Origin: an uncultured Pelagibacteraceae bacterium
GTDB taxonomy: Bacteria; Pseudomonadota; Alphaproteobacteria; Pelagibacterales; Pelagibacteraceae
Length of the DNA: 64,000 bases
Reading direction: 5' to 3'
Assembly: GCA_902604795.1 (NCBI GenBank)
Contig: CACKZV010000002.1
Coordinates: 94,061-158,060, forward strand
This document shows, piece after piece, positions 1 to 64,000 of the stretch; positions within the stretch are counted from its first letter, which is position 1; every line of letters starts with the position of its first letter. A program made the position numbers and the translations under genes. The notes below the pieces were generated by a model. That model saw nothing but the letters and a program-made list of their open reading frames with translations, did no database searches and was not told the origin of the DNA.

Positions 1-46
1 CATACAGAAAAAAAAAGTCCTGAAAAATTCTCAAAAACACCCATGG

Positions 47-745
47 TTAAATTTTATATATCAAAAACTCTTCTTCACCAGAGTTAAATAGAAATATTTT
101 TTTCCACTTGATCTCATTTAAAATTGCTGATGCTTTTTCACCCATACACATCAAATTGGTATCCATCCAACTGTCTAAAAGATCATATTTTTTTAGTAAA
201 TTTAATAAACTTTTAGCGCTATTTTCTGAGTAAACATATATTATATCAGGTATTGAAGCTTTTAATTGTACTCTAAATTCCTCCTTTATTTCTTGAGTTG
301 ATGAAACCGTATAGTTTATCAATCTCTTTAAAGAATAACCTTCAGAAATTAGATCTTTATCTAACCTACTAGAAACTATCTGACCACTTACGTAAAGAAG
401 TGATCCATTCTTTGAGTCGAAGTTTTGTAATATTAATTCTTTTAAATTATTTACGTTTCCTTCTGCAGAGATAATATTTTGAAAACCGTTTAACTTTGCA
501 ACTTTTTCTGTTGCAGAGCCAACACAATAACATTCAATTTTTTTGTCAACTCTATTTAAATTTAAATTCTTAATCGCATTTGAACTTGTGAATATTATTC
601 CCTTAAATTGGCTATAGTCAGGTTCATCGTATTTAATTGGTTCAACTTTTATTACAGGTAAATGAGAAACTTTATGTCCTAAAGAACTAAATCTTACTAT
701 TAATTCTTTACTATCCTCTAATGGTCTTGTTAATAAAATATGCAT
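47..745 (-). CDS. hemD: Uroporphyrinogen-III synthase
   Basis: ORF with HemD-like sequence (MHILLTRPLEDSKEL...), directly downstream of hemC on the same strand. Confidence 0.85.
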   Translation of the reverse strand: MHILLTRPLEDSKELIVRFSSLGHKVSHLPVIKVEPIKYDEPDYSQFKGIIFTSSNAIKNLNLNRVDKKIECYCVGSATEKVAKLNGFQNIISAEGNVNNLKELILQNFDSKNGSLLYVSGQIVSSRLDKDLISEGYSLKRLINYTVSSTQEIKEEFRVQLKASIPDIIYVYSENSAKSLLNLLKKYDLLDSWMDTNLMCMGEKASAILNEIKWKKIFLFNSGEEEFLIYKI

Positions 746-746
746 T

Positions 747-1658
747 TTACCTTTTATAAGATCCCTTTGACTCTGATTTTAATTTTTCTCCAATCTTAAT
801 ACTTAAATCTTTAACCATTTTTTTATTTTCACTTTCCTCAACAAAAAATCTTTGTTTGCCATCTACTGAAAAAAGTTCAGCTTTTATATTTACAAGATCT
901 TTATCAATCTTTGCATATACACCAACTGCTGTATCGCAGTCACCCTCGAGTATTTTTAAGATGTTTCTTTCAGCATTTGCAATAATTCTGGACTGATCAT
1001 CATTAATCTTTTCTAAGATATTAATTATTTCTTGATCGTTTTCTCTACATTGTATGGCAATAATACCTTGTCCAGCACACGGTATTAATTCTTCAGTATT
1101 AAATTCATGTGTAATTTTATTTGTCAAACCTAAAGCTTCAATGCCAGCTTTAGAAAGTAAAATTGCATCATAATCTCCATTCTCTAATTTCTTTATCCTA
1201 GTATCCACATTTCCTCTTATTAATTTATAATCCAGATCTGATCTGATACTTTTTAATTGGTATTCCCTTCTGTAAGAAGAAGTACCTATTGTCGAATTAG
1301 ATTTAAGGTCATGGAAATTTATGTTGTCGTTGCTAATAAAAATTTCATTGGGAGAATTTCTTTTTAAATAAAAATTTGTTGTTAGCCCCTCTGTTTCAAT
1401 TGATGGCATATCTTTTAAAGCATGAACGGCTATATCAATATTATGATTAATTAATTCTATTTCAATTTTTTTTGAAAATAATCCTTTTCCTCCAATGTTT
1501 GACAACCTATCCTTTTGGTTTTCATCTCCACTTGTAACTATTTTTTTTGTTTCTATGTGGGTCGATGAAACTTTTTTGAGATGGTTTATTACCTTTTCGG
1601 TGTAAATTTGAGCTAACTGACTTCCTCGAGTACCAATAATAAATTTATCCCTTTTCAT
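747..1658 (-). CDS. hemC: Porphobilinogen deaminase (hydroxymethylbilane synthase)
   Basis: GTRGSQLAQ start, KDMPS, EGDCDTAVGVYA cofactor-Cys region. Confidence 0.95.
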   Translation of the reverse strand: MKRDKFIIGTRGSQLAQIYTEKVINHLKKVSSTHIETKKIVTSGDENQKDRLSNIGGKGLFSKKIEIELINHNIDIAVHALKDMPSIETEGLTTNFYLKRNSPNEIFISNDNINFHDLKSNSTIGTSSYRREYQLKSIRSDLDYKLIRGNVDTRIKKLENGDYDAILLSKAGIEALGLTNKITHEFNTEELIPCAGQGIIAIQCRENDQEIINILEKINDDQSRIIANAERNILKILEGDCDTAVGVYAKIDKDLVNIKAELFSVDGKQRFFVEESENKKMVKDLSIKIGEKLKSESKGSYKR

Positions 1659-1712
1659 AATTCTTATTTTTATTACATTCTTATAGTTTAATTGTATTAA
1701 TTATAAATATTT

Positions 1713-2786
1713 ATGAATGAAAAAAAAATAATCCTTGGAATTGAGACAAGTTGCGATGAAACAGCAGTATCAATCATAGAAGAAGATAAAAACGGTAAGA
1801 TAAAAATATTATCTAATGTAGTTTCAAGTCAATTTGATATTCATAAAGAATTTGGAGGTGTGGTTCCTGAGCTTGCAGCACGATCTCATGTTGAAAAAAT
1901 TGATTTAATTGCAAAAAAAGCAATTAGTGAAAGCGGTGTGAATTTAAATGATGTTTCTGCAATTGCTTCAACATCTGGACCAGGTTTAATTGTTTGTCTT
2001 ACTGTTGGTTTAAATTTTGGAAAAGCATTATCTGCTAGTCTAAATATACCTTTTATTGGTGTGAACCATCTTGAAGGGCATGCCTTAAGTCCAAAACTTA
2101 GTACAAGTTTAGATTTCCCATACTTATTATTATTAATTTCAGGAGGTCACACACAATATCTTAGTGTGAATGGACTTGGAAAATATAAAAGATTAGGAAC
2201 AACAATTGATGATGCTTTAGGAGAAGCATTTGACAAAACTGCAAAGCTTTTAGGTATTGAATTTCCAGGAGGACCAAAGTTAGAAGGTTATGCAAAACAG
2301 GGAGATGCAAATAAATTTAAACTTCCTAAACCAATTATAAGTAAAGGGGGATGTAATTTATCATTTGCAGGTCTTAAAACGGCCATTTTAAGAATATCAA
2401 GCACTATAAAATCTAAACAAGAAAAATATGATCTTGCAGCATCTTTTCAAAAAACAATTGAAGAAATTTTAGAAGTAAAAACACAAATAGCATTTGATGA
2501 GTTCAAAAAGACCAACAAAAAGAAAAATAAAACTTTTGTAATCGCTGGAGGTGTTGCTGCCAACAAGGGTATTAGAAAAAAATTAATTAAAGTATGTAAG
2601 AAGAATGATTTTAGATCAATTTTTCCTGAACCAAAATTATGCGGGGATAATGCAGCAATGATAGCACTAGTTGGTCTTGAAAAGTATAAAATAAAAAAAT
2701 TTGATGATTTGGATCTTCCTGCAAGTCCAAGACTACCACTTGACGAAAAAGCAAAGTTTTTAAAAGGAGCAGGAGTTAGATTATAA
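1713..2786 (+). CDS. tsaD: tRNA threonylcarbamoyladenosine biosynthesis protein TsaD
   Basis: GIETSCDETAVSI, HLEGHALSP, ISGGHTQ motifs. Confidence 0.97.
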   Translation: MNEKKIILGIETSCDETAVSIIEEDKNGKIKILSNVVSSQFDIHKEFGGVVPELAARSHVEKIDLIAKKAISESGVNLNDVSAIASTSGPGLIVCLTVGLNFGKALSASLNIPFIGVNHLEGHALSPKLSTSLDFPYLLLLISGGHTQYLSVNGLGKYKRLGTTIDDALGEAFDKTAKLLGIEFPGGPKLEGYAKQGDANKFKLPKPIISKGGCNLSFAGLKTAILRISSTIKSKQEKYDLAASFQKTIEEILEVKTQIAFDEFKKTNKKKNKTFVIAGGVAANKGIRKKLIKVCKKNDFRSIFPEPKLCGDNAAMIALVGLEKYKIKKFDDLDLPASPRLPLDEKAKFLKGAGVRL

Positions 2787-2903
2787 ATGTCGAAAAGATA
2801 TAGTGGTAAATCATTTAAAGATGCTAGCGTAATGAAACAAGCTAAACTTTCTTTAAAGGAAAAAAGAAAACTTAAAAAAGAAAAGAAAAAGAAAAAAAAT
2901 TGA
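2787..2903 (+). CDS. Small basic Lys-rich protein (38 aa), unknown function
   Basis: ATG immediately follows the tsaD stop (TAA|ATG) and its TGA is immediately followed by the ATG of the next gene; MSKRYSGKSFKDASVMKQAKLSLKEKRKLKKEKKKKKN. Not in the supplied ORF track. Confidence 0.6.
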   Translation: MSKRYSGKSFKDASVMKQAKLSLKEKRKLKKEKKKKKN

Positions 2904-3338
2904 ATGCAATATTGGTTAATGAAATCAGAGCCAGATGTATGGTCAATTGATCAACAAATCAAAGCTGGAGAAAAAGGAGCTGACTGGGATGGTGTAAGAA
3001 ATTATCAAGCAGCAAGTAACTTAAAAAAAATGGAAAAAGGAGATCTTTGTTTTTTTTATCATTCTAATATTGGAAAAGAGATAGTTGGTATAGTCGAAGT
3101 TATTAAAACGGCATTCATTGATCCAACAGATAAGGAAAAAAGGTTTGTTGCAGTTAAAGTTAGATTTAAAAATAAACTTCAAAATCCTGTAACACTTGAA
3201 AACATCAAAAAAACTAAGGCTTTGGAGAACTTATCTCTAATTAGACAAAGTAGACTATCTGTCATGCCTATTGATACTAAAAGCTGGAAAATAATTTTGA
3301 AGATGGGTAGAATTAATAAAAAAAAAATTCATGCCTAA
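2904..3338 (+). CDS. EVE domain-containing protein
   Basis: [17 protein letters not shown]...[13 protein letters not shown] is typical of EVE (thymocyte nuclear protein 1-like) proteins. Confidence 0.9.
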
Positions 3339-5316
3339 GAAAAAAAAAGTTAAAAAAAAGGTAATCTCTAAAAAACCTAAAGAGACAATTTATAAAACTA
3401 AGAAAGAATGGATAAGTAGAGCTACAGTTAACAAATCTCAATATACAAAAAAATATAACGAGTCGATTAGAGATAACGATGGATTTTGGAAAAAGGAAGG
3501 TAAAAGAATTAATTGGATTAAACCTTATAAAAAAATTAAAGATGTTAAATATAGTAAAGATGATGTTCATATCAAATGGTTCTATGATGGTACTTTAAAT
3601 GCCTCAGCGAATTGCATTGATAGGCATCTTAAAAAAAATGCTAATAAGACTGCAATTATATGGGTAGGAGACGATCCTAAAGTTCAAAAAAAAATTACAT
3701 ATAAAGAACTTCATAAAGAGGTTTCAAAAGCAGCAAATGGATTAAAAAATTTGGGAGTTCAAAAAGGTGACAGAGTAACAATTTATCTCACCATGATACC
3801 AGAACTTGCCTACTCAATGCTTGCGTGTGCTAGAATAGGTGCAGTTCACTCCATAATATTTGGAGGTTTTTCACCAGATAGCATTTCAGGTAGAATAAAT
3901 GATTGCGAATCTGATTATGTTATTACTGCAGATGAAGGTGTGAGAGGTGGAAAAACAATACCATTAAAGTCTATTACAGATGAAGCTTTAGAAAGCTGTC
4001 CCAATGTAAAAAAATGTATTGTAGTAAAGAGAACAGGTACCAAAAAAATTGATTGGTTTAATGATCGTGATGTTTGGTATCACAAAATGACAAGTAAAGT
4101 TGCAACAAAATGTGAGCCTGAAGAAATGAATGCTGAAGATCCATTATTCATTCTTTACACATCTGGTTCAACCGGAAAACCAAAAGGTGTTCTACATACT
4201 ACTGGCGGATACATGGTTTATGCGTCAATGACTCACCAATATATTTTTAATTATAAGCCAAAAGATATTTATTGGTGCACAGCTGATATAGGATGGGTTA
4301 CGGGACACAGTTATATTATTTACGGTCCACTTGCTAATGGAGCAACTACAATAATGTTTGAAGGGATACCAACTTATCCTGATACATCTAGATGGTGGCA
4401 AATAGTTGATAAATATAAAGTAAATATTTTCTATACAGCTCCAACAGCAATTAGAGCTTTGATGAGAGAAGGGGATAAACCTGTAAAGAAAACATCTAGA
4501 AAAACTCTAAAACTTTTAGGTACTGTTGGTGAACCAATTAATCCTGAAGCGTGGGAATGGTATTACAAAACTGTTGGTGACGGTAGATGTCCGATTGTTG
4601 ATACTTGGTGGCAAACAGAAACAGGTGGAATTTTGATCAGCCCTCAAACTGGTGCGATAGACTTAAAACCTGGTTCTGCAACAAAACCATTTTATGGGAT
4701 TAAACCAGAAATCCTAGATAAAGATGGTAAGGTTTTAAAAGGAGAAGCACAAGGTAGACTTTGTATTTCTCAATCATGGCCTGGACAAATGAGAAGTGTG
4801 TATGGTGACCATCAAAGATTTATAGATACTTATTTCTCACAATTTGATGGAAAATATTTCACAGGTGATGGCTGCAGAAGAGATAAAGATGGATATTATT
4901 GGATTACTGGAAGAGTAGATGATGTAATTATTGTTTCAGGACATAATTTAGGTACTGCAGAAATTGAAAGTGCGTTTGTGGCTCATCCAAAAGTTGCTGA
5001 AGCAGCAGTAGTTGGTTATCCTCATGATATTAAGGGAAACGGGCTATACTGTTATGTAACTTTAAATGCTGGAGAAAAAAGTACTCTTGATTTAGAAAGA
5101 GATTTGAAGCTATGGGTGAGAAAACAAATTGGTCCAATTGCAACTCCTGACTTAATTCAATTTGCTCCAGGTCTTCCGAAAACTAGATCTGGAAAAATAA
5201 TGAGAAGAATTTTAAGAAAAATCGCTTCTAATGAGCATGGTCAGTTGGGAGATACAACCACTTTAGCTGATCCTTCAGTTGTTGAAAGTTTAGTAGATAA
5301 TAGAAAAAATATTTAA
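3331..5316 (+). CDS. acs: Acetyl-CoA synthetase
   Basis: [45 protein letters not shown] motifs. Confidence 0.96.
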
Positions 5317-5939
5317 ATCTTTATTAGTTTAGAGAACTCTTCCTTAATATTATCCCATTTTAAAATCATAGAATTAAGGACTATTTTTCTATCTAAAGAT
5401 TTTAATTCGTTAGCAACTGGAGCCCAATTATATAAAGCTAATGCGCTTTCGTTAAATGGCCAAGATTTATAATAGTCATCCCATTTAATTTGATCTAATC
5501 TTTTCTGAAAACTTATCCTCGCTTCATCAACAACTTCTTTAGGCATTCCATTTTCTAATTCTTTGTCCAAGATATTGTTATAGATTTCAGAAGCTTTGTC
5601 TGTTTCTTTATAATTAAAATAAACATTTAAATATGAAATTGTATAAAATGATAAATCCTGAAGCGAGATAGCATATATATTCCATTTAGCAGTGTTAATT
5701 GATTTTAAAAATGTTTCGTCGTCAAAATGAAGAACCCATTTAGTACCCATTCTTGTTTTCAAATAGTTATATAAAGTAACTTGAGATACCCATGCTGATT
5801 TTTGCTGAATAAATTCTTTAAGATCTTCAATATTTTTAATTTTTTTTTTAGGCAGAATGCCTTTAAACATTGCAACCAAATAAACTTTGAAGTCCTCAAG
5901 TTTTATATCTTTTAAGTTGAATCTATATTTAAGGGCCAT
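5313..5939 (-). CDS. Conserved hypothetical protein
   Basis: Full-length 208-aa ORF with normal codon usage, overlapping the acs stop by 4 nt; family not recognised. Confidence 0.7.
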
Positions 5940-6059
5940 TTAGTTACATAAAATCATGATGTATAATGTAAAAATGACACAATATCGAGCGTTTTTAGGG
6001 GTTTAAATATATTTGATTATCGGTATGGTTATTTTTTTAACCTATAGGAGAGAGAAAAA

Positions 6060-6326
6060 ATGTCAAAACAAGAACAACACTGGGAAAAAACCAGGAACTT
6101 GCTATTTATTACATTAGCAATTTGGTTTATTTTCTCAATTGGCATCTTTCTTTTCGGAGCCGAAATGCAAGAATCAAGCATTAGACCATTTGGATATCCT
6201 TTAACGTATTGGTTTACATGTCAGGGATCACTTGCAATCTTCGTCATTCTCATTTTTTGGTTTGCAGGTCGACAAGAAAAAATAGATGATGAATTTGGGT
6301 TTTCTGAAAGAGAGGGTGATCAATGA
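6060..6326 (+). CDS. DUF4212 sodium/substrate symporter small subunit
   Basis: Two-TM 88-aa protein overlapping by 4 nt the large SSS symporter subunit; RBS AGGAG upstream. Confidence 0.88.
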   Translation: MSKQEQHWEKTRNLLFITLAIWFIFSIGIFLFGAEMQESSIRPFGYPLTYWFTCQGSLAIFVILIFWFAGRQEKIDDEFGFSEREGDQ

Positions 6327-8134
6327 TAAAAGGTAAATTTATTGATAATCTACCAAAAGTCTACGGAATATATACTGGGGGTTTCCTTGTATTTATTATT
6401 CTGATGGCTATAGCTGAACAAGCTGGAATGTCTGCAAAATTGATTGGTATCTTTTTTGTTGCCTTTACAGTTTTGATTTATGCTCTAATTGGTTGGTTGT
6501 CTAGAACACTTCAAGTTGATGCTTATTATGTAGCTGGAAGACAAGTTCCAACTGTCTTTAATGGTATGGCAACTGCTGCTGACTGGATGTCAGGTGCATC
6601 TTTCGTTGCTATGGCAGGTGGAATTTATTTCAAAGGCTATGGATATATGGCTCTACTTGTTGGGTGGACTGGTGGATATGTACTAGTTGCTTCGTTATTA
6701 GCACCGTATCTTAGAAAATTTGGATGTTATACTGTTCCAGATTTTATAGGAACTCGTTACGGTGGTAACTTAGCAAGATTTAGTGCAGTCATAGTTTTAA
6801 CAGTTGCTTCATTCACTTATGTAACAGCTCAAATTAATGCAACAGGTACAATTGCATCTGTAGCATTGGATATTCCATTTGGAATAGCTGTGTATGTTGG
6901 ACTAGCAAGTATTTTGATGTGCTCAATGCTTGGTGGAATGAGAGCTGTAACTTGGACGCAAGTAGCTCAATACATTGTATTAATTATAGCTTACTTACTT
7001 CCAGTATTTTGGATTAGCAGTAAGTTGGGAGCAGGTTTCTTCCCACACTTTATGTTAGCTGATGAAGTTGCAAGAATCGCGGAACTAGAAGGTCAATTTG
7101 GTTTTGTGAAAAACTCTGCTGCTGATTTAGCAACAGTTCCAAAAGGTTTGGCTGGAATAACTAAAGCGCATTCTTCGGTTAATGCAACTCCTTGGGCATT
7201 TATTTCATTGGCAGTGTGTATGATGGCAGGAACTGCATCGCTACCTCACGTTATGATGAGATACTTTACTACTCCAAGTGTAAGAACTGCAAGAAGATCA
7301 GTAGGTTGGTCACTATTCTTTATTTTCCTACTTTATTCTTCTGCACCGATGTTAGCTACATTATCTAAACTATCTTTAATAGACCCAACGCTACCGACTG
7401 GAATTATTGGTAAAACAATTGCAGAAGTTCAATCTATTGATTGGTATCAAAACTGGAACCAAGCAAACTTAATGTTTATCAGTGACTTTAATGGTAATGG
7501 AACTCTTGAGCTTAACGAGTTCTTTATGGGTGGTAAAGCTGTTGTATTAGCAACTCCAGAGATTGCAGGATTACCTTATGTAATTTCAGGTCTAGTTGCT
7601 GCTGGAGGTATGGCAGCTGCAATGTCAACTGCAGATGGATTAGTGTTAGCAATATCAAATGCATTATCTCATGATATTTACTACAAAATAATTAATCCAA
7701 AAGCTGAGACAGCGAAAAGACTAATTGTTGCAAGGGTACTACTTGTATTAATTGGTTTTGCAGGAGCAACAATAGCTGCACTAGAGATACAAGGTATCTT
7801 AGGTTCGGTTATTTGGGCATTTGACTTTGCTATGTCAGGACTATTCTTCCCACTTGTACTTGGTGTATGGTGGAAGAGAGCTAATGCACCAGGCGCTGTT
7901 GCGGGAATGCTACTAGGACTTATATCTGGAACTGCTTACCTAATATGGGTAAGAAGTGGAGGATCTGGTTTCTTAGGCATAACTCAACTTACTTTTGGAA
8001 TAGTTGGAGCTGCCGTAAGTTTAGTTTCAATGATTGTTGTCAGTTTAATAACTGCAGCACCAGACTCGGCTACTCAGAAAATGGTTGATGATGTACGTGT
8101 ACCAAGCGGTAAAACGATACTAGCACAGAAATAA
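6323..8134 (+). CDS. Sodium:solute symporter, VC_2705-like (ActP-related), large subunit
   Basis: SSS-family motifs (YYVAGRQVPTVFNGMATAADWMSGASF, AAAMSTADGLVLAISNALSHDIY), paired with DUF4212 and near acs. Confidence 0.92.
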   Translation: MIKGKFIDNLPKVYGIYTGGFLVFIILMAIAEQAGMSAKLIGIFFVAFTVLIYALIGWLSRTLQVDAYYVAGRQVPTVFNGMATAADWMSGASFVAMAGGIYFKGYGYMALLVGWTGGYVLVASLLAPYLRKFGCYTVPDFIGTRYGGNLARFSAVIVLTVASFTYVTAQINATGTIASVALDIPFGIAVYVGLASILMCSMLGGMRAVTWTQVAQYIVLIIAYLLPVFWISSKLGAGFFPHFMLADEVARIAELEGQFGFVKNSAADLATVPKGLAGITKAHSSVNATPWAFISLAVCMMAGTASLPHVMMRYFTTPSVRTARRSVGWSLFFIFLLYSSAPMLATLSKLSLIDPTLPTGIIGKTIAEVQSIDWYQNWNQANLMFISDFNGNGTLELNEFFMGGKAVVLATPEIAGLPYVISGLVAAGGMAAAMSTADGLVLAISNALSHDIYYKIINPKAETAKRLIVARVLLVLIGFAGATIAALEIQGILGSVIWAFDFAMSGLFFPLVLGVWWKRANAPGAVAGMLLGLISGTAYLIWVRSGGSGFLGITQLTFGIVGAAVSLVSMIVVSLITAAPDSATQKMVDDVRVPSGKTILAQK

Positions 8135-8147
8135 ACAATTCAAATTT

Positions 8148-8178
8148 AGGGGCGATTTAATTCGCCCCTTTTTTTTAA
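8148..8178 (+). terminator. Rho-independent terminator
   Basis: AGGGGCGA-TTTAAT-TCGCCCCTTTTTTTT, strong GC stem followed by a T-run, just after the symporter stop. Confidence 0.9.
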
Positions 8179-8182
8179 AATT

Positions 8183-8533
8183 ATGTCTGCTAACTTTCAC
8201 CCTCTAGTCTATATAATTGATTATATTTTGGGAGTAATTATGTGGACTTTAATCGGTAGAGTTGCGATGAACATCTTTCAAAGGGAAGACTCTAGTTTCT
8301 TCTTTATGAAAGTTTTCGTCAAGCTTACTAATCCACTTATAAATATATTCAGACCAATAACTCCGAGCTTTATAATAGGTCCTTTAGTACCACTTTACGT
8401 TGCTTGGTTTTTTTACATGGCGCGTTTCTATTTAATGCCTTATTTACTTGGATATTCAGTCATGGGCATGCTTTCTTTTCCTTTAGAAAGTGAAATAGCT
8501 CAAGAATTATATAGAATATTTAGTAAAAATTAA
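8183..8533 (+). CDS. YggT-like small integral membrane protein
   Basis: Hydrophobic 116-aa protein with LTNPLINIFRPITP motif. Confidence 0.6.
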   Translation: MSANFHPLVYIIDYILGVIMWTLIGRVAMNIFQREDSSFFFMKVFVKLTNPLINIFRPITPSFIIGPLVPLYVAWFFYMARFYLMPYLLGYSVMGMLSFPLESEIAQELYRIFSKN

Positions 8534-8551
8534 TTCAAATAAAACAAAAAA

Positions 8552-8575
8552 TTGATACTAATAATTTAGTATCAA
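8552..8575. promoter_or_regulatory. Perfect 10-bp inverted repeat abutting the rpe start codon
   Basis: TTGATACTAA-TAAT-TTAGTATCAA immediately followed by ATG. Confidence 0.5.
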
Positions 8576-9235
8576 ATGAAAAAAATACAAATATCACCAT
8601 CAATACTATCTGCAGACTTCAGTCAATTAGGTAATGAAATTAAAAAGCTGGAACAAGGTGGAGCTGACTTAATTCACGTCGATGTTATGGATGGTCACTT
8701 TGTTCCAAATCTAACGATAGGACCCCCAGTAATCAAAAACTTAAGAAAATATACAAAGCTTCCATTTGATGTACACTTAATGATCTCTCCGGTACATAAA
8801 TATATTGAAAATTATGCATTGGCTGGTGCTGATATAATAACAATTCATCCTGAAGCTACTGAAAACTTAAAGGAGTCTATAAGTTTGATTAAAAAATTTA
8901 GCAAAAAAGTTGGCGTATCTTTAAATCCAAAAACTGAAATAAAAACTTTAATTGATGAAATAGATAATATTGATTTAGTTCTTGTTATGAGTGTCAACCC
9001 TGGTTTTGGTGGGCAAAAATTTATGCCTGAGGTATTAGATAAAATAAAAGAATTAAAAAAGATAAGAGACAAAAACCAGTATCAATTTGATATTGAAGTT
9101 GATGGGGGAATTAATTTTAGTAATTCAAAAATAGTTTTAGAAGCTGGAGCTGATATTTTAGTATCTGGAACCACTGTTTTTAAAGAGAACGATGGAGATA
9201 TTAAAACTAATATTGAAAAACTAAAAGCAATGTAA
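8576..9235 (+). CDS. rpe: Ribulose-phosphate 3-epimerase
   Basis: ISPSILSADFSQLG, HVDVMDGHFVPN, VMSVNPGFGGQKF, DGGI motifs. Confidence 0.97.
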   Translation: MKKIQISPSILSADFSQLGNEIKKLEQGGADLIHVDVMDGHFVPNLTIGPPVIKNLRKYTKLPFDVHLMISPVHKYIENYALAGADIITIHPEATENLKESISLIKKFSKKVGVSLNPKTEIKTLIDEIDNIDLVLVMSVNPGFGGQKFMPEVLDKIKELKKIRDKNQYQFDIEVDGGINFSNSKIVLEAGADILVSGTTVFKENDGDIKTNIEKLKAM

Positions 9236-9236
9236 A

Positions 9237-10865
9237 ATGTTTTTAAAAAGTTCTTTTAATTATATCAATGAATTTTATTTTTTTTTTAAAAACCAAATAC
9301 GAAAAATTTATTTAAACTCGTCTATTTATAATAAGAAAATTTCAAAAGTTGATGAAAATGTTTTAATTTATCAACCAAATCTTAATATACTTAGTTCATT
9401 AATAAAATACGAAAAACAAAAAAAGAAGATTGAGGATTTTAATATTCAATCAATTTGGGACAATAAACGTTTAAAATATAATGATTTTAAAAAACTTCAT
9501 AGTTTCTATTGGTTGTTTTCAATAGATCTTAAATCTTCTAATGAAGTTACACAGTCAATCATTGAAAATTGGATTAAAAAGAACCAAAACTACGAAACAA
9601 AAAATTGGGAAATTGATATTCTTTCTAAAAGAGTAATAGCTTGGATTTCAAATTCAAAAATAACGTATGATGAGTCAGAAAATAGTTATAAAAACAGTTT
9701 TAATGAAATAATTAGCAAACAAGTAAATCATTTGATCAATGAAATTGACAGATCATCAAATTTTAATGATAAAATGATAGGGTGTACAGCAATAACTCTT
9801 ACAGGAATAGCATATAAAAATAGAAGGTTTTTAAAGTATGGCTTAGATTTACTTAAAAAAATTATTAATACTTCTTTTGATAATGACTACTTTCCAAAAT
9901 CAAGAAATATAAGACAGATGATATTTTACTTAAAACATTTTATTTTAATTAGAGAGTTACTAAAAGACTCTCTTAATGATGTTCCGGAATACTTAAACGA
10001 AATAATTCATTATCTTGGTAAATCTTATGATTTTATTTGGGGGTCTATAAAGCAAAACTTATTATTTAATGGTAATAATAATTCAGACAGTAAGGACTTT
10101 GATAAATACCTATCTCTTTTTAGATATAAATTTAAAAATGATAAGTTTGATATTTCAGGGTATACGATTTTAAAAAATAAAACTGCAATACTTGCAATGG
10201 ATACCGGGAGCAACCCATCAAAAAATTACTCCGAAAATTATCAAAGTGGACCATTATCATTTGAATTTTTTTTTAAAAATAAAAAACTGATTACAAACTC
10301 TGGTTATTTTCAAGATTATAATCACCAACTAAACTCAATTTCGAAATCAACTGCAACTCACTCAACATTAGTATTAGATAATTCCTCTGCTTGTAATTTT
10401 AGAAAAAATGGTAAGGGACCAAGTACAGTTAACAAAGGATTTAAGACATTTAATAATGAAGTAGCTTATGAAAAAAACTTCTGGAGTATTAAATGCTCAC
10501 ATGATGGATATTTGTCAAGATATGGAGTGATACATCAAAGAAATTTAGAATTTGATACTGATAAAAATATTCTTTTCGGTAAAGAAAAACTTATTAAAAA
10601 AAAAAATTTTAAAGTTACGAATTTTGAATTAAGATTTCATCTTCTACCAAATATTAAAGTAACAAAACTTCAAGATAATAAATCTGTTTTAATTGAATTA
10701 GAAAACTCTGGTTGGAGATTCTTTTCAAATGATGGGTTAATAGGGGTTGAAACTGGCCTATACTTCGGTAATAAAAATAATTATATTGAGAACCAAAATA
10801 TTTTTATCTCAGGTGTTACTCAAAATAATGAACAGTTAATTGAATGGAAGATTAGTAAAATATGA
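9237..10865 (+). CDS. Heparinase II/III family protein
   Basis: Heparinase II/III-like C-terminal region (ATHSTLVLDNSSA...); position between rpe and purH. Confidence 0.75.
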   Translation: MFLKSSFNYINEFYFFFKNQIRKIYLNSSIYNKKISKVDENVLIYQPNLNILSSLIKYEKQKKKIEDFNIQSIWDNKRLKYNDFKKLHSFYWLFSIDLKSSNEVTQSIIENWIKKNQNYETKNWEIDILSKRVIAWISNSKITYDESENSYKNSFNEIISKQVNHLINEIDRSSNFNDKMIGCTAITLTGIAYKNRRFLKYGLDLLKKIINTSFDNDYFPKSRNIRQMIFYLKHFILIRELLKDSLNDVPEYLNEIIHYLGKSYDFIWGSIKQNLLFNGNNNSDSKDFDKYLSLFRYKFKNDKFDISGYTILKNKTAILAMDTGSNPSKNYSENYQSGPLSFEFFFKNKKLITNSGYFQDYNHQLNSISKSTATHSTLVLDNSSACNFRKNGKGPSTVNKGFKTFNNEVAYEKNFWSIKCSHDGYLSRYGVIHQRNLEFDTDKNILFGKEKLIKKKNFKVTNFELRFHLLPNIKVTKLQDNKSVLIELENSGWRFFSNDGLIGVETGLYFGNKNNYIENQNIFISGVTQNNEQLIEWKISKI

Positions 10866-12406
10866 GTAATAAAATTAAAAAAGCAATCATATCGCTCTCT
10901 GACAAGTCTGAAATTAAATTAATATTAAATACTCTTAAAAAATATAAAGTGGATGTATTAAGCTCAGGAGGTACGTCTAAGAAAATTAAAAAATTAGGCT
11001 TCAAGTGTACTGAAGTATCTGAATATACAAATACTAAAGAGATTTTAGATGGTAGAGTAAAGACTCTTCATCCGATGTTGTATGCTGGTATTTTAAGTAA
11101 GAGGAAAAACAAGATTCACAAAAAAGAACTTAAACAGAATAATTATGAAGAAATAGATTTAGTTATAGCTAATTTTTATCCATTTGAAGAAACGTTAAAA
11201 AAAACAAAAAATCTTGATAAACTTATAGAAAGTATAGATATTGGTGGTCCGACTCTTGTTAGAGCTGCAGCTAAAAATTACAAGTATACAACTGTGTTAA
11301 CCTCTCCACGTCAGTATAAAGAATTTATTTTAAACTTAGAAAAAAATAAAGGTTCCACAAGTTTAGAATTTAGAAAAAAACTATCTCAAGAAGCATTTAA
11401 TTTAACAGCTTATTACGATTCTGTCATTTCAGAATATTTGAATATTGAAAATAAAAATAATTTTCCTCAAAAGAAAACCATTCATGCAAATTTAGTTGAA
11501 GTTTTGCGGTATGGTGAAAACCCCCATCAACAATCAGCAATCTATAGTAAAACTAATAACCTAGAAATATTTCAGCTAAGTGGAAAAAAATTAAGTTATA
11601 ACAACTATAATGATATATATGCTGCATTAAATATATCACAAACACTCCCAAAAAATACTGGAACTGTCATTGTTAAGCACGCTAACCCATGTGGTGTATC
11701 AGTAAATAAGAGTAAAATAGATAGTTATAGAGAGGCTATAGCATGTGACCCAATAAGTGCATTCGGTGGAATTGTTTCATGTAACTTTAAAGTAAATAAA
11801 AAAATAGCCTTGGAATTAAGTAAGATATTTTTAGAAGTAATCATTGGACACGGTTTTGATAAAGACTCACTTAAAATTTTGAAAAGAAAAAAAAATTTAA
11901 GATTAATTGATGCATCAAAATTAAGATTAGATAATCAAAGCAATATAATAAGTAACTTTGACTCTTTATTAATACAAAATGCGGACAACAAGATTTTTAG
12001 TAAAAATAATTTTAAGGTAGTATCTAAAATTAAGCCATCAAAAAAAATTTTTGATGATCTAATTTTCGCATTCAATGTGTGTAGAAATGTAAAATCTAAT
12101 GCAATTGTTTTAACAAAAAATAGTTCAACTATTGGAATCGGATCAGGTCAACCCAGTAGATTAGATAGCTGTAAAATAGCAATAAATAAAATGAAAAAAT
12201 TTCAGAAGATTAATGATGAAGACATAATCTTAGGTGCATCAGATGCTTTTTTTCCTTTCGTAGATGGAATAGAAATCTTAGTTCAAAATGGAGTAAGTGC
12301 AATCATTCAACCATCTGGCTCTATACGCGACAAAGAAATAATAAAATTTGCGGATAAATTAGGTATCATTTTAGTGTTTTCAAAAACTAGGCACTTCAAA
12401 CATTAA
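10862..12406 (+). CDS. purH: Bifunctional AICAR formyltransferase/IMP cyclohydrolase
   Basis: ALISLSDK-like start, TSSGGTSK-like motif, DGRVKTLHPMLYAGIL, RYGENPHQ, KHANPCGV. Confidence 0.96.
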   Translation: MSNKIKKAIISLSDKSEIKLILNTLKKYKVDVLSSGGTSKKIKKLGFKCTEVSEYTNTKEILDGRVKTLHPMLYAGILSKRKNKIHKKELKQNNYEEIDLVIANFYPFEETLKKTKNLDKLIESIDIGGPTLVRAAAKNYKYTTVLTSPRQYKEFILNLEKNKGSTSLEFRKKLSQEAFNLTAYYDSVISEYLNIENKNNFPQKKTIHANLVEVLRYGENPHQQSAIYSKTNNLEIFQLSGKKLSYNNYNDIYAALNISQTLPKNTGTVIVKHANPCGVSVNKSKIDSYREAIACDPISAFGGIVSCNFKVNKKIALELSKIFLEVIIGHGFDKDSLKILKRKKNLRLIDASKLRLDNQSNIISNFDSLLIQNADNKIFSKNNFKVVSKIKPSKKIFDDLIFAFNVCRNVKSNAIVLTKNSSTIGIGSGQPSRLDSCKIAINKMKKFQKINDEDIILGASDAFFPFVDGIEILVQNGVSAIIQPSGSIRDKEIIKFADKLGIILVFSKTRHFKH

Positions 12407-12409
12407 TAG

Positions 12410-12748
12410 TTAGACTATTCTGTCAATTTTTGCAGCAAGCACAAAATCACTTTCATGTAATCCGTTAATAGCATGTGTTTGTATTTTTATTTTTGCATAT
12501 CCCCAACCAAATAATATGTCAGGATGGTGGCCTTCTTGCTCAGCAATTTCTCCAACATTATTTACAAAAGATTGACTATCTAAAAAATTATCAAATTTAA
12601 AATTTTTAATAATATAATAATTTTTTTTATTCTCAGACTCTACATCCCATCCATCTACTTTTTTAAGGTATTTATGAATCTCCTCTAAATTAAAACTTGG
12701 TATACCACCTTCACACGGAATACACTTTTTTTCAGCTAAATCACTCAT
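12410..12748 (-). CDS. 4a-hydroxytetrahydrobiopterin dehydratase (PCD/DCoH)
   Basis: QEGHHPDILFGWGYAKIKIQTHAINGLHESDFVLAAKID motif. Confidence 0.93.
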   Translation of the reverse strand: MSDLAEKKCIPCEGGIPSFNLEEIHKYLKKVDGWDVESENKKNYYIIKNFKFDNFLDSQSFVNNVGEIAEQEGHHPDILFGWGYAKIKIQTHAINGLHESDFVLAAKIDRIV

Positions 12749-13584
12749 TAGTCATATCCTAAATCATTTAAATCACTTTGCAAAGAGTTATTTATTTTAA
12801 TTAAAATATTTTTTGGTAAAATTTTTTGCCATCTATTACCAAATCCTAAATTGAAAAAACGTTTTTTTTCTCCAGTCCTTGAGAACACGCTTTCCTCAAA
12901 GCCTTCATTTTGTTCTTTGTTTCTTAAGTTAGAGAAATTTGTAGAAGATATTGAGTTTAAGAGTTTTTTTTCATTAATCGAAGTTTTTTCTTTTTTCAAA
13001 TTGCTTATAAAATTAATTATTTTTTTAAAAGTATCAAATTTATTATTTTCTAAATCTTCGTATTTTATAAATAATGTTTTAAATTCATTTGTATTTTTCC
13101 ATGACTTATAGTGACTCGACCAAGATCCTAAAAAAGTAAAATTACTATAATCACCATCTGTTGATTTTTCTAGAAGTGTTTGTTTTTCATTCATTAATTT
13201 TATATATGATTGCTCATAACTTAATGAATAATGATGCGTCATAGATGTTATTAAATTTCTAGGATCTCTAATAATGTATATAGCACCTAATGTTAAATTT
13301 TTGTTAGTAAAATAACTATCTTTATACTGATTAAGTGAGCTATGGGTTTTAATAAAATGTATTTTATCTCCAGAAAAGAATTGTTGTTGATTATATATCC
13401 AATTTTGACTGGCTTCTATTTCTGAATTAATTTTATTTTTTGTAAATTTGATTGAGGGAAACTGGAGGATATTATAAAGAAGATCAAAATCAAACTTTCC
13501 TTTTTTTGAAAAAAAATAAGAAGCAATAAAAGATCTTAAATATGTATTTCCACTTTTAGGATAAGAAGCAATCCAAATAATCAT
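12748..13584 (-). CDS. Sulfotransferase domain protein
   Basis: MIIWIASYPKSGNTYLRS (5'-PSB) and IRDPRNLITSMTHHY (3'-PB). Start trimmed to M at 13584 because the ORF-track extension translates the tRNA. Confidence 0.88.
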   Translation of the reverse strand: MIIWIASYPKSGNTYLRSFIASYFFSKKGKFDFDLLYNILQFPSIKFTKNKINSEIEASQNWIYNQQQFFSGDKIHFIKTHSSLNQYKDSYFTNKNLTLGAIYIIRDPRNLITSMTHHYSLSYEQSYIKLMNEKQTLLEKSTDGDYSNFTFLGSWSSHYKSWKNTNEFKTLFIKYEDLENNKFDTFKKIINFISNLKKEKTSINEKKLLNSISSTNFSNLRNKEQNEGFEESVFSRTGEKKRFFNLGFGNRWQKILPKNILIKINNSLQSDLNDLGYD

Positions 13585-13589
13585 AATTA

Positions 13590-13664
13590 TGGAGCGGGCA
13601 ATGGGACTCGAACCCACGACCTTCTCGTTGGCAACGAGACGCTCTACCACTGAGCTATGCCCGC
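13590..13664 (-). tRNA. tRNA-Gly (GCC), CCA encoded
   Basis: Minus strand GCGGGCATAGCTCAGTGGTAGAGCGTCTCGTTGCCAACGAGAAGGTCGTGGGTTCGAGTCCCATTGCCCGCTCCA: complete cloverleaf, GCC anticodon, GGTTCGAGTCC T-arm. Confidence 0.97.
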
Positions 13665-13736
13665 TTGTTCTATAAGTGTTGAAACTATTAGCTTTTTAAT
13701 AATTAAGCAATAGTCAAAAAAATAATCTTAAACCAC

Positions 13737-15377
13737 TTAATATTTTATTTTGGCACTATCCAAAGTTTCTTGCATGATTTTCAAATGATCTTTATATTTT
13801 TTCCACTCATCAGATGTATTTTTTTTTATTTTTTCCCGAACCTGTAAAAGTGAAGCAGTTTGTACCGGCCTAATATTTTTGCTGTAATTATTAAGATTCT
13901 CTTCCCACTTAATGTCAAGTTTTTCAATTAAACTATGTATTTCATTTTCAAAATCATTAACAAATTGCTCATAGCTAATGTTTATTATTTTATCATTTAA
14001 TTTATTCATCCAAAATTTCATAAGATCTTCATATAATATAAAATATTCTGCAGTATTCTTTTGAGTAAGAGAGAAATCCATACCTGGATCAGGAAAATTA
14101 ATTTTGTAATTTGACCAACAAATGGCCATCGGATTCCTTTGAATATGAATTATTTTAGCCTCTGGGAAGGCTTTTATAATGAAGCCTATCCATCTAAAAT
14201 TCATTGGTAATTTATCAATAATAAATTTTTTATTACTCAATTGAAATGCTTTTTCATGATATTCAAATCTTATATTCTTTATAAAGCTGTGAAAATCTTG
14301 TAGTTTATTTAATTTAAAGTCGTCGATTATTTTAGGTAAATAATTAAGTTCACCAGCGCCAAATATATCAGAATGAGATGAGAGTACTTGTTCTAGAAAA
14401 GTTGTTCCTGATCTTGGCATACCAACTATAAAAATTGGTGTGAAATTAATTTTATAATTGTGCTCTATAAGTTCATTAAAATTTTGTTGAAAGATATTTT
14501 TTATTTTTTCAAAAAGTTTTTTTTCTGCTTGAAGACTAAAATTTGAACTAATTCTTTTTATTTTATGTGTTTCCTCAAGATACTTTAAAGCTATACTAGA
14601 TTTATTTAAATCAAAATTACATTTACTTAAAGTAGTATATGCAAACATTTTATTTTCATTATTTATATTTGATAAGTCAAGTTTTTCTAATTTTTTTAAA
14701 AATTTATTATCTTTGTCTGCTTTTGTGATTAAAAAATAATTCTTAAATGCTTTTATGTGTTTACCATCAATATTAATTACTTTTTCAAATAATTTCCTTC
14801 CTTCATCAATATTCCCAAGTATTAGGTTTAAATAGCCCAAGTCATTTAAAGCTGTCGTATTATCTTCATCAAGTTTTAAAACCTCTTGAAGTACCTTTTT
14901 TAGATCATCAAACTTTTTTTCTTCGCTATAAACATGAGCTAGATTAAAATATGCTGGGAAATTTTTTTTATTAAATTTGATAGCTTTTTTATAATTTTCA
15001 GTCGCTTCATCAATAAGTCCTAATTTGAATTTGATATTTCCTAAATTATTAAAAGCCTCTGAATAGTTATATTTGAGTTTTATTGCTTTTAAAAAATTGT
15101 CTGAAGCTTTATTATAATTTTTTAATTGCTTTTGAATGTTACCATAAATATAATAATTTTCTGCATTTGGTTTTAATAAAATTACATTTTTAAAAATTTT
15201 TTCTGCTTCTAAATAATCTTTGATATTTAAATAAGTCAAACCTAGTGCATATAATACTTGGAAGTCGTTATTTTTTTTTAAAAGTTTCTTTCCAAGTTTA
15301 ATTACTTTTTCAAATTTTCCTTTATTATAATATTCTAAAATAATTTTTTTATTATTTAAGAAGTTCTTAGAGTTCAT
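13737..15377 (-). CDS. TPR repeat - sulfotransferase fusion protein
   Basis: N-terminal TPR units, then TPIFIVGMPRSGTTFLEQVLSSHSDIFGAGEL (sulfotransferase P-loop-like motif). Confidence 0.9.
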   Translation of the reverse strand: MNSKNFLNNKKIILEYYNKGKFEKVIKLGKKLLKKNNDFQVLYALGLTYLNIKDYLEAEKIFKNVILLKPNAENYYIYGNIQKQLKNYNKASDNFLKAIKLKYNYSEAFNNLGNIKFKLGLIDEATENYKKAIKFNKKNFPAYFNLAHVYSEEKKFDDLKKVLQEVLKLDEDNTTALNDLGYLNLILGNIDEGRKLFEKVINIDGKHIKAFKNYFLITKADKDNKFLKKLEKLDLSNINNENKMFAYTTLSKCNFDLNKSSIALKYLEETHKIKRISSNFSLQAEKKLFEKIKNIFQQNFNELIEHNYKINFTPIFIVGMPRSGTTFLEQVLSSHSDIFGAGELNYLPKIIDDFKLNKLQDFHSFIKNIRFEYHEKAFQLSNKKFIIDKLPMNFRWIGFIIKAFPEAKIIHIQRNPMAICWSNYKINFPDPGMDFSLTQKNTAEYFILYEDLMKFWMNKLNDKIINISYEQFVNDFENEIHSLIEKLDIKWEENLNNYSKNIRPVQTASLLQVREKIKKNTSDEWKKYKDHLKIMQETLDSAKIKY

Positions 15378-15412
15378 TTAAGTGAATGAAATTAATGATT
15401 TGGATATTCATT

Positions 15413-16009
15413 TTATGATGCAAAATCAAACCAACCTGTAATTATATACTTCGTTCCACTTTTTAAAACTGATCCAGTATGAGCATGAGTCCACTCGGCA
15501 GGCCAAATTAATGTTTTATTATTTTCAGGCTTTATTTTGAGTCCGTAATGATCAAAATCAGTTGTGCCTCCATCATTAACATCATTTAAATAGGTCATAA
15601 AAGCAAAGATTCTGTGTAATGTTGATAAACCTGTTCTTTCAGAATGTAAGGCTGCAAAATGATCCCCTGGAAAATACTTTTGTACATTAAAAGGACCAAT
15701 GTTAACTTTTGTTAAAAATTCTTTTACAAAAGGCCATTGTTCTCTATAGTCCAAAAAACATTTTTGAAGCTCAGAAAAATAATCTTGAAACACCTTATAT
15801 TTTGGATCTGATAATTTATTTGGGCTTATTGTGATATCTGTCGATCTTTTTCTACTCTCTTCAACTCCTTTTGCTGTGGATCCTTTTTTTTGAAGAGATT
15901 TATTATTTTCAAAAAATTCAATTATACCTTTGCTGATATTTTCATCATCAAGGTGCCAACATCCAATGAAATTTGGTGATTTATCACTACTTATTTCAAC
16001 TCTTTTCAT
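15413..16009 (-). CDS. 2OG-Fe(II) oxygenase (prolyl hydroxylase-like)
   Basis: ALHSERTGLSTLHRIFAFMTYLNDVNDGGTTDF...HAHTG...KYIITGWFDF, double-stranded beta-helix oxygenase pattern. Confidence 0.82.
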   Translation of the reverse strand: MKRVEISSDKSPNFIGCWHLDDENISKGIIEFFENNKSLQKKGSTAKGVEESRKRSTDITISPNKLSDPKYKVFQDYFSELQKCFLDYREQWPFVKEFLTKVNIGPFNVQKYFPGDHFAALHSERTGLSTLHRIFAFMTYLNDVNDGGTTDFDHYGLKIKPENNKTLIWPAEWTHAHTGSVLKSGTKYIITGWFDFAS

Positions 16010-16752
16010 TTTAACAAATTAACTCCATTTTCATCAAGTTGTAAAAAACCTGCACCCTTCTTTATATAAGATAAACCTTCTTTATGGGAATTTAAAGCTA
16101 ACAATGATTGTCCTAATAAATTATTTAAAGTTCTATTTTTGGGATATTTTGAGATAATTTTTAAAACAAAATCTTTTACTTCATTTTTCTTTCCTGTTTT
16201 AAACAAACATATTGTGTATCTTTCACAAATTTCTTCATTCCTTGCTTCTAAATTAATTATATTTTTATAGTGATCTATAGCATTTAGATAATTTTCTAAT
16301 AAAAAATATAAGCTCGCAAGATTGTAATGAGCTTCAAGATTATTTTTATTCAAACTAATAGCCTTTTTGTAATTAATAATAGCTTCTTCATATTTGTTTA
16401 GAGATTTTTGTGAACTACCTAAATTATTATATGCTTCGGTAAAATTGGGGTTTAATGTAATAGCTTCTTCAAATGAGGTAATTGCATTATCAAATTTTTT
16501 TAATTTTTTTTGGATATTACCCAAAAAATATAAATTCTCTGCATTCTTATTAAGTAAAATTAATTTTTTAAAATAGTTTTCTGCATTATCAAAATTTTCA
16601 AGTTTAATTGATGACAATCCTAATAAGTATATTAATTGTGCATCATTTTGTCTCTGTTTGAATAATTTTTCACCTTCAACTATTACATCTTCAAATTTAT
16701 TTTCTTTAAAAGAAGTTAAAATTTTTTCTTTTTCTAAATTATTTGAATTCAT
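16006..16752 (-). CDS. Tetratricopeptide repeat protein
   Basis: Multiple TPR units (YNNLGSSQKSLNKYEEAIINYKKAISLNKNN); 4-nt overlap with the downstream oxygenase. Confidence 0.88.
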   Translation of the reverse strand: MNSNNLEKEKILTSFKENKFEDVIVEGEKLFKQRQNDAQLIYLLGLSSIKLENFDNAENYFKKLILLNKNAENLYFLGNIQKKLKKFDNAITSFEEAITLNPNFTEAYNNLGSSQKSLNKYEEAIINYKKAISLNKNNLEAHYNLASLYFLLENYLNAIDHYKNIINLEARNEEICERYTICLFKTGKKNEVKDFVLKIISKYPKNRTLNNLLGQSLLALNSHKEGLSYIKKGAGFLQLDENGVNLLK

Positions 16753-16778
16753 TGCTTAGATGTTATAATTTAAATTAT

Positions 16779-17420
16779 ATGAAAAAAGAAGATCTTCCAA
16801 AAATTATACCAGTTTTCCCATTATCAAATTTTATTATTTTTCCACGTACAACAGTTCCATTAAATATATTTGAGCCTAGATATATACAAATGATTGATAA
16901 AAGCATGAAAAGTGACCGCATGATAGGCATGATACAACCAAAAAAAACTGGTGAATTAAAAAAACCAGACTTACATAATGTGGGTTGTGTTGGAAAAATA
17001 ACAAGTTTTAATGAGACAGATGATGGTAGATATTTAATTATTTTGAATGGTATATGCAGATTTAAGGTTTTGGATGAAGTGAAAAATGACAATTTATATA
17101 GGGAGTGTGAGGTTAAATATGAAGAATATTCGAATGATTTAATTGAAAAATCAAATGAAATAAAATTTTCCGATTTAAATTTGATATTTCAAAACTTAAA
17201 AGGGCTTTTTAAAAAACAAGGATATGAAATAAATTGGAAAGAAATTGAAAAACAGAGTTTAGATCAAACTATAAATACTTTATCTATGGCATCACCATTT
17301 TCTTTAGAGGAAAAACAAGTTTTACTCGAAAGCAAAGATTTAAAAATAAGAAAAGAAAAATTAGAAGAAATTTTGAATACTTATATTTTAGATAATTTTA
17401 ATAATAAAACCTTGCAATGA
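16779..17420 (+). CDS. Lon N-terminal substrate-binding domain protein
   Basis: IIPVFPLSNFIIFPRTTVPLNIFEPRYIQMI motif; start trimmed to MKKEDLPKII. Confidence 0.88.
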   Translation: MKKEDLPKIIPVFPLSNFIIFPRTTVPLNIFEPRYIQMIDKSMKSDRMIGMIQPKKTGELKKPDLHNVGCVGKITSFNETDDGRYLIILNGICRFKVLDEVKNDNLYRECEVKYEEYSNDLIEKSNEIKFSDLNLIFQNLKGLFKKQGYEINWKEIEKQSLDQTINTLSMASPFSLEEKQVLLESKDLKIRKEKLEEILNTYILDNFNNKTLQ

Positions 17421-17436
17421 ATAATTTAAAAGCAAA

Positions 17437-18522
17437 TTAATTAGATAACATTGTTGCATATTTATTTAAAAATTTATTATTTTTCAAAATTTTAAATATT
17501 GGATCAGATAAATTATTTTCTAACTTATTATCAAGTTCAAAAAAAGAATTTAAAGCATCTATACCTAATCCATACATGTAATTTATGTGTTTATTTTTTT
17601 CTTGAAATTTTCGAGCAATTAATTCACCATCATCAACACCTAATTTAATATTTTCATCTAAAATACTAGATAAAGATTTAATATCTCTAATAGTCATATT
17701 AAAACCTTGTCCTGCTAATGGATGAACCTTATGTATTAAATCTCCAAAAGATAAAACATTTTTAAAAATATAATTTCGAAGGGCATGAAATTTAATGCTA
17801 AAAGACTCAACTTCGCTAATTTTATCTATCTTATATTTATAATTATATTTATTTATGATTTTTAAAAAGTTTATCTTATCAATTAATTTTATTGAATTAT
17901 ATGAAAATACAATTGAAGTTTGATTGTTAGACAGGGGAAGAAATGCTAACGGACCATTTTTTGTAAAAATTTGTTTAGCAATTTTGTTTTCAACCTTTTT
18001 ATGATGTATTATAGCAGTATGAGCCAAAGATTTATAATTTTTTTCTATTTTTTTTTGAAAATATTTTTTTGTTATTGAATTATTTTGCTGTGAGTTAATT
18101 ATTAAATCATAATTTCTTTTTTTCAAAATTTCTAAATTATAATTTTTAAGAGTAATAAATTTTAAAAATTTATTTTTTTTTATTAAGTTAAAAAGGTCAA
18201 TATATTTTAACAGATAAAAATTATTTTGATTTTTATTTTTGAACTCAAACAACTCGCGTGATTTATTTTTTTCTGAATAAATTTTTATTTTTGTAGTTGG
18301 CCATCCTAAATTTTTAATACCTCTAATATTTTCAACTAAAAATTTGTAATTATCGTTCGAAATTGCAATTGTTCTGAGAGTATCTTTTAATAAAGTTGGT
18401 TTAGATTGGGAGATAATATCAACTTTAATGTTTTTTTTTAATAATACATTTGCTAGAACAAGATTTGTTAAATTGTTTCCTAAAAGACAAATATTCATAA
18501 TATTATTTAATTTTATCAACAA
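17437..18522 (-). CDS. UbiH/Coq6-like FAD-dependent monooxygenase (divergent)
   Basis: FGDLIHKVHPLAGQGFNMTIRDIKSLSSIL motif; position beside ftsK. Confidence 0.7.
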   Translation of the reverse strand: MLIKLNNIMNICLLGNNLTNLVLANVLLKKNIKVDIISQSKPTLLKDTLRTIAISNDNYKFLVENIRGIKNLGWPTTKIKIYSEKNKSRELFEFKNKNQNNFYLLKYIDLFNLIKKNKFLKFITLKNYNLEILKKRNYDLIINSQQNNSITKKYFQKKIEKNYKSLAHTAIIHHKKVENKIAKQIFTKNGPLAFLPLSNNQTSIVFSYNSIKLIDKINFLKIINKYNYKYKIDKISEVESFSIKFHALRNYIFKNVLSFGDLIHKVHPLAGQGFNMTIRDIKSLSSILDENIKLGVDDGELIARKFQEKNKHINYMYGLGIDALNSFFELDNKLENNLSDPIFKILKNNKFLNKYATMLSN

Positions 18523-18561
18523 AAATTAAATGATACAAAGTGACAAATCATTAATAACAAA

Positions 18562-20649
18562 ATGAAAATTAAAAATTTAGTCGATAAAACAATAAATTTT
18601 CTCTTTAAAAGACTATCAGAAGCTGCGGGTTTGGCCTTATTAGTTCTATCTGTATTATTACTAATATCATTAATAAGTTACTCACCAGAAGATCCCAACT
18701 TTATTTTTCCAGAAAGCGCTGAAATAAACAATTTGTTGGGTGCAAAAGGTAGTTATACATCAGATATTTTATATCAATCCATTGGTTTAATTTCATTATT
18801 AGTGCCATTTTCATTCATTCTCATATCAATATCTGTAATATTTAATAAGAAAATATTACAGATTATTGAAAGCTTATTTTTTGTAATTTTATACTCAATT
18901 ATAGGAACATTATTCTTTACAGTTTTTCATACTGAAACATACTGGCTTACGATAAATGGTAATAATGGGTTTATAGGCAGTTTATTTGAAGAAACTTTTT
19001 TAATAAATTTAATAAAATTAAATAATCAAGCAAGTTATATAATTTTAATATTTTTAATTATCGTATTTTTTCTTTTTAGTATTAATTTTAAACTTAAATA
19101 TCTTAAAACTATTAATATAATTTTTTCAAAATCTAAAAAAGTAGCAAATAAAAGTATTGTTGAAAATATTGATGAAAATTTAATAAATGAAAATGATTAC
19201 ATAAACGTTGAAACTAGAGTTCAAGAAAATTTTTCATTTGATAAAAATGTAATATCATCTGATAAAAAAACCATCAAATATAAACTACCATCCTTAGACT
19301 TTTTAAAAATACCTACAAAAAGGGATAAAAATTTGTCTGAAAATAAAATTGATGAAAAAACTCTAGAAAAAATTTTACTTGATTTTGGAGTTGAAGGTGA
19401 GGTTAAGAAAGTAAGTCAAGGCCCTGTTGTAACTTTATATGAATTTGAACCTGCGCCTGGCGTTAAAGTATCAAAAATTATTAACCTTTCAGAAGATATT
19501 GCCAGAAATACTAGTTCTGAGTCTGCAAGAATTGCAACTATACCAGGCAGTAATACCATTGGAATTGAACTCCCTAAGCCACAAAGAGAAAACGTTTTTT
19601 TGAGTGAAGTAATTTCTGATAGTAGTTTTAAAAAAAAGGATACCAAACTTCCGATTGCTCTTGGAAAAAGTATTTCTGGATTACCAATAACAGGGGATCT
19701 AAGCACTATGCCTCATTTGCTTATAGCTGGAACAACTGGATCTGGTAAATCAGTTTGTATAAATACAATTATTTTATCACTTTTGTACAAACATTCCCCT
19801 GAGAAATGTAAGTTTATATTGATTGATCCAAAGATGTTAGAGTTATCTACGTATGAAGGAATTCCACATTTATTGTGCCCAGTTATAACTGAAGCTAAAA
19901 AAGCGGCATCTGTTTTAGGTTGGGTAGTTAAAGAAATGGAAAATCGCTACAAGCTAATGACAAAAGTGGGGGTGAGGAATATTGATGGATATAACGAAAA
20001 ACATAAGATTTCTATGCCTTATATAGTTGTTATTGTTGATGAAATGTCAGATTTAATGCTTGTAGCTGGTAAAGATATAGAAAATTATATTCAAAAGCTA
20101 TCTCAAATGGCAAGAGCAGCAGGTATACATATCATAATGGCTACACAAAGACCTAGTGTTGACGTTATTACTGGAACAATAAAAGCTAATTTTCCAACAA
20201 GAATATCATTCCAAGTTACTTCTAAAATAGATAGTAGAACAATTCTTGGTGAACAAGGAGCTGAACAACTTCTTGGAAGAGGCGATATGCTTTACATGAC
20301 TTCTGCAAATAGAATGACAAGAATTCATGCACCATTTGTGTCAGAGGGTGAAATTGAGAAAATAAATAATTTTTTAAGAAATCAAGCTGAACCTGATTAT
20401 GTAGATGAAATTCTTAATTTTGCAGATGAAAAAGAAAATAATGATGACTCAAAAGATAATGAAAACCTAGATGAACTATATAATACTGCACTTGAAATTG
20501 TAAAATCTGAAAGAAAAGCATCGACATCATTTTTACAAAGAAAGCTTCAAATTGGTTATAATAGAGCAGCTAGAATAGTTGATCAAATGGAAGCGAACGG
20601 AGAAGTAAGTAAGGCAAATCACGTTGGCAAAAGAGAAGTTATCAAATGA
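18562..20649 (+). CDS. ftsK: DNA translocase FtsK
   Basis: AGTTGSGKSVCIN Walker A, IDPKMLELSTYEGIPHLL, VIVDEMSDLM, C-terminal gamma domain. Confidence 0.96.
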   Translation: MKIKNLVDKTINFLFKRLSEAAGLALLVLSVLLLISLISYSPEDPNFIFPESAEINNLLGAKGSYTSDILYQSIGLISLLVPFSFILISISVIFNKKILQIIESLFFVILYSIIGTLFFTVFHTETYWLTINGNNGFIGSLFEETFLINLIKLNNQASYIILIFLIIVFFLFSINFKLKYLKTINIIFSKSKKVANKSIVENIDENLINENDYINVETRVQENFSFDKNVISSDKKTIKYKLPSLDFLKIPTKRDKNLSENKIDEKTLEKILLDFGVEGEVKKVSQGPVVTLYEFEPAPGVKVSKIINLSEDIARNTSSESARIATIPGSNTIGIELPKPQRENVFLSEVISDSSFKKKDTKLPIALGKSISGLPITGDLSTMPHLLIAGTTGSGKSVCINTIILSLLYKHSPEKCKFILIDPKMLELSTYEGIPHLLCPVITEAKKAASVLGWVVKEMENRYKLMTKVGVRNIDGYNEKHKISMPYIVVIVDEMSDLMLVAGKDIENYIQKLSQMARAAGIHIIMATQRPSVDVITGTIKANFPTRISFQVTSKIDSRTILGEQGAEQLLGRGDMLYMTSANRMTRIHAPFVSEGEIEKINNFLRNQAEPDYVDEILNFADEKENNDDSKDNENLDELYNTALEIVKSERKASTSFLQRKLQIGYNRAARIVDQMEANGEVSKANHVGKREVIK

Positions 20650-21206
20650 AAAAATATTTAATTTTTTTTTTTATTTTATTTTTTAATTTGAGTGCACAAA
20701 GTTCTACAAATCAAGAAATTATAAGTCATTTAAAAAAAATAAACTCCTTAGAATTTAAATTTATACAAAAAATAGATAACAATAATATTGAACAAGGTGA
20801 ATGTATTATTTTATATCCCAAAAAAATTCTTTGTAAGTATTATGATATTTATAATAAAATCCTAGTTTCAAATGGTAAATCTTTAGTAATTAATTCAGAT
20901 AAAATCAAAAATTATTATAGATATCCTTTAGATAAAACACCTTTAAATTTTATTTTAGATAAAAATTTTTTAATTTCGAAAATGAAAGAAGTAGAAAATG
21001 ACAAAAATTATCCTTTTTATTATGTATTCAATTTTGAATTTGAAAATAATCTAATTAAAGTTTTCTTTGATAAGGCGAGTTTAGATTTAATAGGTTGGGA
21101 GACAAAAGACATATACCAGAATCAAATACAGACTTTTTTAAGTGATATTAATATTAATGTTAATGTTGAAGAAAAAATATTTTCTTTGCAAAAATATATT
21201 AATTAA
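20646..21206 (+). CDS. LolA-like outer-membrane lipoprotein carrier
   Basis: Signal peptide, LolA-like beta-sheet pattern, 4-nt overlap downstream of ftsK. Confidence 0.7.
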   Translation: MKKYLIFFFILFFNLSAQSSTNQEIISHLKKINSLEFKFIQKIDNNNIEQGECIILYPKKILCKYYDIYNKILVSNGKSLVINSDKIKNYYRYPLDKTPLNFILDKNFLISKMKEVENDKNYPFYYVFNFEFENNLIKVFFDKASLDLIGWETKDIYQNQIQTFLSDININVNVEEKIFSLQKYIN

Positions 21207-21711
21207 CCTCAACATTTATTTTTTCAGATTTAAATACCTGCATTCCTCTGGCTAAATAATTTTTAATTGCATTTTCATGATCTAGTGAACAAGTATGGAG
21301 CCAAACTCTTGTCATACCTTCCTCAAATAATTTATGAATAGCCTGAGTAAGAAGATAGCCTCCACACTTCTTACCAAAATATTCCTCCAAAATACCGAAA
21401 TAGGCGATTTCAGAATGATTATGGTCGAGATCACGAACAGTTTCATAATATCCAGCTAGGTTGTTATTATCCTTCAAAACAAAGGTTTTTATTCTAGGAT
21501 TTTCAACATACTCAATCCATTTTTTATCTCCCCAGGTTAATCTATCTATCCATCTATGTTTTCTTCCAATTTGTTTATAGAAAAATTTGTTTAGATGGAA
21601 ATCTGGTGGGTCTACTTCACAAATTTTAAAATTTGAACCTGGACTTTTTGAACGGTTTAGATCTCTTATTGAATTTATTTCTAAAAAACTTCTGTCTACG
21701 TTAATTTTCAC
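21199..21711 (-). CDS. GNAT family N-acetyltransferase
   Basis: IAYFGILEEYFGKKCGGYLLTQAIHKLFEEGMTRVWLHTCSLDHENAIKNYLARGM. Confidence 0.88.
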   Translation of the reverse strand: MKINVDRSFLEINSIRDLNRSKSPGSNFKICEVDPPDFHLNKFFYKQIGRKHRWIDRLTWGDKKWIEYVENPRIKTFVLKDNNNLAGYYETVRDLDHNHSEIAYFGILEEYFGKKCGGYLLTQAIHKLFEEGMTRVWLHTCSLDHENAIKNYLARGMQVFKSEKINVEVN

Positions 21712-22073
21712 GAGACCATTTTACCGATTTTCTCACCACCAAACAAATGAAAATGCAGATGTGGAACTTCTTGTCCACCGTCTTCACTTATATTTGCTAG
21801 TGCTCTATATCCTTTACCACTGAGAGCAGATATTTTTAATTTATTTGCTACAATATTTATACCTTTTATTAATCCAACTATTTCTTCAGGAGATGCATTT
21901 TGACTAAAGTCATCTAAGTCAACATATTTTCCTTTTGGAATTATTAAAGCATGAATTTTTTTTTGAGGATTTATATCATGAAAGGATAAAACATATTTAT
22001 CCTCATAAATTTTATTACAAGGTATTTCATTTCTTAATATTTTTGCAAATATGTTATTATCATCATAACTCAT
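21708..22073 (-). CDS. HIT family protein
   Basis: DNNIFAKILRNEIPCNKIYED ... GGQEVPHLHFHLFGG. Confidence 0.95.
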   Translation of the reverse strand: MSYDDNNIFAKILRNEIPCNKIYEDKYVLSFHDINPQKKIHALIIPKGKYVDLDDFSQNASPEEIVGLIKGINIVANKLKISALSGKGYRALANISEDGGQEVPHLHFHLFGGEKIGKMVS

Positions 22074-22075
22074 AG

Positions 22076-22963
22076 TTAAATTTTTTCTAAAACAGATTTT
22101 ACTGTTTCACCCATAACAGATGGATTTTTGGAAATTGTAATTCCACATTCTTTAAGAATTTCAACTTTTTCAATTGCACTTTCTCCATAAGCTGAAACTA
22201 TTGCACCTGCATGACCCATCACTCTTCCTTTTGGTGCAGTTAGTCCAGCTATATAAGCAATAACTGGTTTCTTCATATTTTCTTTTGCAAATTCACCTGC
22301 TGCAACCTCTTGAGGACCACCAATTTCACCAATCATCAATATTGCATCTGTCTCGTCATCTGTTTCAAACTTTTCAATTATGTCTCTAAATGAGCTACCG
22401 TTTATTGGATCGCCACCAATACCAACACTTGTTGAAACACCTATATTTAAATTTTTAAGTTGCTGAGCAGCTTCATACCCTAATGTTCCTGACCTACTAA
22501 TAATTCCAATTCTGCCTTCTTTATAAATATGTCCAGGCATTATCCCAAGCATTGATTTTCCAGGACTGATAATCCCCGCACAGTTTGGTCCAACTAATGT
22601 CATTTTAGAACTTTTAGTGTATCTTCTCATATACCTTTTTATTCTGATCATGTCGTGAGAAGGTATCCCATCAACTATTGCTACACATATTTTTATTCCA
22701 GCATCAGCTGCTTCCATTGCAGAATCCGCAGCAAAAGCTGGCGGCACAAATAAAATTGAAGCGTCGGCTCCTGTTTCGTTAACTGCATCTTTAACTGTAT
22801 TAAACACTGGTAAATTTAAATGTTTTGAACCTCCTTTTCCTGGAGTTACCCCACCAACTACATTTGATCCATATTTTATCATCTCATCTGCATGAAAAGA
22901 GCCCATTTTACCTGTGAAACCTTGAATAATTATCTTACTATTTTTATCTACAAGCACAGTCAT
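22076..22963 (-). CDS. Succinyl-CoA/malate-CoA ligase alpha-type subunit; MtkB-like
   Basis: GPNCAGIISPGKSMLGIMPGHIY, SRSGTLGYEAA, GHAGAIVS; RIKRYMRRY and MtkB-like variants; adjacent malyl-CoA lyase-like gene. Confidence 0.88.
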   Translation of the reverse strand: MTVLVDKNSKIIIQGFTGKMGSFHADEMIKYGSNVVGGVTPGKGGSKHLNLPVFNTVKDAVNETGADASILFVPPAFAADSAMEAADAGIKICVAIVDGIPSHDMIRIKRYMRRYTKSSKMTLVGPNCAGIISPGKSMLGIMPGHIYKEGRIGIISRSGTLGYEAAQQLKNLNIGVSTSVGIGGDPINGSSFRDIIEKFETDDETDAILMIGEIGGPQEVAAGEFAKENMKKPVIAYIAGLTAPKGRVMGHAGAIVSAYGESAIEKVEILKECGITISKNPSVMGETVKSVLEKI

Positions 22964-22966
22964 GAT

Positions 22967-24130
22967 TTACTTATTTAATGCTGCAACTGCTTTATTAGCT
23001 GCATCCTCTAATGTGTTTGCCTCTATATAATTTATTTTACTCTCTTTTAAAATTTGATTTCCTTTTTCAACATTAGTTCCTGCTAAACGAATGACTAATG
23101 GAACTTTAATCTCAATTTTTTTCAATGCATCTACAATACCTTCTGCAACCCAATCACATCTATTAATACCAGCAAAAATATTTACAAGAATTACTTTAAC
23201 TTTTTCATCCATTGTAACTAATTTAAATGCTTTAACTATTTTTTCTGGTGTTGCACCACCCCCAACATCTAAAAAGTTTGCAGGTGCACCTCCAGCTAAT
23301 TTTATCATATCCATAGATGCCATTGCAAGTCCAGCACCATTAATAATATTACCTATATTCCCATCTAAGCTGACATAGTTTAAACCTCTATCTGATGCAA
23401 AAATTTCTTTTGAGTCTTCTTGTGTTTTATCTCTTAGTTCAGAAACTTGACTTCGTCTAAACATTGCGTTGTTATCAAAACTCATTTTACAGTCTAATGC
23501 TAATATTTGTTTTTGTTTTGAAATAACCAATGGATTAACTTCAACCATTGTTGCATCTAATTCACTAAAAGCTTTATAACACCCAATAATAGTATCAGAA
23601 GCTCTTCTAATTAAATCTGGCTCTATACCAAGACCAAATGCTAATTCTCTAGCTTGGAAATTTTGCATTCCAACTGCAACTTCAATTTTAGATCTAATAA
23701 TTGTTTCTGGTTTTTCCTTTGAAATTTCTTCAACACTCATTCCACCTTCTGTCGATGCAACAACCATAATACTCTCTGAACTTCTATCAAAAACTAATCC
23801 TAAATATAATTCCTTTTCAATATCTGTAGCTTCTTCAATATAAATTCTATTTACAATTTTTCCTTCAGGGCCTGTTTGATTTGTAACTAATTTTTTTCCT
23901 AGTAATTTATCTGTAGCTTGAGCAACTTCTAATGGAGTATTGCAAACAATTATCCCTCCAGCCTTTCCTCTGGCACCAGAATGAATTTGCGCCTTTACTA
24001 CCCATTTTGATCCACCAATTTCTCTGGCTTTATTCTCAGCATTCTCAGGGCTGTAAACAATTCCACCTCGAGGTATTGTTACTCCAAAGTTTGAAAGTAT
24101 TTTCTTTGCTTGATATTCGTGAATGTCCAT
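22967..24130 (-). CDS. Succinyl-CoA/malate-CoA ligase beta-type subunit; MtkA-like
   Basis: MDIHEYQAKKIL, KAQIHSGARGKAGGI, FLDVGGGATPEK, NIFAGINRCDWVAEGIV (MtkA-type variant of the SucC NIFGGIVRCD segment). Confidence 0.88.
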   Translation of the reverse strand: MDIHEYQAKKILSNFGVTIPRGGIVYSPENAENKAREIGGSKWVVKAQIHSGARGKAGGIIVCNTPLEVAQATDKLLGKKLVTNQTGPEGKIVNRIYIEEATDIEKELYLGLVFDRSSESIMVVASTEGGMSVEEISKEKPETIIRSKIEVAVGMQNFQARELAFGLGIEPDLIRRASDTIIGCYKAFSELDATMVEVNPLVISKQKQILALDCKMSFDNNAMFRRSQVSELRDKTQEDSKEIFASDRGLNYVSLDGNIGNIINGAGLAMASMDMIKLAGGAPANFLDVGGGATPEKIVKAFKLVTMDEKVKVILVNIFAGINRCDWVAEGIVDALKKIEIKVPLVIRLAGTNVEKGNQILKESKINYIEANTLEDAANKAVAALNK

Positions 24131-24138
24131 AATTTTAT

Positions 24139-25077
24139 TTATTTATTATGGATTAACTTGTCTATATTTACAATGTTTTCAGCCATTCTAGCTGATGCAG
24201 CATCTATCATCCTGCCATCAAGCTGAGCAGCTCCTTTACCCTCTTTTGCAGCCTTTTCTAACTCTTCTAAGATCCTTTTAGCCTTGGTAACTTCTGCTTC
24301 TGGTGGAGAGAATACATTATTTGCTAATTCAATTTGTGAAGGATGTATAGCCCATTTACCCTCAATACCAATTGCAGCACCTCTTTTAGCAGCTTCTGTA
24401 TAGGCTTCTGGATCGTTAAAGTCTCCAAAGGGTCCGTCAATTGGCCTAAGTCCATATGCTCTACAAGTCATAACTAATTCAGATAAACCGTGATGCCACT
24501 GATCACCTGGATAATTTTCATTAAGACCACCTATAACAGTTGTTCTAGCTCTTAAACTAGCAGCATAGTCTGCAACACCAAAATGTAATGCCTCTAATCT
24601 TTCACTTGAAGTTGCAATTTCTTTAATATTAGACATTCCTAATGCTGTCTCAATTAAACACTCAATTCCAATTTTATTTTTTAATTTTTTATTTGTTTCT
24701 ATTTGAGTTAATAAACAGTCAACCATATAAACATCACTTGCTGTACCTGCTTTTGGAAGTAAAATTGTATCTACATTATCTCCAGCTTGTTCAACAATCT
24801 CTATCAAATCTGAATACATGTAATGAGTATCTAAACTATTTATTCGGACTGAAATAGTTTTACCATTACCTCTCCAATCTATTTCATTCAAAGCTTTAAT
24901 AACATTTACTCTAGCAGTAGTTTTATCATTGGGAGAAACTGCATCTTCTAAATCTAAAAAAACATAATCTGCTGCTGAACTAAGAGCTTTCTCAAACATT
25001 TTAGGTGATGAACCTGGAACTGCTAATTCACTTCTTTGTAATCTTGGTCTTGCAGGTTTATAAAATTTATGACTCAT
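24139..25077 (-). CDS. mcl: CitE/HpcH-family lyase, malyl-CoA (beta-methylmalyl-CoA) lyase-like
   Basis: RLQRSELAVPGSSPKMFEKA, DYVFLDLEDAVSPNDK, HFGVADYAAS, GIEGKWAIHPSQ motifs. Confidence 0.85.
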   Translation of the reverse strand: MSHKFYKPARPRLQRSELAVPGSSPKMFEKALSSAADYVFLDLEDAVSPNDKTTARVNVIKALNEIDWRGNGKTISVRINSLDTHYMYSDLIEIVEQAGDNVDTILLPKAGTASDVYMVDCLLTQIETNKKLKNKIGIECLIETALGMSNIKEIATSSERLEALHFGVADYAASLRARTTVIGGLNENYPGDQWHHGLSELVMTCRAYGLRPIDGPFGDFNDPEAYTEAAKRGAAIGIEGKWAIHPSQIELANNVFSPPEAEVTKAKRILEELEKAAKEGKGAAQLDGRMIDAASARMAENIVNIDKLIHNK

Positions 25078-25346
25078 TTTTTTCTTTTATCTAGTTCACC
25101 CATTACATCTTCAATTTTTATATTGTTTGCCTCAAGGTACATTATTAAATGATAAAATACATCAGCTGCTTCATGAATTTTATTTGAATCTTCTTCAACC
25201 GCCTCAATAAGTTCATTTATTTCTTCAAGTACTTTTGCTTTGCTTAAAGATTTATCACTTAGAAGTTTATTAGTATACGAACCATCAACTGGTGAAGATT
25301 TTCTTTCTCTTGCAAGTATAAATAGGCTCTCAAGGGTATTTAGCAT
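25074..25346 (-). CDS. hisE: Phosphoribosyl-ATP pyrophosphatase
   Basis: LARERKSSPVDGSYTNKLL...KVLEEINELIEA...HEAADVFYHLIMYL; start trimmed to MLNTLESLF next to the hisF stop. Confidence 0.88.
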   Translation of the reverse strand: MLNTLESLFILARERKSSPVDGSYTNKLLSDKSLSKAKVLEEINELIEAVEEDSNKIHEAADVFYHLIMYLEANNIKIEDVMGELDKRKK

Positions 25347-25347
25347 C

Positions 25348-26103
25348 TCAAATCCTAACAGGTATTCCTTTTGAGTCCAAATATTCTTTAGCTTCTTTGA
25401 TAGAATATTTACCATAGTGAAATATAGATGCTGCCAAAACCGCACTAGCATTGCCTAATTTGATGCCGTCGACTAAATGATCAAGATCACCAACTCCTCC
25501 TGACGCTATTGTGGGTATATTTACCATTAAAGAAATTTTAGACATAAGATCAATGTCATAGCCTTCCTGAGTACCATCTCTATCCATTGAAGTGACCAAT
25601 AACTCGCCTGCTCCACTCTCTTCCATCTTTTTTGCAAACTCTAAAGCGTTAATTCCAGTATTTTTTCGTCCACCATGGGTAAAAACCTCCCATTTCTCTC
25701 CATTTTTCTTAGCATCTATTGCAACGACGATACATTGAGAACCAAATTTTTTTGAACTTTGAGCTACAACATCAGCGTTTTGTACTGCAGCCGTATTAAT
25801 TGAAACTTTATCAGCCCCACAGTTTAAAAGTTTACTAATATCTTCTACACTTCTAACTCCACCACCAACGGTTAAAGGTACAAAACATTTTTTAGAAGTA
25901 TCTTTTACAACTTCGTAAATTGTATCTCTATTTTCATTTGAGGCAGTGATGTCTAAAAAACAAATTTCATCAGCCCCACCATCACTATAGATCTTTGCTT
26001 GTTCAACAGGGTCGCCTGCATCTTGTAAATCAACAAAGTTTATACCTTTTACAACTCTTCCATTTTTAACATCTAAACAAGGTATAATTCTATTTTTAAG
26101 CAT
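25348..26103 (-). CDS. hisF: Imidazole glycerol phosphate synthase cyclase subunit
   Basis: [37 protein letters not shown]. Confidence 0.97.
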
Positions 26104-26821
26104 CTATCTCTTTCGCAAGTTCATCTAATTTAATATCACCATCATATATAGCTTTACCAACTATAATTCCCTCTATATTTTTATTGCTTAAATCTTTAGC
26201 TTTTTTTATATCATCTATCGAAGAAACACCTCCAGATATAATTACAGGACAATTTGAATTATTAGCAATGTTTTCTGTTTCTTCAAAATTAGGACTTAAC
26301 TTCATCCCATCTCTATTAATATCTGTATAAATTAATCTACTAATTCCAAAATCATTTACCTCTTTTAAAAAATCTAAAGTTTTTATATTTGAATTTTCCT
26401 TCCAACCAGAAACAGATAAAAAACCATCTTTAGCATCTAAGCCTAAAGCAATTTTATCTGGAAATTTTTCACACGCCTTTTTTAAAAAATATTTATCTTT
26501 TATTGCAGCACTTCCTAAAATTACTTTCTCAACTCCTGCTTCAGCATATTTTTTAATACTTTCATAATTTCTAATACCTCCACCAATTTCAATTTTAAGA
26601 TCAAATTTACCCAAAATTTCTTTTATAATATCAATATTTACAATCTCTCCATTGAGAGCGCCATCTAAATCAACGATATGTAAATTATTAAACCCATGAT
26701 CTTTATATTTGCCAGCTTGATCAACTGGTGACATCTCATACTCAGTTTTGTTATCAAAATCCCCTTTAACTAACCTAACACATTTTCTATCTTTTATGTC
26801 TATGGCTGGAAAAATTTTCAT
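26096..26821 (-). CDS. hisA: ProFAR isomerase
   Basis: [43 protein letters not shown]. Confidence 0.97.
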
Positions 26822-27675
26822 TTATTAAATCTATAAAAGTTATTATTATAAAAAATTTCATCTTGCCCAATTCTATCAAAAAATGAAAAATTTTTTGATT
26901 CAAAAAAAGTTTTATAATTAAATTTATCTGGAACATTATTTTCTACTGAGATTACTTTGATTGTATATTTATTAAAATCGATTGATTTTAATAAATCTAG
27001 TTCTTCACCTTCAATATCGATTGATAAATAATCAATTTCCAAATTACTTGTTATCTCTTTTTCAAATGTTGTTGTAGTAATTTTTGATATTTTTGTTTTA
27101 CTATTTTCATTATTTTTGATTAATTCAATTGCAGTATTGTTTTCATTGTTTATTCCACTCATTTGAGTAAGTCCTTCAATAACCTCCATAAACTCAACAT
27201 TTTTTATCTTATTGCTTATTGCTTTATTCACAATTTTACACTTTCGATTGTTTTTAAGCTTGTCGTATTGAATCTTGGATGCTTCTATTGCAATTCCTTC
27301 CCAATTTAAAAATCTCTCAAAATGGTAACAATTACTGCCAATGATTCCATCGTATGCTCCTATCTCTACAAAAAAACCTATATTTTTATTTTGAAAAAAA
27401 TGGTTTTTAATAATTTTATCTTGTCCTGCTTGTGAAAAAAATTTCTCATTCCAAAAAAAATTTTTTTCGCATTTCCAGATTTTTTCTCTTATCATTCCTC
27501 TTAAAACATGGAATTTCTTTTCTGAATATTCATTTGGTACTTGATCAATCAAATGGCTATAAATTTTGTGTGCGTGAATTTTCCCCTCTAAATTTTTTTC
27601 AAAAAGCTCTTGCGCTTCCTTAAAAGCGACCGACACGTCTTTTCCAACTAAATGACTTAGATCTATATTTTTCAT
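26818..27675 (-). CDS. FkbM family methyltransferase
   Basis: FSQAGQDKII...GFFVEIGAYDGIIGSNCYHFER...GIAIEAS...IDYLSIDIEGEELDLLKSIDF. Confidence 0.88.
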   Translation of the reverse strand: MKNIDLSHLVGKDVSVAFKEAQELFEKNLEGKIHAHKIYSHLIDQVPNEYSEKKFHVLRGMIREKIWKCEKNFFWNEKFFSQAGQDKIIKNHFFQNKNIGFFVEIGAYDGIIGSNCYHFERFLNWEGIAIEASKIQYDKLKNNRKCKIVNKAISNKIKNVEFMEVIEGLTQMSGINNENNTAIELIKNNENSKTKISKITTTTFEKEITSNLEIDYLSIDIEGEELDLLKSIDFNKYTIKVISVENNVPDKFNYKTFFESKNFSFFDRIGQDEIFYNNNFYRFNK

Positions 27676-27677
27676 GT

Positions 27678-28304
27678 TTATAAGTTAATAAAATTTTCAA
27701 TAATTTTTAGGCCAATTTTATCACTTTTTTCAGGGTGAAATTGGGTGCCAAATATATTTTCCTTTTCTACAGCGCAAACAACGTTTGTCGAGTAATCAGT
27801 TGTTGCTAAAATCACAGATTTATCTTCTGGAACAAATTCATAACTATGTACAAAATACATGTGAGCGTTATTCTCTATGCCTTTAAAAATCTTACTTTGA
27901 CTTTTAATGTTAATTTCATTCCAACCTATGTGTGGAAGCTTAAATTTACCGTCTTGGTTATCAATTTTAGATACCTTACCTGAAATCCATCCTAAACCTT
28001 TAGTCTCAACTTCTTCGTAGCCAATATCAGCAAACATTTGAAGCCCCACACAAATTCCAAGAAGTGGTTTTTTACTTTCTAATGCAAATTCATTAAGAGT
28101 ATCTGTCAAACCGTTAATGCTATTGAGCCCATCAATGCAGCTTTTAAAAGAACCTTGTCCTGGTAATACAACTTTATCGCTAGTTTTTATGGTTGAAAGG
28201 TCTGATGTTACTTCAATGTTTACTTTATCTTTTGCAACTTCTTTAAACGAATTAATTACAGAACTTATATTACCTGAATTGTAGTCAACAATTGTGACAT
28301 TCAT
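27678..28304 (-). CDS. hisH: Imidazole glycerol phosphate synthase glutaminase subunit
   Basis: IVDYNSGNISSV, GICVGLQMF, FVHSYEF, GTQFHPEKS. Confidence 0.97.
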   Translation of the reverse strand: MNVTIVDYNSGNISSVINSFKEVAKDKVNIEVTSDLSTIKTSDKVVLPGQGSFKSCIDGLNSINGLTDTLNEFALESKKPLLGICVGLQMFADIGYEEVETKGLGWISGKVSKIDNQDGKFKLPHIGWNEINIKSQSKIFKGIENNAHMYFVHSYEFVPEDKSVILATTDYSTNVVCAVEKENIFGTQFHPEKSDKIGLKIIENFINL

Positions 28305-28309
28305 TAAAT

Positions 28310-28900
28310 TTATAAAGAACCTTTTGTAGAAGGTATTGTAGTTTTATTTCTTGGATCCATTTCTAGAGCAGCTCGTAAAGATCTTGCTAACCCTTTAAAA
28401 CAGGACTCAATAATGTGGTGACTGTTATCCCCGTAAATATTTTCAACGTGTAAGGTAACTCCTGCGGCTTGTGAAAAAGCTTGGAACCATTCTTTAAATA
28501 GTTCTGTATCCATCTCACCTAATTTTTCTACTTTCAATTTTACTTTCCAAATTAAATAAGGTCTATTTGATACATCAATTGCAACTCTAGTTAATGTTTC
28601 ATCCATTGGTATCATTGCATGAGCATATCTTTTAATACCTACAAATTTTTTAGAAGCTTTTTTTAAACATTCGCCAATTGCAATTCCAGTATCTTCAGTT
28701 GTGTGGTGAAGATCAATATGCGTATCACCTTTAGCTTTGATATTCATATCCATTGAAGAGTGTTTAGATAATTGCTCAAGCATGTGATCTAAAAATCCTA
28801 TGCCTGTGTCAACTTTGTACTTACCCTTACCATCAATATTTAAATCAACACTAATGTTAGTCTCTTTTGTTTTTCTACTAATTTTGGCTTTACGTTTCAT
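28310..28900 (-). CDS. hisB: Imidazoleglycerol-phosphate dehydratase
   Basis: [50 protein letters not shown]. Confidence 0.98.
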
Positions 28901-28956
28901 AATCTGAAAAAGGTATATATCTATTATTCAATTATGGCAATAATTCCAGGCTCGGT

Positions 28957-28984
28957 CTTGAACTATAAGATTTAGTATCCATCT
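28957..28984 (+). promoter_or_regulatory. Candidate sigma-32 (RpoH) promoter of hslVU
   Basis: CTTGAAC-N14-TCCATCT, close to CTTGAAA-N13-15-CCCATNT, 7 nt before the hslV ATG. Confidence 0.5.
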
Positions 28985-28991
28985 ATAATCC

Positions 28992-29507
28992 ATGACAACA
29001 ATAGTATTAGTAAGAAAAAACAATGAAGTAGTAGTTGCTGGAGATGGCCAAGTTAGTATGGGAAATACAGTAATTAAGAAAACTGCAAATAAAGTTCGTA
29101 AGATTGAGAAAAGAAATGTGATCGCAGGATTTGCTGGATCTACTGCAGATGCATTAACATTATTTGAAAGATTAGAGTCTAAACTAGAAAAACATGCTGG
29201 AAATTTAGCAAGAGCAGCTGTTGAATTAGCTAAAGATTGGCGAACAGATAAGTATTTAAGAAGATTAGAAGCCTTAATGGCAGTTGGTGACAAAGAAAAT
29301 AGTTTTATTATCTCTGGAACAGGTGATGTTTTAGAGCCAGAGGGTGATGTAATTGGAATAGGATCTGGTGGAAATTATGCATTAGCGTCTGCAAAGGTAT
29401 TAATGGATACAGATTTGTCGGCAGAAGAAGTTGCAAAAAAAGCAATTAAAGTTGCATCTGAAATATGTGTTTTCACAAATGATAATTTAAATATAGAGAA
29501 AATTTAA
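28992..29507 (+). CDS. hslV: ATP-dependent protease subunit HslV
   Basis: [27 protein letters not shown]. Confidence 0.98.
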
Positions 29508-29508
29508 T

Positions 29509-30879
29509 ATGGAAAAATCAAATGTCACAACTCTACCAAACGCTAAAGTAAAAAAAGAAAAAAATAATATTCAAAACTCATTATCTCCAAGAGAAATAGT
29601 TTCAGAATTAGATAGATTTGTTGTTGGTCAAAACAATGCAAAGAGAGCTGTCGCAATTGCTTTAAGAAATAGATGGAGAAGACAAGCCTTAGAAGGCGAC
29701 ATGAAAGACGAAGTTCTTCCAAAAAATATTTTAATGATGGGGCCTACTGGAGTTGGTAAAACAGAAATATCTAGAAGATTATCAAAATTAGCTGAGGCAC
29801 CATTTGTAAAAGTTGAAGCAACAAGATTTACTGAAGTAGGTTATGTTGGAAGAGATGTTGAACAAATTATAAGAGATCTGTTAGAAATTGCTATTGCAAT
29901 GGAGAAAGTCAAAAAAAGAAAAGAAGTTCACGCTAAAGCGCAAAAATTAGCTGAAGATAGAGTTCTTGATGCAGTTGTTGGAAATAAAGCAAGTGTTGCA
30001 ACACGAGAAAGTTTTAGAAAAAGATTAAGAGATGGTGATTTAGATGATAATGAGATTGAAATAGCTGTAACTGAAAGTGGTGGTGGAATGCCGTCATTTG
30101 AAATACCCGGGATGCCTGGTGCAAATGTTGGAATGATTAATATTTCAGACATGCTTGGTAAATCTATGGGTCAAAAAGCTAAGAAGAAGAAAATGTCAGT
30201 AAAAGAGTCTCATGAAATTTTACTTAATGAAGAGGCAGATAAATTAATTGAACAAGACAAAATCATTAAGTCAGCAAAAAATACTACTGAAAATAATGGA
30301 ATAGTATTTTTAGATGAAATAGATAAGATTTCAGCGAGAACTGATAGAGTTGGTGGAGATGTTTCAAGAGAAGGTGTGCAAAGAGACTTACTTCCATTAA
30401 TAGAAGGCACAACAGTAAGTACTAAATATGGTCCAATAAAAACTGATCATATATTATTTATAGCTTCAGGAGCCTTCCAGCTAGCAAAGCCATCAGATCT
30501 ATTACCTGAGCTTCAGGGGAGATTACCGATCAGAGTTGAGCTAGATGCATTGAATAGTAAGGATTTTAAGCGAATTTTAAAAGAGCCAGACAATAGTTTA
30601 ATAAAACAATACAAAGCTTTACTTAAAACTGAAAATGTTGATTTAGAATTTACAGAGGATGGCATTGATACCATCGCAACAATTGCAAGTGAAGTAAACA
30701 CAACTGTCGAAAATATAGGTGCTAGAAGACTACATACTATCATTGAAAGAGTTTTAGATGAAATAAGTTTTACAGCAACAGATAGAGCTGGAGAAAAAAT
30801 CAGTATAGACTCGGATTATATTAAGAAAAATATCGGAGAACTAGTTAAAGACGCAGATCTTTCAAAATTTATTTTGTAA
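29509..30879 (+). CDS. hslU: ATP-dependent protease ATPase subunit HslU
   Basis: [40 protein letters not shown]-terminal DLSKFIL. Confidence 0.98.
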
Positions 30880-30882
30880 TTC

Positions 30883-31299
30883 CTATTTTTTTTTTCTTAA
30901 AAAAATATCAAAATTTCCTACAGATGGATTTTCAACAGCTTCAAAATCAATACTAACAATTTTATTCATTAACTGATCGTTACTTTTAATAAAATGAGGT
31001 ACTGAGTGTTTTAATATACTTAAATTATTAGATTGGTATGGATCATTTAAATTTTTTGATCTTAAACCCTTTCCCGTAATGACATTAATTTTGTTTACTC
31101 CATTAACAAAACATTCTTCTATATAAGAGGTCATCTTTTGATTTGCTTCCTCTAAAGTATAGCCATGCAAATCAATTGATCTTTCAATATATCTTCTGGG
31201 TCTCAAAGAAGTTTTTTGGTCTTTATTTTCTACTTTATCAGTACTATTTAAGAAATCTTGCCAGTCTTGTTTATCTTTGTCTGATATTTTTTTAATCAA
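30883..31299 (-). CDS. Smr/MutS2 domain protein
   Basis: SIDLHGYTLEEANQKMTSYI...VITGKGLRSK. Confidence 0.92.
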   Translation of the reverse strand: MIKKISDKDKQDWQDFLNSTDKVENKDQKTSLRPRRYIERSIDLHGYTLEEANQKMTSYIEECFVNGVNKINVITGKGLRSKNLNDPYQSNNLSILKHSVPHFIKSNDQLMNKIVSIDFEAVENPSVGNFDIFLRKKK

Positions 31300-31890
31300 C
31301 TAAGCCTGGGTATCTACTATTAACCAGTTAGGATTTTTTGATGTACTATCTTTTGTAAACTTCCAAGTATCAAGTACCTTTTTAACTTTTTGAGCATCAC
31401 CAGATACGACTTTATTATCTTTATCTTTTATGCAAGAAATAATTTCACTTACAAATTCAACAGTTACTTCAAGCATATTTTTATTTTGATTATGCTCTTT
31501 GATTTCTGCCGAATTAATACCGATAAACGTAGTATCAGAAGTGACATTTCTTGCTTTTTTGTCTTTGATTGCTTCGTCAAACTGCTCGTATACATTTTTT
31601 GCTAAAAGATTTTTTATAGATTTTAGGTCCCCTTTAGAGAAACTAGTAATAATGCTTTCATAAGCAATTTTAGCACCATTTAAAAAATCTTTCTTTGCCG
31701 CATCATCAAATGTATCAGCATTTAAAATAGGAGAAGTTTTTGTTTCTGGGACCTCTTCATGAGGAAAACTCGAATTAATATTTTCTTCAAAACCAGTTTT
31801 TTTACCTAAAATTCCTCTTAATCTTAGGAAAATAAAACCCGCTATCATTGCCAACAATATTATATCGATGTACTCAAAGCTGTAACTCAT
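31300..31890 (-). CDS. Tim44-like domain protein
   Basis: N-terminal TM, then DFLNGAKIAYESIITSFSKGDLKSIKNLLAKNVYEQF; typical neighbour of Smr/fxsA/secB. Confidence 0.88.
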   Translation of the reverse strand: MSYSFEYIDIILLAMIAGFIFLRLRGILGKKTGFEENINSSFPHEEVPETKTSPILNADTFDDAAKKDFLNGAKIAYESIITSFSKGDLKSIKNLLAKNVYEQFDEAIKDKKARNVTSDTTFIGINSAEIKEHNQNKNMLEVTVEFVSEIISCIKDKDNKVVSGDAQKVKKVLDTWKFTKDSTSKNPNWLIVDTQA

Positions 31891-31948
31891 ATATTAATAA
31901 TATTTACTATGTTGATTAATTTCAACCTGCAATTTACATTATAGACAA

Positions 31949-32377
31949 ATGAACACAGCAATAATTCTCATTTTAGGGATACCTCTTATTGAAATCTACC
32001 TATTTATAAAGGTTGGATCAGAAATAGGAGCTTTAAACACCATTTTATTAATTCTTACAACTGCAGTTGTGGGTATTTGGTACGCAAGATATGAAGGATT
32101 TAACACATTGCGTTCAGGGATGTCACAGTTAGTCAAAAATGAACTTCCACTTTATGAGATAGTTTCTGGAGCAGCAATTGCTTTTGCAGCTCTGCTACTA
32201 ATATTACCTGGATTTGCTACTGACATAATAGGAATTCTACTGGTATTTCCAATTACAAGAAAAATAATTTTAAGTAAATATTCCAAAAAGTATTCTACAA
32301 AAAATAAAAATAGTGGTAATAAAAAAAATTATATTGAAGGTGAGTATGAGGATATAGAAGATAAAGATGGAAAATAA
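31949..32377 (+). CDS. fxsA: FxsA family membrane protein
   Basis: LGIPLIEIYLFIKVGSEIGALNTILLILTTAVVGIWYARYEG. Confidence 0.92.
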   Translation: MNTAIILILGIPLIEIYLFIKVGSEIGALNTILLILTTAVVGIWYARYEGFNTLRSGMSQLVKNELPLYEIVSGAAIAFAALLLILPGFATDIIGILLVFPITRKIILSKYSKKYSTKNKNSGNKKNYIEGEYEDIEDKDGK

Positions 32378-32789
32378 ATACAAAATTATAATAAGTTATA
32401 TACAAGATTTATCAGTTGAAATACCTAGTCCTGAAGATTTAATAACAATTAGAAATACAACACCAGAATATAGAATGAGTGTTGATATAAGCTCAAAACC
32501 TTCAAAAAGGAAAATGATAGAAGTATTAACTACTTTGACTTATGCAAATCCAAATAAAAAAAAAGCTAAAGGTTATTTTCAAATTAAATATGCAACAGTT
32601 ATTGATATTTTAGATTTAAAAATTGAAAAAAAAGAATTAGAGAAAATAATTTTGTGTGATCTACAAACAAAAATATATCCTGACTTAGAGCAAAAGTTTT
32701 TGACCATTCTTAAAAATTCAGGTCTTCCTGATTTAAAATTTGGAAAAAAAGTTGATTTCGAGGAGTTATATAAAGCTAGACTAAATTAG
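32367..32789 (+). CDS. secB: Divergent SecB-like protein-export chaperone
   Basis: IISYIQDLSVEIPSPEDL resembles the SecB N-terminal signature; position fxsA-secB-dnaQ matches alphaproteobacterial synteny. Confidence 0.7.
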   Translation: MENKYKIIISYIQDLSVEIPSPEDLITIRNTTPEYRMSVDISSKPSKRKMIEVLTTLTYANPNKKKAKGYFQIKYATVIDILDLKIEKKELEKIILCDLQTKIYPDLEQKFLTILKNSGLPDLKFGKKVDFEELYKARLN

Positions 32790-33448
32790 AAATAATTTTT
32801 TTTTAAATTTTTTTTTAAAAATTCAGAGTGATCTAATAATTCCTTTTCAGAAGGTAAAACAATTTTTTTGTAGTAGTCACGTTTATCATCCAATGTGATT
32901 TTTGTTTCATTATTTTCAGCTAAATCAAAAGTAGGTTCTTTTTGATCAATAAGATTAATATAAACTTTTGCAAGTAACTCGCAGTCAATCAAGGCAGTGT
33001 GCTTTTCTCTTTTAGAATTATCAATTCTAAATCTTTTACATAATGCATCTAGGCTTATCCCAGATCCTGGAAATTTATTTCTAGCAAGATCTAAAGTATC
33101 AATTATATTTGAATTATTGATTTTGGGCTTACCTATTAAGGATAATTCGTTATTTAAATGCCCAATATCAAACTCAGCGTTGTGAATTATAATTTTTTTA
33201 TCCTGAATAAAAGATAAAAAATCTTCAGCAACTTCTGAAAATTTTTGTTTATTAGACAAAAATTCATCCGAGTATCCATGAACCTCGAAGGCTTTCTCTG
33301 ATACCTTTCTCTCTGGATTTAAATAAACGTGAAATATATTTTTGGTTACGACTAGATCATCTAACTCAATACATCCAATTTCAACAATTCTGTGCCCGTC
33401 TCTTACTGATAATCCTGTTGTTTCTGTATCAAGAACTATTTCTTTCAT
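32786..33448 (-). CDS. dnaQ: DNA polymerase III epsilon subunit
   Basis: EIVLDTETTGLSVRDGHRIVEIGCIEL, HNAEFDIGHLN, KREKHTALIDCELLAKVY. Confidence 0.95.
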   Translation of the reverse strand: MKEIVLDTETTGLSVRDGHRIVEIGCIELDDLVVTKNIFHVYLNPERKVSEKAFEVHGYSDEFLSNKQKFSEVAEDFLSFIQDKKIIIHNAEFDIGHLNNELSLIGKPKINNSNIIDTLDLARNKFPGSGISLDALCKRFRIDNSKREKHTALIDCELLAKVYINLIDQKEPTFDLAENNETKITLDDKRDYYKKIVLPSEKELLDHSEFLKKNLKKNYF

Positions 33449-34016
33449 CTAAAATTTTTCTTTTAATTATTTTAATATTTTTTTTTAAGCTTAGTAGTTT
33501 AAAATTGTTCTTAATAATGTAATTAGATATTCTCTTTTTATAAGCCAAAGATCTTTGTGATTTTCTTAGACTATCAATAATTTTTTTATTATAAAAAGGC
33601 CTTTTTTTAAGTCTTTTGTTTATCTCAATTTTATTTGATTGAACATAGATCAAATAAAAATTTTTGTCGAATAATTTATTTTCAACTAATAATGGTATAT
33701 CTAGCACTACCATTTTTTTTCTCTTATTTTTTTTAAAAAAAAATTGCATTCTCTGTCTAACGATAGGATGTACAATCTCTGAAATTTTTTTCAGATTTTT
33801 TTTGTTTGCTTTTACAATACTTCCAAGTTCATCTTTTTTTAAAGATTGTGATGTAATAAATTTTGGAAATTTCTTTTTTATTTTTTTATAACAAGATTTA
33901 TCATTTCTGTAGATATCACTCACCTCTCTATCAGCATTAAAAACTGGATAACCAAATTGTTTTGCAACAAAACTTTTGCCTGAACCTATATCACCTAAAA
34001 TACCAATTTTAATCAA
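33429..34016 (-). CDS. coaE: Dephospho-CoA kinase
   Basis: GILGDIGSGKSFVAKQFG, FNADREVSDIY, VVLDIPLLVENKLF. Confidence 0.93.
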   Translation of the reverse strand: MIKIGILGDIGSGKSFVAKQFGYPVFNADREVSDIYRNDKSCYKKIKKKFPKFITSQSLKKDELGSIVKANKKNLKKISEIVHPIVRQRMQFFFKKNKRKKMVVLDIPLLVENKLFDKNFYLIYVQSNKIEINKRLKKRPFYNKKIIDSLRKSQRSLAYKKRISNYIIKNNFKLLSLKKNIKIIKRKILDERNSS

Positions 34017-34804
34017 TTTAAAAGCTCCATGACTTTCTCGTCTACCTTGGGCTCAAAGTTATTCCATATTTTAAAGGAGGCTTGAGCTTGATAAACAAAC
34101 ATTTTTTTTCCATTTTCTATTTTATTTCCATTTTTTTTTGCGGATCCTAAGAAATTAGTTTCTGAAGGATTATATATGACATCATAAAAAAATTTTTCTG
34201 GGCTGATTTTAGAATAATCTAAAATAATATTTTCGTTATTTTTCAAGCCTAAGCTAGTTGCATTAATAATCATGTCAAAATCTGGTATTGTTCCCCATTT
34301 AATAATTTCGATTTCATTAAAGGTTTTTTTTAAATTTTCAGCTTTGCTCATCGTTCTATTGCTTATAAATATTTTTTTGGCACTCATATTTTTTAAAGCC
34401 ACTATTATTGATGGTGAAACTCCTCCCGCACCCAATATTAGTATATTTTTCCCAACAGTGTCATAATTTGTATGTTTGATGGCCAACTCAAATCCTTCTA
34501 TATCTGTATTGTGACCTATTACCATTCCATCTCTCAAATATATCGTATTTACTGATTGTGTTTTTTGAGCCTCATTGGATAGTTTATCTAAAAAAGGAAT
34601 TACAGAATTTTTAAAAGGAACAGTAACATTAATTCCATCAATTTTTTTTTCTCTTACTTCTTTAATTAAATTATCTAATTCTGATATATCTAATTTTTTT
34701 TTATCGTAAACAGCTTTCAAATTATTAGATTTTATCCAGTAATTATGTAACTTTGGTGATAAAGAATGTTCAATTGGGTTTCCTATAACAAGAAATTTTT
34801 TCAT
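34013..34804 (-). CDS. aroE: Shikimate dehydrogenase
   Basis: VIGNPIEHSLSPKLHNYW, GINVTVPFKN, LGAGGVSPSI. Confidence 0.95.
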   Translation of the reverse strand: MKKFLVIGNPIEHSLSPKLHNYWIKSNNLKAVYDKKKLDISELDNLIKEVREKKIDGINVTVPFKNSVIPFLDKLSNEAQKTQSVNTIYLRDGMVIGHNTDIEGFELAIKHTNYDTVGKNILILGAGGVSPSIIVALKNMSAKKIFISNRTMSKAENLKKTFNEIEIIKWGTIPDFDMIINATSLGLKNNENIILDYSKISPEKFFYDVIYNPSETNFLGSAKKNGNKIENGKKMFVYQAQASFKIWNNFEPKVDEKVMELLN

Positions 34805-35385
34805 TTTTGAAGTTCTAAATATTCCTTAATTTTTTTAATAGGTAAGCCCATTATCGTGTCTTCATCACCATCAATTTTTGAAAATAAAGCCCTTCCTTCT
34901 CCTTCAATTTGATAGACATTATAAGCATACAGAGCCTCATCGCTTATTTTATTTAAATAAGTGATTAATTCATTTTCAGAAAAATGCTTCATGGTTAAGT
35001 AAGCTTTATCAGTATAGTTCCAAACCATGGATCCATTTTTAGATATACAAACCGAACTGATCAAAGAGTGTCTTTTTCCATTTAGATTCTTCAAAATACT
35101 TAAAGCTTCTTCCCTACTCTCTGGTTTTGATATTAACTCCCCTCTCAGATCAATCACACTATCTGCTCCTAAAACTAAAGTATTATTAACTTTTTGACTT
35201 ACCTTATTTGCTTTCAATTCTGCAAGATTTTTAGAGATAATTTCAGGTGAAGCACCCTCTTTTAATAGACTTTCTTTTATTGGTTCTTCGTCAATATTTG
35301 ATATTTCAACCCTATTATTAATATTGTGATTATCTAAAATTTCTTTTCTTACCTTACTTTTAGAAGCTAAAATAATGTTAGGCAT
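34801..35385 (-). CDS. maf: Maf-like nucleotide pyrophosphatase
   Basis: IILASKSKVRKEIL, VLGADSVIDL, LKNLNGKRHSLISSV, YQIEGEG. Confidence 0.93.
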   Translation of the reverse strand: MPNIILASKSKVRKEILDNHNINNRVEISNIDEEPIKESLLKEGASPEIISKNLAELKANKVSQKVNNTLVLGADSVIDLRGELISKPESREEALSILKNLNGKRHSLISSVCISKNGSMVWNYTDKAYLTMKHFSENELITYLNKISDEALYAYNVYQIEGEGRALFSKIDGDEDTIMGLPIKKIKEYLELQK

Positions 35386-36205
35386 TTTTTTTATTTTTTA
35401 TTTCGTAAATTTTAATTACAGATGCTGCTGTTTCTTCAACTGACTTTCTAGTCACGTCTATTGTGGGCCAGTTGTTCTCTTTAAATATCTTTTTAGAACT
35501 ATCTAATTCATCCCTAATTTTGTCTATGTTTACGTACTCACTATTTTGATCTTCTTTAAGAGAATTCAATCTGTTTTTTCTTAAATCATATAGTCTATCA
35601 GCCTCAGTTACTAAACCTACAACACAGGGAGAAAAATTTTTTTCTGTAACTTTTGGTGGAATAGAGTTTTTGTTTACTAATGGAATATTTGAAGTTTTAA
35701 AACCTCTATTAGCTAAATAAATTGCTGTTGGAGTTTTACTTGTCCTGCTTACTCCTAACAGAATGATATCAGATTTTTCTATATCATCAGTCTGATTACC
35801 ATCATCATGATTCATAGTAAACTGAATAGCTTCAATTCTATCGTAGTATTCTTCATTAAGAATGTGTTGACCGCTTGGTTGATGCGAAGCTTTTTGATTG
35901 AGCACTTTTGAAAAATTTAATATTAAATCTCCAAGGACACCAAAACACGGTATTTCTCTTTCATAAGCCTTTTCTGTAAGATACTTTGCAAGTTTACTGT
36001 TCACTATTGTATATAAAATTATAGAATTTTTATCTTTCTTCGCTTGTTTTAGAATACTTAAGGTTTGACTTTCGGTACGGGTAAAAGAAAAATGATTAGT
36101 TTCATATTCAAAATTAGGAAATTGTGCCTTTAATGCCAAAAAAATTCTATCTAATGTCTCACCAGTAGAATCCGATATTAAGTAAATTTGATATAAGTTT
36201 CTCAT
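35378..36205 (-). CDS. Pyruvate,phosphate dikinase/PEP synthase regulatory kinase-phosphorylase (DUF299)
   Basis: LISDSTGETLDRI, LGVSRTSKTPTAIYLANRGFKTSNIPLV, TRKSVEETAASVI. Confidence 0.94.
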   Translation of the reverse strand: MRNLYQIYLISDSTGETLDRIFLALKAQFPNFEYETNHFSFTRTESQTLSILKQAKKDKNSIILYTIVNSKLAKYLTEKAYEREIPCFGVLGDLILNFSKVLNQKASHQPSGQHILNEEYYDRIEAIQFTMNHDDGNQTDDIEKSDIILLGVSRTSKTPTAIYLANRGFKTSNIPLVNKNSIPPKVTEKNFSPCVVGLVTEADRLYDLRKNRLNSLKEDQNSEYVNIDKIRDELDSSKKIFKENNWPTIDVTRKSVEETAASVIKIYEIKNKKNA

Positions 36206-36489
36206 GTATAAAGTGTTTATAAACTATTAGTTAAATAAGAAAAATGCAGATTTATGCTTTGAAGACATAGAACTTATTTTTTTTCCTATAAAATTAAGTG
36301 AATTATAAAATGTGATAATAGTTATCCAAAATGTGTATAAAATCTGAATATTGTTAATTTATTCATATAAATTCTTATTAATTTAAGATCAAAATTGTTG
36401 ATAATAAGTTAATTAATTGTGTAAATTGACTAATTTACGTTATTCACAATACATAATACTAATAAAGTAAATAATATATATCTATCTAT
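36206..36489. other. oriC: Candidate chromosomal replication origin (oriC)
   Basis: Longest intergenic gap noticed in the window, directly upstream of hemE; DnaA-box-like 9-mers TTATACACA (36332-36340, minus), TTATTCACA (36440-36448, plus), TTATCCAAA (36322-36330, plus), ATTTACACA (36418-36426, minus); AT-only tract before hemE. Confidence 0.7.
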
Positions 36490-37491
36490 ATGAGTCCCAT
36501 AAGCAACTGTATTAAAAATAAAGATACTAAATCAAATCCTATATGGTTGATGAGACAAGCAGGAAGATATCTTCCAGAGTTTCGAGATATTAGAAAAAAA
36601 AACCAAGATTTTATCAAACTTTGTCTAAATAGTGATTTGGCATCAGAAATTACTCTTCAACCCATTAAAAGGTTTGGATTTGATGGAGCTGTAATATTTT
36701 CAGATATTTTAATTTTGCCCTATGGACTTGGTCAAAATGTAAAATTTGAAAAAAATTTTGGACCTAAATTAGGAAACATAGATCTAGAAAAAATAAAAAA
36801 CATCGATGAAGTAAATTTTACTGAAAAAGTTTATACAGTCTATAAAGCAATCTCAAAAACATCAAAAGACCCCTTAATGAAGAAAAGGGATATGATTGGA
36901 TTTGTCGGAGCTCCGTGGACCATTCTTGTTTATATGATTAATAAATCTTCTCCTAAAAAAGGTTTATCAAATGAATTTTTTAAAGATGATTTTTTAATTA
37001 ATAGACTTCTAGGAATTATAGAAAAATTTTTAAAACTTCATATAAAAAATCAAATTGAAGCAGGAGCTCAAGTCATTCAAATCTTCGATAGTTGGGCTGG
37101 ATTATTGGAAGATAAAATTCCAGAATATATTTATATACCAACCCTTAACATTGTTGAATATATAAAAAAACTAGGAGTTCCTGTTATTTGTTTTCCCAGA
37201 GGTATAAAAGATTACAAAAATTTTTGTGAAATTGTTAAACCCGATGCTGTAAACATAGATTATGATGTTGACCCAAGGAAAATAGTCAATGAAATCAAAA
37301 TACCAATACAAGGCGGCCTTGACCCAAAAATATTATTAGCTGATCAAAAAACTCTCAAAATAGAAGTTGAAAAATATCTTGGTATTTTTAAAGATCATCC
37401 ATACATTTTTAATTTAGGTCACGGAATACTACCTGAGACTAAAATTGAAATGGTTGAAGAACTAATCAAGATTGTAAGAAATTTTAAATGA
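36490..37491 (+). CDS. hemE: Uroporphyrinogen decarboxylase
   Basis: PIWLMRQAGRYLPEFRDIR, GFVGAPWTILVYM, NLGHGILPET. Confidence 0.97.
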   Translation: MSPISNCIKNKDTKSNPIWLMRQAGRYLPEFRDIRKKNQDFIKLCLNSDLASEITLQPIKRFGFDGAVIFSDILILPYGLGQNVKFEKNFGPKLGNIDLEKIKNIDEVNFTEKVYTVYKAISKTSKDPLMKKRDMIGFVGAPWTILVYMINKSSPKKGLSNEFFKDDFLINRLLGIIEKFLKLHIKNQIEAGAQVIQIFDSWAGLLEDKIPEYIYIPTLNIVEYIKKLGVPVICFPRGIKDYKNFCEIVKPDAVNIDYDVDPRKIVNEIKIPIQGGLDPKILLADQKTLKIEVEKYLGIFKDHPYIFNLGHGILPETKIEMVEELIKIVRNFK

Positions 37492-38480
37492 CGCCAGACC
37501 ATCCAAAAATTAACTATGGAAAGACAGGTATTTTGATTGTTAATCTTGGTACACCTGACTCTACGAGTTGGTTAGATATTAGGAAATATTTAAAAGAATT
37601 CCTATCAGACAGACGAGTAATTGAAGTTAATCCCTTAATTTGGCAGGCAATACTTAACTTATTTATACTTACTTTCAGACCCTCTAAAACTGCGAAAGCC
37701 TATAAAGAAATATGGATGAATGATAAAAACATGTCTCCTTTAAGATATTTTACAGAAAGACAAGCAGAAAAGCTATCTAATCAAATTGGCAAAGAAGATT
37801 TAATTGTCGATTTCGCAATGAGATATGGAAATCCAAGTATCAAAAATAAAATTCATGGTCTTCAAAAAAAGGGTTGTGAAAATTTAATTGTGCTTCCATT
37901 GTATCCACAATATGCAGCAGCAACAACAGCAACCGTTTGTGATGAAGTTTATAGAACTTTAATGAAAATGAGGTGGCAACCAAACCTTAAAATAATTCCT
38001 CATTATGAGTCTGAACCATTATATATTGAGGCGATTAAAAATAGTATTTTAAAAAAGATAAGTGAAATTAATTGGAAGCCTGATTTAATAATTGCATCAT
38101 ATCATGGAATTCCAAAAAAATATTTTGATAAAGGTGATCCTTATCATTGTTATTGTCACAAAACTACCAGATTGATTTCAGAACAGTATTCAGATATTGA
38201 AATAAAGACTACCTTTCAATCTAGATTTGGTCCACAAGAGTGGTTGCAACCTTACACAGATAAAACTCTTGAAGCTCTACCTAAAGAAGGTAAAAAAAAT
38301 ATTTTGGTTATTTGCCCTGGATTTTCATCTGATTGTGTAGAAACCCTCGAAGAAATATCGATCCAAGGAAAAGAAAGTTTTATCAAATCAGGAGGTGAAA
38401 ATTTTGAAATGGTACCATGTTTAAACGATAGTGAAGATCATATTTCATTGTTAAAACATCTAGTTACAAAAAACTTATAA
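37488..38480 (+). CDS. hemH: Ferrochelatase
   Basis: GILIVNLGTPDS, PLYPQYAAATTATV, SYHGIPKKYFDKGDPY, FQSRFGPQEWLQPYTD. Confidence 0.97.
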   Translation: MTPDHPKINYGKTGILIVNLGTPDSTSWLDIRKYLKEFLSDRRVIEVNPLIWQAILNLFILTFRPSKTAKAYKEIWMNDKNMSPLRYFTERQAEKLSNQIGKEDLIVDFAMRYGNPSIKNKIHGLQKKGCENLIVLPLYPQYAAATTATVCDEVYRTLMKMRWQPNLKIIPHYESEPLYIEAIKNSILKKISEINWKPDLIIASYHGIPKKYFDKGDPYHCYCHKTTRLISEQYSDIEIKTTFQSRFGPQEWLQPYTDKTLEALPKEGKKNILVICPGFSSDCVETLEEISIQGKESFIKSGGENFEMVPCLNDSEDHISLLKHLVTKNL

Positions 38481-38483
38481 CTT

Positions 38484-38918
38484 ATGAGTGGATATCTTTT
38501 ATTTAAATCTCTTCACTTAATTGCAGTTATTTCTTGGATGGCTGGACTGTTATATTTACCAAGAATATTTGTTTATCACGTAGAAAACTTTGAAAAAGAA
38601 CAAGCTACAGAAATTTTCGAGACAATGGAAAGAAAGCTTTACAATTACATAATGAGACCAGCTATGATTTTATCTTGGTTATTTGGAATTATTTTAATTT
38701 GGATTAATGGTATAGAAAGTCTTGCCTTTTTATGGGTTCAGATTAAAATAATTTTAGTTATAATTTTGACCATATATCATGAATACCTTGGTAAATGTAT
38801 GCGTTTGCTTAAATTAAAAGAAAACAAAAAATCCTCAAAATTTTATAGAATTATCAATGAAATTCCTACCGTTTTACTTGTTTTTATTGTTTTTATAGTA
38901 GTTTTTAAACCTCTCTAG
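38484..38918 (+). CDS. hemJ: Protoporphyrinogen oxidase HemJ
   Basis: FKSLHLIAVISWMAGLLYLPRIFVYHVE, MERKLYNYIMRPAM. Confidence 0.92.
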   Translation: MSGYLLFKSLHLIAVISWMAGLLYLPRIFVYHVENFEKEQATEIFETMERKLYNYIMRPAMILSWLFGIILIWINGIESLAFLWVQIKIILVIILTIYHEYLGKCMRLLKLKENKKSSKFYRIINEIPTVLLVFIVFIVVFKPL

Positions 38919-38977
38919 GGTTGAAATTTTTAAATCAGTATATATATTTAATTCATCTTTAACCAAAACTTCCAAAC

Positions 38978-40249
38978 ATGAATATTCAAGAATTAAAAGA
39001 AAAAACATCCGAAAAGTTAATTACTGAGGCTGAAAAGCTTGGTATTGAAAATGCTAGTACATTACGTAGACAAGAAATTTATTTTGCAATCTTAAAAAAG
39101 CTTGCAGAAAAAGGAGAAGAAATTACGGGTGGAGGAGTTTTGCAATTACTGCAAGATGGTTTTGGTTTCTTAAGAGCGATGGAATCCAATTATTTGCCAG
39201 GTGCAGATGATATATATGTAAGCCCTAATCAAATAAGACGTTTTGGTCTAAGAACTGGAGACTCGGTAGAAGGACCAATCAGATCTCCAAAAGATGGAGA
39301 AAGATATTTTGCACTTCTTCAAGTAAGTAAAATAAATTTTGAAGAACCAGATAAATTTAAACATAAAATTGCATTTGATAACTTAACTCCTTTATATCCA
39401 AACAAACAATTAGGCATGGAAGTAGAAAACAATAAGATTGAAAAAAAACCTGATTTAACACCTAGGCTAATTGATTTAGTAAGTCCTATTGGAAAAGGTC
39501 AAAGATCGTTAATAATATCACCTCCAAAAGCTGGTAAAACAATGATTTTACAAAGTATAGCAAACTCAATAACTGCCAATCATCCAGAATGCTATTTAAT
39601 GGTCTTGTTGATAGACGAAAGGCCAGAGGAAGTTACAGATATGCAAAGGACTGTAAAGGGAGAGGTTATCAGTTCAACTTTTGATGAACCGGCACAACGT
39701 CATGTAGCTGTAGCTGAAATGGTAATTGAAAAAGCTAAAAGATTGACTGAACATAAAAAAGATGTTGTAATTTTACTAGATTCTATAACAAGATTAGGCA
39801 GAGCATATAATGCGGTTGTACCAAGTTCTGGAAAAGTCTTGACTGGTGGAGTCGATGCAAACGCTCTCCAAAGACCTAAAAGATTTTTTGGGGCAGCTAG
39901 AAACATTGAAGAAGGTGGCTCCTTAACAATAATTGCAACTGCCTTAATTGATACAGGTAGTAGGATGGATGAAGTGATTTTTGAAGAGTTTAAAGGAACA
40001 GGAAATAGTGAGACTATTCTAGATAGAAAAATTTCAGAAAAAAGGATATATCCCGCAATTGATATTACTAAATCAGGGACAAGACGTGAAGAACTGATAT
40101 TTGATAAAAACGATCTTCAAAAAATGAATGTATTAAGAAGGATAATTGCTCCGATGGGATCGATGGATGCCATTGATTTTATAAATTCTAAATTAAAGTC
40201 AACAAAAAACAATGCTGAGTTTTTTAATTCAATGAATAAACCATCATAG
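38978..40249 (+). CDS. rho: Transcription termination factor Rho
   Basis: [65 protein letters not shown]. Confidence 0.98.
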
Positions 40250-40252
40250 AGT

Positions 40253-41113
40253 TTAAAGATAATTTAATTCTTTCATTTCTGCTTCAAATTTTTTCTCTAT
40301 ATCGTCAGAAATCTTAGTATCTAAAATCTTTTTCCAATCGTTTTTTGGTCCAAGAAAAAAAAATTTATTTTTTGTCCCTTCTTTATTTACAGTACTTTCT
40401 GTAAAACCGTTCTCTTTTTCCATCTTTTCTAATTTTTCAAATGAACTTAAGTTAATTGCACTATCAATTTGGTCTTCAGTAAATTTTAACTTCAATAAAT
40501 TTCCAACAAAATCAGCAATTTTTGTAAATTCGTTTTTTGGATTTTCGGTTAAATCCTCATATTTAACTAGTAGATAGTTATAACTCATATGTTTCCAAGA
40601 TAAATAGTTCGTTTTCCATGAACCTACAAATTGTTTGAGAGGAAATATTTTACTTTTCATGAATATTTTCTTTTGTTTTTCAGACATAGCTAGAATTTTA
40701 TTTTCATCAAACATAAATTCTTTAGCTTCAATATAATTAGACAATGAGTAATGATTTTTCAAAGAGGTAATTACATTTCTTGGATCTCTTACAATATAAA
40801 TAGCTCCAAGTGTATTATCAGTATTGGTAAATGGGTGTCCTTTGTAATTACCTAGCATATTGTGCGTCTTAAAAAATCTTAAATGTTTATTTGAATTCAC
40901 TTTGTTTTGTGAGGCTATCCAATTCTTTGCTATTTCATCTAAGTCAAATAAGTCAGAGACCAAACCTTCGTATTGAGTAGAATGAGGGTAGGCCATGATT
41001 GCTTTTAAGTGATTTAAATTAAGATCAGTCCTTTTACCCATCAATAGTGAAAGAATGTAAAATCTTAACCAAGTATTTCCACTTTTAGGGTATGAAGCTA
41101 ACCAAATAATCAT
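40253..41113 (-). CDS. Sulfotransferase domain protein (tandem copy B)
   Basis: MIIWLASYPKSGNTWLRF, IVRDPRNVITSLKNHYSLS; start trimmed by homology to its paralogs. Confidence 0.9.
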   Translation of the reverse strand: MIIWLASYPKSGNTWLRFYILSLLMGKRTDLNLNHLKAIMAYPHSTQYEGLVSDLFDLDEIAKNWIASQNKVNSNKHLRFFKTHNMLGNYKGHPFTNTDNTLGAIYIVRDPRNVITSLKNHYSLSNYIEAKEFMFDENKILAMSEKQKKIFMKSKIFPLKQFVGSWKTNYLSWKHMSYNYLLVKYEDLTENPKNEFTKIADFVGNLLKLKFTEDQIDSAINLSSFEKLEKMEKENGFTESTVNKEGTKNKFFFLGPKNDWKKILDTKISDDIEKKFEAEMKELNYL

Positions 41114-41114
41114 T

Positions 41115-41969
41115 TTAAATATATCCCAGTTCAATCATTTCGATTTTAAACTCTTTTTCTATATCTTCCCTCAACTTTTTATCTATCAATTTCTCCCAAT
41201 CATTATCAGGTCCTAGATTAAAAAATTTCTTTTTCTCACCAGTTTCTTTATCACTTACAGCTTCAGCAAAGCCATTTTCTTTTTCTAACCTTTTAAGATT
41301 TTCAAAGGAATTCGACTTTACTGCTAATTCAATTTTTTTTGCTTCAAATTTTAAATTTAAAAGTTTAGATAGATATTCTGCAAGTTTATTAAATTCTTTA
41401 TGAGGATCTTGAATTAAGTCTTCATATTTAATTAGCAAATAATTTTTTCTAAACTGTTTCCATGAATTGTAGTGATTTCTCCATGAAGATATTACAGTAA
41501 AAATATTTCTATTTGCATTTGGATCATTTAAATCAAACTTTTTTCCTAGAGCTTTGTTTTCATCAAATAAAAATCTTTTCGCCTCATTGAAATTTCTTTT
41601 TGAAAAATGATAAAGTATGGACGAAATCACATTTCTTGGATCTCTTACAATGTGAACTGCTCCTAGTGAGACATCCTCATTTGTAAAAACAGAATTTTTA
41701 TATTTGCAAAGTGCATGGTGAGTTTTAAGAAATTTAATTTTATTATCTTCATTTAAAATTTTTTGTGACCTTATCCAATTTAAGGATAACTTTTCTAGAT
41801 TATCAATTTCACTTACCAAATTTATAAAATGAGATCTTTTAGGATACTGATCTATTTTAGCTATTTCGCTTAAATTTGCTTCACTATTTTTATTAAATAA
41901 TAGTGAATTCAAAAACGACCTTACCCATGTATTTCCACTTTTGGGATATGAAGCTAACCAAATAATCAT
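41115..41969 (-). CDS. Sulfotransferase domain protein (tandem copy A)
   Basis: MIIWLASYPKSGNTWVRSF, IVRDPRNVISSILYHF. Confidence 0.9.
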   Translation of the reverse strand: MIIWLASYPKSGNTWVRSFLNSLLFNKNSEANLSEIAKIDQYPKRSHFINLVSEIDNLEKLSLNWIRSQKILNEDNKIKFLKTHHALCKYKNSVFTNEDVSLGAVHIVRDPRNVISSILYHFSKRNFNEAKRFLFDENKALGKKFDLNDPNANRNIFTVISSWRNHYNSWKQFRKNYLLIKYEDLIQDPHKEFNKLAEYLSKLLNLKFEAKKIELAVKSNSFENLKRLEKENGFAEAVSDKETGEKKKFFNLGPDNDWEKLIDKKLREDIEKEFKIEMIELGYI

Positions 41970-42017
41970 TAAGATAAATATATAATTTAGATAAATATAA
42001 AACTATAATAATTAATT

Positions 42018-43349
42018 ATGACAATCTATGCTCTCTCTTCTGGACCTGGTGTATCAGGAATCGCGGTTATTAGAATGTCTGGATCTAAAGTTGAAGAGAT
42101 CGTAAAATTAATAACAAATGATCAACTTCCAGAGCCAAGGCAAGCAACCTTAAAAAAATTCAATAAAATCAACAATTCTGAACTTATAGACGAGGGAATA
42201 TTAATATGGTTTCCAGGCCCTAAGAGCTACACAGGCGAAGATATGGCTGAAATACATGTGCACGGTAGCATTGCTGTTGTGAGGACAATTTTAGATCAAT
42301 TATCAAAAATTGAAAATTGTCGACTTGCTGAGCCTGGTGAATTTACAAAAATTGCATTTCAAAATGAAAAAATAAATCTTCTTAAAGCCGAGAGCATATC
42401 CGATCTCATTTCTGCAGAAACAGAAATTCAAAGACAACAAGCTATTAAAATTATGAGTGGTAAAAGTTCAGATAAATTTAATTCACTTAGAGAAAAACTT
42501 TTAAAAATTTTATCAAACGTTGAAGCTAAAATTGATTTTCCTGAAGAAGATCTCCCAGATGATGTAACTAAAAATATAAAAAATGATTCTGGAAAAATAA
42601 GATTAGAAATCGAAAAAATTTTGAACGATCAAAAAGTTGGAGAAAGAATTAGAGAAGGTTTTAAAATTGCAATTATTGGACCAGCCAATGCAGGAAAATC
42701 ATCTTTGCTTAATTATCTTTCCAATCGTGATGTAGCTATCGTTTCAGAAATTGCAGGAACAACAAGAGACGTTATCGAAGCTCATTTAAATTTAGATGGA
42801 TATCCTGTTGTGATTTCTGATACTGCTGGAATAAGAGATAGCAAAGATGAGATAGAAAAAAAAGGAATTAAATTAGCCCTCAAACGTGCTGAGGATGCTG
42901 ATTTAAACATAATAGTAATAGAGCCAAAAAGTGTTAATTTTACAGGGTTTATGAACGATTTGGTTAGTGAAAAATCAATAATTGTAATTAATAAAATAGA
43001 TCTTGGTTATAAAGAGATAAATCAACAAATTGAAAAGTTTAATCCAATTTTTTTATCAATTAAAAATGAAACAAACTTGGATGAGTTAATAAATAGAATT
43101 AAAAATAAATTAAAAAATAAATTTGTTAGTTCAAACGAAACTTTAATTACGAGAGAAAGACATAGACAAAGTTTAGAAGCTTGTGTTCAAAATTTAATCA
43201 ACTTCGAGGAAAAAAACTTTCAAGAAGATTTTGATAAAGCTGCAGAAGATTTAAGACTGGCAACCAGACATTTAGGAATGATTGTTGGTAAAGTAGATGT
43301 TGAAGAAATATTAGGGTCTATTTTTAACGACTTTTGTATAGGTAAATAA
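42018..43349 (+). CDS. mnmE: tRNA modification GTPase MnmE
   Basis: TIYALSSGPGVSGIAVIRMSG, GPANAGKSSLLNYLSNRDVAIVS, DTAGIRDSKD, C-terminal FCIGK. Confidence 0.98.
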   Translation: MTIYALSSGPGVSGIAVIRMSGSKVEEIVKLITNDQLPEPRQATLKKFNKINNSELIDEGILIWFPGPKSYTGEDMAEIHVHGSIAVVRTILDQLSKIENCRLAEPGEFTKIAFQNEKINLLKAESISDLISAETEIQRQQAIKIMSGKSSDKFNSLREKLLKILSNVEAKIDFPEEDLPDDVTKNIKNDSGKIRLEIEKILNDQKVGERIREGFKIAIIGPANAGKSSLLNYLSNRDVAIVSEIAGTTRDVIEAHLNLDGYPVVISDTAGIRDSKDEIEKKGIKLALKRAEDADLNIIVIEPKSVNFTGFMNDLVSEKSIIVINKIDLGYKEINQQIEKFNPIFLSIKNETNLDELINRIKNKLKNKFVSSNETLITRERHRQSLEACVQNLINFEEKNFQEDFDKAAEDLRLATRHLGMIVGKVDVEEILGSIFNDFCIGK

Positions 43350-43425
43350 GTACTGAATTTACTCGGTTTTTATGCATTTTTAAGTGTTTCCTTGTAAATT
43401 TCAGGATCAATAATAAATTACAGCT

Positions 43426-45297
43426 ATGAAAAATGAGTTGTCATTTGATGTAGTTGTAATTGGCGGCGGGCATGCTGGCTGCGAAGCTGCAGCAGCATCT
43501 GCTAGATTGGGAGTAAATACAGCGTTATTTACACATAAATTTGATACTATTGGTGAGATGTCATGTAATCCAGCTATAGGAGGACTAGGCAAAGGCCATC
43601 TTGTTCGAGAAATAGACGCACTAGATGGTGTAATGGGAGAAGTGGCGGATAAATCAGGAATACAATTTCGATTATTAAATAGAAGCAGAGGTCCTGCAGT
43701 GCGTGGACCACGGACACAAAGTGATAGATCATTATATAAGAAATATATGCAAGAAAAACTCTTAAACTATTGTAATTTAAGTATTTTTTCAGATCCTGTA
43801 ATTGCCTTTATTTTTGAAAAAAACAATATAATCGGTTTTGTTACACAAGAAGGAAAAAAAGTACTCTCATCAAAAGTAATTCTAACAACTGGAACTTTTC
43901 TAAATGGTTTAATCCACATTGGTAATGAAAAAACACCTGCAGGGAGATTTAATGAAAAACCTTCAACTGGTTTAAGTGAACAGTTAGAAAAATATAATTT
44001 TAAAATTGGAAGATTAAAAACAGGAACACCACCAAGACTAGATGCAACGACAATTAATTTTGAAAAACTAGAGGAGCAGCACGCAGATGAAGATCCGTAT
44101 TTTTTTTCCTTCCTTACAAAAAAAAATATTAATAAACAAATTTCTTGTAGGATGACTTATACCAACCAAGCAGTGCATGATATCATTACCAAAAATATAA
44201 AAAGTAGTGCTATGTACTCTGGAAGTATTCAGGGAGTTGGTCCGAGATACTGCCCTTCTATAGAAGATAAAATTGTAAAGTTTGCCGATAAACAAAAGCA
44301 TCAAATATTTTTGGAGCCCGAGGGCCTAAATGATAAAACTATATATCCTAACGGAATTTCAACTTCTCTTCCAGCTGACGTACAGCAAGAAATATGTAAC
44401 AATATCAATGGTTTAGAGAATGTAAAGATATTAAGACCTGGATATGCTATAGAATATGATTTTGTGGACCCAAGAGAGCTATTTCTAACATTGGAGACAA
44501 AAAAAATTAGAAATCTTTACCTAGCAGGACAAATAAACGGTACAACTGGTTATGAAGAGGCAGCCGCTCAAGGCTTGATTGCTGGAATTAATGCTTCTCT
44601 TTCTATATTGGGTAAAGAACCATTTATCCTTGATAGATCTGAGGCATATATAGGCGTGATGATAGATGATTTGGTCACAAAAGGAGTTGCTGAGCCTTAT
44701 AGAATGTTTACCTCAAGGGCAGAATATAGGTTATCTTTGAGATCTGATAATGCAGATCTTAGACTTACTCAAAAAGGAATTGATATTGGGCTTATACTTG
44801 ATGAAAGAAAAATAACATATAAAGAAAAAGCTTCTAAACTTGATAAAAGTCTAAAAAAAATGGAAAATTCATTGATTTCTCCATCTAAAGCTACAAAATT
44901 CGGAATAAATATTGCGAAAGATGGCGTTAAAAGAAATGCAATAGAAATATTGAGTCAGAAATCAGTAAAAATGAGTAAAATTAGGGAAATTTGGCCAGAA
45001 ATCAAATATGTTTCACGTGAAATAGATGAGCAAATCGAGATAAAAGCTCATTATAAAGGCTATTTGAAGAAACAAGATGCAGATATATTAGCATTTAAAA
45101 GAGATGAAAATCTTAAAATTCCTGAAAATTTAGATTATGATCAATTCTCAGGGTTATCAAATGAAGTAAAATCAAAATTTAAGGAAATAAAACCAAAAAC
45201 ACTTGGCCAAGCACTTAGAATAGATGGGATTACGCCAGCAGCAGTATATATTTTGTTGTCTCATGTCAAAAGAAAGTCTATTAAGCATATAGCTTGA
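43426..45297 (+). CDS. mnmG: tRNA modification enzyme MnmG (GidA)
   Basis: [48 protein letters not shown]. Confidence 0.98.
45009..45024. promoter_or_regulatory. parS: parS-like site inside mnmG
   Basis: TGTTTCACGTGAAATA, 15/16 match to TGTTTCACGTGAAACA. Confidence 0.85.
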
Positions 45298-45938
45298 TTG
45301 ATTCGAAAATAATAAAAAAAGACAAAATTTACCTTCCAAATGCTTCACGTGAAACATTAAAGGAGCTGGATGAGTACTCACAGTCAATTTTAAAAACAAA
45401 CAAGAAAATTAATTTGATAAGTTCAAGCACTGAAAAGTCAATAAATACAAGACATATTTTTGATAGTGCACAAACCATTGATTTTATTGATAAAAATGAT
45501 ATTCAAGTGTGCACAGATCTTGGCTCAGGTGCAGGTCTTCCTAGCATAGTTTTAGGTATTTTGATGAAATCCAAAAAGCAAGGTTTTAAGCTGATTTTTT
45601 ATGAAAAGAGTTACCACAAAAGTAATTTTCTTAAAGAGATGGTAAAAAAATTTAAATTAGAAGCAAAAATTTATCAAAAAAATATATTTGAAGAGAAAAA
45701 TTTAGTAACTGACGTAATAATTTGTAGAGCATTCAAACCATTACCGGTTATTTTTGAAATAGCGACAAAGAATTTTAAAAATTTCAAATACATAGTTATG
45801 TATCTAGGAAAGAGTGGTAAAAAAAATTTAAAAGATGTTTCTACAAAGTGGAAATTCGATATAGAAGAAATGAAAAGTCTAACAAGTGATCTGTCGTCAG
45901 TAGTAAGAATTTCAAATTTGAAAAAAAAATATGAATAA
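45294..45938 (+). CDS. rsmG: 16S rRNA (guanine-N7) methyltransferase RsmG (GidB)
   Basis: [42 protein letters not shown] start overlapping the mnmG stop (TTGA). Confidence 0.93.
45341..45356. promoter_or_regulatory. parS: parS-like site inside rsmG
   Basis: TGCTTCACGTGAAACA, 15/16 match to TGTTTCACGTGAAACA. Confidence 0.85.
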
Positions 45939-46731
45939 AAAAATTATTTCAGTCATAAATCAGAAAGGTGGAGTGGGTAAGACTACCACAGTTATCAATC
46001 TTGCTGCCGGTCTAACAATGAAAGAAAAAAAAATTCTTGTTATTGATCTTGATCCACAAGGTAATGCTACAACAGGCCTTGGATTATCTAACACAACAAG
46101 TTCTGATCAAACAATTTACAATGTTTTGAATGGAAATAAAAAAATTTCAGAGGTAATCCAGTCTACGAGACTTAAAAATTTAGATTTGATATCATCGAAT
46201 GTTGATTTGTCTGGACTAGAGGTAGAGACAGCAGATGATAGTCGTAGAGCCTTTAAATTAAAAGATGAATTAACATTGATTTTAAACAATTCTGAGCCGA
46301 CTTATGACTATATCATAATTGACTGCCCACCATCCTTAAGCCTCCTTACAATCATGGCCTTGGTAGCTTCCAATGCTCTAGTGGTACCACTTCAGACAGA
46401 ATTTTTTGCTTTGGAGGGACTTACACAACTTATGAAAACTATTGAGAGGATAAAGTCGAACCTAAATCCATCTTTGGAGATAAGAGGAATACTCCTGACC
46501 ATGTACGATAAGAGAAATAAATTATCAGGGGAGGTAGAAATAGAGGCAAGGAACTATTTTAAGGATAAAGTTTACAGCACAGCAGTACCTAGAAATGTCA
46601 GATTATCAGAAGCACCCTCACACGGTGTTCCAGTTTTAATTTATGACAAAACTTGTCCAGGTAGTAGAGCTTATTTTAGTTTTACAGAAGAATTCTTAAA
46701 TCAAGATAAACCAGTGGAGAGTGCAGCATGA
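45931..46731 (+). CDS. parA: Chromosome partitioning ATPase ParA
   Basis: ISVINQKGGVGKTTTVINLAAGL, DLDPQGNATTGLG, DCPPSLSLLT. Confidence 0.98.
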   Translation: MNKKIISVINQKGGVGKTTTVINLAAGLTMKEKKILVIDLDPQGNATTGLGLSNTTSSDQTIYNVLNGNKKISEVIQSTRLKNLDLISSNVDLSGLEVETADDSRRAFKLKDELTLILNNSEPTYDYIIIDCPPSLSLLTIMALVASNALVVPLQTEFFALEGLTQLMKTIERIKSNLNPSLEIRGILLTMYDKRNKLSGEVEIEARNYFKDKVYSTAVPRNVRLSEAPSHGVPVLIYDKTCPGSRAYFSFTEEFLNQDKPVESAA

Positions 46732-47579
46732 TCAATCCATTTAAATCAAAAAAGGGACTAGGAAGAGGACTATCTTCTTTGATAGGAGATAGTGAAAAAA
46801 TTGAAAATAAAAAAAATGTCTCAATAAGTTCGTTAGTTAGAAATAAGTATCAGCCAAGAAAAAAATTTGACGAAGCAAGTTTAGAAGAATTAACTAATTC
46901 TATAAGAGAGAGAGGCATAATTCAACCAATCATAGTTAGGCCATCCTCTGATGAGGATGATAAACTAGAAATAATAGCTGGCGAAAGAAGATGGCAGGCA
47001 GCACAACACGCAGGACTTCATGAGGTGCCAGTGGTCGTAATTAATGTAGATAATCTAAAATCTTTAGAACTTGCTATTGTTGAAAACGTTCAAAGAAAGG
47101 ATTTGAATCCAATTGAAGAAGCTGAGGGTTATAAAAGATTGATAGACGAATTTAGTTATGACCAGGACAAGGTATCAAAATTTATTGGTAAAAGTAGAGC
47201 ACATATATCTAATTGTTTGAGACTGCTATCTCTTCCACAAGAAATAATAGAATTAATAATTGAAGAGAAATTGTCTCAAGGACACGCAAAAATCTTAGTT
47301 GGATTAGATAATGCAATTCTTTTAGCAAAGAAAATAATCTCAAAAAAATTGTCAGTTAGGCAAGCAGAAAGTTTAGTTCGTATGTTAAAATCTAGTTCCA
47401 ATAGTTCTATTAAGAAAAAAGATCCAAACATCGTAACTCTTGAAGAGGAGTTAACAGATAAAATTGGAATGAGGGTGTTTGTTAAGAATAAAAGAAATAA
47501 CTCTGGCACTATTAGTTTAGAGTATAAGGGAGCTGACCAGCTTGATAGGTTGGTAGAGATTATTAAACAAAATTATTAG
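46728..47579 (+). CDS. parB: Chromosome partitioning protein ParB
   Basis: KKGLGRGLSSLIG, NKYQPRKKFDE, IAGERRWQAAQHAGL, IVENVQRKDLNPIEEA. Confidence 0.98.
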   Translation: MINPFKSKKGLGRGLSSLIGDSEKIENKKNVSISSLVRNKYQPRKKFDEASLEELTNSIRERGIIQPIIVRPSSDEDDKLEIIAGERRWQAAQHAGLHEVPVVVINVDNLKSLELAIVENVQRKDLNPIEEAEGYKRLIDEFSYDQDKVSKFIGKSRAHISNCLRLLSLPQEIIELIIEEKLSQGHAKILVGLDNAILLAKKIISKKLSVRQAESLVRMLKSSSNSSIKKKDPNIVTLEEELTDKIGMRVFVKNKRNNSGTISLEYKGADQLDRLVEIIKQNY

Positions 47580-48553
47580 TAATTACTGATAAAATTTGAG
47601 ACAAAAAGCATTGAATTTGCTGTATTTTTCTTAACTAAAGCTTCCAAATCATTGATCTTAAATATTATATCTTTTACCTCATTAGTTGACCAGGACTGAG
47701 CTTGTTTTTTTACAATTTCTTTTTCTTTCCAAAATATAGGAGGTTTAATTGTAGATATTACCTGATCAATATTTTTATTATTATCAACTTCATTTCTTAT
47801 CTTTAAAAGTCTTTTTGATTTATTTAATATTGTTCTTATTATTAAGATACAATCGTCTGATGAGTAATTATTTTCATTAAGAATATTTGACACTTTTTTT
47901 GAATTTTTTGCTAAATAATTATCTGATAATTCGAATACACTGTAGTTTTCTGCAAGATTAGAAAGTTTTAATATATCTTCAATACTTAATTTTTTTTTAG
48001 TAATTGATAAGTTTTTTAATTTAGATAGTTCATTTTTTAAATTTATTCTATCACCATTCGATCTTTCGATAAGAATATTTTTTATTTCTTGAGAAAGGCT
48101 TAATTTATAATCTTTTAAAAAGTTATTAATAATAAAATTTAATGATCGAGAATCGTCTTCATAAACCGGTATACAAATTACATTTTTTTCTTTTTCAAAT
48201 AAATTTCTTAATTTAGATTTCTTTTCTAAGTTTGAAGATTTAATTATTACTTTTGCTCCAATTTCCTTTCTTTCTAAAAGTTCATTAATAACAGTAATTA
48301 ATTTATCTGTACCTCTTGAAATAATAATTAATTTTTCAGTCTCGAAAAGAGATTTATTTAGCAAACTTGATATAAATTCATCTTTGTTTGTTAATATATC
48401 CTGCTCATCATATTTCAAAACTTCACCTTTAAAATTTTTTAAATAGAAATTATTAATTATATCTTGCTTAACTCCTTCGTTATTACCATAAATTAGATGT
48501 ATATTTAATTTTGATGATTCTAATTTTTCTAATTCAAAACTTTTAATTATCAT
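47576..48553 (-). CDS. holA: DNA polymerase III delta subunit
   Basis: HLIYGNNEGVKQDIINNF and HolA-like layout; next to lptE-leuS and parB as in other alphaproteobacteria. Confidence 0.85.
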   Translation of the reverse strand: MIIKSFELEKLESSKLNIHLIYGNNEGVKQDIINNFYLKNFKGEVLKYDEQDILTNKDEFISSLLNKSLFETEKLIIISRGTDKLITVINELLERKEIGAKVIIKSSNLEKKSKLRNLFEKEKNVICIPVYEDDSRSLNFIINNFLKDYKLSLSQEIKNILIERSNGDRINLKNELSKLKNLSITKKKLSIEDILKLSNLAENYSVFELSDNYLAKNSKKVSNILNENNYSSDDCILIIRTILNKSKRLLKIRNEVDNNKNIDQVISTIKPPIFWKEKEIVKKQAQSWSTNEVKDIIFKINDLEALVKKNTANSMLFVSNFISNY

Positions 48554-49019
48554 TTAGATTTGTAATTGACGAAATGATATTATCACTGATACTCCCAGTT
48601 AAATTTTCTACAATAATATCCTCTGTTTGTTCAAGTTTAAACTGATCAGAGTCATTATTATAAATATTATTTTTTTCTATTTTATTTGTGAGGAGTAATT
48701 TATCGTTACTGATTATCCTATATTCAACTATGATATTCATTTCAAACTTTAAAGGATCTCCTTTTGAATCTTTTGATACAATTTTTCTTTCTTTTTTTGA
48801 ATTCACACTTATTACATACTTTTTTTTGTCTTTATTTTCTGTATTCTTGATAAACTTAAGTTTATTTCTTATAATTCTATTTATATCTCTTTCACCATTA
48901 TAAAAAGATTCCTTGATTTCAAAATTGTAATCTTTTTCCAAGAAAATTGGCTGATAAGAGCATGAAGTTATTCCTACTATTAAAAAAAGAGCTAGAGTTT
49001 TTATTAGGATTTTATTCAT
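48543..49019 (-). CDS. lptE: LPS-assembly lipoprotein LptE-like
   Basis: Lipobox signal ([14 protein letters not shown]), between leuS and holA. Confidence 0.78.
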
Positions 49020-51558
49020 TTATTAATAAATTAATTAATCTATTTTTTACAAATATGATTTTGTTTATAGATTTATCTTTTAAATATTTTTTTGACAATT
49101 CATTTGATCTAATTTTCTTCATCAGACTATTTTGATCGATATCTCTACTTTCCTTTAAAATTGCTCTTTTTTTTCCATTTATTTGTACAACATAATCTAT
49201 TCTTTCTTCATCTAAAAGATTTTTGTCTATTTTAGGCCATTTTATTTGATCAATAAATCCTAATTCATCCATACACTCAGCTGTAAAATGTGGGATCGCA
49301 GGTGAAAACAAAATTAATATTTTTTTATAACTATCCTTAAGAACTTTGCTATTAATTTTTTTTTCAATTTCCTTATTGAGAAAATTATATGTCTCATAAA
49401 TATTAGCTATTATTACGTTGTAATTAAAACCATTAAGGTTGTTAGTTATCTTGTTTATCATTTGATTTGTATATTTCTGTAAAGTTTTATCTTCTGAATT
49501 ATTATTATTATTATTTTTAATTTTTTCTTTTATTTTGGTATGTAATATCCAAAGTTTTTGTAAAAATTTAAAAGAAGCAACCATCCCTTGATCTGACCAT
49601 TGCACATCTTTTTCAGGTGGACTATCTGATAATATAAATAATCTTACTGCATCAGCTCCATAGCTATTAATTATATTTTCAGGATCTATGACATTTTTTT
49701 TTGATTTTGACATTGACTCTGAAGGACCAACTTTAACTTTATTTTTTTTATCCCCCTTTTTACAATACTGGTTTCCAACCAATTCTATTTCCTCTGGACT
49801 TAACCAATTATTATTTTGGTCTTTATAGGTCTCATGGCATACCATCCCTTGAGTAAATAAACCTTCAAATGGCTCTTTAAATTTAAAACTATTATTTTTA
49901 AATCCTATGGCCTTGGTAAAAAATCTTGAGTACAATAAGTGAAGAATTGCGTGTTCAACTCCACCAATATATTGATCAACGGGCATCCAATAGTCAATCT
50001 CTTCTTGTTTATATCCATATTTTAAATTGTCCGGTGAGCAAAATCTAAGATAATACCATGATGAGCAAACAAACGTATCCAGAGTATCTGTTTCTCTAAT
50101 ATATTTTTTCCCATTCATGGTAAAATTTTTCCAATCTGTTTTTGAGTCAAGGGGATTACCTTTTGAATTTAAATCAATATTGTCTGGAAGTTTAACTGGT
50201 AGATTATTTTTTGGAATTTTTACTACATTTCCCTCTTCATCATAAGCCATTGGTATAGGGCAACCCCAATACCTTTGTCTTGAAACTCCCCAATCTTTAA
50301 GTCTAAAATTAATTTTCTTTTTACCAATTTTTTTTTCCTCTAAAATATCAATTGTTTTTTTAATTGATTCCTCTGGGGCTTTAAGTTTATTTAGGAATTC
50401 TGAATTTATCAAAACTCCAGGACCTGAATATGCCTCATCCTTTACCTCAAAACTTTCTTTTTCACCATCTGGCTTAACAACTGTTTTAATACTAAGACCA
50501 TATTTTTTAGCAAAGTCGAAATCTCTCTGATCATGTGCAGGACACCCAAATACCGCTCCAAAACCGTAATCCATTAAAACAAAATTTGCAAAGAAAACTG
50601 GGACTTTTTGTTTTGGATTTAAGGGATTTATTGCTTCAAGATTTGTCTTAAAACCAATTTTTTCACCAATTGCAATTGCTTCTTCAGTCGTTCCTGTCTT
50701 TGAACACTCTGTTTTAAAATCTTGAAATTCTTTATTTTTTAAAAAATATTTTGAAATTTCATGATCAACAGACAGAGCTAAAAATGAAAATCCAAATAGT
50801 GTATCGGGTCTCGTTGTGAAACATTTTATTTCTTTTACAGGAATATCTCCCTCTGTTTTAAATGCTATTTCACAGCCAAAAGATTTTCCAATCCAATTTT
50901 TTTGCATTATTTTAACTTTATTAGGCCAAAGTTTTAGATCATCTAAGCCATCTAGTAATTCTTGTGAAAATTTTGAAATATTAAAAAACCATTGATTTAG
51001 CTTTTTACGTTCAACTACTGCTCCAGATCTCCACCCTTTTCCATCAATAACTTGCTCGTTTGCAAGCACAGTTTTATCAACTGGGTCCCAGTTTACATAA
51101 TTTTCTTTTCTGTAAACTAATCCTTTCTCGTAAAGCTCTAAGAAAAATAATTGTTGATGCTTATAATATTCTTCAGAACAGGTAGAAATTTCTCTGTCCC
51201 AATCAATGGAGAGCCCTAGTTTTTTTAACTGGCTTTTCATATTTGAAATGTTTTTATTTGTCCATTCTTTTGGATCTAAATTATTTTCTCTTGCAGCATT
51301 TTCTGCAGGCATACCAAATGCATCCCAACCCATTGGATGCATTACATTAAAACCTTGTAAAGACTTATAACGTGATAAAACATCACCTATAGTATAATTT
51401 CTTACATGACCCATGTGAATTTTGCCTGAAGGATAAGGAAACATTTCAAGACAATAAAACTTTTCTTTTGAATGATCTATTTTAGATTTAAAAACTCCCG
51501 ATTTTATCCATTTTTCTTGCCATTTTTTTTCTATCGTTTTAAAATTATATCTTTCCAT
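49012..51558 (-). CDS. leuS: Leucyl-tRNA synthetase
   Basis: [33 protein letters not shown]. Confidence 0.98.
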
Positions 51559-51584
51559 TAAATTAAATTAAAAATTACTACTAA

Positions 51585-52163
51585 TTATTTTTTTCTGGTA
51601 GTTGTTCCACCTTTATAAGGCTTGAAATTTTTATCTTTATTTTGTTTTTTATAAATTGTTGCTTTAGATAAAATTTGTTTTTTTAATTCAGCTGAAAGTG
51701 ATCCTGTTTTTTGAGAAATCGCACAATTTGCAACCTGGTTACATTTTTTATAGAAAACTTTGATATCTAATGCATCAGCCCTAACTTCATTTGTTAAAAA
51801 ACGAATAGATATTTTTACTGACTCGTCTAAATTGCTACCTTCAGAATACCAATCTGTTATAATTATGCCTCCGCCATAATTTACAGAGGAGAGAGGCATA
51901 AAGTCTAAAGTATCAAGTGATGCTCTCCATAACTCGTTAGCACTAGCAAACATAAAATCTCCACCTTTACCTGAGCCTTTAAATGCATCATCTAGTCTGA
52001 ACCCTCTTCCTTCTTCGAGATTTTTTTTCACTCTTTCCTTAGGGTCTGGTGAAGTTTTTCGCGCATCTCCACCTGGCAAACTTTCAATACCCTTGCATGA
52101 TGTCAGTGCAAATATTCCAATCATCAAAAATTTTGTGACTCGTAAATTTAAAAAATTTGCCAT
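51585..52163 (-). CDS. DUF3576 family lipoprotein
   Basis: Lipobox (GIFALTSCKG), LWRASLDTLDFMPLSSVNYGGGIIITDWYS. Confidence 0.85.
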   Translation of the reverse strand: MANFLNLRVTKFLMIGIFALTSCKGIESLPGGDARKTSPDPKERVKKNLEEGRGFRLDDAFKGSGKGGDFMFASANELWRASLDTLDFMPLSSVNYGGGIIITDWYSEGSNLDESVKISIRFLTNEVRADALDIKVFYKKCNQVANCAISQKTGSLSAELKKQILSKATIYKKQNKDKNFKPYKGGTTTRKK

Positions 52164-52331
52164 AAATGTTCTAAAAACTTAGTAATAGATGAAAAAACAC
52201 TATAGTTAAAAGGATTTTTTTAGTAATGACAAAAATATCAAATAATTCAACATTTTTAGTGATGTAAAATTACAACACTTTTATAAAAAAACTCGAATTG
52301 ATTAACTAAATGTCAGTAAAATAGTTAAAAA

Positions 52332-52363
52332 TTGATACTAGTTTAGCTGTTTAATATTAAACA
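52332..52363 (+). promoter_or_regulatory. Putative housekeeping promoter with overlapping palindrome upstream of the porin
   Basis: TTGATA (52332-52337) N17 TATTAA (52355-52360); 16-bp palindrome TGTTTAATATTAAACA (52348-52363). Confidence 0.55.
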
Positions 52364-52382
52364 ATTAACGAAAGGTAATAAT

Positions 52383-53327
52383 ATGAACAATCTAAAGAAA
52401 ATAGGATTGACAGCATTAGGAACTGCAATGGTAGCTAGCTCAGCGTCAGCTGCTACTATGTCTGTTTCAGGTGGTACGTCACTCTTTTTCGGTGGAGAAG
52501 ATAACAGTAACTCAGGAAATGGTTGGTCAATGACTGATCAAGTTACTTTCTCTGCTAGTGGTGAAATGGATAATGGTTTCACAATTTCAACTAGTCTTCA
52601 ATTAGACGGAGTTGGTGCTGCTGCAACAACTAACGGTCACTTTGATGACAGAAGTATAACAATCGATACAGGTGATATGGGTAAATTAACATTCTCAGGT
52701 CACGGATCTTCAGGACCAGTTGGTGCATGGGATGATTTAACTCCAAGTGCAAACGAAGAGTCTTGGGGAACATCTATCGGAGCTACAGTTGATGGTCCAA
52801 CTAACTCTGCAATTGGTAACAATTCATTCATTTATGATTATACTCTATCTGATGCAATTGCACTTAAAGCAGCTTACATACCATCAAAAGGTACTCCGCT
52901 TGAAAGTTCAACTGAGATCGGTGTTGTATACACAGGTATTGATGGTTTAACTGTTAGTGCTGCAATGGGTGAAAATAACACTGCAGCTGACAAAATCGAC
53001 TTAAGTGTATTCAGTGCAAACTATGCAGCTGGTCCAATTACAGTTGGTATACAAACAAACGAATCAGACGCAGGTACTGGTACGGATGAAGACTTTACAG
53101 CATATGGTGTTTCTTACGCAGTAAGTGACGATGTTTCTGTATCTTACAACGTATCTTCACTTGATTATTCTTCAACTTTACAAGATCAAGATTCGTCTGC
53201 AGTAAGTGTTTCATTTACAGCAGGTGGTGTAGCGATTTCAGCTTCGCATCAGACTACTGACAATGTAGCTGGAGCAGCAACAGCTGATAACTCATCATAC
53301 GAAGTAAACTTTTCTTTTTCATTTTAA
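52383..53327 (+). CDS. Gram-negative porin
   Basis: Signal peptide MNNLKKIGLTALGTAMVASSASAATMSVSGG, beta-barrel pattern, C-terminal VNFSFSF. Confidence 0.92.
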   Translation: MNNLKKIGLTALGTAMVASSASAATMSVSGGTSLFFGGEDNSNSGNGWSMTDQVTFSASGEMDNGFTISTSLQLDGVGAAATTNGHFDDRSITIDTGDMGKLTFSGHGSSGPVGAWDDLTPSANEESWGTSIGATVDGPTNSAIGNNSFIYDYTLSDAIALKAAYIPSKGTPLESSTEIGVVYTGIDGLTVSAAMGENNTAADKIDLSVFSANYAAGPITVGIQTNESDAGTGTDEDFTAYGVSYAVSDDVSVSYNVSSLDYSSTLQDQDSSAVSVSFTAGGVAISASHQTTDNVAGAATADNSSYEVNFSFSF

Positions 53328-53340
53328 TTGAAGAAGTAAT

Positions 53341-53904
53341 TTATTTATGAAAAAGGCCCCTTTTAGGGGCCTTTTTTTTATCAAAAAATGAAATACCAGC
53401 AAAACCAGTTGATTGAGTAAGATTAATTAACTTAAAATTCTTCTTAGATATTCCCCCAAGAGCAACTATCTTTTTATTTGAAAGTCTAGAAATTAAATTA
53501 AATTTATTTATTCCTAGAAAGTTTTTATTTTTTTTAAAAATTGAAGATATAAAAATTGTATCAACTTTTTGTTTTTCTTTAATTCTCAATTCTTTTAAAT
53601 TATGTGCTGATCCTAGTATTAAAAATTTTCTTTTGAATTTATAACTTAGATGAGAAAAGTTATTATTGAAGGAAGGTAAATAAACGCCATCTAAGTCTAA
53701 ATTTAAAGATAATTTAATGTTATTGGATAAGATAAACTTCAGTTTTTTGACTCTACAATAGTTCCTTAAAAATAGAATTTCATCAATTTTATAATTTTTT
53801 TTGTAATTGCGGTAAATTATTGTTGTATTTAAATCTTGTTTATCAATATTACTTTTTTCAAATTTTTCTATAAAGTAATATTTTTTTATAAATTTATAAT
53901 GCAT
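53341..53904 (-). CDS. Divergent ThiE/TenI-like (thiamine phosphate synthase family) protein
   Basis: LDLDGVYLPSF, FLILGSAHNLKEL, KKIVALGGISKKNF, STGFAGISFF resemble ThiE segments; start trimmed. Confidence 0.6.
   Translation of the reverse strand: MHYKFIKKYYFIEKFEKSNIDKQDLNTTIIYRNYKKNYKIDEILFLRNYCRVKKLKFILSNNIKLSLNLDLDGVYLPSFNNNFSHLSYKFKRKFLILGSAHNLKELRIKEKQKVDTIFISSIFKKNKNFLGINKFNLISRLSNKKIVALGGISKKNFKLINLTQSTGFAGISFFDKKKAPKRGLFHK
53351..53375. terminator. Strong terminator hairpin, embedded in the 3' end of the convergent CDS
   Basis: AAAAGGCCCCT-TTT-AGGGGCCTTTT followed by further T residues. Confidence 0.93.
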
Positions 53905-54561
53905 AAGACAGTTCAAAATTTAATATCAATTCAAAGTTTAATTAAATCAAAATTATTAGACTTAAAAGTAAAAGAAAGAATACCAAAAATCATAGCAGTT
54001 TCAAAAACATTTAAGATTGATCATATTTTGCCTTTAATTGAGTATGGTCACCTAGATTATGGTGAAAATAAAGTTCAAGAAGCTTTAGAAAAATGGTCAG
54101 AGATAAAAAATCAAAATAGTAAAATTAATCTTCACTTAATAGGTAAATTACAGACTAATAAAGTTAAATTCGCAGTAAAAATTTTTGACTTCATTCATTC
54201 TTTAGATAATGAAAAGTTAGCTCAAAAAATTGCAGACGAGCAACTAAAGCAAGAAAAAAAACCAAAAATTTTTATTCAAATTAATCTAGGTGAGGAAAGT
54301 CAAAAATCTGGAATCTTAAAAAAAGATTTAGTTGAATTTTACAATTTCGCAATAAAACTTAATTTAGATATTATTGGATTAATGTGTATTCCACCTTTCG
54401 ATAAAGATTCTACTGTTTTTTTTTCACAAATGAGTGAACTTAATGAAATCGTAAATCTAAAGCAATTAAGTATGGGAATGTCCTCAGATTACCTTAAAGC
54501 TTTAGAATATAAAGCTACATATTTAAGAATTGGTTCAAACATATTTGGTCAAAGAGGTTAA
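53899..54561 (+). CDS. YggS family PLP homeostasis protein
   Basis: IAVSKTFKIDHILPLIEYGHLDYGENKVQE, LHLIGKLQTNKVK, LSMGMSSDYLKALEYKATYLRIGSNIFGQR; start trimmed to MHKTVQNL. Confidence 0.95.
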   Translation: MHKTVQNLISIQSLIKSKLLDLKVKERIPKIIAVSKTFKIDHILPLIEYGHLDYGENKVQEALEKWSEIKNQNSKINLHLIGKLQTNKVKFAVKIFDFIHSLDNEKLAQKIADEQLKQEKKPKIFIQINLGEESQKSGILKKDLVEFYNFAIKLNLDIIGLMCIPPFDKDSTVFFSQMSELNEIVNLKQLSMGMSSDYLKALEYKATYLRIGSNIFGQRG

Positions 54562-55052
54562 GCTAATTTAATTTTAGTTTTTCTGTTAATTAATTTTATA
54601 AGTATTAAAAAATCTTTTTTCTTAAGCGCTATACACCCTGCGGTCGGTTTAAAATCTTTTGTTAAATGAAGAAATATTGCACTACCTTTACCTAATTTAG
54701 TATTTTCAGTGTTATAATTAATTGGTATTACAAAGTCGTATTTATTATCCTTTCGGAATAATTTTTCATGTTTAATTTTTTTTTTAATCTTAATTAACTT
54801 ATTATAATATTTTGAATTTCTTGTATCATCACACCACCCAGTTTCCTTATTTATTGGGACACATTTTAGTTTAGTTATTGGTTTTGAATTTCTATCTTTC
54901 CTATAATATAAATTTCCTAATGAAAATTTGCCAACTGGAGTTTTTCCATCTCCTTCAACCTTTTTTTTCCCTAAACCTTTCTTTCCGATACAACATCTAA
55001 AATAAAAATCATCAATTTTAAGAGTTTCTTTATTTTTTAGAAAAATTGTCAT
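54558..55052 (-). CDS. L,D-transpeptidase (YkuD) family protein
   Basis: GDGKTPVGKFSLG, SAIFLHLTKDFKPTAGCIALKKKD. Confidence 0.9.
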   Translation of the reverse strand: MTIFLKNKETLKIDDFYFRCCIGKKGLGKKKVEGDGKTPVGKFSLGNLYYRKDRNSKPITKLKCVPINKETGWCDDTRNSKYYNKLIKIKKKIKHEKLFRKDNKYDFVIPINYNTENTKLGKGSAIFLHLTKDFKPTAGCIALKKKDFLILIKLINRKTKIKLA

Positions 55053-55069
55053 ATCCTAATTATATATAT

Positions 55070-55648
55070 ATGAATGATCAAACATTAGTAATTTATGATT
55101 TTAGTGTAATATATAAAATACTTAAGGAAATTGAAGATCATTTTAATTTTAGACTAATTAATATATCTAAAAATAAACTTCAAGATTGTAGACTAAAAAA
55201 TATGGATAATTTTCTGATCATTTCTCCAAAAAAAATTAAAAATGAAGACAACTTAATTATAATTGATAAGCTTCCAATTGAAATACCTAAGTTAATAGAA
55301 AGTATAAACATAAAATTTTTAAAAAAAATTTATAACCAACAATCAGAAATAGATTTAGGAAATTACAAGCTAAATTTAAATTCAAGAATGATTTTCAATA
55401 ATGAAAACTCATTAAACTTGACTGAAAGGGAAGCAAATATAATAATTTTTTTAAGTAAGTCTGGAAAACCCGTTAAAATTTCAAAATTACAGACTGAAGT
55501 ATGGGGTCATAATTCAAAATTAGAAACTCATACAGTTGAGACACATATATATAGGTTAAGATCAAAAATAAGTAAGAGTTTCAAAGATGATAATTTTATA
55601 TCAAGTACTAAACAGGGTTACGTTTTAAAAAAAATTAACCATGAATAA
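55070..55648 (+). CDS. OmpR-type winged-helix regulator with degenerate receiver
   Basis: LNLTEREANIIIFLSKSGKPVKISKLQTEVWG...ETHTVETHIYRLRSKI...GYVLKK; start trimmed to MNDQTLVI. Confidence 0.8.
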   Translation: MNDQTLVIYDFSVIYKILKEIEDHFNFRLINISKNKLQDCRLKNMDNFLIISPKKIKNEDNLIIIDKLPIEIPKLIESINIKFLKKIYNQQSEIDLGNYKLNLNSRMIFNNENSLNLTEREANIIIFLSKSGKPVKISKLQTEVWGHNSKLETHTVETHIYRLRSKISKSFKDDNFISSTKQGYVLKKINHE

Positions 55649-55748
55649 AAAGAATATTATGATTAAAGAATTATTTTCGAAAAAATATAAGCCACAAAAA
55701 ATAAAACCTAAAAAAGGAAAAGGTTCTTTTAAAAGAAAAAAAAAATAG
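55641..55748 (+). CDS. Small basic protein with ArfA-like C-terminal motif (candidate ribosome rescue factor)
   Basis: MNKKNIMIKELFSKKYKPQKIKPKKGKGSFKRKKK; KKGKGSFKRK resembles [12 protein letters not shown] of E. coli ArfA. Overlaps the regulator stop by 8 nt; absent from the ORF track. Confidence 0.6.
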   Translation: MNKKNIMIKELFSKKYKPQKIKPKKGKGSFKRKKK

Positions 55749-55756
55749 ATATTTAT

Positions 55757-56686
55757 TTAAATTCTTGCACCTATTTGTTGAATTACTTTAGATGACATTT
55801 CAGTACCTTTTTCTAGGCTTTCCTTTAATGATAATTTGTTTACATGACCATGTAAAAAACCTGCTGCAAATAGATCTCCAGCACCTGTTAAATCGACTAT
55901 TTTAAGACCTTCTTTTACTCCACATTCAACAACTTCATCCCCATTAATTGCAACTGCGCCTTTTTCACCTCTAGTTAGTACAATAATCTTTCCAAGTGTT
56001 TTTGAAAATTCTATTACTTCATCAAAAGATTTTGCATCAATTAAAGAAATTATCTCCTGCTCATTTGCAAATGTTATGTCTAATTTATTTTTAACCAATT
56101 CTAAAAAATGAGGTTTATGCCTATCAACACAAAATTGGTCTGATAATGACATAGCAACTTTATTTGCACTTTGAATTGCTTTTTCAAATGCTTTTTTAGG
56201 CTCTCCTTCATCCCAGAGATATCCTTCTAAAAGTATTATCTCACTTTTTTTAATTACATCCGAGCTTACATCATTCTCGTTAATTTTCCCTGCAGTTCCT
56301 AAAAATGTGCACATTGTTCTCTCAGAGTCTGGTGTAACCAGAATTAAGCAAGTTCCTGTAGGTAATGTCTCTTTCTTTTTAGAATAAAAATATTCAACAT
56401 TTTCTTGTTTGAGACCATCCTCATATTTACTGCCAAGTTCATCATCATTTACTTTACCAATAAAACCAACTTTATTTCCAAGTTGAGATAAGCCGACGAT
56501 TGAGTTTGCAACTGATCCTCCTGAGACTGTTTTTTCAATCTTTAGACTTGATAATAGCTCCTTAAACTCTTTATCATCAAAAATTAATTTCATCGTACTC
56601 TTTGTTAAATTATTTTTGGTTATGAAATTATCTTCAACTTTGCAAATTACATCTACAATTGCGTTTCCAATTCCTAATATTTTCAT
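55757..56686 (-). CDS. PfkB-family (adenosine kinase-like) sugar kinase
   Basis: GIGNAIVDVICKVEDNF, SGGSVANSIVGLSQLG, VDLTGAGDLFAAGFLHG. Confidence 0.93.
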   Translation of the reverse strand: MKILGIGNAIVDVICKVEDNFITKNNLTKSTMKLIFDDKEFKELLSSLKIEKTVSGGSVANSIVGLSQLGNKVGFIGKVNDDELGSKYEDGLKQENVEYFYSKKKETLPTGTCLILVTPDSERTMCTFLGTAGKINENDVSSDVIKKSEIILLEGYLWDEGEPKKAFEKAIQSANKVAMSLSDQFCVDRHKPHFLELVKNKLDITFANEQEIISLIDAKSFDEVIEFSKTLGKIIVLTRGEKGAVAINGDEVVECGVKEGLKIVDLTGAGDLFAAGFLHGHVNKLSLKESLEKGTEMSSKVIQQIGARI

Positions 56687-56689
56687 TAT

Positions 56690-57343
56690 TTATGCTTTCT
56701 TGGTTATAAGTGGTTTTTTTCTCTTAGGATAACAAGTAGTACAGATTTTACAAGATAAACCATAACATTCTCTTGCCTTACAGTATTCTCTTCCATAATA
56801 AATAATTTGAAGATGCAACTTATTCCAATATTTTTTAGGAAAAAGTCTTTTAAGATCTTTTTCTGTTTGAACTACATTCTTACCATTGGTTAGACCCCAT
56901 CTTTGTGCCAGTCTATGTATATGAGTGTCCACCGGAAAAGCAGCATGTCCAAACCCTTGGGACATCACCACACTAGCAGTTTTGTGTCCAACTCCTGGTA
57001 ATTCCTCTAGTTGTTCGAATGTTTTTGGGACTTTTCCATTGTATTTTTCAACTAAAGTTTTTGATAAATTATAAACACTTTTTGCTTTAATTCTAAAAAT
57101 ACCAATACTTCTTATTAGTTTTTCAATTTTTTTTCTTCCTAATTTTACAAAGTGTTCAGGCTTATTATATTTTGGATATATATTTTTAGTAACATTGTTA
57201 ACATTTACGTCTGTACACTGTGCAGATAAAAGAACAGAAACCAGTAAAGTAAAAATATTTCTGTGTTTAAGAGGAATCGGCGTTTTTGGATATATTTTGT
57301 TTAAAGTTAGAAGAACAATTTTTGCCCTTTGCTCTTCATTCAT
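56690..57343 (-). CDS. nth: Endonuclease III
   Basis: LVSVLLSAQCTDVNVN, LEELPGVGHKTASVV, FPVDTHIHRLAQRWGL, C-x6-C-x2-C-x5-C cluster. Confidence 0.97.
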   Translation of the reverse strand: MNEEQRAKIVLLTLNKIYPKTPIPLKHRNIFTLLVSVLLSAQCTDVNVNNVTKNIYPKYNKPEHFVKLGRKKIEKLIRSIGIFRIKAKSVYNLSKTLVEKYNGKVPKTFEQLEELPGVGHKTASVVMSQGFGHAAFPVDTHIHRLAQRWGLTNGKNVVQTEKDLKRLFPKKYWNKLHLQIIYYGREYCKARECYGLSCKICTTCYPKRKKPLITKKA

Positions 57344-58116
57344 TTAAAATTTAAAACATCACGCATAGAATATAAACCTGGCTTTTTTTTCATTAACCAT
57401 TTCCCTGCTGTTAAAGCTCCTTCGCTATATAAAGCTCTATCAAATGCTTCGTGATTTAATGTAATGATTTCTTTTCCACTTGAAAATTTAACTTCGTGTT
57501 CACCAACTGTTTTACCTTTTCGTATTGAGTTAAAATTTATTTTTTTTCCATAAGGAAAACTTTTTTTATTAAGATATTTTTTTCCAAGTAAATTATAAAA
57601 ATCTTTATTTTTGCCAACAGCAATCCCTTTACCTAACATTAACGCTGTTCCAGATGGATGGTCTATTTTATGTTTATGATGAACTTCATACACTTTACTT
57701 AAAAAATTATTTCCTAATGATTTTGATGCGATTTCAGTCAAATACATTAATAAATTGATTCCCAAACTCATATTTCCCGCTTTAAGTATTGGAATTTTTT
57801 TTGAAAACTTTTTAATAAGACTTTCTTCTTTTTTGGTAAATCCAGTTGTACCAATAACAACTCTTTTTTTAAGTTTTGATGCAATTTTAAGAATTTCAAA
57901 AGTACAATTAGGAACAGTAAAATCTATAATTAAATCAACATTTTTGAAGGAATTTTGATTATTTAAACTAGGTTTAATTCCATAAATTTTTTTTTTTATT
58001 AATCTATTTTCTGTAAGAGTTGTTAGTTTAAAATTTTTATCAACTCTTGAAGATTTTATCAGTTGTTGGCCCATTCGTCCCATGCAACCAGATATCGCTA
58101 AATTTACTTTGATCAT
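57340..58116 (-). CDS. dapB: 4-hydroxy-tetrahydrodipicolinate reductase
   Basis: AISGCMGRMGQQLI, VIGTTGFTKKE, EVHHKHKIDHPSGTALMLG. Confidence 0.97.
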   Translation of the reverse strand: MIKVNLAISGCMGRMGQQLIKSSRVDKNFKLTTLTENRLIKKKIYGIKPSLNNQNSFKNVDLIIDFTVPNCTFEILKIASKLKKRVVIGTTGFTKKEESLIKKFSKKIPILKAGNMSLGINLLMYLTEIASKSLGNNFLSKVYEVHHKHKIDHPSGTALMLGKGIAVGKNKDFYNLLGKKYLNKKSFPYGKKINFNSIRKGKTVGEHEVKFSSGKEIITLNHEAFDRALYSEGALTAGKWLMKKKPGLYSMRDVLNFK

Positions 58117-58157
58117 TAAATTATTTTAATATATTTTTTTTACAATATACAACAATT

Positions 58158-59594
58158 ATGGCTATTAAATACCTTTTAAAATTATTTTTGGTTTTAATTT
58201 TTTTCGTGTTTATCAATCAATCTAAAGCTGACTTTTTTAAAGATATAACATCTTTAATTGATAATAATGATTTTAGACTAAGTTATGGTGTGTCTGTCAC
58301 TGATATAAATCAAGATAATAAATATGAATTTGTCGTTACTGGGTTTGGGTTTTCAAACTTAGCGTTGTCTTACCGAAATGGGAAACTTATAAATATAAAT
58401 AAAAATGAAATATTTGATGATGCTAAAAGAAAAACGATTGGAGTTGCTGCTTGCGACATTGACCAAGACGGGTATGAAGAAATTTATTTTTTAAATACCG
58501 ATACATATAGTGGAGAAAAAAAATATTCAGATAGATTGATTGATACTACTAGTGATGGTTTTATTGATTTATTTGAAAAAGGAATTAATAAAAAAAATTT
58601 AAACCTAACTGCTGGTAGGTCTGTTGTATGTGTGGATAGAAATGGTGATGGAAAATATGGTATATATGTTGCTAATTACGGGGGTCCAACTAGGTTTTAT
58701 GAAAAAAGTTCCAGACAAATACAAGATTTAGCAGAGCAGCTGAAAATCGATAAAATAACTGGTGGTAGAGCTGTAGTTGCAGGAAATATTTTATCAGGAA
58801 AAACTGACATATTTGCAGCAAACGAAAGAGGAAAAAATTTTTTATATTATAATTCTGATGGTTTCTTCCAGGATATAGCTAAGGATTATAAAGTTGATGA
58901 TCAATTTGAAAATGGAAGAGGTACAACTTTATCAGACATACTTTATAGAGGGAGATTAGATATAATTACATCCAATTGGAACGGTTATCATAGAGCTTTT
59001 GTACTAGAAGATAACAAATTTAAAGATATCGCTACTCCAACCTATAATATTCCTTCTAGAATAAGAACAGTGATATCAGCAGACTTTGATAATGACGGGT
59101 ATGATGAAATATTTATGAATAATATTGGCGAACCTAATAAATTATTCAAAATAAAAGACAATGGATTTTTTGAAGAGATAAAAATTCAAAATGCTTATGA
59201 GTCAAATGGTCTAGGAACGGGAGCGGCAGTTGCAGATATAGATGAAGATGGAATTTTAGAATTATTAGTTTCTCATGGAGAATCTGGCATGCAACCACTT
59301 ACAATGTATAAAGCAGACATTAAAAAAAACTTTAATTATATAAGAATTAAACCATTAAATAAGTATGGTGCGCCTGCAAGAGGTGCAACAGTTATACTTA
59401 ATTCAAACTTAAGAAATCACGCTAAAACTATTGATGCAGGTTCTGGATATTTATGTCAGATGGAACCCGTAGCTCATTATGGCATCAGAGAGAGTGAAAA
59501 AAAGGTTTCAGTAAAAATAGTTTGGACTGATGGTTCTTCTCAGTCACTTAAAATAAATGAATTTAATAAAACAATAGAAGTAAATCAGAAATAA
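58158..59594 (+). CDS. Secreted FG-GAP/VCBS repeat protein with ASPIC/UnbV C-terminus (CRTAC1-like)
   Basis: Signal peptide; repeated Ca-binding loops DINQDNKYE, DIDQDGYEE, DRNGDGKYG, DFDNDGYDE, DIDEDGILE; C-terminal GAPARGATV...VKIVWTDGSSQSL. Confidence 0.9.
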   Translation: MAIKYLLKLFLVLIFFVFINQSKADFFKDITSLIDNNDFRLSYGVSVTDINQDNKYEFVVTGFGFSNLALSYRNGKLININKNEIFDDAKRKTIGVAACDIDQDGYEEIYFLNTDTYSGEKKYSDRLIDTTSDGFIDLFEKGINKKNLNLTAGRSVVCVDRNGDGKYGIYVANYGGPTRFYEKSSRQIQDLAEQLKIDKITGGRAVVAGNILSGKTDIFAANERGKNFLYYNSDGFFQDIAKDYKVDDQFENGRGTTLSDILYRGRLDIITSNWNGYHRAFVLEDNKFKDIATPTYNIPSRIRTVISADFDNDGYDEIFMNNIGEPNKLFKIKDNGFFEEIKIQNAYESNGLGTGAAVADIDEDGILELLVSHGESGMQPLTMYKADIKKNFNYIRIKPLNKYGAPARGATVILNSNLRNHAKTIDAGSGYLCQMEPVAHYGIRESEKKVSVKIVWTDGSSQSLKINEFNKTIEVNQK

Positions 59595-59653
59595 TAGGAC
59601 AATAATACTCAATTCAACAAGTAAACTTAATGAAGTATTCTAAATATTAGATC

Positions 59654-60355
59654 ATGAAAAAATTAAAACACTTTACAATTTTCTTTCTGCTAGTAACTTT
59701 TAGTTTAATAAAACCAACATATTCAAATCAATTTAATTATTATGCTGATTTAGTAAAAGATTGGCCAAAAATTTTCCCCGATCAAAATAGAAATGCCGCA
59801 GGTCCAAAATTTTTCAAACATATTTTATCAAAAGAAATCACATACCAAGATTTTTTAGAATACAATAAGTTATATTGTGCTGTATCTGGATCATTGATTG
59901 ATCCAAATAGCAAACCAGAATTTGTTTATCTCAAAAATGCTGAAAATGAAGAGAAAATATGTGGATTTTATTATAAGTGTTGTTATCCATGTTCGTGTGA
60001 TTTGATGAAATACTCTAATGTAAAAAAAATGAAATATACTTTTACAGATGGTGAAAAAGAATTTTTTGTTCTCACAATAAAAAATCCCTGTGGTAAAAAA
60101 GATTTTCCAAGAGAAGTAAATAAGGATTATTTTTGTGATGGAAATAAACTCGATAATAATCAAGTATTTGTATTAGATGAGAGACTAGTAATAGGTTTAT
60201 TTCATAACGCCAAAAAATGTAATTCTCAAAGTATTGCTGCTATTGATAGTCATGAGGTTACCGGACAATATTGTGAGTTAAGAAATAATGCTCCGCTTGA
60301 GGAAGTACAAGGTGGTATGGGAGATATATTTATAAGATTAGCAAAAGATAATTAA
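59654..60355 (+). CDS. Secreted Cys-rich hypothetical protein
   Basis: Signal peptide, then CGFYYKCCYPCSCDLMKYSNVKK cluster; family not recognised. Confidence 0.75.
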   Translation: MKKLKHFTIFFLLVTFSLIKPTYSNQFNYYADLVKDWPKIFPDQNRNAAGPKFFKHILSKEITYQDFLEYNKLYCAVSGSLIDPNSKPEFVYLKNAENEEKICGFYYKCCYPCSCDLMKYSNVKKMKYTFTDGEKEFFVLTIKNPCGKKDFPREVNKDYFCDGNKLDNNQVFVLDERLVIGLFHNAKKCNSQSIAAIDSHEVTGQYCELRNNAPLEEVQGGMGDIFIRLAKDN

Positions 60356-60453
60356 ATTATTCCAATTCCTTCTTTATAAAAATAGGCACCTAGAATTAGA
60401 ATTGCTAAAATATAAATAATTCCAAAAATTGTATATTTGATTTTTTTCTTCAT
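60352..60453 (-). CDS. Small single-TM protein (33 aa)
   Basis: MKKKIKYTIFGIIYILAILILGAYFYKEGIGII; directly adjacent to the dnaJ stop, absent from the ORF track. Confidence 0.45.
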   Translation of the reverse strand: MKKKIKYTIFGIIYILAILILGAYFYKEGIGII

Positions 60454-61584
60454 CTAATTTTTCCAAAAACTTTTTGCTTTTTTAAAGAATTTTTTAATAC
60501 TTGGATTTGATTTTTCATTTTCAATTTCTCTAAATTTCTCAAGTAATTCTTTTTGTTCTTTATTTAAAGATACAGGTACCTCAGTGTTTACTTGTACATA
60601 AAGATCTCCATAGTCATTTCCTCTCATTAAGGGCATTCCTTTTTCTCTTAATCTAAATTGTTTACCACTTTGTGTTCCAGCTGGGATTTTTATCTTAGCT
60701 TTACCACCATCTATTGTTGGTATTTTTAATTCAGTTCCAAGTGCTGCATCTGCTATCGAAATAGGACATTCAAAAAATAAATTTTCTTCAGATCTTTTGA
60801 AAAGTTCATGAGAATTAACATTTATAAATAAATAAAGATCACCATTACTAGCTCCCCTAGAACCTGCTTCTCCTTTGCCAGATAATCTAATCCTAGTTCC
60901 ATCGTCTACTCCTTTAGGAATAGTAACAGAAAGGCGCTTACTTGCTTGTTTTTTACCTTGACCACCACAACTTGTGCAAGGATCGGTTATTTGTTCACCT
61001 GAACCAGCACATTGAGGGCATGTTTGTTGAACAGTAAAAAAACCTTGGCTAGAACGAACTTGTCCGTGGCCGCCGCACATAGAGCATGTGCTTGCGCTTT
61101 GTCCAGGTTTTGAGCCTGAACCACTGCAAGTATCGCATCTATCTGATGTTGAGAATTTAATGTCCTGTTTTTTTCCAGCATAAGCCTCTTCTAAACTTAT
61201 AGAGAGATCATATCTTAAATCAGAGCCACGGTTGTTAGATCTTCTCGATCTTCTTCCACCTCCACCAAAACCTTCACCAAAAAAATCCTCAAAAATATCT
61301 GAAAATGATCCTGAAAAGTCAAAGTTTCCAAAGCCTCCTCTGCCACCTCCGCCACCATTTTCAAATGCAGCATGCCCAAAGTTGTCGTAATTTTGCTTTC
61401 TCTCTGAATTTGATAAAACATGATAAGCTTCAGAAGCTTCTTTGAATTTTTCTTCCGCTCCTTTATCGCCTTTATTTTTATCAGGGTGATATTTTACAGC
61501 TTGTTTTCTATAAGCTGCTTTTATTTGGTCTGGACTTGCGCTTTTTTGAACACCCAAGACATCATAGTAATCTCTTTTTGCCAT
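60454..61584 (-). CDS. dnaJ: Chaperone DnaJ
   Basis: [36 protein letters not shown], four CxxCxGxG repeats. Confidence 0.98.
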
Positions 61585-61612
61585 AACTAGTTATAGACAA
61601 ATGGTTGATAGT

Positions 61613-63532
61613 TTAGGCGCTTTTTTCTTTATCGTCTTTTACTTCTTCAAAGTCTGCATCAACAACATTATCGTCTTTTTTCCCTTCATCTTTTGCATCT
61701 TTAGGTGCATCACCAGGTTTTGTACTTTGTTGTGATTTGTAAATAGCTTCTCCTAGTTTCATTGAAGCTTGAACCAAATCTTGTGTTTTCTTTTTAATTT
61801 CCTCTACATCAGTTCCTTTTAATGCGTTTCTTACATTTGCAGATGCATCTTCAATAGCTTTTTTATCTGCATCGGAAACTTTACTACCATGTTCTTTTAA
61901 ATTTTTTTCAGTAGAATGAAGCAGGGTATCAGCTTGATTTCTTGCATCTACTGCTTCTCTCTTTTTTTTATCAGCTTCCTTATTTGTTTCAGCATCTTTT
62001 ACCATTTGATTTATTTCTTCATCACTCAAACCACCTGATGCTTGAATTTGGATTTTTTGTTCTTTACCAGTTCCTTTATCTTTAGCAGAGACATTTACAA
62101 TTCCATTGGCATCAATATCAAACGTAACTTCAATTTGAGGAACTCCTCTTGGAGCTGGAGCTATACCTACTAATTCAAAATTACCCAAAACCTTATTGTC
62201 AGAGGCCATATCTCTTTCACCTTGTAAAACTCTTATTGAAACTGCGGGCTGGTTGTCTTCTGCTGTTGAGAAAACCTGACTTTTTTTAGTTGGTATTGTC
62301 GTATTTTTTTCAATCAATTTAGTTGAAACTCCACCTAAAGTCTCAATTCCAAGTGAAAGTGGGGTTACATCCAATAATAGAACATCTTTTACATCTCCTT
62401 GTAAAACTCCTGCTTGAATAGCTGCACCCATTGCAACAACTTCATCAGGATTTACAGATTTATTTGGTTCTTTACCAAAGAAATTTTTAACCTCTTCAAT
62501 AACTTTTGGCATTCTAGTCATTCCACCAACAAGTATCACCTCATCAATTTCGCTTGCGCTTAAACCTGCATCTTTAAGTGCAGTTTCACACGGTGGTATA
62601 GTTCTTGATATAAGATCTTCAACAAGAGCTTCTAGTTTTGCTCTAGTCATTTTCATATTTATATGTTTTGGACCGGTTTTGTCTGCTGTAATAAATGGTA
62701 AATTTATTTCAGTCTGTGCAGCAGATGACAATTCAATTTTTGCTTTCTCTGCAGCTTCTTTAAGTCTTTGTAATGCTAATTTGTCAGATTTTAAGTCTAT
62801 TCCATTTTCTTTTTTGAATTCTGTAAGCAAATAGTCAACAATTGTATTATCAAAATCTTCTCCACCTAAAAAGGTGTCACCATTTGTAGATTTAACTTCG
62901 AATACCCCATCCCCTAATTCAAGTATTGAAACATCAAATGTTCCACCACCTAAATCGTAAACGGCAATTTTATTATTTGTTTTTTTGTCTAATCCATAGG
63001 CAAGTGACGCTGCAGTTGGTTCATTAATAATTCTTAAAACTTCTAACCCTGCAATTTTACCAGCATCTTTTGTTGCTTGTCTTTGAGCATCGTTAAAATA
63101 AGCTGGAACAGTAATAACTGCCTGAGAAACTTCTTGACCCAAATATTTTTCAGCAGTCTCTTTCATTTTTTGAAGCGTAAAAGCAGAAATTTGAGATGGA
63201 GAATATTTGTTACCTTTTGCTTCAATCCAAGCATCTCCTTTATCTGAATTAATAATTTTAAAAGGTGCAGTTTCAACATCTTTTTTAACAGATGGATCAT
63301 CAAAATTTCTTCCAATTAATCTTTTAACAGCAAATATTGTATTCTCAGGATTTGTTACAGCTTGTCTTTTTGCAGGTTGTCCAATTAATTTTTCATCATT
63401 GTCAGAAAATGCAACTACAGAAGGAGTTGTTCTTGCACCCTCAGCATTTTCTAATACTTTAGCCTGTGTACCCTCCATTACAGCTACACAAGAGTTTGTT
63501 GTTCCTAAATCTATTCCTATTACTTTGCTCAT
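61613..63532 (-). CDS. dnaK: Chaperone DnaK
   Basis: [51 protein letters not shown]. Confidence 0.99.
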
Positions 63533-63552
63533 AATTTTAATACCTCTTCGTC

Positions 63553-63580
63553 ATATAAGTGCTAATTTTTAGACTACAAC
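63553..63580 (-). promoter_or_regulatory. Candidate RpoH promoter of dnaK
   Basis: Minus strand GTTG-N17-CTTATAT, one mismatch to alphaproteobacterial CTTG-N17-18-CYTATNT; about 20 nt upstream of the ATG with an intervening GAGGT. Confidence 0.45.
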
Positions 63581-63609
63581 CGTCAAAAAAAATTAAATTT
63601 TGGCTGTTT

Positions 63610-64000
63610 TTATTGATTTTTTTCATCTTTATGATCTTCTTTCGGCTCTTGTCTTTGCTCTTCTTTTACAATTTTCTTAGAAACACCAACTAAAGATGGT
63701 CTCAATAATCTATCTTTCATCATAAATCCTTTTTGTATTTCTTGTACGATTGTTCCAGGTTCTTTTGTATCATCTTCTACTTCCATCATTGCTTGATGAA
63801 GATTTGGATCAAGCTTTTCATTAATAGATTTTATAGGCTCAATATTATTTTTTTTGAATATTGAAAGCATATCACTATTTATAATATTTAAATGTTCCAC
63901 GATTTTTTTAAGTGCATCTGTTTCTTTTAATTTTTCATCATTCTCTAATACAGCTTTTGATCTCTCAAGATTATCTAACAAGTTTAATGCTTCTTTTGCA
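63610..64000 (-). CDS. grpE: Nucleotide exchange factor GrpE (partial, runs off the window end)
   Basis: LDNLERSKAVLEND..., HQAMMEVEDDTKEPGTIVQEIQKGFMMKDRLLRPSLVGVSKK. Confidence 0.95.
   Translation of the reverse strand, partial: AKEALNLLDNLERSKAVLENDEKLKETDALKKIVEHLNIINSDMLSIFKKNNIEPIKSINEKLDPNLHQAMMEVEDDTKEPGTIVQEIQKGFMMKDRLLRPSLVGVSKKIVKEEQRQEPKEDHKDEKNQ

Follow-up and report, generated by a model that had tools for sequence, protein, structure and literature searches.

We identified the intergenic region between the divergent genes ppsR and hemE as, very probably, the chromosomal replication origin (oriC) of this SAR11 bacterium. The window, the 64,000-nucleotide stretch of DNA that was analysed, spans positions 94061 to 158060 of contig C2 in a 29-contig, 1.07-Mb draft genome (G000) that is about 80% complete and whose closest named relatives are uncultured Pelagibacteraceae (SAR11). 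A sequence-only reading had already proposed a replication origin here, and this proposal is supported by the conservation and phasing of DnaA boxes, by a DnaA-trio, by the GC skew of two complete relatives, and by a parS site nearby. The gap is the longest of the 39 ORF-free gaps in the window, for which the median is 39 bp and the runner-up 219 bp, in keeping with the unusual length first remarked upon. The runner-up (52164-52382) is likewise flanked by divergent genes, a DUF3576 gene and a porin-like gene (PF13609), and is without an Rfam match. NCBIfam models confirmed the identity of the two flanking genes, and with it the divergence at the gap, with ppsR on the minus and hemE on the plus strand. 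They also bore out the neighbours named earlier (dnaQ, coaE, aroE, maf, hemH, rho, mnmE, mnmG, and rsmG), and the best matches of the genes called parA and parB were ParA- and ParB-family models. Two adjacent minus-strand genes with a sulfotransferase domain (PF00685; 40253-41134 and 41115-41969) and without an NCBIfam match lie between rho and mnmE. The sole tRNA gene of the window, tRNA-Gly(GCC) at 13590-13664 on the minus strand, overlaps the 5' end of a predicted ORF (12748-13650).

The origin of Caulobacter crescentus (Cori) and that of Rickettsia prowazekii are both located between hemE and a gene of COG1806/DUF299 (PMC1914354). The latter is the family of PpsR, and the gap would thus be the SAR11 version of a known origin type. 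It shares with Cori the two flanking genes, several DnaA boxes, and an AT-rich stretch (PMC1914354, PMC8959179) but is shorter, at about 280 bp compared to more than 400 bp for the Caulobacter and Rickettsia origins (PMC1914354). The R. prowazekii origin, which we compared by description, also occupies the hemE/COG1806 interval of an AT-rich alphaproteobacterium and differs in being longer. Our literature search, which covered open-licence papers, found no SAR11 origin experiment and no paper defining a SAR11 oriC sequence. In a cultured Pelagibacter, methylation was described to fall from origin to terminus (PMC9516812), and an origin was thus assumed in that study. The elements of the gap and its surroundings are as follows.

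35378-36205, minus strand: ppsR (DUF299, COG1806), flanking gene; NF003742, E 1.1e-88.
36206-36489, 284 bp: very probable oriC, the whole ppsR-hemE intergenic region, based on gap length, box enrichment, and the GC skew of relatives.
36214-36222, minus strand: DnaA box TTATAAACA, ppsR side; within one mismatch of TTATNMACA in 41 of 48 dereplicated gaps, 28 of them with an exact match.
36322-36330, plus strand: weak DnaA-like box TTATCCAAA; at most one mismatch in 22 of 48, close relatives often having TTATACATA.
36332-36340, minus strand: TTATACACA, exact consensus, lineage-specific; at most one mismatch in only 5 of 48.
36396-36404, minus strand: DnaA box TTATCAACA, far end (-44) of an 11-bp phased array; at most one mismatch in 37 of 48.
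36407-36415 and 36418-36426, minus strand: array positions -33 and -22, degenerate in the window genome; at most one mismatch in 19 and 21 of 48, respectively.
36440-36448, plus strand: hemE-side DnaA box TTATTCACA, putative box of the unwinding module; one mismatch or none in 47 of 48, with exact TTATNCACA in 27.
36449-36489: AT-rich, easily melted stretch past the hemE-side box, including an AT-only run (36468-36481); least stable 41 bp of the gap.
36453-36464, minus strand: candidate DnaA-trio of four triplets; top strand ATA-ATA-CTA-ATA, bottom strand 3'-TAT-TAT-GAT-TAT-5'.
36490-37491, plus strand: hemE, flanking gene; TIGR01464, E 7.3e-93, above the cut-off.
45009-45024: parS-like TGTTTCACGTGAAATA inside mnmG, one mismatch (contig C2, 139069).
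45341-45356: parS-like TGCTTCACGTGAAACA inside rsmG, one mismatch (contig C2, 139401).

The two exact boxes that had been picked out from the sequence, at 36332-36340 and 36440-36448, were found at these coordinates, as were the two weaker ones, at 36322-36330 and at 36418-36426 (ATTTACACA, minus strand). A pair of exact TTATNCACA matches was reached in none of 2000 dinucleotide shuffles of the gap (mean, 0.04), and among the 40 matches in the draft genome this pair is the only one less than 300 bp apart. The exact sequence is not enriched across the window (3 seen versus 3.9 expected), and the signal is therefore one of clustering; genome-wide, the 40 matches compare with 57 for a reversed control, again without enrichment. 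We then compared 48 dereplicated gaps, differing by more than 15% from one another, and scored a box as conserved if it had at most one mismatch to TTATNMACA. Across these gaps, TTATNCACA occurred 39 times versus 1.3 times in shuffles and TTATNMACA 131 times versus 8.9 times, so that DnaA boxes were roughly 15- to 30-fold more frequent than in shuffles, and they stood at fixed positions. The conservation of boxes in orthologous gaps, proposed earlier as a check on the origin reading, thus speaks for an oriC. Many of the boxes in relatives read TTATNAACA rather than TTATNCACA.

Conservation also revised the choice of boxes. While the plus-strand box at 36440 of the sequence-only reading held up, the minus-strand box at 36332 did not, and two conserved minus-strand boxes, at 36214 and 36396, had been overlooked. 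For want of conservation, we dropped TTATACACA at 36332 from the core boxes, to which it probably does not belong. A further, TTATTAACA-like box is present in 28 of the 48 relatives at the position aligned to 36291 on the plus strand and is degenerate in the window genome. When measured from the 36440 box, minus-strand boxes recurred only at offsets of -44, -33, and -22 (in 37, 19, and 21 of the 48 gaps, respectively), the next offset reaching a count of 3. With one box per 11 bp, all boxes of this array would lie on one face of the helix. In Escherichia coli, oriC contains arrays of low-affinity boxes in one orientation with an 11-bp pitch, made up of a 9-bp box and a 2-bp spacer; the weak SAR11 boxes share the single orientation and the pitch, and differ in box sequence and flanking genes. 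The inverted repeat GTAAATT-GACT-AATTTAC, present at 36421-36438 as described, shares bases with the -22 member of the array and with the stretch leading up to the hemE-side box; we credit this 7-bp repeat with no function of its own. The motifs RPRQ and RDHTTV in domain IV of DnaA are important for DnaA box recognition; both are retained in the DnaA of the window genome, which is consistent with ordinary box recognition.

Past the hemE-side box, the bottom strand reads as a repeated 3'-NAT-5', i.e., the pattern of a DnaA-trio. This element was missing from the earlier picture of the origin, although the oriC inference itself was supported. The DnaA-trio consensus is 3'-GAT-5', and the published search rule asks for three or more 3'-NAN-5' triplets no further than 16 bp past a DnaA box (PMC8287927); by this rule, four triplets are found in the window. 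In such AT-rich DNA, 59% of shuffles pass this loose rule and we accordingly give it little weight; the case is carried by runs of four 3'-NAT-5' triplets and by column conservation. Runs of at least four were found in 29 of 48 gaps compared to 2% of shuffles. Across the 48 relatives, the third base of the four triplets is A in 46, 48, 48, and 47 and the middle base T in 46, 40, 37, and 44, while the first base varies. The basal unwinding system (BUS) of Bacillus subtilis oriC similarly combines a DnaA box with DnaA-trios under the published rule (PMC8287927), but the triplets of the SAR11 genus are mostly 3'-TAT-5' instead of 3'-GAT-5', and its upstream boxes are oppositely oriented in an 11-bp array.

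The tract abutting hemE had been described as AT-only. In fact, it is AT-rich with a few C and G, and its longest AT-only run, at 36468-36481, is 14 bp. Of the roughly 64,000 41-bp positions in the window, only 80 are weaker than 36449-36489. Taken as a 284-bp segment, the whole gap has an AT content above the genome average, and only 40 positions of the 64-kb window are less stable.

The divergent ppsR-hemE gap was kept at 261 to 288 bp in 109 of 110 Pelagibacteraceae loci, the remaining locus being cut by a contig end, with HemE identity ranging from 100 down to 56%. Conserved blocks occupy both ends of the gap; mean pairwise identity over 36326-36385 (60 bp) is only 0.41. Divergent genes with a conserved block at each end of the gap would also be expected if the gap were merely a shared promoter or regulatory region of ppsR and hemE, where DnaA served as a transcription factor, and if replication started elsewhere. 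Transcription of hemE out of the Caulobacter origin region is linked to replication (PMC8959179), and a promoter role may therefore coexist with an origin. As the sole function of the gap, however, we consider a promoter very unlikely. A sigma-70-like scan yielded 1 site in the gap versus 4.4 in shuffles, i.e., fewer; a trio with 3-bp periodicity is no promoter feature; the skew minimum of relatives goes with the gap (see below); and the gap outlasts either of its neighbours, its length surviving the loss of ppsR and an origin-like gap surviving the displacement of hemE.

The loss of ppsR is seen in a sister family (f2). PpsR was not found beside hemE in 20 loci of this family, nor in searches of six whole genomes with the SAR11 protein as the query, an empty result that is weak by itself. 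Instead, the gene directly opposite hemE is maf, as seen from the ORFs of two loci and from alignment in 20 of 20, and despite the loss of ppsR, the maf-hemE gap measures 262 to 275 bp. It ends in CACAGG or a close variant plus trios; in two loci (L120 and L129) CACAGG is followed by CTACTACTACTA, and some members have a repeated consensus trio, 3'-GAT-5'. The displacement of hemE is seen in G143, a complete genome from another genus of the same family as the window genome. Here, the gene opposite ppsR (at 141 kb) is rho, with a gap of 353 bp between the two, and hemE is found about 577 kb from ppsR, at 718 kb, inside a hem operon. This hemE (contig C1, 718091-719053; L249), which has a hemB-like gene upstream and a hemH-like gene downstream (both named by eye), matches the hemE model weakly, with 184 bits against a cut-off of 303. 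It may be a replaced gene copy, in which case its absence from the origin would be explained. With ppsR lost in one family, hemE displaced in a single genome, and the gap kept in both cases, the origin itself would be separable from its neighbours.

The arrangement extends beyond these families. In a sample of Alphaproteobacteria, hemE was divergent from ppsR at 29 of 30 ppsR loci. Runs of at least three C[ACT]A triplets were present on the hemE-directed strand in 19 of these 29 gaps and on the opposite strand in none of them (shuffles: mean, 1.6; maximum, 5), and all but one of the runs lay 55 to 135 bp from hemE. Judged by these sequence patterns, this gap and a DnaA-trio within it are found across the Alphaproteobacteria.

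An RNA is transcribed from inside the Caulobacter origin, CcnA (PMC8959179), and by analogy the SAR11 gap might encode a structured or small RNA in place of an origin. We regard this as extremely improbable. Neither an Rfam match, up to an E value of 1, nor a terminator-like site was found in the gap, and conservation sits on the DnaA boxes and the trio, with the 60 bp at 36326-36385 being poorly conserved.

To place the origin independently of the gap sequence, GC skew was analysed. Because the window genome is split into 29 contigs, we used complete relatives, and because skew mostly tracks gene direction in these genomes, gene strand was fitted as a covariate. The data comprised spaced 12-kb samples of G011 and G143 plus a filled stretch around the G011 origin; TA skew was unusable for placement. 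A skew minimum elsewhere had been named as a result that would speak against the proposed origin; in both relatives, the origin was instead placed at or near the gap. In G011 (1,343,202 bp, one contig), cumulative skew formed a broad trough at about 1.18 to 1.31 Mb, with a peak near 0.65 Mb and the gap at 1.2621 Mb. The strand-corrected optimum for GC3 was at 1.27 Mb, 1 of 500 block permutations was as good, and most bootstrap replicates fell, with coarse resolution, at about 1.15 to 1.35 Mb. All-position GC skew in G011 marginally preferred about 1.185 Mb, so that this genome alone is also compatible with an origin at dnaA, at 1.198 Mb.

In G143 (1,211,322 bp), both measures were best at 140 kb on a 10-kb grid, and a different grid gave 126 to 132 kb; an equally good fit was reached by 0 and 1 of 500 permutations, and the bootstrap range was coarse, at about 66 to 348 kb. 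The ppsR-rho gap of this genome is at 141.3 to 141.7 kb, dnaA at 69 kb, and hemE at 718 kb. Skew thus follows the gap and not hemE, and dnaA fits less well, the GC3 fit being 43.9 at 140 kb versus 35.7 at 60 kb. For the largest contig of G037 (660 kb), the raw minimum was about 30 to 80 kb from hemE and became uninformative after strand correction.

In many other bacteria, the origin lies at dnaA-dnaN, and in G011, G037, and G143 dnaA is within about 65 to 75 kb of the locus. The marginal all-position preference in G011 also speaks for such an origin. The GC3 fits of both complete genomes favour the gap, however, and the four dnaA loci examined lacked a cluster of TTATNMACA, with at most one site each. 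In addition, the best parS match lies beside hemE and not beside dnaA. Together, these results make an origin at dnaA hardly credible. The best parS match was 7 to 9 kb from hemE in G000, G011, G004, and G037; in the window, the parS-like sites at 45009 and 45341 adjoin parAB. The only parS match of G143 lies some 20 kb away from ppsR. G011 has a second, equally good match far off, at 887 kb.

We also searched for the sites of known regulators, and the CtrA, IHF, and GANTC scans yielded none that was clear-cut. Cori contains five CtrA sites and one IHF site, whereas the window gap has neither a full CtrA site (TTAA-N7-TTAA) nor the IHF consensus WATCAANNNNTTR. Some origins of the hemE/COG1806 type are likewise without CtrA sites (PMC1914354). 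In the relatives, the CtrA motif was counted 34 times in 24 of 48 gaps versus 11.5 times in shuffles, but 11-bp repeats of GTTAATAA alone would create it, and these CtrA-like motifs are therefore inseparable from the 11-bp array. The IHF consensus occurred 4 times in the 48 gaps versus 5.1 times in shuffles, a count made with one strict consensus, although IHF binds degenerate sites and the DNA is very AT-rich. GANTC, a methylated motif in Pelagibacter (PMC9516812), is rarer than chance in the gaps of the 48 relatives (3 seen versus 16 expected from shuffles) and absent from the window gap.

Based on sequence conservation and on systems studied experimentally in other bacteria, we infer how DnaA binding, the order of events, and strand opening might proceed at the ppsR-hemE origin. 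DnaA would bind the strong hemE-side box (36440-36448) and spread toward ppsR over the weaker boxes, one helical turn (11 bp) apart. From the hemE-side box, it would also extend onto the bottom strand of the trio (36453-36464) and stretch that strand, whereupon the AT-rich DNA before hemE may open and allow the helicase to be loaded.

The SAR11 gap appears to stand apart by its small size, the phased TTATNMACA array, the TAT-rich trio, and the fact that neither a full CtrA site nor an IHF consensus nor GANTC is present in the window gap. These features could describe a minimised alphaproteobacterial origin of about 280 bp, with an 11-bp phased array of degenerate TTATNMACA boxes, a T-rich (3'-TAT-5') trio, few GANTC motifs, and none of the usual CtrA/IHF layer. 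We put this forward tentatively, as a possibility that falls somewhat short of an even chance; if true, initiation would be controlled differently from that in Caulobacter. SAR11 cells rank among the most numerous in the ocean, and estimates of their growth from metagenomes by peak-to-trough coverage depend on the position of the origin. A fixed, alignable origin sequence would provide a direct anchor for such estimates, fragmented genomes included.
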